From NCBI GenBank assembly GCA_025057015.1, contig JANWYG010000013.1:1-40992 (forward strand): a stretch of 40,992 bases of DNA. Reading direction: 5' to 3'. The notes under the pieces are model-generated. The model had not been told where the DNA came from. It saw nothing but the letters and a program-made list of their open reading frames with translations, and ran no database searches. Source of the DNA: Blastocatellia bacterium (GTDB taxonomy: Bacteria; Acidobacteriota; Blastocatellia; Chloracidobacteriales; JADJPF01). Shown here piece by piece: positions 1 to 40,992 of this stretch. Every line of letters begins with the position of its first letter. The first letter of the stretch is position 1. Both the position numbers and the translations under genes were made by a program.

Positions 1-3000
1 CGCGCTCATTACCTTAAGACCGTACTAAGAGCAGAGCTCAGCCAAGAGCAAGAGGAAATATTAAGGCGGTATGAACAAGAGATAATAAGCCAGCGGATAC
101 TACCTCAAGCTCCACCGTCAAACGACAATTGTGGTGGGGCCATACCGCTTCAACTAAACATTCCGGTTACTTCTACCACCTTGGACGCGGTTAACGATTA
201 CCAGCTGCCTTCGGGTACTACCTGCTTTTCAGCAGGCGGAGCGATAGGTAGCGCTGCAAACACCGCTACGGGAAGAGATGTAGTCTATTCCTTCACAGCA
301 CCAGATAATGACACATACTCCTTCCGGGTAACTAGTCCTGGCGTGAGCCTTGATAGAACGCTCTTCCTATCCTCTAGCTGTCCTACGGGCGCTCCGCCAA
401 TCACGATAGCAGACGCGCAATGTATAAGAGCTGCCAACAGGCGTAGCTCAAGCGACAGAGCGGAGGAAATACACTGTGTACCCTTGCTTGCGGGACAAAC
501 AGTTTATCTGTTCATAGATGACACATTTACTTCTCCGACCACAGGCCAGCCCTTCACTGTGGAAGTAATAAGGTGCAGGCAAGAAACCGAGTCAAACGAT
601 ACTCCTCCTTCAGCTAATGCTTTCTCTTGCGGCATATCAGGCAGAATCCAACCGAACACAGAAGCAGATTTCATATCGCTAGGTACTCACCCGACAAATT
701 CAAGACTGTTCGCTATAGTAGATGGTGGACAATCAAGCCCGGCTACAACAAACCCCGACTACGACCTAAGGGTAACCACCTCAACCGATACACTAGAGTA
801 TGATCAAAATAATAACATCATTGAATTTGGCTCAGAATCGCCTAGTATTGCCGGCACACCATTACCTAACGTACCTGTGTACCTGAGGATCTCAGCCAGT
901 CATTCTGTTTCTGTAGAACCATATAGAGTATACATAGCAGTGCGGCCACCTAGCAGCAGTGCCATACCAGAAATAGAACCAAACAACTCAATTGCTCAAG
1001 CTAATAGCCACTCATCAAACTACTTCACTGGCGTCATCCAAAATACCAGTGATGTAGACATCTTTGCATTCAACGCAACAGTAGGTACACAACTTTTCCT
1101 TAGTGCTAGTGCAGATCCAGATAGGGATAACACTCCGTTCAATATCAGACTAGAATTATTGAACTCTAGCGGAAATGTCCTATTAGACGCCCAAGATGCA
1201 GAGGCAACTTCAAATACTACTCCGGGAACCGGAAGCCTTACCTCATTCACCCCAAACTTCCCAGGCGAATCTATACTCTGGCGAGCCCAGTATACTGGTA
1301 CTTATTACGCTAGAGTAAGGCGTAGTGGCGGCACGGTACCTAATAACTATCTACTCTCCATAGCAGTCACAAACTGTGGTATATCTTGTTCTACCTTCCC
1401 CGTATCTCCTGGATCACTGCCAGGTGGTATGGTAGGAATGCCATATAGTCAAACCATATCAGCAGGTTCACCAGGAACAAGTCCTTTTGTATACTATGTA
1501 ACAAGCGGCTCTCTACCTCCAGGCCTCACGCTCAGTACCCTGAACTCAGTAGCCACTCTCTCAGGAACTCCAACGACTGCTGGGACTTACAACTTTACAA
1601 TAACAGCTGCTGACGTAAATAACTGCCAAAGCTCGCAGACATATACGGTCACTATAACTGGCTGTCCAACGATAACGCTGTCACCAACGACGTTGCCTAA
1701 TGGCACGGTAGGCACACCTTACAGTCAGAGCGTCAGTGCAAGTGGAGGCAATGCTCCATACACGTTCAGTTCCAGTGGGACGCTGCCACCAGGAATAACC
1801 CTCAACACTAGTACGGGAGCGATTTCAGGAATACCTACAGCAGCCGGCAGCTACACGTTCACGATTACAGCGACAGACGTCTTCGGCTGCACTGGTAGTA
1901 GGACGTACACAGTTACTGTAGCTTGTCCAACAATAACGATAACGCCAACAACATTGCCACCTTTTACGGTAGGTGTCTCATACAGTCAGACACTTACGGC
2001 AAGTGGAGGCACTGCTCCCTATACCTTCACACTATCAAGTGGATCGCTGCCTCCTGGAATTAGCCTGTCGCCCAGTGGAACTATCTCTGGTATCGCTACA
2101 GCAGCAGGTAGCTACACGTTTACTGTCACTGCTACTGACGTCTACGGTTGCACGGGCAGTATCACCCTCACTCTTAGCAACGGCTTAGAGCACTTAGCGA
2201 TTTACGTAGCTGATACCAATAACCATCGCATACAGCGAACCACAGACGATGGAGCTACTTGGCAAGTAGTTGCCGATGGATTTGGTGCTACTGCTGGCAA
2301 GTTCAACAAACCTCAGTCGGTAAGTGCAGACAGCACAGGCAACGTCATCTTCGTAGCTGACACTGGCAATAATCGCATACAGCGAAGCACTGATGGAGGC
2401 AGTAACTGGGAGATAATCTCTGCAGGGCCTGGCGTTTGTGCCGGATGTTTCAACTCACCTCAAGGCGTAGCGTATGATGAAGCAAACAACAAGCTATACA
2501 TATCAGACACAAATAACCACCGGATACAGGTACTTAGCAATGCCGCCACGGTAGCAGCAACCTCAGCCGTTTCGTCTTGGACGATAATGAGCGGAACGGG
2601 ATTTGGAACAGTCATAGGTAAATTCAATCAGCCATCTGGCATAGCGGTAGACGCAAGCGGCAAAGTGTACGTAGCAGATACAAACAACCACAGGATACAA
2701 GCGTACGATGGTAACAACTGGAGCGTCTTTGCAGGTACATCGTTTGGAGCTGCTCCAGGCAAGCTCAATACTCCTAGAGGAATTTATGTAGATACACAAG
2801 GCAGGGTATGGATAGCCGATACTGAGAACAGCAGGGTACAGGTCTGGAACAGCGGTACCTGGAGCGTGTTTATGCCTCTTGGTGCTACCGCTGGTAGCGT
2901 AAATAAACCCGAAGGTTTAGCCGTAGCTGCATCTGGAAATCTGTTCGTAAGCGATGCTACTCATAGGATACAGAAGAAGCCGACGGCTGGAGGTGCAGCG

Positions 3001-3063
3001 ACTATTGTAGGTACGTTTGGCGCTTCGCCAGGAAGCTTCCATTTACCAGGTGGAATAAGGTAG
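1..3063 (+). CDS. Large secreted modular protein: PPC domains, putative Ig (He_PIG) domains, NHL repeats; 5'-truncated by window edge
   Basis: The frame is open from base 1, so the true start lies upstream; about 1020 codons are visible. The first TTG in frame, at 181, is inside a domain and is not the start. Domains in order: three pre-peptidase C-terminal (PPC)-like beta domains (about nt 120-560, opening NDNCGGAIP; 580-930, opening ETESNDTPPSANAF; 960-1380, opening EIEPNNSIAQA). Then come three putative Ig domains with the 'LPPGITLN...GTISGIPTAAGSYTFTITATD' pattern (about 1390-1660, 1665-1920, 1925-2180). Last are six NHL-type blades with the core VADTNNHRIQ (about 2190-3060), enough for one six-bladed propeller. 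All modules are typical of secreted or surface proteins, so an extracellular binding or adhesion role is inferred. No catalytic motif is visible in this part. An N-terminal enzyme domain could lie beyond the window. Confidence 0.85.
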   Translation, partial: RAHYLKTVLRAELSQEQEEILRRYEQEIISQRILPQAPPSNDNCGGAIPLQLNIPVTSTTLDAVNDYQLPSGTTCFSAGGAIGSAANTATGRDVVYSFTAPDNDTYSFRVTSPGVSLDRTLFLSSSCPTGAPPITIADAQCIRAANRRSSSDRAEEIHCVPLLAGQTVYLFIDDTFTSPTTGQPFTVEVIRCRQETESNDTPPSANAFSCGISGRIQPNTEADFISLGTHPTNSRLFAIVDGGQSSPATTNPDYDLRVTTSTDTLEYDQNNNIIEFGSESPSIAGTPLPNVPVYLRISASHSVSVEPYRVYIAVRPPSSSAIPEIEPNNSIAQANSHSSNYFTGVIQNTSDVDIFAFNATVGTQLFLSASADPDRDNTPFNIRLELLNSSGNVLLDAQDAEATSNTTPGTGSLTSFTPNFPGESILWRAQYTGTYYARVRRSGGTVPNNYLLSIAVTNCGISCSTFPVSPGSLPGGMVGMPYSQTISAGSPGTSPFVYYVTSGSLPPGLTLSTLNSVATLSGTPTTAGTYNFTITAADVNNCQSSQTYTVTITGCPTITLSPTTLPNGTVGTPYSQSVSASGGNAPYTFSSSGTLPPGITLNTSTGAISGIPTAAGSYTFTITATDVFGCTGSRTYTVTVACPTITITPTTLPPFTVGVSYSQTLTASGGTAPYTFTLSSGSLPPGISLSPSGTISGIATAAGSYTFTVTATDVYGCTGSITLTLSNGLEHLAIYVADTNNHRIQRTTDDGATWQVVADGFGATAGKFNKPQSVSADSTGNVIFVADTGNNRIQRSTDGGSNWEIISAGPGVCAGCFNSPQGVAYDEANNKLYISDTNNHRIQVLSNAATVAATSAVSSWTIMSGTGFGTVIGKFNQPSGIAVDASGKVYVADTNNHRIQAYDGNNWSVFAGTSFGAAPGKLNTPRGIYVDTQGRVWIADTENSRVQVWNSGTWSVFMPLGATAGSVNKPEGLAVAASGNLFVSDATHRIQKKPTAGGAATIVGTFGASPGSFHLPGGIR

Positions 3064-3079
3064 CAACAAGTGCAACTCA

Positions 3080-3103
3080 AACACCGGGTGAAAGCCCGGT
3101 GTT
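3080..3103. terminator. Perfect 9-bp hairpin between convergent genes
   Basis: AACACCGGG (3080-3088) pairs with CCCGGTGTT (3095-3103) around a 6-nt loop. It lies 17 nt after the stop of the NHL protein and before the end of the convergent peptidase-like gene. There is no T-run on either side, so it may be a bidirectional but non-canonical terminator. A second, weaker stem (CTAGACT 3114-3120 with AGTCTAG 3144-3150) follows. Confidence 0.5.
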
Positions 3104-3159
3104 CACTGCACCGCTAGACTTAATAACTAGAGGCTGGCTGTGAAGTCTAGGCTGAACGA

Positions 3160-4410
3160 TTAGTTGCAGCTTTTGCTAGGCTCCTCTTGATTACTCAACG
3201 AAACACCCTCTAGAACAAAGACATCCCTACCGGCAAGTTCTATCAATATGTCGCCTTCTGCAGAAGAATAAACTCTACTACCTTTCTGCTCTCTAACGAG
3301 TTTAGCTGTCGGATACCTCTTCGTTGTACGTTCACAGTAAGCTTCGAAAAACTCCTCTGCATCTTCCTCTGTATCCCACGTTGAGGACATAACGAAAGCT
3401 GTAGTGCCGTCTTTGTGTTCGTAGAACTCATAGACGTCTCCGCCCCAGCCAGCAGCAGAAGCTTGTGCCCTTTCTTTATCAAGAAACTCAGCAAGTATCA
3501 AGTACAGTCCAAATTCCCCGTTCACTTGCGTTTCTAGCTTTTTCCAGTCTCGACTCAAGAAAGCTGACACATCCCGCGGTTGAACCTTGAGAGGTTTCTC
3601 TCGATTCAGAAACTTTTCAGGATGAATTATCTGCTCCGTAGAATCAGGCAGGTCTCTGTAAGACTCGTCTATACGCTTCCAAGAGCTATTATAAACTACC
3701 TTATGGACAAACTCGGCACCATAAAAGTAGGGAAACTCTAGCGACTCACGTAGCGCCCTGGGCGCTCGAGCTAAAGCTGGATAAAGCTCTTCCCTCATAC
3801 CTCCTGAAGCTTCTAGTAGTGCCCTAAGGGGAAGTTTAACAGTTGTTATATCCGTACCCGATGCTCGAAACATATAGTTGAACATTACTATTGTGGCCTC
3901 ACCTTCGATGAGGGCTTGAACGGCTATTTCCTTATCCGAATTATCCTCAAAAGCCTTTTCAAAACGTCTGAGATCAAAGTTCTGATCTTGCAGGGCATGC
4001 ATAAGTTCATGTGCTATGACAGGTTTCTGTTCTTCCAGTGACAACCAATCCACAAGATAGAACTCACCCTTACGAGGCTCATAAAAGCCGCCTATCTGCT
4101 CAGTAAGGAGCTTGATTATCTCAGAACGCAAATCGTAGTCACGAGGGATGAGGCCTAGTCTACGCAACAGTTTCTCTTGCACTTGCATCTCTGCTGGCTC
4201 ATAGTTCTCGTCAAGCTTTTCAATAATTATCGACTCGAGCTCCTTACGCGACTTAAAGCCAAACTTCACAGATTTCTGTATCGGTAGGCCGCGCATAGCA
4301 CTTATCTCTTTGATTACAGACTGTGATTCCCCTAGGATACTTGCATGTTCAACAGCTTGCCCAGCAACAACGGAGCAAAAGAATATGACCAACAAAAGAG
4401 CCTTCCACAT
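3160..4410 (-). CDS. Secreted HExxH zinc-peptidase-like protein, uncharacterised family
   Basis: The product is 416 aa. The N-terminus (residues 1-18, hydrophobic and ending VVAGQA) reads as a Sec signal peptide. The central motif is HELMH (H134, E135, H138), followed about 31 residues later by EGEA (169-172). This matches the spacing of the third zinc ligand Glu in gluzincin-type metallopeptidases. The stretch before it (IGGFYEPRKGEFYLVD) resembles substrate-edge strands of such enzymes. The ATG at 4410 has a GGAGAG ribosome site 5 nt upstream, so the start is firm. The gene is monocistronic, divergent from potA and convergent with the NHL protein. The peptidase fold is inferred from the motif only, and the substrate is unknown. 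It could alternatively be a non-proteolytic HExxH protein. Confidence 0.75.
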   Translation of the reverse strand: MWKALLLVIFFCSVVAGQAVEHASILGESQSVIKEISAMRGLPIQKSVKFGFKSRKELESIIIEKLDENYEPAEMQVQEKLLRRLGLIPRDYDLRSEIIKLLTEQIGGFYEPRKGEFYLVDWLSLEEQKPVIAHELMHALQDQNFDLRRFEKAFEDNSDKEIAVQALIEGEATIVMFNYMFRASGTDITTVKLPLRALLEASGGMREELYPALARAPRALRESLEFPYFYGAEFVHKVVYNSSWKRIDESYRDLPDSTEQIIHPEKFLNREKPLKVQPRDVSAFLSRDWKKLETQVNGEFGLYLILAEFLDKERAQASAAGWGGDVYEFYEHKDGTTAFVMSSTWDTEEDAEEFFEAYCERTTKRYPTAKLVREQKGSRVYSSAEGDILIELAGRDVFVLEGVSLSNQEEPSKSCN

Positions 4411-4483
4411 ACTCTCTCCAACGACTCATTTAGAATAGGATTGATACTAGCATGTGGAACAGCTTCGTGATACTTTTTTTGGT

Positions 4484-5554
4484 ATGTACAAACCAGACGT
4501 AGATATCTGCAGTGTCTCAAAGACGTTTGACGAGTCTAAGGTAATAGACAACGTTTCACTACAGGTTGAGCCAGGCGAGTTTCTAACCTTACTAGGGCCT
4601 TCTGGCTGTGGAAAGACTACTCTGCTACGCCTGATAGCAGGCTTTGAAACACCCACATCAGGCCGTATCTTTCTTAGAGGGGAAGAAGTCACCTATGTTC
4701 CTCCCTACAAACGTAACGTTCACACTGTTTTTCAACAGTATGCCCTCTTTCCACACCTAACCGTAGCAAGAAACGTTGCCTTTGGCCTAGAACGGCGCAA
4801 GTTATCCAGCAGCGAAATAGCCTTTCGAGTACGTGCCGCACTTGAACTAGTACGCTTGTCAGGATTCGAGGATCGCTATCCAGCGCAACTATCAGGCGGA
4901 CAACAGCAGCGCGTAGCCATAGCCCGAGCGATAGTACTTGAACCAAAAGTGCTACTTCTTGACGAACCGCTGAGTGCTCTTGACCTCAAGCTACGACGCG
5001 AGATGCAGATAGAGCTAAAGAACCTGCAACGCCGCCTTGGCATAAGTTTCATTTACGTCACCCATGATCAGCAAGAAGCACTTGCTATGTCAGACCGCAT
5101 AGCAGTCATGCGAGCCGGAAAGATAGTACAAATTGGCCCAAGCGCTGAAGTTTACGACAAACCTAGGACACCTTTCGTAGCCGATTTCATAGGAGAAGCA
5201 AACATCCTCACTGCTAAGATAGTAGATTCTTGTAACAAGCGGTTAACGTTAGAAGTACACGGCAGAAAAATGGAAATTACAACTGACATTCATCCTACGG
5301 AAGCGACCGTGAAAATAGCCATAAGGCCAGAAAAGATATCTTTGTCGACACAGAACGGCTGTACAGCTATTCCAGGATTAATAGAAGAGCGACTTTATCT
5401 TGGAGACTCTACTCAGTGGCGCATCCGGCTAGACGAAGGCCACATAGTGACAGTAGTAGAGCAGGGTCAAACGAATCACCGCTGCAACAAAGGTGACAGA
5501 GTATACTTGAGCTGGAACGCAGAAGCAACCGTACTTCTAGAGGAAGATGCTTGA
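4484..5554 (+). CDS. potA: Polyamine-type ABC transporter ATP-binding subunit
   Basis: Cytoplasmic ATPase that powers the importer encoded by the next two genes; spermidine/putrescine is the likely substrate by family. Visible motifs: Walker A GPSGCGKTT, Q-loop FQQYALFPHLTV, signature LSGGQQQR, Walker B VLLLDEPLSALD, H-loop VTHDQQEA, and a C-terminal TOBE-like region with IRPEKISL. The length of 356 aa is normal for PotA-type ATPases. The start is uncertain. ATG 4484 begins MYKPDVDICSVSKTF, close to where the conserved domain begins. An in-frame GTG at 4454 would add 10 residues (AGGA about 13 nt upstream). Neither start has a good ribosome site. A -10-like GATACT at 4469-4474 raises the possibility of a nearly leaderless mRNA. 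The stop overlaps the potB start by 1 nt. Related putative osmolyte or Fe/thiamine importers share these motifs. Confidence 0.9.
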   Translation: MYKPDVDICSVSKTFDESKVIDNVSLQVEPGEFLTLLGPSGCGKTTLLRLIAGFETPTSGRIFLRGEEVTYVPPYKRNVHTVFQQYALFPHLTVARNVAFGLERRKLSSSEIAFRVRAALELVRLSGFEDRYPAQLSGGQQQRVAIARAIVLEPKVLLLDEPLSALDLKLRREMQIELKNLQRRLGISFIYVTHDQQEALAMSDRIAVMRAGKIVQIGPSAEVYDKPRTPFVADFIGEANILTAKIVDSCNKRLTLEVHGRKMEITTDIHPTEATVKIAIRPEKISLSTQNGCTAIPGLIEERLYLGDSTQWRIRLDEGHIVTVVEQGQTNHRCNKGDRVYLSWNAEATVLLEEDA

Positions 5555-6408
5555 TGACAGCTCGAACTACTGCTTACTTGCGACACTCCCTACAAGTGCT
5601 ATCACTGCTTGGACCGGCGCTAGGCTGGCTATTACTTTTCTTTCTAGGCCCGCTACTAGTAATGCTAGTCTATAGCTTCGCCGAACGCGGCACATACGGC
5701 GAAGTAATTTATGCTCTAAGTCCCACAAACTACCTTCAAGCACTCAAACCGATATACTTGCTCATCTACTGGAGATCTTTCTGGCTTGCACTCACTACAA
5801 CACTGCTGTGTCTCTTACTTGCCTACCCGGTAGCATATTTCATAGCCTTAAAGGCACCCAAGCAATGGAAAAGCACGCTGCTAGTGCTCTCTGTCATACC
5901 TTTTTGGACAAGTTTCCTGGTAAGAACCTACGCCTGGGTAGTGCTGCTACGTACGGAAGGCGTAATCAACTCAATCTTAGTCACGCTAGGCTTCTCACCG
6001 CTCAAGCTGCTCTATACTGACTTTGCCGTTCTGATAGGATTAGTCTATGGCGAGTTGCCTTTTATGCTGCTACCGATTTACGCTTCTATAGAACGCCTAG
6101 ATCTGCAGCTACTAGAAGCAGCAAAAGATCTTGGAGCTACTCCTCTTGAAGCTTTTCTATATGTAACCTTGCCACTTACTCGAGCAGGCATAATTACCGG
6201 CATAACGCTGTGTTTCATTCCTTCGTTAGGTATGTTCATAACTTCCGACATGCTCGGTGGTGCCAAGGTGTTGATGATAGGTAACCTCATACAAAACCAG
6301 TTTGTACAACGTAATCAGCCGTTTGGAGCTGCTTTGTCTTTCCTGCTTACTGGTGTCGTACTGCTGCTACTTTGGATAAGCCTGCGTGCAGGCGCAAAGG
6401 TAAGATGA
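5554..6408 (+). CDS. potB: Polyamine-type ABC transporter permease, PotB-like
   Basis: Inner-membrane permease of 284 aa with about six hydrophobic segments. The first is at residues 14-38 (LGPALGWLLLFFLGPLL). The EAA cytoplasmic loop that docks onto the ATPase is clear near residues 185-205 (EAAKDLGATPLEAFLYVTLP). ATG 5554 shares one base with the potA stop (TGATG) and has AGGAAG 7 nt upstream, a better choice than the in-frame TTG at 5551. The order ATPase, permease B, permease C plus binding protein matches potABCD operons, so the three genes form one importer. Substrate specificity is not proven by the sequence. Confidence 0.9.
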   Translation: MTARTTAYLRHSLQVLSLLGPALGWLLLFFLGPLLVMLVYSFAERGTYGEVIYALSPTNYLQALKPIYLLIYWRSFWLALTTTLLCLLLAYPVAYFIALKAPKQWKSTLLVLSVIPFWTSFLVRTYAWVVLLRTEGVINSILVTLGFSPLKLLYTDFAVLIGLVYGELPFMLLPIYASIERLDLQLLEAAKDLGATPLEAFLYVTLPLTRAGIITGITLCFIPSLGMFITSDMLGGAKVLMIGNLIQNQFVQRNQPFGAALSFLLTGVVLLLLWISLRAGAKVR

Positions 6409-8213
6409 CAGATCGCTTGCTGAAGATATTTACCGCTGTCACCTACGCCTTCCTCTACATTCCTATCGGTGTCCTCGTCGTCCTTTCTTTCAACGACTCG
6501 AAATACAGTAGCGCTTGGCGAGGGTTTACTTGGAAATGGTATATAGCTGCTTGGAACAACTCGGCAATAATCGATGCTTGTCGCACTAGCTTACTGGTAG
6601 CTCTCTTCTCTACGGCTATCTCCACCATAATAGGCACAGCAGCAGCAGTGGCCATAGTACGCCTGCGCTTCAGGTTCAAAGCAGCCGTAGAATCGCTCTT
6701 CTACCTTCCTGTAATAGTCCCAGAAATAGTAGTCGGATTTGCTACTGTGATAATGTTCAGCCTGCTAGGGCTAAAGCTAGGACTTTCAACAATAGTTATA
6801 GCACACGTCGCATTTACTCTCTCTTACGTGATTTTCATCATCAGAGCTAGACTTATCAGCATAGGCCAGGTGTTTGAACAAGCAGCTATGGATTTGGGAG
6901 CGACCGAGCTTCAAGCCTTTCTACTGGTCACTTTGCCGATGCTTATGCCTGCAGTAGTATCTGCAGCTCTGCTTGCGTTTACGCTTTCGCTGGATGACTA
7001 CGTGATCACCAGCTTTGTCGCCGGAGGCAACTACACCACTCTTACTCTACAAATCTATTCTATGGTCAAGACAGGCGTTACGCCAGAAATAAACGCCATC
7101 TCGACCATACTACTTGTGGTAACAATCCTGCTCGTATGGGTATCAAAACAGCTTGAAAAGGAGCGTCCACCCCGTTCAGCCTACCTAGTAGCAGTGCTTA
7201 CACTCTTCGCTCTGCTGGTATTTGCCGCAAGTGGCACAACTAGGAGCACCAGTCAGCGGCAGCTAAACCTCTATATTTGGTCAAACTATATCTCTAAAGA
7301 AGTCGTCAGACGTTTCGAACAACGCTATAACGTACGTGTCAATATAGAAACATACGAGTCCAACGAAGCATTACTTGCGAAACTCCAAAGCGGCATAGTC
7401 GATTATGACATAGTCGTGCCTAGCGACTACATGGTCGGCGTGTTGATAAAACAAGCGCTATTACAACCACTAGACAAAGATGTTCTTTCAAATCTATCCC
7501 ACATAGATGATAAGTTTCTCTCTCCGCCATACGATCCGGACAACCGCTACTCCATACCCTACACTTGGGGCACTACAGGTATAGGCTATCGCAAAGATAA
7601 AGTAGAGGCTCCAACCAGTTGGAAAGCCATGTGGGACGTTCGTTATAAAGATCGCATCTCGATGCTAAACGACATGAGGGAAAATTTCGCTGTAGCACTC
7701 AAACAGCTAGGTGTAAGCGTAAACTCGATAGATGAAAGCAAACTAGCCGAAGCTGCAAAGCTACTCAAACAGCAAAAGGAGTTTGTGAAGACCTACGATA
7801 GCGACACATTCACAGAAGCGCTGCTATCTGGCGAAGTTTGGCTAGCACAAAGCTACAGTGGTCAAGTAGGTAAAGCAATGCTCGAAGATCCAAACATAGG
7901 CTACGTAGTGCCATCAGAGGGGTCTACCATTTGGACCGACAATCTTTGCATACCAAAGACTGCTCCGCATCCAGAGCTAGCTATGCTATTTATCAACTAC
8001 TTACTAGAGCCAGAAGTCGCTGCAGAGAACTGTAACGCGATAGGTTACGCCACGCCTAACATTGCTGCTAAGGATCTGATCCGCAGAGAATTTATAAGCA
8101 ATCCAGCTATATTTGCCGATGAAGATACGCTAAAAAGGTGCGAATTTATGCAGGATCTCGGCAGCAAACTACAGCTCTATGACAAGCTCTGGACTGAGAT
8201 CAGATCCGACTGA
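6405..8213 (+). CDS. potCD: PotC permease fused to PotD-like substrate-binding protein
   Basis: The product is 602 aa. ATG 6405 overlaps the potB stop by 4 nt (ATGA) with AAAGG upstream. Residues 1-250 are a PotC-type permease, with six membrane segments and an EAA loop at about 159-181 (EQAAMDLGATELQAFLLVTLP). A basic linker (KQLEKERPPR, about 248-257) precedes a seventh hydrophobic segment (258-275). From about residue 287 a PotD-type extracellular solute-binding domain runs to the end (LNLYIWSNYIS, VPSDYMVG, IPYTWGTTGIGY). Six helices leave the chain in the cytoplasm, and the extra helix would carry the binding domain outside, so the fusion makes topological sense. No separate potD follows. 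Permease/binding-protein fusions named PotCD are known in some bacteria such as mycoplasmas. I see no frameshift or stop at the junction. Confidence 0.93.
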   Translation: MTDRLLKIFTAVTYAFLYIPIGVLVVLSFNDSKYSSAWRGFTWKWYIAAWNNSAIIDACRTSLLVALFSTAISTIIGTAAAVAIVRLRFRFKAAVESLFYLPVIVPEIVVGFATVIMFSLLGLKLGLSTIVIAHVAFTLSYVIFIIRARLISIGQVFEQAAMDLGATELQAFLLVTLPMLMPAVVSAALLAFTLSLDDYVITSFVAGGNYTTLTLQIYSMVKTGVTPEINAISTILLVVTILLVWVSKQLEKERPPRSAYLVAVLTLFALLVFAASGTTRSTSQRQLNLYIWSNYISKEVVRRFEQRYNVRVNIETYESNEALLAKLQSGIVDYDIVVPSDYMVGVLIKQALLQPLDKDVLSNLSHIDDKFLSPPYDPDNRYSIPYTWGTTGIGYRKDKVEAPTSWKAMWDVRYKDRISMLNDMRENFAVALKQLGVSVNSIDESKLAEAAKLLKQQKEFVKTYDSDTFTEALLSGEVWLAQSYSGQVGKAMLEDPNIGYVVPSEGSTIWTDNLCIPKTAPHPELAMLFINYLLEPEVAAENCNAIGYATPNIAAKDLIRREFISNPAIFADEDTLKRCEFMQDLGSKLQLYDKLWTEIRSD

Positions 8214-8345
8214 TTTTTTCGCTTTAGAAGGTAAGTAATGTCTATCTTCGCTGAAAATTTTTGTAGTAAACATGACAACTAAGTGTTAATCTCAGATAAC
8301 ACATCCATTCATCAACTTTGCAAACAGACTACGGAGGTATTTCTA

Positions 8346-11300
8346 ATGCATAAGCCTAAGCTTCGGCGGCTATCTGTAGCCCTGCTGCTGGCCATAGGGA
8401 TAAGCGGACTACTTGCCTGGAGCGGTACTCCCCTCTCAGCTAATTCTTCAGCTCAAGAAGAGACTCCAGAGATTAAGGTAAAGAAAGTCCGTAAGAGTGC
8501 CCGCAGCAACGATATCTCGCCCTATATGTCAATAGAAAACAAGCTCAAGCCGGTCAAAGAAGGCAGTATGTACATCATTTACCACACTTCATCCGGCATA
8601 GAGTGCAAGGAAGCTACTCTGGAAGAGATAGAGTATTTCAGACGCGATCCGAACCAAAAGCTCAAAGTGATTAAGCCTGTAAACCCCAATCAGTCTTCGG
8701 GCTTGAAGATAATGCTACGAGGTACACAGCAGCTAGAGTCTTTCCCTGCAGCCAAGGCGTCTTTCATCAAGGCCGCCAGCATTTGGGAACAGCTCATAGC
8801 AGATAACATCACGATAGTAATCGACGTAGACTTCGGCCCGACGCGCTTTGGTACACCTTACCCACCAGGCGTGCTTGGTTCTGCCTCGCCACAGTTACTT
8901 GGCGGAAACATTTATACTGATGTGAGAAACGCTCTGCGCTCAAACCCATCCAGTCAAGATGAGTCCACGCTCTACAACGCCTTGCCGTCAAGCAGCCTAC
9001 CGATAGACGTACAGCCCGGTAATACGACCCGGATGGTTTTTGCTTCGGCAGCATTACGTGCACAAGGGCTAATAGCACCTGTAGCAGACCCAACCGGTGA
9101 ACAACCAAACTTCGGGCCGCCACCTTCCATAGGTTTTAATTCAAACTTTGCGTTCGATTTCGACCCCTCTAATGGTATCGACAGAGATAAAACTGACTTT
9201 GAAGGTACTGCAGTACACGAGATAGGTCACGTTTTAGGATTCAACTCGTCAGTAGGGTTTAGCACTCCCAGCCCGTCGGTATGGGATTTGTTCCGTTTCC
9301 GTCCGGGAGTTAATTCGTCTACTTTCTCGACAGCAGCACGCCTCACGCAGCCAGGTGGCGACCACGTCTACTTCGTAGGCGGACAGAACAACTCAACTTT
9401 GCCATTATCCACTGCGCGGCCAGATGGCACAGGTGGTGACGGTTTCCAAGCCAGCCACTGGAAGGACGACAGCTTCACAGGTCAAGTTATAGGCATAATG
9501 GATCCTGCGATAGCCAACGGTGAGCTTTCTGTGATTACGCAAAACGACATCCTCGCACTAGACCGATTCGGCTATGAGATACGAAACACTAACGATCCTC
9601 CACCGCAAGTAACTGTGACTGAACCAGCAGCAGGAGCCGTGCTTGAAGGAAATTCCCAGGCAACCATCTCTTGGCAATCCACCGACAACGGTACTATCAT
9701 CTCACACGAGATAGCCTTATCGACTGACTCTGGGGCTACGTTCCCGATAACTATCTCCTCAGGGGTAGCCGGCTCGGCAAGGAGCTTCAGGTGGTCCGTT
9801 CCAAACAACATCGAAACCACTAAAGCACGTATCCGAGTAACAGCAGTAGACAACTCTTTCGGGCGAGGATCAGGCGTAAATCCAGGCGACTTTACTATCA
9901 AAAAGAGCCAGATAGACGACCGTCTACCGGCACCTAAGTCGCTTACGGCCACAGCCAATGCAGGCACAGTTACGCTCAATTGGAGCAAGCCTGACGATCC
10001 GCCTCCCCCAGAACCTCCGACTACAGTCGTTAAACCTACAGGCCTTGGTACTCAAGCTTCTATAATCGATGACATTGAGTCTGGCATACTAGCAAGCCCA
10101 GAATTGGTCGTCGGTGAACAAATCACTCCTACACAGTATCCAGCTACGCTCAAGAGCGTATATTACCTGTCGCTCAACAGACTCTTTGAAGATGAAAATA
10201 AAGAAAGGTTCCCAGATCCGAGGGGTGCCAAATTTAGACTCTATGTCTTCACTGGAGCTACGGGCGCCCGGTTCTCTAGTACTCCGCCAACGAATGTGAA
10301 AACTTATGAGGTCACCATAGAGAAAGACTTCGATGGGACGGGAGACTTCAAAGAATTTGACAGTTTCAACGAATTCGTCATACCAGACAACATCACCATC
10401 ACGTCGGGAAGCTTCTTCGTAGGCCTACAGTTCGTAAGCGTCGGTACGAGCAAACTCGAAAACGCCGGAGATTATGTTTTTGGTATGGACACCGACGCTC
10501 CGTCTACAGCGTTTGCTTCTGTGGATAGCGGAAGAACTTTCATAGGTGTAGGCATACAATCCAGCGGAAGGCCGCTTGACTTTATTTTCCTCGGCAAGGT
10601 AGCTTCGGGCAGCGCTGGCGAGGCTCCAAAACTTACTGGTTACAATATCTACCGCTCGACAACTAGCCCAGTAGCTATCACTTCAGCCAACAAGATAGGT
10701 TCTGTGCCAGCCACAGCCACAACCTTCACCGACAATCCTAAACCAGCAGACGGGCGAAGGTACCACTACGCAGTGACAGCAGTCTATGACAAAGGCGAAA
10801 GCCGTGGCTCGAATGAAGCTTCCGCTACGCCAAACGACGGTGGGGCGCCTACCTTCAGTATGACTGTCACACCTAGCAGCCAGAACGTCATAGCAGGTTC
10901 ATCGGCAACGTTCACGATCAGCATCACTGGCTCAGGCGGATTCAACCAGCCAGTAACGCTCAGTGCGACTGCTTCGTCAAACACGGTCACTACAAGCTTC
11001 TCGCCGGCTACCGTAAATCCTGGCGGCACTTCCACGCTCACGGTCGCTACTTCAAGCAGTACTCCAGCCGGACAAGTAACAGTTACAATTACAGGCCAAG
11101 GTGGCGGTATCACTCAGACAGCCGTAGTAACGCTCAATGTCACCGTACCGGACTTCGCAATACAGCCCGTACCAGCTACTGTAAAGCAAAAGACTAGCGC
11201 CACACTTACTGTCAACATCGCTCGCACTGGCGGCTTTACGGGTAACGTTTCAGTCAGTCTAGATTCGAAACAGCTCTCCGACCTCAAGATCAAGCTCAAG

Positions 11301-11453
11301 TCGTCCAATCCAGTATCCACTACTGGCAATAGCGTTACCTTCTCGGTCAAGCTTAAGAAGACCCCCACCGGCACGCAGACACTCACCGTAACAGGCCGTG
11401 ACGACGCTGGACGCGTAAGGACGGGAACGCTGACACTAACAGTTACCCAGTAA
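8346..11453 (+). CDS. Large secreted metalloprotease (NF038122-like) with Ig/Fn3-type C-terminal domains
   Basis: The product is 1035 aa. ATG 8346 has GGAGG 8 nt upstream, and an earlier in-frame GTG at 8283 lacks one. Residues 1-37 form a signal peptide (KPKLRRLS followed by a hydrophobic core). The catalytic region spans roughly 115-430, with HEIGHVLGF (H291, E292, H295), the zinc-binding motif of secreted metalloproteases. Next comes an Ig/Fn3-like domain (about 440-530). A second Fn3-like domain starts near 541 (TVTLNWSKP), appears interrupted by about 210 residues, then resumes near 762 (LTGYNIYRS). Two bacterial Ig-like domains end the protein (about 838-935 and 936-1035). There is no cell-wall anchor or C-terminal sorting signal that I recognise. 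It stands alone between the pot operon and valS with a terminator after it. The substrate is unknown. Confidence 0.88.
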   Translation: MHKPKLRRLSVALLLAIGISGLLAWSGTPLSANSSAQEETPEIKVKKVRKSARSNDISPYMSIENKLKPVKEGSMYIIYHTSSGIECKEATLEEIEYFRRDPNQKLKVIKPVNPNQSSGLKIMLRGTQQLESFPAAKASFIKAASIWEQLIADNITIVIDVDFGPTRFGTPYPPGVLGSASPQLLGGNIYTDVRNALRSNPSSQDESTLYNALPSSSLPIDVQPGNTTRMVFASAALRAQGLIAPVADPTGEQPNFGPPPSIGFNSNFAFDFDPSNGIDRDKTDFEGTAVHEIGHVLGFNSSVGFSTPSPSVWDLFRFRPGVNSSTFSTAARLTQPGGDHVYFVGGQNNSTLPLSTARPDGTGGDGFQASHWKDDSFTGQVIGIMDPAIANGELSVITQNDILALDRFGYEIRNTNDPPPQVTVTEPAAGAVLEGNSQATISWQSTDNGTIISHEIALSTDSGATFPITISSGVAGSARSFRWSVPNNIETTKARIRVTAVDNSFGRGSGVNPGDFTIKKSQIDDRLPAPKSLTATANAGTVTLNWSKPDDPPPPEPPTTVVKPTGLGTQASIIDDIESGILASPELVVGEQITPTQYPATLKSVYYLSLNRLFEDENKERFPDPRGAKFRLYVFTGATGARFSSTPPTNVKTYEVTIEKDFDGTGDFKEFDSFNEFVIPDNITITSGSFFVGLQFVSVGTSKLENAGDYVFGMDTDAPSTAFASVDSGRTFIGVGIQSSGRPLDFIFLGKVASGSAGEAPKLTGYNIYRSTTSPVAITSANKIGSVPATATTFTDNPKPADGRRYHYAVTAVYDKGESRGSNEASATPNDGGAPTFSMTVTPSSQNVIAGSSATFTISITGSGGFNQPVTLSATASSNTVTTSFSPATVNPGGTSTLTVATSSSTPAGQVTVTITGQGGGITQTAVVTLNVTVPDFAIQPVPATVKQKTSATLTVNIARTGGFTGNVSVSLDSKQLSDLKIKLKSSNPVSTTGNSVTFSVKLKKTPTGTQTLTVTGRDDAGRVRTGTLTLTVTQ

Positions 11454-11467
11454 ACAACAAAACTTCT

Positions 11468-11492
11468 GGCAGAGATCTTCTCGATCTCTGCC
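11468..11492 (+). terminator. Intrinsic-type terminator after the metalloprotease gene
   Basis: A perfect 10-bp stem, GGCAGAGATC (11468-11477) with GATCTCTGCC (11483-11492), encloses a 5-nt loop. It is followed by a pyrimidine-rich tail (TCTTCCTCTCC). It starts 15 nt after the stop codon, the expected place for a terminator. Confidence 0.75.
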
Positions 11493-11550
11493 TCTTCCTC
11501 TCCTGCTGCAGAACTGAGCTTTTGAATCATCTCCTTTACGGTTTTTTGAG

Positions 11551-11579
11551 TTTATATACTGACAAAACTAGTCTATTAT
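11551..11579 (+). promoter_or_regulatory. Candidate promoter for the valS operon
   Basis: TTTATA (11551-11556), a 17-nt spacer and TATTAT (11574-11579) sit about 50 nt before the valS ATG in an AT-rich stretch. TATACT (11555-11560) is an alternative -10. This is read from consensus only. No T-box or other leader structure was recognised in this 176-nt gap. Confidence 0.35.
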
Positions 11580-11629
11580 TTATCGTTTCTAAATCTTCAG
11601 ACTGATGGTCGTTTTGGGTTGAATTAAAG

Positions 11630-14305
11630 ATGCAGATTCCAAAGGTTTATGATCCTACAGAGATAGAGCGCAAGTGGTACCCTATATGGGAAGGGAAGGG
11701 CTACTATGTAGCACAAGCTGAGAGTGACAAACCCGCATTCTGCATAGCCATACCGCCACCAAACGTAACTGGATATCTACATATGGGGCACGCACTGCAA
11801 CATACGTTAATGGACATACTGACGCGTTGGCGTAGGATGCAGGGCTACAATGCGCTTTGGTTGCCCGGCACCGATCATGCGGGCATATCTACGCAGATAG
11901 TAGTCGAGCGGCAGTTAGCTGAAGAAGGCCTCACACGCTATGACTTAGGTCGTGAGGAATTTGAAAAGCGCGTCTGGCAATGGAAAGAGCATGCTGGAGG
12001 AACCATCCAAAGGCAGATCCGCCGTGAGGGTGCAAGCTGCGATTGGACTCGCGAGCGCTTTACGCTCGACGAGGGCCTCTCGCAAGCTGTAAGGGAGGTC
12101 TTCGTGCGTCTTTATGAAGAAGGCCTCATCTACCGTGGCTCATACATAGTCAACTGGTGCCCCAAGGACCAAACGGCTCTCTCAGATCTAGAAGCTCCAA
12201 AAGAAGAGGTTCGAGGCAAGCTCTATTACATTAACTACAAGGTAAAAGACAGCAACGAGTTTGTAACCGTAGCGACGACACGTCCAGAGACTATGCTCGG
12301 CGACACTGCCGTAGCAGTCAATCCATCAGACGAGCGCTACCGTCATTTACATGGACGTGTGGCTATTCTACCGATAGTGGGACGCGAGCTACCGTTCATT
12401 ACCGACGAGATCGTTGAACCTGACTTCGGTACAGGTGTCGTCAAAGTAACTCCAGCGCATGACCCGAATGACTTTCGCATGGGGCTCAGGCACTCTTTGG
12501 CACAAGTGGTGGTAATAGACAAGCAAGGCAAGATGACCGAAGCAGCAGGAGCTGAGTTTGCTGGGTTAGACCGCTTCGAAGCACGCAAGAAACTCGTAGC
12601 AATGCTCAAAGACCAGGGACTACTTGTCAAAGTCGAGGACTACATCCATAAGGTTGGGCATTGTCAGCGTTGTCATACAGTTATCGAGCCGCTTGTATCC
12701 ACGCAGTGGTTCTGTCGGATGCGCGAGATGGCTGATGCTGCTATTGCAGCCGTCAAGGACGGACGCACTCAGTTTATCCCCGAAAGCTGGGCTAAAGTAT
12801 ACTTCGATTGGCTAGAAAACATTCAGGACTGGTGTATCTCACGACAGCTCTGGTGGGGACACCGCATTCCTGCCTGGTACTGCCAGGACTGCTTGAAAGT
12901 CACCGTAGCTCGTACAGATCCGCAAAACTGTTCGTCCTGCGGCAGCGAAAAAATCTTGCAGGATGAAGATGTGCTTGACACTTGGTTTTCGTCGGCACTA
13001 TGGCCGTTCTCCACGCTGGGCTGGCCAGAACAGACGGCAGATCTTAAGACCTTCTATCCGACCTCAGTAATGATTACAGGCTTCGACATCATCTTCTTCT
13101 GGATAGCCCGGATGATGATGATGGGGTTGAAGTTCATGGGCGACGTACCGTTCAGGAAGGTCTTTATCACGGGTCTAGTTCGCGTCGAAGGCGAAAAGAT
13201 GTCTAAAATGAAGGGAAACGTGGTCGATCCGCTAGACGTCTTTGAGCGCTATGGCACGGATGCCGTGCGTTTCACTCTAGCAAGTGCCGTAGGATCGAGC
13301 GCCGACGTAGACCTACAGATGATCAAGCGCAAAGGTGCTGACGGTGAGGAAATACGAGAGTATCCAAAAATGGAAGCGGCCCGCAACTTCGCAAACAAGA
13401 TTTGGAATGCGGCTCGCTTCGTCTTGCTCAATATAGAAGGCACAAAGCACAATCCCGCTGCCTTCGAAGGCGAGTTAGGGCTATATGATCGATGGATATT
13501 GTCAAAGCTCAACCATACTATAGAGCGGTTTAATGATGCTCTGGAAAATTTCCGCTTCTTCGATGCTACTCAAACGCTATATCATTTCTTCTGGGACGAC
13601 TTTTGCGACTGGTACATCGAACTTAGTAAGCCGCTAGTAACAGCAAAAGACCCATCGGCAGAATCAGTTAGGGCACGTGAGCGGATGCTGTACGTACTCG
13701 AGCGCTCGCTACGCATGCTACATCCCGTGATGCCGTACATAACAGAAGAGCTGTGGCATATGCTACCACATGAAGGCGAAACGATATCGCTTGCACCATT
13801 TCCTACAGCAGATCTTTCTGCAATAGATGAGAGTGTAGAGGCTGACATGAATTCAGTGATATCGCTTATCACGAAGATACGCAACGTCCGAGCCGAGATG
13901 AATATTCCAAACGCCGAATCGGTCAAGGTTAAACTAGCAATCAAAGACGAGCACCTAAGCAAGATAGTCGCCTCTGCCACAGAGGCTATCAAGCGGCTCG
14001 CACGCTGTTCAGAAGTAGAGATTCTCGATCAACTGCCAGAAATGAGATCATGTGCCCGTGCCGTTATTACCGGAATAGACATAGCTATTCCTCTAGAAGG
14101 GCTTATCGACCTTGATAAAGAGCGCGAGCGGCTTAAGAAGGAGCTTCTGAAGATAGAAACTGAAGCAGAGAAGCTACAGGCAAGACTTGCAAATCCTAAC
14201 TTTGTTGAGCGCGCTCAGCCAGAAGTCGTAGAGCAATCACGACTGCGGCTGGCTGATTTGCACGTCCAACGGCAAACCATAACTAAAACTCTGGAGAGTC
14301 TCTAG
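11630..14305 (+). CDS. valS: Valyl-tRNA synthetase
   Basis: Class I aminoacyl-tRNA synthetase that charges tRNA-Val with valine in the cytoplasm. The HIGH-type motif is HMGH at residues 51-54 (after PPPNVTGYL) and the KMSKS-type motif is KMSKM near residue 523 ([11 protein letters not shown]). The editing (CP1) domain is present ([25 protein letters not shown]). A Cys pair motif (CQDC then CSSCG) precedes [13 protein letters not shown], as in other valine enzymes. The last 65 residues form the usual charged coiled coil ([16 protein letters not shown]). The length of 891 aa is normal. ATG 11630 starts just before the conserved core; the ribosome site is weak. It is the first gene of an overlapping six-gene unit, and its stop shares one base with the nadC start (TAGTG). 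Confidence 0.98.
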
Positions 14306-15165
14306 TGCAACTCGACACCAACCTTTTGTTTGATATGATCTCCAACTTCTTAGACGAGGATATTGGTCGCGGTGACATCACTACGCAAGCGACCATACCG
14401 CCGTCCACGCAAGGCATAGGCCGCCTCTTGGCCAAGAGCGATCTGGTCGTTGCCGGACTAGAAGTCGTCGACGCCGTATTTGCTACGCTCGATCCGCAGC
14501 TTGAACTTGAAGCCTTTGTCTACGACGGCGAATATGTGCAAGCAGGCAAGGAACTAGCAAGGATAGAAGGTCCTGCATCGGTGCTCCTTGCAGGCGAACG
14601 GGTAGCACTTAATTTGATGCAACGCATGTCAGGTGTTGCAACTTTGACTCGTAAATACGTCGAAGCTATCAAAGGCACAGGAGCACAACTAGTTGATACA
14701 CGCAAGACGATGCCCGGCCTACGAATGCTTGATAAATACGCTGTCGTTGTAGGTGGCGGCCGCAATCATCGCTTTGGCCTCGATGACGGTGTGCTTATCA
14801 AAGACAACCACATTGCTCTTGCAGGAGGGATACAAAAAGCAGTAAAGCGGGCTCGTGACTATGCAAGCCACCTGCTCAAAATAGAGGTTGAGGTAGGAAA
14901 CCTTGCTCAGCTTAAAGAAGCAGTAGATGCAGGAGCTGACATAGTCTTGCTGGATAACATGACTATTGAGCAAGTAGCTGAATGCGTAGAGTATCTCCGC
15001 AAACATGTAAAAGGACGCAGGATACTTACGGAAGTGTCAGGCAACATCACGTTAGAAAACATAGTCGATTATGCAAAGACAGGCGTAGATCTCATCTCGA
15101 GCGGGGCTATTACCCATTCAGCTCCGGCAGTAGACATAAGCTTCAAAATAACTCCCACCAAATAA
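14305..15165 (+). CDS. nadC: Nicotinate-nucleotide pyrophosphorylase (quinolinate phosphoribosyltransferase)
   Basis: Converts quinolinate and PRPP to nicotinate mononucleotide, CO2 and pyrophosphate in de novo NAD synthesis. Diagnostic stretches: DIGRGDITT near the N-terminus, RMSGVATLTRKYV, then DTRKTMPGLRMLDKYAV, HRFGLDDGVLIKDNH and EVEVGNL, which together build the quinolinate/PRPP site. The C-terminus has VDLISSGAITHS. The length of 286 aa is typical. The GTG start at 14305 overlaps the valS stop by one base and has GGAG 8 nt upstream. NadA and NadB are not in the window. Confidence 0.97.
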   Translation: MQLDTNLLFDMISNFLDEDIGRGDITTQATIPPSTQGIGRLLAKSDLVVAGLEVVDAVFATLDPQLELEAFVYDGEYVQAGKELARIEGPASVLLAGERVALNLMQRMSGVATLTRKYVEAIKGTGAQLVDTRKTMPGLRMLDKYAVVVGGGRNHRFGLDDGVLIKDNHIALAGGIQKAVKRARDYASHLLKIEVEVGNLAQLKEAVDAGADIVLLDNMTIEQVAECVEYLRKHVKGRRILTEVSGNITLENIVDYAKTGVDLISSGAITHSAPAVDISFKITPTK

Positions 15166-15169
15166 CGAG

Positions 15170-15562
15170 ATGCGAAGTCGATTACGTTACGAAGCCGTAC
15201 AAAAGACGATAACGCCAGAGTCAAACATCTGCATAAGCGTTACTCTCTCTTACCGAGAACAAATCTATCAAAGCAGCGCATGTGGCAGCATTGACGGCAA
15301 TGAAGTAGAGCTAGCAGCAGAAGCTTGCCTCAAGGCCGTAGAGCAATTCGTGCAAGGGCACTTCAGTTGCCAGCTTATAGAAGCAGATATGCTCCATGTC
15401 TTGGGACGCCCTACAATAGTACTGCTAGTTAGGATTCCCTTTGAGGGACGAGAGATAGAAATCTTCGGCAGTTGTAAAATCAGCAGCAACGTCCTAGAAG
15501 CTGCAGCAAGAGCTGCCCTAGATGCCACAAACAGATACGTAGAGCTAGTCATAAGCAAATGA
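15170..15562 (+). CDS. Uncharacterised 130-aa protein between nadC and birA; faint likeness to the LeuA allosteric domain
   Basis: I do not recognise this family firmly. The predicted layout is two similar beta-beta-alpha halves. The first (about residues 20-65) ends in IDGNEVELAAEACLKAVEQFV. The second (about 82-126) has VLLVRIPFEGREIEIFG followed by SSNVLEAAARAALDATNRYV. A hydrophobic strand, a glycine turn, then an Ala-rich helix ending in NRY recalls the regulatory (dimerisation) domain of isopropylmalate/citramalate synthases. That likeness is by eye only. There is no signal peptide or membrane segment. ATG 15170 is 4 nt after the nadC stop, and the stop overlaps birA by 4 nt (ATGA), so it is surely translated with the cofactor genes. 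A small-molecule sensing or enzyme-partner role is speculative. Confidence 0.8.
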   Translation: MRSRLRYEAVQKTITPESNICISVTLSYREQIYQSSACGSIDGNEVELAAEACLKAVEQFVQGHFSCQLIEADMLHVLGRPTIVLLVRIPFEGREIEIFGSCKISSNVLEAAARAALDATNRYVELVISK

Positions 15563-16317
15563 ACAGGTCTTTGACGACTCTTTTCTTGAGTAGACTAAAC
15601 ATTACGCTCCATCGTCTAAAGGTCGTCGATTCCACAAATACCTATCTGAAATCGGTTGCTTCAAACCTGCCTAGCAGCACAAATCTCGAAGGAATTGCTG
15701 CTACAGCCGAAATGCAAACTAGTGGTCGAGGGCGCATGGGTAGGACATGGTATTCACCCACGGGCGAAGGTTTGTATCTATCGTTACTGCTCAAGCCACG
15801 GCTAGAGATAGAGAGATTACCCTTACTTGCGCTCACTTGTGCCATCGCTGTCTACGAAACGCTACATCGGTATCTAGAGCAGGGGATAGACATAAAGTGG
15901 CCTAATGACCTATTGGTACACAATCGCAAGGTCTGCGGAATACTTTGTGAAGCCGCCTTCGAACGCAGTGAGCTCCTATATGCTATAGCTGGCATAGGCG
16001 TTAACCTCAACCAAAAAGAGTTTCCCGAAGAGCTTAACAGCGCTACTTCTCTCAGAATAGCTGTCGGTTATGAGATAGATAAAGAGGATTTTCTGCACGA
16101 GTTACTAAATCAAATAGACAGATGGTATGCCGTATTAGAAAGCAACTCAGATGAGATACGCCAAGCTTGGACAAACAGATCGAGCTACGCTTATGGAAAG
16201 AAGCTCTTGCTACCTGATGGATGCTCTGGCACAACGAGGGGACTTACGGCGTCTGGCAGCCTACTTATAGAACTAGAGGACGGAACATCGAGGACGCTAC
16301 GTGATGCAGACCTATAA
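15559..16317 (+). CDS. birA: Biotin-[acetyl-CoA-carboxylase] ligase, catalytic domain only
   Basis: Activates biotin with ATP and transfers it to the biotin carboxyl carrier protein. The biotinyl-AMP loop is GRGRMGRTWYSPTGEGLYLS (near residues 54-73). The catalytic-core motif is KWPNDLLV with KVCGILCE downstream, then GIGVNLNQ. There is no N-terminal winged-helix DNA-binding domain, so this is a group I (non-repressor) ligase. A short C-terminal SH3-like segment follows (TRGLTASGSLLIELEDG). The length is 252 aa. The ATG overlaps the previous stop by 4 nt, and the 3' end overlaps coaX by 14-17 nt. Confidence 0.96.
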   Translation: MNRSLTTLFLSRLNITLHRLKVVDSTNTYLKSVASNLPSSTNLEGIAATAEMQTSGRGRMGRTWYSPTGEGLYLSLLLKPRLEIERLPLLALTCAIAVYETLHRYLEQGIDIKWPNDLLVHNRKVCGILCEAAFERSELLYAIAGIGVNLNQKEFPEELNSATSLRIAVGYEIDKEDFLHELLNQIDRWYAVLESNSDEIRQAWTNRSSYAYGKKLLLPDGCSGTTRGLTASGSLLIELEDGTSRTLRDADL

Positions 16318-17098
16318 GGAAAACGAATTACTTTTAGCAATCGACCTAGGAAACACCAACACTGTACTAGGAGTTTACAGTAAAAGACAATTAATAGCAC
16401 GTTGGCGACTGAGAACTGAAAGCGAGCGCACAGCAGACGAATATGGGATGATGTGTCGCAGCTTGTTTACCTTTGCTGGGCTAGATGCAGATAAAGTAAC
16501 AGCGATAGCTATCGCTTCGGTAGTTCGAGAGCTAAACTTCACATGGCAACAGGTAGCTTTAAAGTATTTTAGGATCGAACCGTTCTTCGCAACCGCCGCA
16601 AATGCCGCAATAGATATAGACTACAACCAGCCGCAAGACGTAGGTATTGACCGGATAGTGAACGTCATTGCAGCTTATCATAAGTACGGAGGGCCATGCA
16701 TAGTAATAGATTTCGGTACGGCAACAACGTTTGACGCCTGTTCTTCAGATGGTGCCTATCTAGGGGGCGTCATAGTTGCTGGGATAAAAGCTTTATCGGA
16801 AGGACTTCAAAAAATCCCTCGGTTACCACGGATCGGCTTGCAAGCACCAAGCAAAGTAGTCGGTAAATCCACCGTCGACAGCATGAATTCAGGGCTATAC
16901 TTTGGCTACATCGGGTTAGTAGAGGGAATATTGAACAGGATGATGCGAGAGCTAGGGCTGCAGCGAACGATTATAGCTACCGGGGGACTGGCAAGCTTAA
17001 TAGCTAAGGATATATCTCCAATAGAATTCATAGAGGAAGATCTAACGCTCGAAGGATTAAGACTTATTTACGAACGCAATTCTATAGACAAGACATGA
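16301..17098 (+). CDS. coaX: Type III pantothenate kinase
   Basis: Phosphorylates pantothenate in the first step of CoA synthesis; ASKHA-fold kinase. The phosphate-binding motif DLGNTNTVLGVY is at the N-terminus. Next are DVGIDRIVNVIAAY and the IVIDFGTATTFD motif, then GGVIVAGIKALSEGLQ and IIATGGLAS, all in CoaX order. The length of about 265 aa fits the family. Translation can begin at GTG 16301 or ATG 16304, with AGGA at 16291-16294 serving either. Both overlap the birA end. A birA-coaX pair is common in bacteria, and some CoaX proteins are fused to BirA. The stop overlaps the next gene by 4 nt. Confidence 0.97.
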   Translation: MMQTYKENELLLAIDLGNTNTVLGVYSKRQLIARWRLRTESERTADEYGMMCRSLFTFAGLDADKVTAIAIASVVRELNFTWQQVALKYFRIEPFFATAANAAIDIDYNQPQDVGIDRIVNVIAAYHKYGGPCIVIDFGTATTFDACSSDGAYLGGVIVAGIKALSEGLQKIPRLPRIGLQAPSKVVGKSTVDSMNSGLYFGYIGLVEGILNRMMRELGLQRTIIATGGLASLIAKDISPIEFIEEDLTLEGLRLIYERNSIDKT

Positions 17099-18108
17099 GG
17101 TACCTTATTCCAGCACTACTTCTGCTGCTAGGCTGCCGGAGCATGGATCATAACCGAGCTGTGCTCTACAAAACCATTACAATATCGAAAAACAACTATG
17201 TGTATGAGCGTTCCGACAGGCGGTCTAACAGAATAGAGGTATTGAAAGAAGGCGAGTATGTCGCTGTAATAGCCGCTCCGGGCAATAGATGGCTACAGAT
17301 AATCTCACCAAGTGGCCGGATTGGATGGGTAGAAAGCAGAGATTTGCTTTCACGTAGTGACTTTGAGGAGTGGCAAAAGCTGGCTAAAAGCGTCGAAAAG
17401 ATGAGAGTACAATCTCGTGCAGAGACCTACGTCGAGGCGAATCTTAGGCTCAGGCCGGGCCGGGACAGTACGACTCTTATCAAAATACCTGAACTTTCTG
17501 AGGTGGAGATTTATGCTCTTGCGCACACGGTCAGACCTGGTAGCGAAGCAACTCGCCACCAACAAGAACAAAAAAAGCAAACCTCTAAACCACCACCTCC
17601 TAAACCAGGAAAACCTGGCATCATGAAGCCCAAAAAGCCCGAAGGCCCGTCTTATGACACTTGGTACTTAGTAAGGACTTCCAATGGGATGGTTGGATGG
17701 ATCTATTCAGGACTAGCGTATCTAAAAGTTCCAGAGGAACTTGCCCTAGTTTCAGAAGGTAAGACAATAATTGCTTGGTACGCCATCAGCTTCGTCAAAG
17801 CAGAAAACGGGGAGTACAAACCCAACTACCTATCTATAGAGCGCGAGCCAGGTAGCAATCGAGATTTCGATCGTGTAAGGCTGCTTTACTGGAATCCGCG
17901 CAGAAAGCGGCTGGAGCTTGCCTACAGGATACAGAACATACAGGGTGTTCTACCTGTAGAAGTAACGCCTTTAGAACCGGGGCATATAGGCACGGCAACT
18001 TTTCGAATTAGACACATTAAATCACCTGGTACGGTGGTAGTCGACGATTACCAAATAAACGATCTCAAGGTAAGCCTGCTCAAGAGCATCTCTGAACCTT
18101 TTGGTTAG
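17095..18108 (+). CDS. Lipoprotein with two bacterial SH3-type domains
   Basis: The product is 337 aa. The N-terminus ends in a lipobox (LLLLLGC, Cys14), so it should be lipid-anchored on the outer side of the inner membrane or sorted to the outer membrane. The first SH3b-like domain is at about 32-82 (YVYERSDRRSN...IGWVESRDL). The second is at about 105-205, with the NLRLRPG motif and GMVGWIYSGL, split by a Pro/Lys-rich low-complexity insert (KKQTSKPPPPKPGKPGIMKP). The C-terminal 120 residues are unrecognised. SH3b domains often bind peptidoglycan, but the ligand here is unknown. ATG 17095 overlaps the coaX stop (ATGA). Its stop overlaps that of the convergent gene at 18105, so no terminator fits between them. 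Confidence 0.85.
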   Translation: MRYLIPALLLLLGCRSMDHNRAVLYKTITISKNNYVYERSDRRSNRIEVLKEGEYVAVIAAPGNRWLQIISPSGRIGWVESRDLLSRSDFEEWQKLAKSVEKMRVQSRAETYVEANLRLRPGRDSTTLIKIPELSEVEIYALAHTVRPGSEATRHQQEQKKQTSKPPPPKPGKPGIMKPKKPEGPSYDTWYLVRTSNGMVGWIYSGLAYLKVPEELALVSEGKTIIAWYAISFVKAENGEYKPNYLSIEREPGSNRDFDRVRLLYWNPRRKRLELAYRIQNIQGVLPVEVTPLEPGHIGTATFRIRHIKSPGTVVVDDYQINDLKVSLLKSISEPFG

Positions 18109-21044
18109 TCCGAGGGAAGTTCTATTCCTAGATTTTCTATCTTTATACGAAGCCCCCTGCGCGAAAGTCCTAGTTCTTCAGCAGCTTTTGTAAAGTTACC
18201 CTTATTGCGACGAAAAGCTTCTAGGATCAACTCACGCTCTATGGGTTGGATCACGTCACGCAGCTTACGAGGTTCTATATGTTTAAGCTTATGCTCAGGC
18301 TCGAATCGCTCGACGTGACCTTTTGAGGGCACGGGATGTATGCTACTTTGTCGAATTTCAGGAGACAAAGCAGTTGCAGATATTACTTCTCCGTCACAAG
18401 AATAGGTAAACAATCTCTCAACCTCGTTACGCAGTTGACGAACGTTTCCCGGCCAGTGATAGTTCTTCAGAACCTCCAGAGCAGCGTCGGAAAAGACTAT
18501 CCTCTTCTTTCTACCGTACCGAGAACAGAAGTAATCCAGGTAATAGTTAAGTAGCATTGGTATCTCGGACGGTCTTTCTCTAAGTGGGGGAATATGAATA
18601 CGGATAATATTAAGCCTGTGGTAGAGATCTTCGCGAAACCGCTTTTCTGCGACAGCTACAGCCAAGTCAGCATTCGTTGCTGCTATGACGCGCACATCAA
18701 CCTTGAGAGGACGGCCTTCGCCTAGAGGTTGAATCTCACCGGCTTCTAGAAACCGCAGCAGCTTAGGCTGAACTTCCAAACTCAAGTCACCTATTTCGTC
18801 GAGAAAGAGTGTGCCTCCCTTGGCTGTACGTATCACACCCAGATAATCGCTTGTAGCGCCCGTGAAGGAGCCTCTTCTATGGCCGAAAAGTTGGCTTTCT
18901 ATAAGCTCTCGTGGAGTGGCAGTGCAGTTGAAGGCCACAAAAGGTCCCTCGCGACGAGATGATTCTGCATGTATAGCCCGCGCGACTAGTTCCTTACCGG
19001 TACCTGACTCACCAGTAATGAGCACTGTCACGTCCGAAGTACGTATCTTCCTAATCTGTTCCACCACGCGGTGCATCACAGAGCTGGAGTAGACAAAGCC
19101 TTCTATCAACATACTGCAATCAGACGAGCTCAAAGCCTTTTGTGTAACGCTTGTAACTGCTGCGCTACGAAGATAACAGTTCTCCAGGGTCACTCGGAGG
19201 AACTCGACCAGCAGTTCCAACCTTTCAGACTCGATATCTGTCAATTCTCTGATAGGATCTAGACAAATCTCATAGCTCACCGAGTTAGGCAGTTCCAAGG
19301 TAAAACCAAGGGCTCCGCTCTTTGAATTTAGACTAGCACCACTGCCTCGTGCTAAGACCAGTTCAGACCCTACATCAGACTTCTGAAATATAGTCAAGCT
19401 CCTAAGCTGCAACGTTTCTTGAACTATAGAAGCAAATTCCTGCAGCAGCACCTCAGTAGTGATACAGCCCTGAGTCAGCCGGCGAAGCAGCAGTACATCC
19501 GACGTGCGGTAAGCAGCAGGCACTATTAGACCTAGTTTCGGTCGTGCTTTGAGAGCTCCTTCTAGGCGAGCCAGACGCTCTTTCTCGCCTTTTGCTTCCA
19601 AGTCACGCAGTATTTCCCTAGCTTGAACCAGGTGCGTGTTAGCTCGCTCGGTATCCGTATTAACTAGCAATTCAGCTAGTGTCAAGTGACTACGGGCAAG
19701 CTCGTATCTATCGCCCACGGTGGTGAAAATCGACACTGACGAAGTTACATGCTGCACAGCCGCTGTTAGATCACCCGCTGCAGAACGTAGCAAGCCTGTT
19801 AGGCGTTGTAAAAAGCCAGAAATATATGGCGCCGGCTTACTTGAAAGCCTCTCCTGAGCTTGTTTGAGATACACTTCCGACTGCTCATAATCCTTGCGGG
19901 TGAAGAAGTATTCTGCGAGCGCTAGCTGAGAAAAGGTTATTTCGTTGTGGTCGCCTACAGAAAGCGCTAGTTGTAAAGAGCTATTAAAATTCCTAAGCGC
20001 GGCTGGATTACTAAGTTCGTAGGTGTAGCCCAGCATGCGCTTTGCGTGAGCAAGGGCACTTTTATCATCAAGCAGCTTTATGGCAGATACGAGCAGCCTC
20101 CTTGCTTCGCTCATCTCACCGCAACGAAGCTTCAGTTCTCCGAGTGTCGTCAGAGCTAGCCCTTCACCTAGACCATGCTCGCGACAGATCCTTACTGCTT
20201 CCTGCAGCACCTGCAAAGCGCGATCCCACTTGCCAAATCTAAGCAAACTGTCGCCGAGATTGTTGTAACAGACGGCCATAGCGTCATAATTCGAGAGCTT
20301 CTCGAAATTACTTGCAGCAGCTTCATAGAGCTGCACTATCTGCTCTGCTGCTCCTCTTTCTTCAAAAAATAGAGTATTTGCCAGATCCATCTGCAACGAT
20401 CCAAGTAACCGGTACTCACGGCTACCTTCGACCATCTTCAATGCCCGGCTATAGTGCACCTTCGCTTCGGCAAAGTTGCCTTCATAATGGGCAACCATAC
20501 CTAAACGCAGCAGTATCTGTGCCGTCAGACGAGGATTACCCATCGCCTCGGCCTGTATGAGAGCTTTCTGCAAGTAGTCGCGGGCTATCGAGTACTCATT
20601 GATATTTATGTAAAGTCGAGAAAGTTCAAAGTAGCCTCTCGTAAAACCTTCTGTATTTCCTAGCAAGGTAAAAAGTCTTATAGCTTCGTTTATCTTAGCT
20701 ATAGCCTTTGGATGCTGCCCAAGCCAGCTGCAAGTACTGCCTATGCGCAAAAGCAGCTCGGCCTTCAATCCATCGGGAAGTAGATCGAGATCTTGCTCGT
20801 GCACCAGCAAGACTTCGGCCGCTTCATCATACTTGCTTAGCTCACAAAGGGCGTCATTCAGCAAGCATTTGAGCAAGATCAGAGCTTCAAAATCAGCCAC
20901 ACCCTCCTTCAAAAAGTCACTCACTAGCTTAACAAGCTGATGATAGTCTCCCGATTCGAGTGCGACCTCTGCAGCAGCTACTGCAGCTAGAGAAGTCGCA
21001 TCTCGCGATCTAGAATTATCTATGGCTCTGTACCAGGAGGTCAT
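18105..21044 (-). CDS. Sigma-54-dependent transcriptional activator with N-terminal TPR array and Fis-type HTH
   Basis: The product is 979 aa. Residues 1 to about 500 are TPR-like helical repeats (for example [64 protein letters not shown]). About 510-640 is a degenerate GAF-like region. About 655-895 is an AAA+ domain with Walker A GESGTGKE, the sigma-54 contact motif GSFTGA, Walker [12 protein letters not shown], sensor-I AATNADL, and R-finger/sensor-II HRLNI and [12 protein letters not shown]. The last 50 residues form a Fis-type helix-turn-helix ([20 protein letters not shown]). There is no receiver domain, so input probably comes through the TPR/GAF part. The start overlaps the upstream propeller gene by 4 nt. 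Its target promoters are unknown. GAFTGA-type loops normally mean true sigma-54 activators. Confidence 0.94.
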
Positions 21045-22363
21045 TCGTTTACCTTAAGCAGTTGCACTGTACCTGCATTGTCCTTCATAGCAGTTACAGC
21101 AACCAGTTTCACCCTCTCCTCATAGGTCAGGCTGAGGAGGCCCTCAGGAAGATACGTGACCAAAGTAAGTTGTCCCTGAATTGCGTCCAGGCAGTACAAA
21201 GCACCGCTTCGCAAGCCAATATAGGCTTTGCTGCCGTCATGGCTTACCCCAATCATCAGATCCTCGTTCTCGGAAAAGTTTTGCTTCGCAACTACAGAAC
21301 CGTCACGAGAGTCAACTATGATTACCGAACTCGGTTTAAAACCGAAAGGACGGCTGATACCAAAAGGCCTGCTTATGTAGAAAAATCCTTCTTTAGGATC
21401 AAGGGTCGAGGATCTATAGACGAGTTTACGAGGGCTCTTGAGAGCAGACTGTATAGCTCCATCAGCTAGTTGTTCGATTACAGCCTTTACAACCAGTCCG
21501 CCGCCGTGGTGAATAGAATAGCTATAGATAGTCCCGCTCGAACTTGATACCACATAAAACTGCGTTGCGTTGTAATTAAACTCCACGTTGCTACCAAGGC
21601 CTATCAGTTCACCCATAGGTAGTGCAACTTCGTTCACTCGCTCAGACCACCTGTTTACCACTACGGGCTGAAGATTACCGGCAAAAAGATTCAGCTTGTA
21701 AAGCAGTATGCTGAAAGACTCGTTTGCACGCTGCCATATAACAGCTATCGTCCCAGTAGCAGCGTGGTAGTCTATTCCCATAAGCCGGTTATTCATCGCA
21801 TACTCTTCAAACGGAACTATCTCTACCATGTCGACTATCTGACCGGCAGAATAACCGTTTCGTGCATGCAGCGAGATGGAGTAAAGCGCTTGTTTGTTGC
21901 AGTACAAAGCATACCCATCGCTCAACTCAACCTCGCTTGGAATCAGATCGTCCTCGCTGGCCATAGGTACGGGTATATTCACAAGCGTGCTGTCTACGAA
22001 GCGACCATCAGATCCAGCCCGTAGAATATGTAGCCGCGCATTGACGGGAAAATCAGCAGAAGAGCCAGAAACTACTAACGTGTTGGATCTTTTTTCGATA
22101 GCTACTGCTGTAGGATAAAACTGTACGTCTCGTACGTCTACTATTCGGCCAGTACGTGTATCAAAAGAATAGACCTCATCGCCGACACTGGCATCACTAC
22201 GCAGGTAGCTTGCAATAAAACCATACTTACCGTCGGCAGAAAAGACGACGTTATTGTCTGCTCTAATGTGTCCAGGCAATCTGATTTCCGTGTAAGCTAA
22301 ATCCTGGGCAGCTACCCAAAAAGGCATAAAAAAGACCAAAGCGAGAGATAACAGCCTAGACAT
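21041..22363 (-). CDS. Secreted beta-propeller-like protein of unknown function
   Basis: The product is 440 aa. Residues 1-19 form a signal peptide (SRLLSLALVFFMPFWVAAQ). The rest is a series of beta-rich blades such as VFSADGKYGFIASYLRS, YSFDTRTGRIVDVRDV, VIIVDSRDGSVVAKQNF and IGVSHDGSKAYIGLRSGALYCLD. These resemble YVTN/WD40-like surface propellers, probably six or seven blades. No catalytic residues are recognised. ATG 22363 has a GAGGAA ribosome site. The last 4 nt overlap the start of the sigma-54 activator, so the two are translationally coupled. It is separated from the PLP-enzyme gene by 67 nt and may have its own promoter there. Confidence 0.8.
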   Translation of the reverse strand: MSRLLSLALVFFMPFWVAAQDLAYTEIRLPGHIRADNNVVFSADGKYGFIASYLRSDASVGDEVYSFDTRTGRIVDVRDVQFYPTAVAIEKRSNTLVVSGSSADFPVNARLHILRAGSDGRFVDSTLVNIPVPMASEDDLIPSEVELSDGYALYCNKQALYSISLHARNGYSAGQIVDMVEIVPFEEYAMNNRLMGIDYHAATGTIAVIWQRANESFSILLYKLNLFAGNLQPVVVNRWSERVNEVALPMGELIGLGSNVEFNYNATQFYVVSSSSGTIYSYSIHHGGGLVVKAVIEQLADGAIQSALKSPRKLVYRSSTLDPKEGFFYISRPFGISRPFGFKPSSVIIVDSRDGSVVAKQNFSENEDLMIGVSHDGSKAYIGLRSGALYCLDAIQGQLTLVTYLPEGLLSLTYEERVKLVAVTAMKDNAGTVQLLKVNE

Positions 22364-22430
22364 TTGAACTTCCTCGCAACGCAGATATGCTTAACTATAT
22401 CGCTTTTCCAGCATTTTTCAACTGATAGGA

Positions 22431-23357
22431 CTACCAGAGAGAGTTACTAGCAAGAATTATCTCCGAGTATAGAGCAGCATCAACATTCGCACCGCTTACT
22501 ACCAAGCAGACCCTCTTTCCTACAAACAATTCCGGCTTGGTAAGAACAGCGGCAAGAGATAGTGCACCCGTAGGTTCAGCTTTAAGATTCACCAAAGCAT
22601 ACAACATTCTCACCGATTGTTTGATGGCCTCTTCAGTCACTTCTATGATCCCAGAGACGTTGTTTTTAAGGATAGCGAAGTTACGTTCACCTAGGCTGAC
22701 GGTCTTTGCACCATCAGCTATAGTTTGAGGCTCAGTACTACTCTTTACTATGTACCCTAGTTTCAAGCTAAGAGCGGCATCGTTTGCAGCAGCAGGCTCT
22801 GCCAGACAGAGCTCAGCCTCCGAACCAGATCTACGCAGTCCCAACAAGATACCTGAAGCTAACCCCCCTCCACCTACTGGAACGACAACTACATCGAAAC
22901 CGAAAGCTGCAAGCTCGTCACCGAGCGTAGCATTACCCTCGATTACCCAAGGATCATCGTAAGCACTGGCCAGATACGCTCCAGGGTTTTGCCTGCAAAG
23001 TTCGGCTACGCGTTGCTCGCGACTCGTATTATGAACATCTATTAGGTCCACCTCAGCTGCAAACTCACGTACAGCATCAATCTTGACTCGAGCTGAAGTC
23101 TTCGGCATCACCACCGTGCAAGCCTTACCCACAAGGCTACAAGCATAAGCCAGTGCCTGTCCAAAATTCCCCGACGAAGCAGCTATTATATGGCTTTGCG
23201 AAACGTTGATGACTAGGTTGTAAGCCGCACGAAACTTAAAACTGCCAGTGTACTGGAATGTCTCGCTGGCGATAGTTAAATCTATACCGAGACGCTTCGA
23301 TAACCTGGCAGCGTTGACTATAGTGGTAGGCCTTATAGCTTGCTTGAGAGGTTTCAC
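22431..23357 (-). CDS. PLP-dependent threonine/serine dehydratase-like enzyme
   Basis: Fold-type II PLP enzyme of 308 aa. The PLP lysine is K41 in TGSFKFRAAYN. SSGNFGQALAYA is the substrate-carboxylate loop, VPVGGGGLASGI binds the PLP phosphate, and VVSGANVD near the C-terminus contacts the pyridine ring. The length and lack of a C-terminal ACT domain place it with catabolic threonine ammonia-lyases or serine racemases rather than long biosynthetic IlvA. Which substrate it uses cannot be decided here. The GTG start (23355-23357) shares one base with the upstream stop and has AAGGG upstream. Confidence 0.88.
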   Translation of the reverse strand: MKPLKQAIRPTTIVNAARLSKRLGIDLTIASETFQYTGSFKFRAAYNLVINVSQSHIIAASSGNFGQALAYACSLVGKACTVVMPKTSARVKIDAVREFAAEVDLIDVHNTSREQRVAELCRQNPGAYLASAYDDPWVIEGNATLGDELAAFGFDVVVVPVGGGGLASGILLGLRRSGSEAELCLAEPAAANDAALSLKLGYIVKSSTEPQTIADGAKTVSLGERNFAILKNNVSGIIEVTEEAIKQSVRMLYALVNLKAEPTGALSLAAVLTKPELFVGKRVCLVVSGANVDAALYSEIILASNSLW

Positions 23358-23968
23358 TATCTTGAGCCCTTCGCTTTGAACTTTACCTGCCCTTGCTCTA
23401 TCTCTACGGAAAAGTTTATGCTAGGGCACTGGAACTGCGCTTTTAACTTGTTACTTTGCGCAACAACTATCTTATGAAACTGCTCGAAGGAGAGCTTATC
23501 TGTAGGCTCACCACACTGTCGCTTCGCATCTATTACAGCATTATAAAGAGTTATGATCTTATCTACTTCCATCTGCGGGTCACTACAAGTCACAGAGTAG
23601 CCAGAAAACTGCTTGGGTTGCGGTGGCGGACTAACAACCGTCGGAGCAGCAGCCGCACCTACAGCAGACGGCCTTTCAGCGAAAGTACCAGCCAACTTCT
23701 CGTTCGGATTCACACCTTCTTCAATTGACTGTATATGGCGCCTCCAAAGCTCTTTGAAAGACGTGTAGCGCGAAACCAAGCTATTGTAGCGAAAACGCTG
23801 AGCAAACGTCATCGAGCGATCGTCGGCTAAACGCTTAATTATCGAATCGACTCGACCCTTAGTATCGTAGGGAGGGCGTTTCGAACCACCGTTGAAGAAT
23901 ATGTCAAACTCTATCTTCAACCTTCTTATATCGTCCTCTAGACGGTTTAAGTATTCGTCTATAGTCAC
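23357..23968 (-). CDS. Conserved hypothetical protein resembling the MXAN_5187 C-terminal domain
   Basis: The product is 203 aa. Residues 1-85 are helical and charged (TIDEYLNRLEDDIRRLKIEFDIFF, then the characteristic FAQRFRYNSLVSRYTSFKELWRRHIQ). I recall this pattern from proteins carrying a domain named after myxobacterial MXAN_5187. A Pro/Ala linker follows (about 98-122), then a second helical/beta part ending FSVEIEQGQVKFKAKG. There is no signal peptide. Function unknown. The GTG start at 23968 has GAGG 8 nt upstream. The stop overlaps the PLP enzyme by 1 nt, and xerC lies 54 nt upstream in the same direction. Confidence 0.75.
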   Translation of the reverse strand: MTIDEYLNRLEDDIRRLKIEFDIFFNGGSKRPPYDTKGRVDSIIKRLADDRSMTFAQRFRYNSLVSRYTSFKELWRRHIQSIEEGVNPNEKLAGTFAERPSAVGAAAAPTVVSPPPQPKQFSGYSVTCSDPQMEVDKIITLYNAVIDAKRQCGEPTDKLSFEQFHKIVVAQSNKLKAQFQCPSINFSVEIEQGQVKFKAKGSR

Positions 23969-24022
23969 AGCAGGCTACCTCGCATCTGTTTTTAACTCCC
24001 AAGACATGGTACCTTTCTTAAC

Positions 24023-24943
24023 CTATGCCTTCGGATGAGTCTCATCGTAGACTTTTATTATACGTTCCATAGAAACATGAGTGTACTGCTGCGTAGTAGA
24101 TAACCGAGCATGACCTAGAAGTTCTTGAATAGCACGCAGATCTGCACCTGCATCAAGCAAGTGCGTAGCAAAAGAATGCCTCAGCGAATGTGGGCTAATA
24201 TGATGCATATCTGCACACTGCTTGACGTACTTATCTATCATCCGCCCGATAGAACGAGCGGTAATACGAGTTCCCTGGTAGTTAAGAAAAACAGCTAGCG
24301 TTTCCCGCTTATCTAGAGGTGCTTTTGCAAGCAACTTCTCACGCACAGCTAGATACATTTCAAGCGCCTTCAGAGCATGCACTCCAAAAGGCACAATACG
24401 CTCCTTTTGTCCCTTGCCCCTAACCCGCACAGTCTTGTTCTTAAGATCAATATCACCTAGATCTAGACCCACAAGTTCAGATACACGCAGCCCTGCACCA
24501 TAGAGAAGCTCGTTGATAGCGCGATCGCGTCTGCCTAGCACAGTCTCCAAATCAGGCATCTCCATAAAGCACATAACTTCTTCCACCGTCAGGTGGTTAG
24601 GCCGTCTCCTTTCCAACCGCGGAGAAGACACATTCTTCGCATGATTCACTTCAACTATACCTTCCCGACAAAGATAAGCAAAGAAAGTACGAAGTGAAGC
24701 CAGCTTACGTGCTACAGACGCCTTTTTCTTATGTTGAGCATGTAAGCCAGCTACATACTCCCTGATAGAAATATGGTCTATCTGCTTGATATCTATAATC
24801 CTGTTCTCTGAACCTCTTCCTTCCTTGAGACAGAAGAAATTGTGAAACTGCTCAAGGTCTATTCTGTAGTTTCGCAGCGTATGCTCAGAAACATTTTTTT
24901 CGTACTTCAGATAGTCAAGAAATTTCTCTATCAAATCTTGCAT
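24023..24943 (-). CDS. xerC: Tyrosine recombinase XerC/XerD
   Basis: Site-specific recombinase that normally resolves chromosome dimers at dif. The product is 306 aa, the usual XerC/D length. An N-terminal SAM-like DNA-binding domain spans about 1-95. The catalytic domain carries R153 ([12 protein letters not shown]), K177 (VRGKGQKER), H252 and R255 ([13 protein letters not shown]), H278 (LLGHARLST) and the nucleophile Y287 (QQYTHVSM). All essential residues are present. The neighbour trmFO, two genes upstream, recalls the trmFO-xerC order seen in several phyla, which favours the housekeeping XerC role over a phage integrase. ATG 24943 has AAAGGA upstream and lies 2 nt after the VWA stop. Confidence 0.93.
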
Positions 24944-24945
24944 AC

Positions 24946-25842
24946 CTAGTCCTTTGGTGCATAGTAGCCAGCTCTCGATCTGACCTTTAGCGTAGGGTCT
25001 TTGACCTGAACTTCGATACGGCGATAGCTGCCATCATTTCGCTCGCTGTTTGAATAAAAGCTAATCAGATACTGTGCCCTCAAAACCTGCGATAACTGCT
25101 CAAAGACTTCCTCTAGAACATAACTATCCGAAGGAAAAAACACCTGTCCACCAGTACGCTCACAAAGCTGCTTCAACAAATTCTCTCCAGCCACCACGGT
25201 AGGTTCTTCCGGCAACCTGTTGACAGTATATATGCCATAGATTACGGCTTCGGCTCTCTCAGTCATTCTGAGCGCAGCGTCTAAAGTCGTCTTGCTGACA
25301 GTATTGATTCCGTCGGACAAGATGACCATAACGCGACGTCCCGAAGTACTGCGTGACAACCTCTGAGCAGCCAAGTATATCGCGTCATAGAGCGCAGTTC
25401 CTCCTCCAGACTTCAGTCTCTTCAGCGCAGAAATCAGCGCCTTCTTATCAGAAGTAAAATCCTGTTCGAGCGTCACGTCATGATTGAAGCTAAATAAAGC
25501 AGCAGTATCTGTAGGCCTTAAGACCGACTTGAAAAACTTCTCAGCCGCCTCTTTCTGAAACTTTAGTCGCGGCTTTACGCTCAGACTGAGATCTATCAAT
25601 ACAGCCATCCTGAGCGGCACAGTATCGCTATGCCCAAAGAGATTTATCTCTTGTCGGACACCATCTTCTAGAATCTCAAAATCATCTCTAGTAAGGCCTT
25701 TTACGAGATTGCCCCTTTGATCGACAACGGAAACCAGAACATTGACAAGCTGTGTTCTTACACGAAGAATCCTCTCCTCGACCTCATCCTGCGCTATTAC
25801 AGACACCGAAACAAGTAACAAAACCAACGCTAAACGAATCAT
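24946..25842 (-). CDS. Secreted VWFA-domain protein, acidobacterial type
   Basis: The product is 298 aa. Residues 1-17 are a signal peptide ([17 protein letters not shown]). About 26-75 is the N-terminal beta region ([29 protein letters not shown]). About 78-250 is a von Willebrand A domain with MIDAS motif [17 protein letters not shown] and LSDGINT. This domain order matches the VWFA-related family described from Acidobacteria (TIGR03436). The start at 25842 is chosen over an upstream ATG at 25872 because it gives a clean signal peptide and an ATGA overlap with the trmFO stop. Role unknown; VWA domains bind metal and protein ligands. Its place between trmFO and xerC is unusual. Confidence 0.88.
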
Positions 25843-27176
25843 TGAGCAGCTATACCAATCTCCTTTAGCCATCTATCGAATGCTACTAACGCTACTTCTA
25901 TCTGAAGCTGCTTGCGCTGCGACTTATTCTTCACCCTACTGCGGATCTCCTCAGGCAGAGGAGGCAACAGCGAGAAGGTAATGTTGGCGGGCTGATAAGG
26001 CACGACCTCACAATTAGCCACGTAATTTACAAGACTACCTATCGCCGTTTCCCTTGGTACAACCGGAGGCTCTATTCCTTTGATCGTAAGTGCAGCATTG
26101 ATACCAGCAACAAAACCAGTAGCTATCGACTCGACGTATCCTTCAACCCCAGAGATCTGACCTGCAAAATAAACGTTTTGACGAGTTTTCATCTGAAGGA
26201 AAGAATTCAAAATTCTAGGCGCGTCTATATAAGTGTTACGGTGTATCTGTCCGAACTTGATAAACTCGGCGTTTTGCAGCCCAGGAATCATTCTAAAGAC
26301 GCGTTTTTGCTCACCAAACTTCATATGATTTTGGAAACCGACCAAGTTGTAGCTATCTGCCATAAGGTTTTCTTGACGCAGCTGAACAACCGCATATGGC
26401 ACAGTCCCAGTCCTCGGATTTACTAACCCTACGGGCTTCATCGGCCCGTAACGGAGAGTTTCTCGACCTCGACGAGCCATCTCTTCTATAGGCAAGCAAG
26501 CTTCAAAAAAAGGAGTCTTTTCAAAATCTTTGAGCGGGACAGTTTCAGCTTCGATCAGCGCGTCATAAAACGCGTCATACTCTTCCTTCGAAAGCGGACA
26601 ATTTAGGTAATCTGCTCCACCTTTGTCATAACGCGCGGCGCGAAAAGCTATCGACATATCCACCGTGTCAGCATCCACTACAGGGCTGATAGCGTCATAA
26701 AAGTACAAATGCCCAGCACCAGTAATCCTAGCTATAACTTCAGAAAGCTTCTCTGAAGTAAGTGGCCCTGTAGCCAAGATAGTCGGTACATCTTCGGGAA
26801 TTTCAGTAAGCTCTTGTCTGACAATCTTTATCTTTGGATGTGACAAAAGTGCCTCGGTTACTTTCATAGAAAACAGCTCGCGATCGACCGCAAGAGCAGC
26901 ACCAGCTGGCACCCTTGTTTCTGCAGCTATACGTAGAAGCAAAGACCCTGCACGCCTAAGCTCCTCTTTGAGCAAGTAAGGTGCCGTGTTTGGCTCATCC
27001 GACTTGAGTGAATTGCTGCAAACTATTTCAGCAAGCCTATCAGTAGTGTGCACAGGAGTTCGCACTACAGGACGCATCTCATACAGTAAGACCGACAAGC
27101 CTAGTCTTGCAGCTTGCCAAGCAGCCTCGCTACCGGCAAGCCCACCGCCTACAACAACCAGATCATATCGTTTCAT
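25839..27176 (-). CDS. trmFO: Methylenetetrahydrofolate-tRNA (uracil-54-C5) methyltransferase, FAD-dependent
   Basis: Makes ribothymidine at position 54 of tRNAs using methylene-THF and FADH2. The N-terminal FAD-binding motif is VVGGGLAGSEAAWQAA. Family-typical stretches are RTPVHTTDRLAEIVCSNSLKSD, ILATGPLTSEKL, DAISPVVDADTVD, YLNCPLSKEEYDAFYDALIEAE and FAGQISGVEGYVESIATG. The length of 445 aa is normal. It is the first gene of a minus-strand unit that continues into the VWA gene (4-nt overlap) and xerC. There is no Shine-Dalgarno sequence. Instead, a perfect 12-nt palindrome sits directly upstream of the ATG. Confidence 0.97.
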   Translation of the reverse strand: MKRYDLVVVGGGLAGSEAAWQAARLGLSVLLYEMRPVVRTPVHTTDRLAEIVCSNSLKSDEPNTAPYLLKEELRRAGSLLLRIAAETRVPAGAALAVDRELFSMKVTEALLSHPKIKIVRQELTEIPEDVPTILATGPLTSEKLSEVIARITGAGHLYFYDAISPVVDADTVDMSIAFRAARYDKGGADYLNCPLSKEEYDAFYDALIEAETVPLKDFEKTPFFEACLPIEEMARRGRETLRYGPMKPVGLVNPRTGTVPYAVVQLRQENLMADSYNLVGFQNHMKFGEQKRVFRMIPGLQNAEFIKFGQIHRNTYIDAPRILNSFLQMKTRQNVYFAGQISGVEGYVESIATGFVAGINAALTIKGIEPPVVPRETAIGSLVNYVANCEVVPYQPANITFSLLPPLPEEIRSRVKNKSQRKQLQIEVALVAFDRWLKEIGIAAQ

Positions 27177-27178
27177 AA

Positions 27179-27190
27179 CTAAGATCTTAG
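27179..27190. promoter_or_regulatory. Perfect palindrome directly before the trmFO start
   Basis: CTAAGATCTTAG lies 2 nt from the trmFO ATG, where a ribosome site would be expected. It could be an operator half-site pair or an accident; nothing else supports a role. Confidence 0.3.
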
Positions 27191-27237
27191 TGGTAGATTA
27201 AGTCTATAAGCAACAAGTTGATAGCAGAAGAAGACGA

Positions 27238-27254
27238 AGGAGTCAAAGACTTCT
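27238..27254 (-). terminator. Weak hairpin between purA and trmFO
   Basis: A 7-bp stem with one G-T wobble (27238-27244 with 27248-27254) and a 3-nt loop lies in the 140-nt gap after purA. On the minus strand it is followed by pyrimidine-rich sequence (TCGTCTTCTTCTGC) without a true T-run. It is a possible weak terminator separating purA from trmFO. Confidence 0.3.
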
Positions 27255-27316
27255 ATACTAGACCTACGATGAAAAGCTACTCTGCAGAACACTATAAAAG
27301 CAAAGCAGTTAGAACA

Positions 27317-28609
27317 CTAGTGTGCAGTTAACCAGCGCACGGCAGGTGTATTCGGAACGACTACGGTATCGTTGCGCTCAGCCCCTGTAGAGATCAGCCC
27401 GATGGGACAGCCTATCAGATCTTCCAGCAGCCTAACGTAGTCTTGGGCCTTCGATGGCAGCCGATCAAAGTCTCTTATGCCAGAGGTACTTACCTTCCAG
27501 CCCGGGACTGTCTTGTACACCGGCTCAACTTTTGACAGCACTGAGGCTAAAGCAGGCACTTCCTGTATCAGCTCACCGTTATACTTATATCCTATACAGA
27601 CGTTGATCTCATCTAGTTCGTCGAGTACATCAAGCTTGGTAAGAGCTATAGAGTCGATACCGTTGAGCATGACGCTATAGCGAGCAATCACAGCATCAAA
27701 CCAGCCCGTACGGCGAGGTCTTCCGGTTACAGAGCCATACTCATTGCCACGCTGGCGCAGATGCTCTCCCGTAGAGTCAAGCAGCTCTGTAGGAAACGGG
27801 CCGCTACCAACTCTAGTCACATATGCCTTAGACACCCCTAGCACGCCACCTATCTTGTTTGGAGCTAGGCCAGTACCGGTAGTAGCTCCTCCAGCAATCG
27901 CATTGGAAGACGTGACGTAGGGAAACGTGCCGTGATCCACATCGAGCATAGTACCTTGCGCTCCTTCAAGCAGAACGCTCTTACCGTCATCTACTGCCCT
28001 ATTAAGTAGATAGGCAGTGTTACGTACCATGCTTGCCATCCGCTCGGCGCTTTGAAAGTAGCTTTCGTATTTACTTTCCAAGAGCTCGCTACCGAGACGG
28101 AAGCTAACTTCTGCAGCATTTGCAAGAGCGCGAGTTTTAAAACGCTCGAAGTCAAACAGATCGCAAGCACGCAAAGCCCTACGACCTACTTTATCTTCAT
28201 AGGCAGGGCCTATTCCACGCAGCGTCGTGCCGACGCGTTCACCGCCACGAGCTTCTTCACTTGCGCGATCCGCCACCCGATGATAGGGAAGTATCAAACT
28301 AGCTCGGTCGCTCACAAAGAGTCGCCCTTCAACCTGGACACCCACCGAAGCCAACTCTTCTATTTCCTGCATCAATGCCTCTGGATCTACTACCACCCCA
28401 TTGCCTATTACGCAGACCTTATCGGGATGGAGTATTCCAGAAGGAATCAAGCGCAGTATGAATCTCTTGCTGTTCACTATGACAGTGTGCCCGGCATTGT
28501 GCCCTCCTTGATAGCGCACTACGATGTCAAAGTTCGGCGTAAGTAGGTCGACGAATTTACCTTTGCCTTCGTCACCCCACTGAGTACCTACAATTACTAA
28601 GTTCCTCAT
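27317..28609 (-). CDS. purA: Adenylosuccinate synthetase
   Basis: Joins IMP and aspartate using GTP, the first committed step to AMP. The N-terminal GTP/IMP loop is WGDEGKGKFVDLL. Further signatures are VRYQGGHNAGHTV, RGIGPAYEDKVGRRALR, LLEGAQGTMLDVDHGTFPYVTSS, VTGRPRRTGWFDA, ALTKLDVLD and the C-terminal STGAERNDTV. The length of 430 aa is standard. It is the last gene of the run oxyR-glgA-trxA-purA, 15 nt downstream of trxA. No clear ribosome site is visible. Confidence 0.98.
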   Translation of the reverse strand: MRNLVIVGTQWGDEGKGKFVDLLTPNFDIVVRYQGGHNAGHTVIVNSKRFILRLIPSGILHPDKVCVIGNGVVVDPEALMQEIEELASVGVQVEGRLFVSDRASLILPYHRVADRASEEARGGERVGTTLRGIGPAYEDKVGRRALRACDLFDFERFKTRALANAAEVSFRLGSELLESKYESYFQSAERMASMVRNTAYLLNRAVDDGKSVLLEGAQGTMLDVDHGTFPYVTSSNAIAGGATTGTGLAPNKIGGVLGVSKAYVTRVGSGPFPTELLDSTGEHLRQRGNEYGSVTGRPRRTGWFDAVIARYSVMLNGIDSIALTKLDVLDELDEINVCIGYKYNGELIQEVPALASVLSKVEPVYKTVPGWKVSTSGIRDFDRLPSKAQDYVRLLEDLIGCPIGLISTGAERNDTVVVPNTPAVRWLTAH

Positions 28610-28624
28610 TTTCGAAGGCAGGTC

Positions 28625-28951
28625 TCAGAGATGCTTTTGCAAGAACGCTACGATATCTTGTTTCGGTCTTGCTCCTTCAAGCCGGCCCTTTTCTACGCCA
28701 TTCTTGAAAACTATCAGCAGCGGTATACTCCTTATACCAAACCTTGCAGCCATTTCCTGGTTATCGTCCACGTTCAGCTTCCCAATTTTTGCCTTGCCGG
28801 CAAATTCAGCAGCTATGGCGTTGATGCTCGGAGCTATCATCTGACACGGGCCGCACCAAGGAGCCCAAAAGTCTACTAGGACAGGTATACTGGATTTCAA
28901 AACTTCTTGCTCAAAGTTGCTGTCTGTAAATTCAACCACGTTTCCTGACAT
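28625..28951 (-). CDS. trxA: Thioredoxin
   Basis: Small cytoplasmic dithiol reductase of 108 aa. The active site is WCGPC (C33, C36) after VLVDFWAP, and the cis-proline loop is IRSIPLLIVFKNG. All core features of a full thioredoxin are present and there is no signal peptide. AGGAGG lies upstream of the ATG. It is 24 nt downstream of glgA and 15 nt upstream of purA, in an operon headed by the peroxide sensor gene oxyR. Thioredoxin is a likely reductant for the nearby peroxiredoxin and for oxidised OxyR, which is inference. Confidence 0.97.
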   Translation of the reverse strand: MSGNVVEFTDSNFEQEVLKSSIPVLVDFWAPWCGPCQMIAPSINAIAAEFAGKAKIGKLNVDDNQEMAARFGIRSIPLLIVFKNGVEKGRLEGARPKQDIVAFLQKHL

Positions 28952-28975
28952 TAATAATCATCCTCCTAGAATCAA

Positions 28976-30394
28976 TCAATCCCTACGTACAGCGTGATAG
29001 ACATCCAAATATTTACGTGCGGAGCTTGCCCAAGAGAAATCTTGGCTCATTCCGTTAATTATCAGCTGATGCCAAACGTCCTTATCCGCATAGGTAAGCA
29101 GCGCCTCATATACCCGCTCGACAAACTGATTGACATCGTAGTCATAGAACTTGAAGCCATTGCCACGCATTCTTGCTCGGTCAAAGTTTTCTACCGTGTC
29201 GTCAAGTCCACCCGTAGCACGAACTATTGGCACCGTACCGTAGCGCAAGCTGTACATCTGATTAAGTCCGCAAGGCTCATAGTAAGATGGCATCAGGAAG
29301 ATATCTGCTCCCGCCTCTATCTGATGAGCCAACGGATTGTTGAAACCGAAGTATACACCAACTCTATCAGGGTGACTATCACGCAACGCCTGGAAGTAGC
29401 GCTCATACTTATCAGCACCAGAGCCAAGCACAACAAGCATCGCCTTTGTTTCCAGAATCCTATCCATCGCCTTTATGATCAGGTCAAAACCTTTCTGATC
29501 GGTCATCCTGGAAACAATTGCCAACAGCGGCCTATCTAGTTCTATCGGAAGATTGAAAGTCTTAAGTAGCTCTCGCTTGCAGATTGCCTTTCCAGCTAAA
29601 TTCACTATCGAATAATGTGCCGGAAGATACTTGTCACTGGTAGGATCCCACTCATCTTCATCTATCCCATTAAGGATACCTATGAGTGAATATCTTCTAT
29701 AGCGAAGGATGCCGTCCATACGGAAGCCATACTCCGGCGTCTGAATCTCCTGAGCATAACGCCTACTGACGGTAGTTATGGCGTCGCAATGTAGCAGACC
29801 ACCTTTTAAAGTACTAGCCACGCCGCCAAATTCTAGGCCTTTCTCCCCATAGAGCAAAGATGGGTCGAGATCGAACAAGCCAAACGAGCTAGGATCAAAT
29901 AGCCCTTGAAACGCCAAGTTGTGGATAGTTAATATCGTAGCCGTTTTGAAGAAATACGGATCAGCTGCATAGTTAGAGTTCAGATACACCGGGATAAGTC
30001 CAGTCATCCAATCGTTACAATGAATCACGTCTGGCGGAGGGCCTATTCTCTTGCAAAGCTCCAGCACTGCCCTGCAGTAGAAAGCAAAGCGCTCTACATC
30101 ATCGCTCTCGCCGTAAAGACCAGAACGATGAAAGTACTGAGGTGCGTCTATAAAATAGACCGGCAAACTTCCTAGCCTATCAAACCAAACTGAGCAGTAA
30201 CGCCTGCCAGCAAAAGGCACAGGCATTGCGTCTATAATCAGCTGCCCAGCGTTTATAGTTCTGTAGCGCGGCATTACTATGGAGATATCACACCCTAGCG
30301 TCATCAGCGCTTTGGGCAAAGCCGCAGCCACATCGGCAAGTCCGCCGGTCTTTGCATAGGGCACAACTTCAGAAGCAGCAAATATGATCCTCAT
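28976..30394 (-). CDS. glgA: Glycogen synthase (ADP-glucose type)
   Basis: GT5-family transferase that extends alpha-1,4-glucan from ADP-glucose. The ADP-glucose loop KTGGLADV follows the N-terminal strand MRIIFAASEVVPYA. Also present are HCNDWMTGLIPVYL, TIHNLAFQG, VNGIDEDEWDP-like (LNGIDEDEWDP) and the C-terminal EAGADIFLMPSYYEPCGLNQMYSLRYGTVPIVRATGGL donor-site region. The start is placed at ATG 30394 (472 aa, normal length). A longer open frame to 30457 would add 21 residues before the conserved beginning and run into oxyR. Its position between oxyR and trxA is unusual, since other glg genes are absent here. Confidence 0.96.
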   Translation of the reverse strand: MRIIFAASEVVPYAKTGGLADVAAALPKALMTLGCDISIVMPRYRTINAGQLIIDAMPVPFAGRRYCSVWFDRLGSLPVYFIDAPQYFHRSGLYGESDDVERFAFYCRAVLELCKRIGPPPDVIHCNDWMTGLIPVYLNSNYAADPYFFKTATILTIHNLAFQGLFDPSSFGLFDLDPSLLYGEKGLEFGGVASTLKGGLLHCDAITTVSRRYAQEIQTPEYGFRMDGILRYRRYSLIGILNGIDEDEWDPTSDKYLPAHYSIVNLAGKAICKRELLKTFNLPIELDRPLLAIVSRMTDQKGFDLIIKAMDRILETKAMLVVLGSGADKYERYFQALRDSHPDRVGVYFGFNNPLAHQIEAGADIFLMPSYYEPCGLNQMYSLRYGTVPIVRATGGLDDTVENFDRARMRGNGFKFYDYDVNQFVERVYEALLTYADKDVWHQLIINGMSQDFSWASSARKYLDVYHAVRRD

Positions 30395-30441
30395 TGTCAA
30401 GACCGTGCCTAGTATACCCGAACAACGTAGCAAATGACAAT

Positions 30442-31326
30442 CTACGTAGCTACGCACCTGCGTATCAACGCCACAAGCTTCTCAAAGAGTACCTTTCGAG
30501 GAGAGTTGCGCCTGTAAGCTACTCCTACGGTGCGAGCCGGTACAGGCTGCTTAAAACGTATATAGACCAAGTCTTTACTCGCTCTATCCACGGCCAGTTC
30601 AGGAACCAGCGTTATTCCGGCACCCACAGCAACCATATGTCTCAGTGTCTCCAGGCTTGTAGCCCTAAAGGAAGTGTTCTCGATCGCTCCAGCAAGCTTG
30701 CAGACCTCAAGAGCTTGTTCCCTCAGGCAATGCCCATCCTCAAGTAGCAGTACTAACTCACCTTCGAGATCATCCTTGCTGACCTTACGACGCCCTGCCA
30801 ACGGATGATTCGGAGAAACAGCTAGGTAAAATGGCTCTCTGTAAGCTTCTACTTCGATGAAATTGTAATCGGGAATTGGCAAAGCTAGCACTACAGCATC
30901 TAATTGACCTTCATCCAATTCCTTACATATCGTCTGCGTCTGCCCCTCCTGGAGCAAAAGTCGCAGTTTTGGCATCTCTTCCGTAAGCTTTGGCAGTAGC
31001 AGCGGTAAGAGATAAGGCGCTATCGTCGGAATAATCCCAATCCTCACTTCGCCTGCAAAAGGATCCCGAGCTTGCTGCGCCATCTGACGAATATTTTCTA
31101 CTTCCTGCAAAACGATCCTTGCATGTTTAGCCACTTCTTGCCCTATAGGAGTTACTATCACTTGCCTGCTGTTACGCTCAAACAGCTGAACTCCGAGCAT
31201 CTCCTCGAGTTTTTTAAGTTGCATGCTCAAGGCTGGTTGGGACACAAAGCATGCTTCGGCAGCTTTACCAAAGTGCTTCTTGTCCACTACAGCTAAGAAA
31301 TAAACTAGATCCCGCAGATTGATCAT
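30442..31326 (-). CDS. oxyR: LysR-family peroxide sensor OxyR
   Basis: The product is 294 aa. The N-terminal winged helix-turn-helix is at residues 1-60 (FGKAAEACFVSQPALSMQLKKLEEMLG). The regulatory domain keeps the OxyR signature EDGHCLREQALEVC, with C200 and C209 matching the redox pair C199/C208 of E. coli OxyR, followed by FRATSLETLRHMVAVGAGITLVPELAV. This pair forms a disulfide on peroxide exposure in studied OxyR proteins. The gene is divergent from ahpC-ahpD, the classical arrangement for control of peroxide defence. An upstream Shine-Dalgarno is not evident. glgA follows after 47 nt. Confidence 0.96.
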   Translation of the reverse strand: MINLRDLVYFLAVVDKKHFGKAAEACFVSQPALSMQLKKLEEMLGVQLFERNSRQVIVTPIGQEVAKHARIVLQEVENIRQMAQQARDPFAGEVRIGIIPTIAPYLLPLLLPKLTEEMPKLRLLLQEGQTQTICKELDEGQLDAVVLALPIPDYNFIEVEAYREPFYLAVSPNHPLAGRRKVSKDDLEGELVLLLEDGHCLREQALEVCKLAGAIENTSFRATSLETLRHMVAVGAGITLVPELAVDRASKDLVYIRFKQPVPARTVGVAYRRNSPRKVLFEKLVALIRRCVAT

Positions 31327-31333
31327 CTGTTTG

Positions 31334-31399
31334 ATAAGGTTAGATTATTAAAACCATCAGAACTATCAATTGTACCTGCCACCGAAAAAGTTGTACAGT
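31334..31399 (+). promoter_or_regulatory. Candidate OxyR-binding region and ahpC promoter
   Basis: Between divergent oxyR and ahpC, ATAAGGTTAGATTAT (31334-31348) resembles an OxyR half site (ATAG-N7-CTAT, 6 of 8 core bases). A further CTAT occurs at 31363-31366, off the ideal spacing. Just downstream are TTGTAC (31370-31375), 18 nt and TACAGT (31394-31399), a plausible promoter for ahpC. An activator site abutting the -35 is what OxyR control needs. The match is imperfect. Confidence 0.4.
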
Positions 31400-31407
31400 A
31401 TCTAAGC

Positions 31408-31430
31408 AGGGCCTGGCAGCAAGCCGCCCT
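31408..31430 (+). promoter_or_regulatory. Stem-loop in the ahpC 5' leader
   Basis: AGGGC (31408-31412) pairs with GCCCT (31426-31430). After a 2-nt bulge, GGC (31415-31417) pairs with GCC (31423-31425) around AGCAA. It lies upstream of the AAGGAG ribosome site and may stabilise the mRNA; a role is unproven. Confidence 0.35.
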
Positions 31431-31456
31431 ACAAAACTTCACAAGGAGAATACAGA

Positions 31457-31996
31457 ATGCTAGGAGTAGGAGAAAAGTTTCCACAGTTCAGTTTGAAAGC
31501 TACAGTATCTAATGACCTGAAGACAGCATTTACAGAAGTAAACAATGACACTTACAAGGGAAAGTGGCTGGTAGTGTTTTTCTGGCCTAAGGACTTTACG
31601 TTTGTCTGTCCGACGGAGATAGTAGGCTTTGCAAAGCTGAACTCTGAATTCGCAGATCGAGATGCGCAGATTCTTGGTGCAAGCGTTGACACAGAGTTTG
31701 TGCACCTCGCCTGGCGCAAATACAACGATGAGCTAAAGGACCTACCTTTCCCGATGCTAGCTGACACCAAGCGCGAGCTAAGTTCGGCTCTCGGCATCCT
31801 AGACAAAAACGAAGGTGTCTCTCAGAGGGCGACGTTTATAGTAGATCCAAACGGCATCATCAGGTTCGTGATGGTGACTGATCTAAGCGTAGGTCGCAAT
31901 CCAAACGAAGTACTTCGCGTGCTAGATGCGCTGCAGACTGACGAACTTTGCCCGTGTAACTGGCAAAAAGGAGAGGAAACAATTAAGGTAGCATAA
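31457..31996 (+). CDS. ahpC: Peroxiredoxin AhpC
   Basis: Typical 2-Cys peroxiredoxin of 179 aa that reduces hydrogen peroxide, organic peroxides and probably peroxynitrite. The peroxidatic centre is KDFTFVCPTEI with C51 and T48. The C-terminal DELCPCNWQKGEE carries the expected resolving Cys C165 plus a second Cys at 167. The ATG has AAGGAG about 9 nt upstream. It is paired with an ahpD-type gene 15 nt downstream and has no ahpF in the window, so electrons probably come through AhpD or thioredoxin rather than AhpF. Control by the divergently encoded OxyR is likely. Confidence 0.96.
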   Translation: MLGVGEKFPQFSLKATVSNDLKTAFTEVNNDTYKGKWLVVFFWPKDFTFVCPTEIVGFAKLNSEFADRDAQILGASVDTEFVHLAWRKYNDELKDLPFPMLADTKRELSSALGILDKNEGVSQRATFIVDPNGIIRFVMVTDLSVGRNPNEVLRVLDALQTDELCPCNWQKGEETIKVA

Positions 31997-32011
31997 GAAA
32001 GGAAAAAGACC

Positions 32012-32539
32012 GTGGGTATAGACAAGATAAAAGACTCTCTGGGAGAATTCGCAAAAGATATAAAGTTAAACCTATCAAGCGTACTGACCGAAGAAGGAGC
32101 TCCCGATCTGAAGCAGCATCAGATCTATGGTATAGCTCTTTCCTGCGCATACGCCACAAAAAACCCTGAGCTGGTAAAGGCTCTCGAAGAAGATGTTGGT
32201 GAAAAGCTGACGCCACAAGAGGTAAAAGCTGCAAAAGCCGCAGCAACCTTAATGGCGATGAATAACGTCTACTATAGGTTCGTCCACTTAGTAGGGGACG
32301 CGGAGTTTTCCAAGATGCCAGCTCGGCTGAGAATGAACTTCATCGGAAACCCCGGCATACCTAAGGTGGATTTTGAGCTTTACTCTTTGGCTGTATCAGC
32401 AATAAATGGTTGTGGCAAGTGTATAGAGGCACACTCACGCATAGTGCAAGAGCAGGGTCTTTCCAAGACTGCAGTACAATCAGCAGTACGTATAGCAGCC
32501 GTCATAAATGCTACAGCTCAGGCGTTGTCTACAAAATAG
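32012..32539 (+). CDS. ahpD: Alkyl hydroperoxide reductase partner AhpD
   Basis: All-helical carboxymuconolactone-decarboxylase-fold protein of 175 aa. The redox motif in VSAINGCGKCIEAHSRI supplies C134, C137 and H141. With the Glu in DFELYSLAV (E122) this reproduces the E/C/C/H proton-relay set of mycobacterial AhpD. AhpD reduces AhpC there, using a lipoylated carrier. The GTG start at 32012 has AAAGGAAA upstream. It follows ahpC by 15 nt and is surely co-transcribed. The full-length AhpD lineup distinguishes it from short CMD-domain proteins. Confidence 0.95.
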   Translation: MGIDKIKDSLGEFAKDIKLNLSSVLTEEGAPDLKQHQIYGIALSCAYATKNPELVKALEEDVGEKLTPQEVKAAKAAATLMAMNNVYYRFVHLVGDAEFSKMPARLRMNFIGNPGIPKVDFELYSLAVSAINGCGKCIEAHSRIVQEQGLSKTAVQSAVRIAAVINATAQALSTK

Positions 32540-32565
32540 CGCTTCTCCCAGCGACCCGCGTCCTC

Positions 32566-32603
32566 GGTTGCAGATAGGCAGCTTTTGCTACCTAGCTGCA
32601 ACC
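32566..32603 (+). promoter_or_regulatory. Strong 38-nt stem-loop between ahpD and the chorismate mutase gene
   Basis: GGTTGCAG (32566-32573) pairs with CTGCAACC (32596-32603). Inside it TAGG (32575-32578) pairs with CCTA (32591-32594) and AGC (32580-32582) with GCT (32587-32589), closing on TTTT. That is 15 base pairs with two single mismatches. It is followed by CTT and a run of A rather than T, so it is not a standard intrinsic terminator in either direction. It may end the ahpCD mRNA, protect its 3' end, or be a leader element of the chorismate mutase gene. Confidence 0.55.
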
Positions 32604-32682
32604 CTTAAAAAAAATACCATTAGAGTAGCAAAAGTGGTAAACTCTCAGACCACGGACAGGTATCCTTTCCGGAGGTCAGCTC

Positions 32683-32997
32683 TTGGACATCGACGACTGG
32701 CGCGAAGAGATAGACAGAATAGATCTAGAACTGCTAGAGCTGCTCAACAGGCGTTCGCGCTGCGCAATCGAGATAGGATACATAAAACACCGTATGGGAC
32801 TGCCCATCTACTCTCCCTCGCGCGAGACTGAGATTCTAGAAAACGTCACACGTAACAACAGAGGCCCACTCGAAAATGATGCTGTAAGAAGGTTGTTCGA
32901 ACGGATTATAGACGAATCTCGTCGAGCCGAGCGACTTGTAGTTGAAAGCCTAAAGGAAAACAGCAGTGATAGTAGTGATGCAGCAGAGGGCAACTGA
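32683..32997 (+). CDS. Chorismate mutase, AroQ class
   Basis: Converts chorismate to prephenate, the branch to phenylalanine and tyrosine. The product is 104 aa and all-helical. It contains WREEIDRIDLELLELLNRRSRCAIEIGYIKHRMGLPIYSPSRETEIL-type AroQ sequence with R7, R24, K35, R47 and E48 at active-site positions. The position matching Q88 of the E. coli enzyme appears to be Glu (E83 in DESRRAERL). TTG 32683 is taken as start because GGAGG lies 7 nt upstream and the family's first helix begins there. The last 32 nt overlap the DAHP-synthase-like gene, so the two are coupled. AroQ is often fused to, or partnered with, DAHP synthase, which fits the neighbour. Confidence 0.9.
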   Translation: MDIDDWREEIDRIDLELLELLNRRSRCAIEIGYIKHRMGLPIYSPSRETEILENVTRNNRGPLENDAVRRLFERIIDESRRAERLVVESLKENSSDSSDAAEGN

Positions 32998-33970
32998 AGA
33001 AGAGATTTCGCAAGTAATAGAAAAGCTGTTGAAGCTTGGCTTTGATCCTTATAGATCGACAGGAGCAAGTCTCTCCATCATCGCAGGTGTAGGCAATTGT
33101 TTCGTAGACGTCCGGGAGATAGAAATGATGGCTGGCGTAAGGAAAGTAATACGCGTCTCGACGCCTTACAAGCTTGCTAGCCGCGAGATACACCCTACGG
33201 ACACTACTTTCGCCATAGGTAACGGAGAATTCAAGATAGGAGCTGGTTACTTTTCGGTGTTTGCCGGTCCGGCAGCAATAGAATCTGAAGTAGAACTAGA
33301 AGCCCTCTGCGACTTGGTCAAGAACTTCGGTACAGGCGTTCTAAGGTCACGAGCCACTCTACAGCTGGAAGACGGGCGCATAGTTGGTCTTGGCAAAGAC
33401 AGTTGGAAGCTTCTCAGAAAATACGCTGACCGCTTTCAGCTGTACGCCGCATCTGAGGTTAACTATCCTGAAGAGCTAAGCCAAGCAGCAGAATATCTAG
33501 ATGTAATAGAGATATCCGCCAGCCATAACCATGAGTTTCTCAGGCAGATTGGCATGCTAGGCAAGCCAACACTGCTTGTGCGTGCTCCTGAAACTACGAT
33601 AGAGCAAACGTTGATATCAGCAGAGCAGATATTGTCGGCAGGAAACGATAGAGTTATTATCTGTGATAGAGCAGTGCGGACTGTCCAAGGGGGCAGCACA
33701 ATAGACATAGACTCTATACTGAAGCTCAAGAAGATCTCCCATTTACCGCTAGCCTTGGACGCTTCGGCTGCAGCAAACAGGAAGGATCGTGTGGCAGCAT
33801 ATGCAGCAGCAGCTCTAGTTGCAGGCGTGGACGTGCTACTAATAGAACTATACTCTGAATCAGGCACTGGGGAAGCTGCAAGGGCTCTAGCCGCAGAAGA
33901 TTTTGCAGTGTTGATAACACAGCTAAAGGGTATTGCTAAGATCTTAGGTAGACAGAATATTTGCATGTAA
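32966..33970 (+). CDS. DAHP synthase-like protein (type I-beta) lacking catalytic residues; probable pseudoenzyme
   Basis: The product is 334 aa and follows the whole length of type I-beta 3-deoxy-7-phosphoheptulonate synthases. The N-terminal ferredoxin-like domain starts MIVV...ATEEEI, then VRKVIRVSTPYKLASREIHP and FKIGAGYFSVFAGP. The barrel shows GLGKDSWKLLRKYADRFQLY, LDVIEISA, ILSAGNDRVIICDRAVRT and ISHLPLALDAS. Key catalytic motifs are changed. GPCSVE is GPAAIE, so the metal Cys is A103. RxxAYKPRTS is RSRATLQLED (127-136). The Lys of LLKRG is Val in LLVRA. DPSH is DASA, so the metal His is A268. Activity as DAHP synthase is therefore unlikely. The GTG start gives the family's MIVV beginning and has AAAGG upstream. 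It overlaps the chorismate mutase gene by 32 nt. A regulatory partner role is inferred. Confidence 0.85.
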   Translation: MIVVMQQRATEEEISQVIEKLLKLGFDPYRSTGASLSIIAGVGNCFVDVREIEMMAGVRKVIRVSTPYKLASREIHPTDTTFAIGNGEFKIGAGYFSVFAGPAAIESEVELEALCDLVKNFGTGVLRSRATLQLEDGRIVGLGKDSWKLLRKYADRFQLYAASEVNYPEELSQAAEYLDVIEISASHNHEFLRQIGMLGKPTLLVRAPETTIEQTLISAEQILSAGNDRVIICDRAVRTVQGGSTIDIDSILKLKKISHLPLALDASAAANRKDRVAAYAAAALVAGVDVLLIELYSESGTGEAARALAAEDFAVLITQLKGIAKILGRQNICM

Positions 33971-33983
33971 GTAGATTTTGTAT

Positions 33984-34011
33984 TTGATCAAACAGCAGAA
34001 TGGTTTAATAT
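33984..34011 (+). promoter_or_regulatory. Candidate promoter for the kinase gene
   Basis: TTGATC (33984-33989), 16 nt and TAATAT (34006-34011) precede the kinase ATG by about 55 nt. A small 5-bp hairpin (CTCGA 34018-34022 with TCGAG 34026-34030) lies near the expected transcript start. Confidence 0.35.
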
Positions 34012-34066
34012 TCCTTTCTCGACTGTCGAGGCGAGAGTAAAACTAAGAACAATACGCCATCTAGGC

Positions 34067-36568
34067 ATGATTGGCACGCAAGTCTCACATTACAAAATAC
34101 TCAAAAAACTCGGCGAAGGTGGACAAGGCGAGGTTTATCAGGCCGAGGATCTGACTCTAAGGCGTACCGTAGCCATAAAATTCCTGCCAGCGGAACTAGG
34201 CGCTGATGAAAAAACCAGAAAGCGCTTTCTGAGAGAAGCTCAATTAGCCTCAGCACTGGATCACCCCAATATCTGCACCGTATATGAGATAAATGAGCAC
34301 AAAGGAATGTATTACATAGTAATGCAGTTCCTAGAAGGGAAGCGCCTCAAGCAAATGGTGCGCAACAAACCCCTCGATCTGGACTCAGCCCTTTCGATAG
34401 CCAAGCAGCTTGCTGACGCTCTAGCAGCTGCGCACAGGCGGGGAGTGATACATCGCGATATAAAAGCCACGAACATAATAGTGAATAACGAAGGTGTTGC
34501 TAAGATCCTGGATTTTGGACTAGCAAAAGCCACTAACAGCAGCATAGGTGACAGAACAGTAATGGAGCTCACTCAGCGCGGAGTGCCTTTTGGTACGGCA
34601 GGTTACATGTCCCCAGAGCAAGCCAGAGGTGGCGACATAGACCACAGAACAGATATCTTCTCGCTAGGAGTCGTGTTGTACGAAATGGTAGTAGGCAGGC
34701 TCCCCTTTAGTGGCAAGTCGAGCGTCGAAGTGATGCATTCCGTACTACACGACAAGCCGGTACCAGTCACCGAAATTGATCCCTCACTACCACCCCGCCT
34801 ACAGCAGATCATAGAAAAGGCGATGGCAAAAGATCCATCAGCCCGCTACCAGAGTATGGAAGATTTCTATAAGGATATCATTGAACTCAAGCGAGAGCTG
34901 AATCCGGTGCACAGTGAGGAAGAACGTCCATCGACACTTAGGCATAAGAAAAGCTCCTGGTTGCCAAGCGGAATGATGGACAGGATATACAGGTTTTTCC
35001 GCAGCTCCCGCGATATAACGGTGTCATCTCATCCTAAACCACCGATTGAAACACCTGCACCAGCTGAATCTCTGCGCTCGACCGTCGCAGACGCAGCGCA
35101 AGATGCTAGCCCGTCCACTCCATCTACTTGGAAGGCAGCTACAGATAGAAAAAGATCCATCGCTATACTGCCATTTAAGAATCTCAGTAAGGACGCGGAA
35201 AGTGATTTCTACAGCTTTTCTCTAGCAGATGGCGTCATTACAGAGCTCGCAATACTTAAATCTCTCGTCGTAAGGCCTTCTAGCTACATAGCCAAGTATA
35301 TAAACTCCAACGCAGATCCTCAAGTAATAGGCAAAGAGCTGGCCGTAGATGCAGTCCTCGTAGCTACCTATCTCAAATCTGGCAACCGTTTTCGTGTCAC
35401 TCCCCAGCTCATAGACATAGGTTCGGGCGAGATTATATGGAGCGATAAGATAGATATAGACCATAGCGACATCATATCCCTACAGGACAAGATCTCGCAC
35501 GAGATAGTTCGCGGGCTTGCACTGCAACTAACCGAGAGCGAGGAAGACAAGCTCAAGCGCAAGAAGACTGGTAGCAGCGTAGCCTATGAACTTTATCTCA
35601 AAGGTAGAAACTCCTACTACAAGTTCGTCCAACAAACGCTCAAACGGGAAGATATAGAAGAAGCAGTCAAACTTTTCCAACAAGCTATAGCAGAAGACGA
35701 AAAGTTCGCTCTAGCCCATTCTTCGCTCGGGAACTGCTACGTGTCATACGTGCTAAAAGGCTTAGGCGGTGCAAGTTACTATGAACTTGCCAAGGATGCT
35801 TTTGAGAAAGCTTTACAACTTGACCCCTTACTAGTAGACGCCCAGCTCGGCATGATTTACATACACTTACAGCGAGGGCGTAAAGCAGAAGCAAGGGAAA
35901 AGATACGCAACTTGCTGAAAACAGCCGGTAATGACTCCAAAGTACACTCTACAGCAGCGACGCTTTTCCGCCTAGACGGCCTGTATAAGCAAGCCCTAGC
36001 AGAGTACAAAACTATGCTGCGAATAAATCCAAACGACTTGGTATTCGTAAAGTATAACTCTGCCCGCCTCTTCCTCTATCAGAAGAACTTCCAAAGCGCT
36101 CTGTCGGAACTAGAATCCGCTCTCACTATAGAACCAAATCACTGTTTAGCAAACGTCTTCCTTGGACAAGTCTTGTACCATAGAGGCGATATAGATGAAG
36201 CAATAGATGTTCTCTCAAAGACTCTAGAAAGAAATCCAGAAGTACACGCCATAAGACCCATCCTTGCTATGTGCTACAGCGCCAAAGGAGAACACGAGAA
36301 AGTACTTCCGTTGATTACTCCTCAGGTAATAGACACCGCCTCTGCAGATCATGATATTGCCTACTGGTTAGCCTCGGTATATGCCTTAGAAGGAGACAGA
36401 GACAAAGCTATCAAATGGTTTAAGAAGTCTATCTTTCTTGGCAATGAGAATTACCCGTGGTTCATAAGCGACAAAAATTGGGATGGCCTCAGAAATGACG
36501 CCGAGTACCTAAGCATACTAGAACAGCTGCGAATACAATGGGAACAGCTTAGCGCCGAGAGCTCCTAG
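34067..36568 (+). CDS. Ser/Thr protein kinase with FlgO-like/LADG domain and TPR repeats
   Basis: The product is 833 aa. The kinase domain spans about 8-275, with glycine loop LGEGGQGEVY, K38 (VAIKFLP), catalytic loop HRDIKATN (usual P is A), DFGLAKA, the APE-type GYMSPEQARG and RTDIFSLGVVLYEM. The linker (about 290-360) is Pro/Ser-rich. I see no convincing membrane helix, so it should be cytosolic, unlike PknB. About 362-485 is the domain with SIAILPFKNLS, SLADGVITELAILKSLVVRPSSY and RVTPQLIDIGSGEIIWSD, often seen behind acidobacterial kinases and adenylate cyclases. About 505-830 is a TPR array (AVKLFQQAIAEDEKFALAHSSLGNCY, ALAEYKTMLRINPNDL, AIDVLSKTLERNPEVHA). The ATG lies at the first conserved strand. 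It precedes a phosphatase and an FHA gene. Confidence 0.95.
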   Translation: MIGTQVSHYKILKKLGEGGQGEVYQAEDLTLRRTVAIKFLPAELGADEKTRKRFLREAQLASALDHPNICTVYEINEHKGMYYIVMQFLEGKRLKQMVRNKPLDLDSALSIAKQLADALAAAHRRGVIHRDIKATNIIVNNEGVAKILDFGLAKATNSSIGDRTVMELTQRGVPFGTAGYMSPEQARGGDIDHRTDIFSLGVVLYEMVVGRLPFSGKSSVEVMHSVLHDKPVPVTEIDPSLPPRLQQIIEKAMAKDPSARYQSMEDFYKDIIELKRELNPVHSEEERPSTLRHKKSSWLPSGMMDRIYRFFRSSRDITVSSHPKPPIETPAPAESLRSTVADAAQDASPSTPSTWKAATDRKRSIAILPFKNLSKDAESDFYSFSLADGVITELAILKSLVVRPSSYIAKYINSNADPQVIGKELAVDAVLVATYLKSGNRFRVTPQLIDIGSGEIIWSDKIDIDHSDIISLQDKISHEIVRGLALQLTESEEDKLKRKKTGSSVAYELYLKGRNSYYKFVQQTLKREDIEEAVKLFQQAIAEDEKFALAHSSLGNCYVSYVLKGLGGASYYELAKDAFEKALQLDPLLVDAQLGMIYIHLQRGRKAEAREKIRNLLKTAGNDSKVHSTAATLFRLDGLYKQALAEYKTMLRINPNDLVFVKYNSARLFLYQKNFQSALSELESALTIEPNHCLANVFLGQVLYHRGDIDEAIDVLSKTLERNPEVHAIRPILAMCYSAKGEHEKVLPLITPQVIDTASADHDIAYWLASVYALEGDRDKAIKWFKKSIFLGNENYPWFISDKNWDGLRNDAEYLSILEQLRIQWEQLSAESS

Positions 36569-36579
36569 ATAGTCAATTA

Positions 36580-36612
36580 TTTCCACAAAATCATCCTCTC
36601 GGCTATTATACT
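36580..36612 (+). promoter_or_regulatory. Candidate promoter for the phosphatase gene
   Basis: TTTCCA (36580-36585) followed after 18 nt by TATTAT (36604-36609), with an overlapping TATACT (36607-36612), sits about 30 nt before the phosphatase ATG. The match to consensus is moderate. Confidence 0.3.
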
Positions 36613-36641
36613 GATAAGGAACAGTAAGCACGGACTGAGTA

Positions 36642-37364
36642 ATGAAGACATACGTTATCGGAGATGTGCATGGCAGATTGCGTCAGCTAAAAGCACTCAT
36701 AGCCAGCCTAGACTACGATCCGAACCACGACAGGTTGATTTTTCTAGGCGACCTGATCGATCGCGGAGAGGACTCGCCAGGCGTAGTCGCTTACGTGCTC
36801 GAGCTACGTATAGAGAGTCCGCATCTGGTTTGCCTACGTGGCAACCATGAACAAATGCTGCTCGACCTTATCGAACACGGCGACCTATTGTGGTTGGTGC
36901 CAGAAAATGGAGGCGCTGTCACTGTAGCTCAGTACGGCTGTAAATACACCGAGGAGACCTCTACGTTGAGTATTCAAATACCTGGCTCACACTTAGAATT
37001 CTTCTACGAGATGCTGCCTTACTTCGAAGATGAATTGGCCTACTACGTGCACGCCGGCCTTACACCAGGTAAGCATCCCTCAGAATGTGACGAAGAGACT
37101 TTGCGATGGAAGCGAGATCCGATCTTCTTCAAAAACTACACCGGCAAGCTCTGCTTCTTTGGCCATACCCCTACAAAGTACCTGCCGCAGGCAGGCTTAG
37201 ACCGCGAGCACGGCATTTACATAAGCGGCACAGCCATCGGCATAGACACCGGATGTGGTCCAGAAGATCCACTAAGTTGCGTACGTGTGAATGACCTCAC
37301 TGTCTATCAATCATTTCCCGACGGGAGAATAGAACGGTATCAAGCAAAGTTAAAGCAATCATAA
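36642..37364 (+). CDS. PPP-family serine/threonine protein phosphatase
   Basis: Metallophosphoesterase of 240 aa. The di-metal signature blocks are in order: GDVHG (D8, H10), GDLIDRG (D37, R41), RGNHEQM near 67, YYVHAGL near 133 and FFGHTPT near 170. The length and motif set match bacterial PrpA/PP1-type phosphatases that remove phosphate from Ser/Thr (and sometimes Tyr). Diadenosine-tetraphosphatase activity is an alternative in this superfamily. It lies 73 nt after the kinase and 151 nt before the FHA gene, all on the plus strand, so it is a natural opposing enzyme for the kinase. The ATG at 36642 starts two codons before the first strand; no strong ribosome site is visible. Confidence 0.93.
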   Translation: MKTYVIGDVHGRLRQLKALIASLDYDPNHDRLIFLGDLIDRGEDSPGVVAYVLELRIESPHLVCLRGNHEQMLLDLIEHGDLLWLVPENGGAVTVAQYGCKYTEETSTLSIQIPGSHLEFFYEMLPYFEDELAYYVHAGLTPGKHPSECDEETLRWKRDPIFFKNYTGKLCFFGHTPTKYLPQAGLDREHGIYISGTAIGIDTGCGPEDPLSCVRVNDLTVYQSFPDGRIERYQAKLKQS

Positions 37365-37416
37365 ACTAACTCTAAAAAGGAAATGAGAATACTATGCTAA
37401 GGCAAGGGTTTTTTCG

Positions 37417-37422
37417 TATAAT
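37417..37422 (+). promoter_or_regulatory. Perfect TATAAT -10 box upstream of the FHA gene
   Basis: TATAAT at 37417-37422 lies about 95 nt before the FHA start, after a T6 run. No good -35 is found at 16-18 nt; a TTGACA at 37425-37430 is on the wrong side. A transcript from here would have an approximately 85-nt leader containing the stem-loop at 37446-37468. Confidence 0.4.
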
Positions 37423-37445
37423 AGTTGACAATAAGGTTAACTAAA

Positions 37446-37468
37446 CCGGCTACGAGAGAGTCAGCCGG
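37446..37468 (+). promoter_or_regulatory. Leader stem-loop upstream of the FHA gene
   Basis: CCGGCT (37446-37451) pairs with AGCCGG (37463-37468). AC/GT extends the stem past a bulged C, leaving a GAGAGA loop. It lies 47 nt before the FHA start codon, with no T-run after it, so it looks like a 5' leader structure rather than a terminator. Confidence 0.4.
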
Positions 37469-37515
37469 GTGATTACTCCCAAAATCTCAAACAAAACTCC
37501 CAGAAGGGTAGGCAT

Positions 37516-38493
37516 ATGTTGACTCTGAAAGAAATAGAGAGGTATCTGAGTGAAGCTGTTGACAAAAATCAATTTCTCAGCAGCAAAGACCTGGACTCCA
37601 ATGCGTTTGTAGAAAAAATACGCGAAGAGCTATCCAAAAAAAGGTTCATCTGGCTTGGTAACAAAGTCTACGTACCAAACAAAGTTGTCTGTCATCTTCA
37701 CTCCCCTGATCCAGACAAACTCGAAGAGCTAGAAGTCATACTCAACTCTCCTATGCTCGTGAGGCTGCTCTCACAGTACATCAGCAGCGAAGGGTATTAC
37801 ACCTTCGGCGAGCTAAAACTAGAAATAAAAGGTGGCATCCCAGATGACTCAGGCACGGAAGTGGAATTCTGCTGGCCGTCTGAAGACGAGAAGGCTGAAG
37901 ACATAACTGTCAGACTCGACGATGCTGGAGAGCGTATACTTGAAGTGAATGAACTGACTCCAGAAATACCCCGTCTGGCAAGACTTTCTGTGATAAACGG
38001 TGAAGTCTATCGAGAAAACTATCTGATCACCAAAAAAGTGACCAACATAGGCCGCCTACGCAACGTCATAGACAAGGCCAGCAGCAAAGTAGTCCGTCGG
38101 AATGACTTCATTTTTGCTCGCAATCCAGACCCGAAGTCACCAAACAGTACCGTCTCACGCCAGCACGCAAAGATAGTTTTTCGCAATGGTGATTTCTATC
38201 TCTATGACGAAGGCAGTGCAAACGGCACTTCCATAGAGAGAATAGGTTTGGATCGTCCCATAGACGTGCTTCCGGAAAACCTGCAAGGAGTAAAACTAGA
38301 GAACTTTGATATACTCCGCTTCGGCACAGCAGTCGTCCGCTTCGAGGACAATGCACAAATAGGTGCTCGCATCGACAAGGACGCCATACAGCAGTTCTTC
38401 GAATCAGAAACCTCTACTGAAGTACAGACGACTATTAGGCTGACTAGAGAACAAATAAACGAAGAAATGCGCAAGCTCTTGAACTCAGAGTAG
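37516..38493 (+). CDS. FHA-domain protein with FhaA-like N-terminal (DUF3662-like) domain
   Basis: The product is 325 aa. Residues 1-125 resemble the N-terminal domain of mycobacterial FhaA (DUF3662). The pattern is WLGNKVYVPNKVVCHLHSPDPDKLEEL, then LSQYISSEGYYTFGELKLEI. A linker is followed by an FHA domain at about 170-278: TNIGRLRNV, an insertion, STVSRQHAKI, YDEGSANGTSIE, FDILRFGTAVVRFE. The GR, SRxH and NGT residues that bind phosphothreonine are all present. A Thr-rich C-terminal tail (ETSTEVQTTIRLT, 298-310) follows. There is no membrane segment. It likely reads phosphothreonine made by the neighbouring kinase, by context. ATG 37516 has an AGAAGGG ribosome site. A 106-aa gene follows after 16 nt. 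Confidence 0.92.
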   Translation: MLTLKEIERYLSEAVDKNQFLSSKDLDSNAFVEKIREELSKKRFIWLGNKVYVPNKVVCHLHSPDPDKLEELEVILNSPMLVRLLSQYISSEGYYTFGELKLEIKGGIPDDSGTEVEFCWPSEDEKAEDITVRLDDAGERILEVNELTPEIPRLARLSVINGEVYRENYLITKKVTNIGRLRNVIDKASSKVVRRNDFIFARNPDPKSPNSTVSRQHAKIVFRNGDFYLYDEGSANGTSIERIGLDRPIDVLPENLQGVKLENFDILRFGTAVVRFEDNAQIGARIDKDAIQQFFESETSTEVQTTIRLTREQINEEMRKLLNSE

Positions 38494-38509
38494 GGGTGTC
38501 CAAGCCCGT

Positions 38510-38830
38510 ATGAAGATCCAGGAAGGCATGGCAGTAGTGCTGAGCTTACATAGCCCTAGAGAAAAGGTTTGGGGCATATTAGCCGATTTGTCTCCTTCTG
38601 GAATACAGATTCGAGGAATAGACCTAAATACCTTTGATGATTGGGTGAGAATGGTAGCGCACAATGAACGAAACATAGGACTTACCTATGTCTTCTTCCC
38701 AATGTGGCGAGTTGAACGCGTCTCGCTCGACGAAACTGTAGGAGACATCATTTCGTTAGAGGAAACTTTCAGAATGCGAGTAGGTATCAGTATTTACGAA
38801 TACCTGGGAAGTAACGAACCTAGCTCGTAA
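38510..38830 (+). CDS. Small 106-aa protein, possibly PilZ-like
   Basis: I do not recognise the family firmly. The sequence is beta-rich: GMAVVLSLHSPREKVWGILADLSPSGIQIRGIDL, then LTYVFFPMWRVERVSLDE. The stretch GILADLSPSGIQIRG resembles the (D/N)xSxxG core of PilZ domains, which bind cyclic di-GMP. The preceding RxxxR arginines that contact the ligand are not clearly present. There is no signal peptide or membrane segment. ATG 38510 is 16 nt after the FHA stop, so it is translated from the same mRNA. Its stop lies 2 nt from that of the convergent phosphatase-like gene. Involvement in the same signalling module is inferred. Confidence 0.75.
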   Translation: MKIQEGMAVVLSLHSPREKVWGILADLSPSGIQIRGIDLNTFDDWVRMVAHNERNIGLTYVFFPMWRVERVSLDETVGDIISLEETFRMRVGISIYEYLGSNEPSS

Positions 38831-38832
38831 CT

Positions 38833-40212
38833 CTAGCCCTGTATTACTTTGCCTTCCATATCCTTGGGAACTTCTATGCCCATCTGATGTAGTATAGTAG
38901 GAGCTACGTCCTTAATATCAAGATCGTCACGGTAGACGCTTTGAGACCTACCGGCCTCAGCCATAACGAATATCCCATACCAGTCATGGTTAGCATCATC
39001 TGGTCCGGTATCATTCTCAAAAGTATATATTTCGCCACTTCCCACGGAGCCTACGGAGCGCCAATTGAGATCGTCAAAGTAAACAAATAGATCCGGCGGT
39101 ATGTTACGTACCTCAGGATAAACATCCTCAGGCCTCACTACCCTAGTCCGCATCTTCCTCCCATCAGGAGAAGGTATAGCCTCTAGCTTAGAAATAAGCT
39201 CGGCGCGCAAAGACTCATACTCAGCTAATGCTACAACCCCCTGCGGCTCGCGACCCTTGACATTGATCATCAGCCTAGCATAGTAGCCACCTGAACCCCA
39301 AGCTTTAGTCTTCTCCCAGTCAACCATACATTTTTCTATAGGCTGAGGCGTCGAAGGCCATTCCTTTAATACAAGATACCCCTCCTTGATAAGCCACTCG
39401 TTAATACATATGCCACCGTCCATCTTGCGAGCACCATGATCAGAAACTACCATTACAGTAGTATCTCCATCAGCAAACCTCAATAAACTTCCTATTTGCT
39501 CATCACAAAACTTATAGTAATCCTTTATTACATTTTCAAAGGGATTGCCAGGCTCATGCTTAGGATGGGTCTTATCCATGTACTTCCAAAACCCATGGTG
39601 TATCCTGTCTATGCCCATCTCTACCATGATGAAAAAGTCCCACGGCTTACTGCTAAGACAGTACTCTGCAAGACGAAAACGCTTCTGAGTCATCGCAAAG
39701 ATTTGGTCCAGTATGCGCTGCTTCTCGTCAGTACGAAAATTATCGCAGTCCAGAATATATCCGCCAGTAACTTGCTCCACTTCACGCTTGAAATCCACAG
39801 GATAGGTGTAATCGTTCTTCGTACTAGGCGTCAGAAAGCAGCTTACCAAGTATCCGTTCAATGGTCTGGGCGGATAGGTCTGTGGTACTCCTATAACTAT
39901 GCAACGCTTGCCACGCTCAGACAGTATCTGCCATACAGTGGGCTCCTTAACCTGCATTGAATTAGGTATAGACATCTTGGTGTAAGAATAATCAACACGG
40001 TTTCGCAAACCGTAAAAACCCAATCTTCCCGGATTCTTAGACGTAAGCATCGACATCCACGCAGGAACAGTAATAGGCGGATCTGTCGAACGTAACTTAC
40101 CCCACACACCTCTTTCGACAAGCGATTTAATGTTAGGCAACTCCTCACGCCAAGCATCAAAGACTAACTGTGGAGCAGCGCAATCAAGTCCAATCACGAT
40201 AACTTTCCTCAT
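38833..40212 (-). CDS. Alkaline-phosphatase-superfamily phosphodiesterase/nucleotide pyrophosphatase-like hydrolase
   Basis: The product is 459 aa. The start at ATG 40212 is chosen over a longer frame (to 40263) because GGAGAAG lies just upstream and the conserved strand KVIVIGLDCA begins at once. Metal/nucleophile signature: D10 in IGLDCAAPQLVFD, T48 in DPPITVPAW, GIDRIHHGFWKY, VVSDHGARKMDG and the C-terminal NHDWYGIFV. This is the order of type I phosphodiesterase / nucleotide pyrophosphatase (PF01663-like) enzymes. No signal peptide is visible, so it is cytosolic as annotated. The substrate is unknown. Some relatives act on nucleotides, others on lipid or sugar phosphoesters. It is convergent with the FHA operon, 2 nt apart. 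Confidence 0.88.
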   Translation of the reverse strand: MRKVIVIGLDCAAPQLVFDAWREELPNIKSLVERGVWGKLRSTDPPITVPAWMSMLTSKNPGRLGFYGLRNRVDYSYTKMSIPNSMQVKEPTVWQILSERGKRCIVIGVPQTYPPRPLNGYLVSCFLTPSTKNDYTYPVDFKREVEQVTGGYILDCDNFRTDEKQRILDQIFAMTQKRFRLAEYCLSSKPWDFFIMVEMGIDRIHHGFWKYMDKTHPKHEPGNPFENVIKDYYKFCDEQIGSLLRFADGDTTVMVVSDHGARKMDGGICINEWLIKEGYLVLKEWPSTPQPIEKCMVDWEKTKAWGSGGYYARLMINVKGREPQGVVALAEYESLRAELISKLEAIPSPDGRKMRTRVVRPEDVYPEVRNIPPDLFVYFDDLNWRSVGSVGSGEIYTFENDTGPDDANHDWYGIFVMAEAGRSQSVYRDDLDIKDVAPTILHQMGIEVPKDMEGKVIQG

Positions 40213-40362
40213 ATCGCTTCTCCAAAAAGTCTCAGATCCTCTACTTCCGAGGCGCAAATCCACCCTTGCAGCAAAACACCAAAAACTTTTTCTCCGAACT
40301 GAATAAGAAGAGAAATGCCTATTCTGCCAGTCTTAGAAGTGTGCCCTAGCAATGTAGGACAT

Positions 40363-40992
40363 TTAAAGACGACCCTCGAGCTTTTTCTTGATTAGCAGTT
40401 CTGCCAAATCTGGCACCACCTCCCACGCTATCTCACGAACCACGTTCTCTGACATTTGAGCTATTGTACGCCTAACTATCTCATCTATCAGCTGCTGAGG
40501 TATCTGATCCAAAGTCAGGTTTTTAAGATCAACAACAACCGAAGCGGCTGGCATAGGTGCAGAGGAAACATCTGTCCTTGCTGTATATCCAGGAACTGCA
40601 TCAACCACACTACGCTCAGCCTCGTAGCTAGTTTCAAACCCACTGACTTGACGATCAGCAGTGGATAAAACCCCTCCCTCAAGGCCAGAACGTGTCTCAG
40701 CTACTTCCGAAGCTGCCAATTGAGCTTCGCTTGCTGCAGGCGTCTCAAACTCAGCTCGCTGCTCTTCTACTGCTGCTTGCGTCTCTAACACTTCTCCTTG
40801 CGAAACCTCTGCCTCTGCTACAGGCGCTTCAAATTCAAACTCAGCTCGCTGCTCTTCTACTGCTGCTTGCGTCTCTAACACTTCTCCTTGCGAAATCTCT
40901 GCCTCTGCTACAGGCGCTTCAAATTCAAATTCAGCTCGCTGCTCTTCTACTGCTGCGTGCGTCTCTAACACTTCTCCTTGCGAAATCTCTGC
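40363..40992 (-). CDS. Repeat-containing protein with conserved C-terminal helical tail; 5'-truncated by window edge
   Basis: The frame stays open to base 40992, so the N-terminus lies beyond the window; about 209 codons are visible. The visible N-terminal part is a Glu/Ala-rich 30-residue repeat (ETQAAVEEQRAEFEFEAPVA, then EAEVSQGEVL), nearly three copies. A linker follows (about 100 residues, with VAETRSGLEGG and APMPAASVVVDL). The last 57 residues contain QIPQQLIDEIVRRTIAQMSE and VVREIAWEVVPDLAELLIKK. This tail resembles the C-terminal helix found on some deltaproteobacterial and acidobacterial response-regulator-like proteins. A receiver domain upstream is therefore possible but not seen. 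A coiled coil or disordered acidic spacer is likely in the repeat part. Confidence 0.8.
   Translation of the reverse strand, partial: AEISQGEVLETHAAVEEQRAEFEFEAPVAEAEISQGEVLETQAAVEEQRAEFEFEAPVAEAEVSQGEVLETQAAVEEQRAEFETPAASEAQLAASEVAETRSGLEGGVLSTADRQVSGFETSYEAERSVVDAVPGYTARTDVSSAPMPAASVVVDLKNLTLDQIPQQLIDEIVRRTIAQMSENVVREIAWEVVPDLAELLIKKKLEGRL
40751..40992. repeat. 90-nt in-frame tandem repeat, about 2.7 copies to window edge
   Basis: The 10-mer TCAGCTCGCT recurs at 40751, 40841 and 40931, exactly 90 nt apart, and the sequence between is almost identical (a few single-base differences). It encodes the 30-residue repeat of the truncated minus-strand gene. The array continues past the window. 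Confidence 0.95.

Follow-up and report, generated by a model that had tools for sequence, protein, structure and literature searches.

A DAHP synthase-like pseudoenzyme gene that overlaps a chorismate mutase gene probably encodes a regulatory partner rather than an enzyme

The window, a stretch of 40,992 nucleotides from a Blastocatellia bacterium, carries a full-length copy of DAHP synthase (DAHPS), the first enzyme of the aromatic pathway, in which, judging from the sequence, the catalytic centre is replaced and the amino-acid-sensing domain is preserved. Since this copy overlaps the only chorismate mutase (CM) gene of the genome, its product is probably a regulatory partner and not an enzyme. 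The initial annotation had proposed a maintained but catalytically dead homologue, and this proposal is supported by copies with intact motifs elsewhere, by purifying selection in a parallel case in another family, and by a rate shift confined to the barrel. It had not mentioned the overlapping CM gene, the parallel case, or the decayed sensing domain of a catalytic paralogue, which together point to a partner.

The DAHPS-like gene is located at positions 32966 to 33970 of the forward strand and was characterized by ORF reading, Pfam, NCBIfam, PDB alignments, and AlphaFold2. It starts with GTG and encodes 334 amino acids with no internal stop, and a Shine-Dalgarno-like AAAGGA (32952 to 32957, read directly) lies 8 nt upstream of the start; the long, undisturbed frame described previously is therefore borne out. 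The product is indeed a full-length homologue of the type I-beta DAHPSs. Both Pfam domains, ferredoxin-like FXD (PF18152, 51.5 bits) and DAHP_synth_1 (PF00793, 89 bits), exceeded their cut-offs, and the top solved relative was the Thermotoga DAHPS (1rzm), which was matched over its full length with an E value of 1e-52. The protein is approximately 35–41% identical to its orthologues and scored under every curated NCBIfam DAHPS cut-off (208 versus 335 for PRK08673 and 147 versus 268 for TIGR01361). It consists of a preserved N-terminal ferredoxin-like, aromatic amino acid-sensing domain (residues 1–66, 32966 to 33163), a preserved hinge beginning PYKLASREIHP (residues 67–85, 33164 to 33220), in which PYKL is invariant in the alignment, and a (beta/alpha)8 barrel (residues 86–330, 33221 to 33955) whose fold is kept and whose catalytic residues are replaced. 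The AlphaFold2 model showed a complete two-domain fold (pLDDT 87.9) with lower confidence at the former catalytic loops; its nearest solved structures were those of the Thermotoga DAHPS (Z 38 to 1rzm; barrel alone 1.7 A from 3pg8).

The roles of the catalytic residues and the four metal ligands were taken as listed in PMC6362186. Alignments, including that with the Thermotoga enzyme, showed that every replacement claimed initially is real: Ala103 (33272 to 33274) stands in place of the metal-ligand Cys, TLQLE (residues 131–135, 33356 to 33370, register uncertain by one) in place of the KPRTS substrate loop with its K131, R133, T134, and S135, Val205 (33578 to 33580) in place of the active-site Lys of LLKRG, and Ala268 (33767 to 33769) in place of the metal-ligand His of DPSH. 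In addition, Glu303 (33872 to 33874) replaces the metal-ligand Asp of (S/C)DG and adjoins a two-residue deletion common to the orthologue in G003, another genome of the same family, and R186S removes the PEP-binding Arg of GARN. The metal-ligand columns Cys, His, Glu, and Asp thus read Ala, Ala, Glu, and Glu. Arg127, Glu164, Arg206, Arg235, Asp265, and Glu294 are kept; of the PEP and E4P residues, which include the Arg of ERG, Arg127 and Arg235 are thus retained. The catalytic columns were practically invariant in approximately 170 other homologues inspected, with some redundancy between sets, so chance or misalignment can be excluded. It is very likely from these replacements that the protein has lost DAHPS catalysis. 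The nearest exception to the invariance was a Ktedonobacter racemifer homologue (L139, 6001-7071), which has KPSTS and DPSQ for KPRTS and DPSH and is perhaps another impaired form.

Catalytically erased forms were found in two groups of genomes. Erosion has gone further still in the orthologue of G003, which, as in the window, is followed by kinase, phosphoesterase, and FHA genes; its barrel is only 29% identical to that of the window protein. Deletions and replacements are common to the two genes, so the erasure is probably older than the divergence of the two lineages. A different erased form was seen in family f7, in five genomes belonging to genera g46 and g47. In this form, Cys is Ser or Gly, KPRTS has become R[ASI]S[NS]D, and Arg stands in place of both Lys and His; the gene adjoins CM and a TyrA-like gene. 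In the tree, the f7 pseudo clade was placed with the intact f7 sequences (97/89), and a single origin of both pseudo-lineages was borderline rejected (AU p 0.048). This grouping, together with the different substitutions and deletions of the two pseudo-lineages, favours two origins, and the f7 erosion is apparently independent of that in G003 and the window genome (G000). The end branch of the window gene is long (2.3–2.6 changes per column), and the placement of G000 and G003 is unsure given such long branches. No further erased lineage was found in 60 additional phylum loci; a scan of 80 loci in genome contigs used conserved-motif patterns and was thus biased against erased forms.

The replacements are unevenly distributed over the protein. 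Among 83 strongly conserved columns (conservation of at least 95% in 36 intact relatives), all seven in the N-terminal domain and hinge were retained, versus 39 of 76 altered in the barrel. The window protein is 46–55% identical to intact orthologues in the N-terminal domain and 36–37% identical in the barrel, and G003 shows the same reversal. In the f7 pseudo clade, too, the N-terminal domain is more conserved than the barrel, which is the reverse of most intact pairs. The barrel/N-domain branch-length ratio was 3.4 for the window gene, 4.3 for G003, approximately 2.9 for the f7 pseudo clade (added up manually from tabulated branch lengths), and 0.78 for intact branches. The sensing domain is therefore under normal constraint, and the catalytic domain has been released. 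Both G000 and G003 carry Tyr at position 29, in place of the His of intact orthologues and the f7 pseudo clade, whereas position 31 retains the Ser that, with Thr, is found nearly always across the phylum. These positions of the Thermotoga DAHPS are presumably its effector-binding residues, and Tyr29 to Ser31 (33050 to 33058, from alignment columns) constitute the putative site in the window protein. In the Thermotoga DAHPS, the ferredoxin-like domain is where Tyr or Phe is bound (PMC5526877). It is plausible that aromatic amino acids also bind the putative N-terminal site here, with Ser31 kept and His29 changed to Tyr.

An AroQ-class CM gene (32683 to 32997, forward strand; TTG start, 104 amino acids; Pfam CM_2, 87 bits) is located directly upstream of the DAHPS-like gene and overlaps it by 32 bp. 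It is preceded by a Shine-Dalgarno-like GGAGG (32671 to 32675, read directly), and good ribosome-binding sequences stand before both genes. This CM was the only CM_2 match in G000, in which a search for an AroH-class CM found none. As judged by eye, it retains the residues that an AroQ enzyme needs to act alone, and it is 54–72% identical to most of the CMs adjoining intact DAHPSs in the class. Its best solved matches were the CM domains of fused CM-DAHPS enzymes. CM and DAHPS are fused in other bacteria (PDB 5j6f, 3nvt), and the NCBIfam model of the CM-DAHPS fusion (PRK12595) matched both window genes. In a phylum-wide survey of DAHPS loci that took the best-scoring matches only, a CM-like ORF shared a fragment with DAHPS at 27 of 29 and 43 of 60 loci; many of the relatives are named Acidobacteriota in the genome contigs collection. 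The gene order in related families is trp genes, trpA, CM, DAHPS, and prephenate dehydrogenase (families named by reading sequences). In G003 both genes are present, with the erased DAHPS apart from CM, which follows trp genes on another contig. No full-length orthologue of the window gene was matched in family f2, which belongs to the same taxonomic order and whose members have CM; CM thus does not always need a DAHPS of the window type.

Downstream, a Ser/Thr protein kinase gene with TPR repeats (34067 to 36568, forward strand), identified by Pfam and locus comparison, is the neighbour conserved in G003; the kinase is probably outside the mechanism of the DAHPS-like protein. Elsewhere in the window, polyamine-type ABC transporter genes are found at 4454-8213, with the permease and substrate-binding protein apparently fused in a 613-aa ORF (6372-8213), and an ORF on the reverse strand (40363-40992) encodes near-identical repeats of approximately 30 residues (LETQAAVEEQRAEFEFEAPVAEAEVSQGEV) and runs off the window end. 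A plasmid search returned unrelated neighbours only, a peroxiredoxin and a carboxymuconolactone decarboxylase.

The content of aromatic pathway genes differs among the genomes. G001 and G002, which belong to one genus of the family of G000, gave no match to CM_2, AroH-class CM, prephenate dehydratase, or the window-type gene, suggesting Phe/Tyr auxotrophy, although absence in incomplete genomes is weak evidence. Prephenate dehydratase is present in G000, and TrpA and PDH_N gave no match there, with the same reservation for an incomplete genome; the organism may lack Trp and Tyr synthesis. The pair of CM and DAHPS-like genes therefore survives where only the Phe branch seems to be kept.

The best explanation, to which we assign an approximately even chance, is that the DAHPS-like protein serves as a non-catalytic regulatory or scaffold subunit, most likely of CM. 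Its gene descends from the DAHPS gene located directly after an AroQ CM gene in most of the Acidobacteriota inspected. In the lineage of G000, DAHPS catalysis has very likely been lost, with the fold and the N-terminal domain of the Tyr/Phe-binding type retained. The protein would associate with the CM encoded by the overlapping gene and tune its activity according to aromatic amino acids, and DAHP would be supplied by the intact paralogues. In favour of this explanation are the replaced catalytic residues, the unchanged constraint on the N-terminal domain beside a faster barrel, and the purifying selection seen in the f7 pseudo clade (omega below). As for the partner, the CM is the only one in the genome, is strongly conserved, is linked or fused to DAHPS elsewhere, and is absent together with the DAHPS-like gene from G001 and G002, whereas G000 retains the pair despite having no TrpA or PDH_N match. 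Against it count the split pair of G003, the CM of f2 with no matched orthologue of the window gene, and the apparently self-sufficient CM. In Mycobacterium tuberculosis, CM is highly active only when complexed with DAHPS, and the response to Phe and Tyr is a property of the complex alone (PMC7762937); in the Porphyromonas enzyme, the DAH7PS and CM domains are each impaired once they are separated (PMC12202928).

A search for a separate intact DAHPS, which the initial annotation had suggested, revealed in G000 two additional homologues that carry the catalytic motifs, and also a KDO8P synthase; as far as the motifs tell, these two DAHPSs would cover the reaction. One of them, a divergent homologue (G000:C8:117007-117879; L003; L260 1921-3057), has GLCAVD, KPRTS, LFKRG, and DPSH, and its gene has a 4-bp overlap with that of a protein that appears to combine a response-regulator receiver with a Ser/Thr kinase. 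In C13 (G000:C13:216359-217357; L010, L259), the main catalytic paralogue, the barrel is normal, with 68% mean identity to relatives, and the N-terminal domain is decayed, with 31% mean identity versus 58–70% in others. It is thus the mirror image of the window protein, with the barrel intact and the sensing domain decayed. This raises the possibility, which we consider unlikely but the most serious of the alternatives, that the DAHPS-like protein partners C13, either in addition to CM or in its place, forming mixed oligomers and supplying the aromatic sensing that C13 has lost. Subunits of type I-beta DAHPSs such as that of Thermotoga assemble via their barrels and N-terminal domains, which favours such a pairing, and there is a precedent in a plant TSB-like pseudoenzyme that activates TSA (PMC12727527). 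However, the catalytic paralogues of the other pseudo-lineages were checked for such complementary decay and showed none; it is specific to G000, and the catalytic DAHPSs of G003 and the f7 pseudo-lineage retain an N-terminal domain with the usual motifs. Moreover, the two genes are on different contigs, and the barrels are highly diverged for mixed oligomers. A combined version seems doubtful: the two halves of a regulated DAHPS would be split between the G000 paralogues, and the dead copy, made with CM, would act in trans as an allosteric sensor shared by the first step of the pathway and the branch point to Phe.

The window protein might instead have been neofunctionalised as an enzyme or binder with a new ligand or reaction, involving the retained Arg127, Arg206, Arg235, Glu164, Asp265, and Glu294; we regard this as rather improbable. 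Several arginines of the phosphate- or carboxylate-binding kind remain in the barrel, whose predicted structure is confident apart from the loops. On the other hand, G003, the nearest relative, which has diverged in the barrel to the extent given above, has lost most of the residues retained in G000 (there is no Arg127, Glu164 is changed to Arg, and Arg235 to Gln), which leaves no new site conserved between the two.

Still less probable is a gene in decay that a stop or frameshift has yet to break. No genome is close enough to G000 for selection to be tested directly, and its end branch is as long as such a reading would have it. However, the frame is open in both G000 and G003 after a very deep divergence, the codon-position composition resembles that of the neighbouring genes, and the N-terminal domain and hinge are conserved at the normal rate. 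Divergence between G000 and its nearest relative is saturating, and omega was therefore taken from the f7 pseudo clade; the dN/dS check advised initially could thus be carried out on this parallel clade, in which omega was 0.06–0.14. This indicates strong purifying selection and counts against decay. In codons 34–66 of the f7 erased genes (L035, L036, L038, L039), synonymous divergence was low relative to the rest of the gene (pS 0.23 within g47), which may reflect hidden constraint or chance; this dip was given no weight because tyrA shows similar dips. Finally, that the protein is still an active DAHPS working with substitute residues is scarcely credible: the fold is intact, Glu294 is kept, and a Glu occupies the Asp column, but Ala stands at two metal-ligand positions, the E4P loop has been lost, most of the residues that bind PEP have been exchanged, and reported DAHPSs are all metalloenzymes (PMC6362186).

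The proposed CM partnership can be compared with known systems. The Thermotoga maritima DAHPS has the same two-domain architecture but keeps the catalytic metal, PEP, and E4P residues and the His29 that the window protein lacks, and the window gene differs in overlapping a CM gene. In the CM-DAHPS complexes of M. tuberculosis and Corynebacterium glutamicum, a separate AroQ CM is under an aromatic-sensing partner of the DAHPS fold (PMC7762937), as would be the case here; however, that partner is an active type II DAHPS, whereas the window partner is a catalytically erased type I-beta protein. The fused CM-DAHPS or DAHPS-CM enzymes of Bacillus, Listeria, Geobacillus, and Porphyromonas comprise the same two domains, which are known to be interdependent (PMC12202928), whereas the window genes are separate and overlapping, with the DAHPS part erased and bearing a ferredoxin-like N-terminal domain. 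The eudicot TSB-like pseudoenzyme, a paralogue of an aromatic-pathway enzyme, is no longer catalytic but still activates its partner allosterically (PMC12727527). The window case differs in enzyme, organism, and partner, and its regulatory action is proposed from sequence. The trypanosome prozyme is another catalytically dead activator. A literature search, with most subscription journals outside its coverage, found no DAHPS pseudoenzyme.

DAHPS controls the entry of carbon into the aromatic amino acids. Domain matches alone would annotate proteins of this type as DAHPS. If the proposed role is true, the DAHPS fold has been kept here only for regulation, and its allosteric or scaffolding role would be separable from catalysis. 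Such a regulation-only fold would then have evolved apparently twice, each time in a CM-linked copy, and would offer a natural system for inter-enzyme allostery free of confounding activity.
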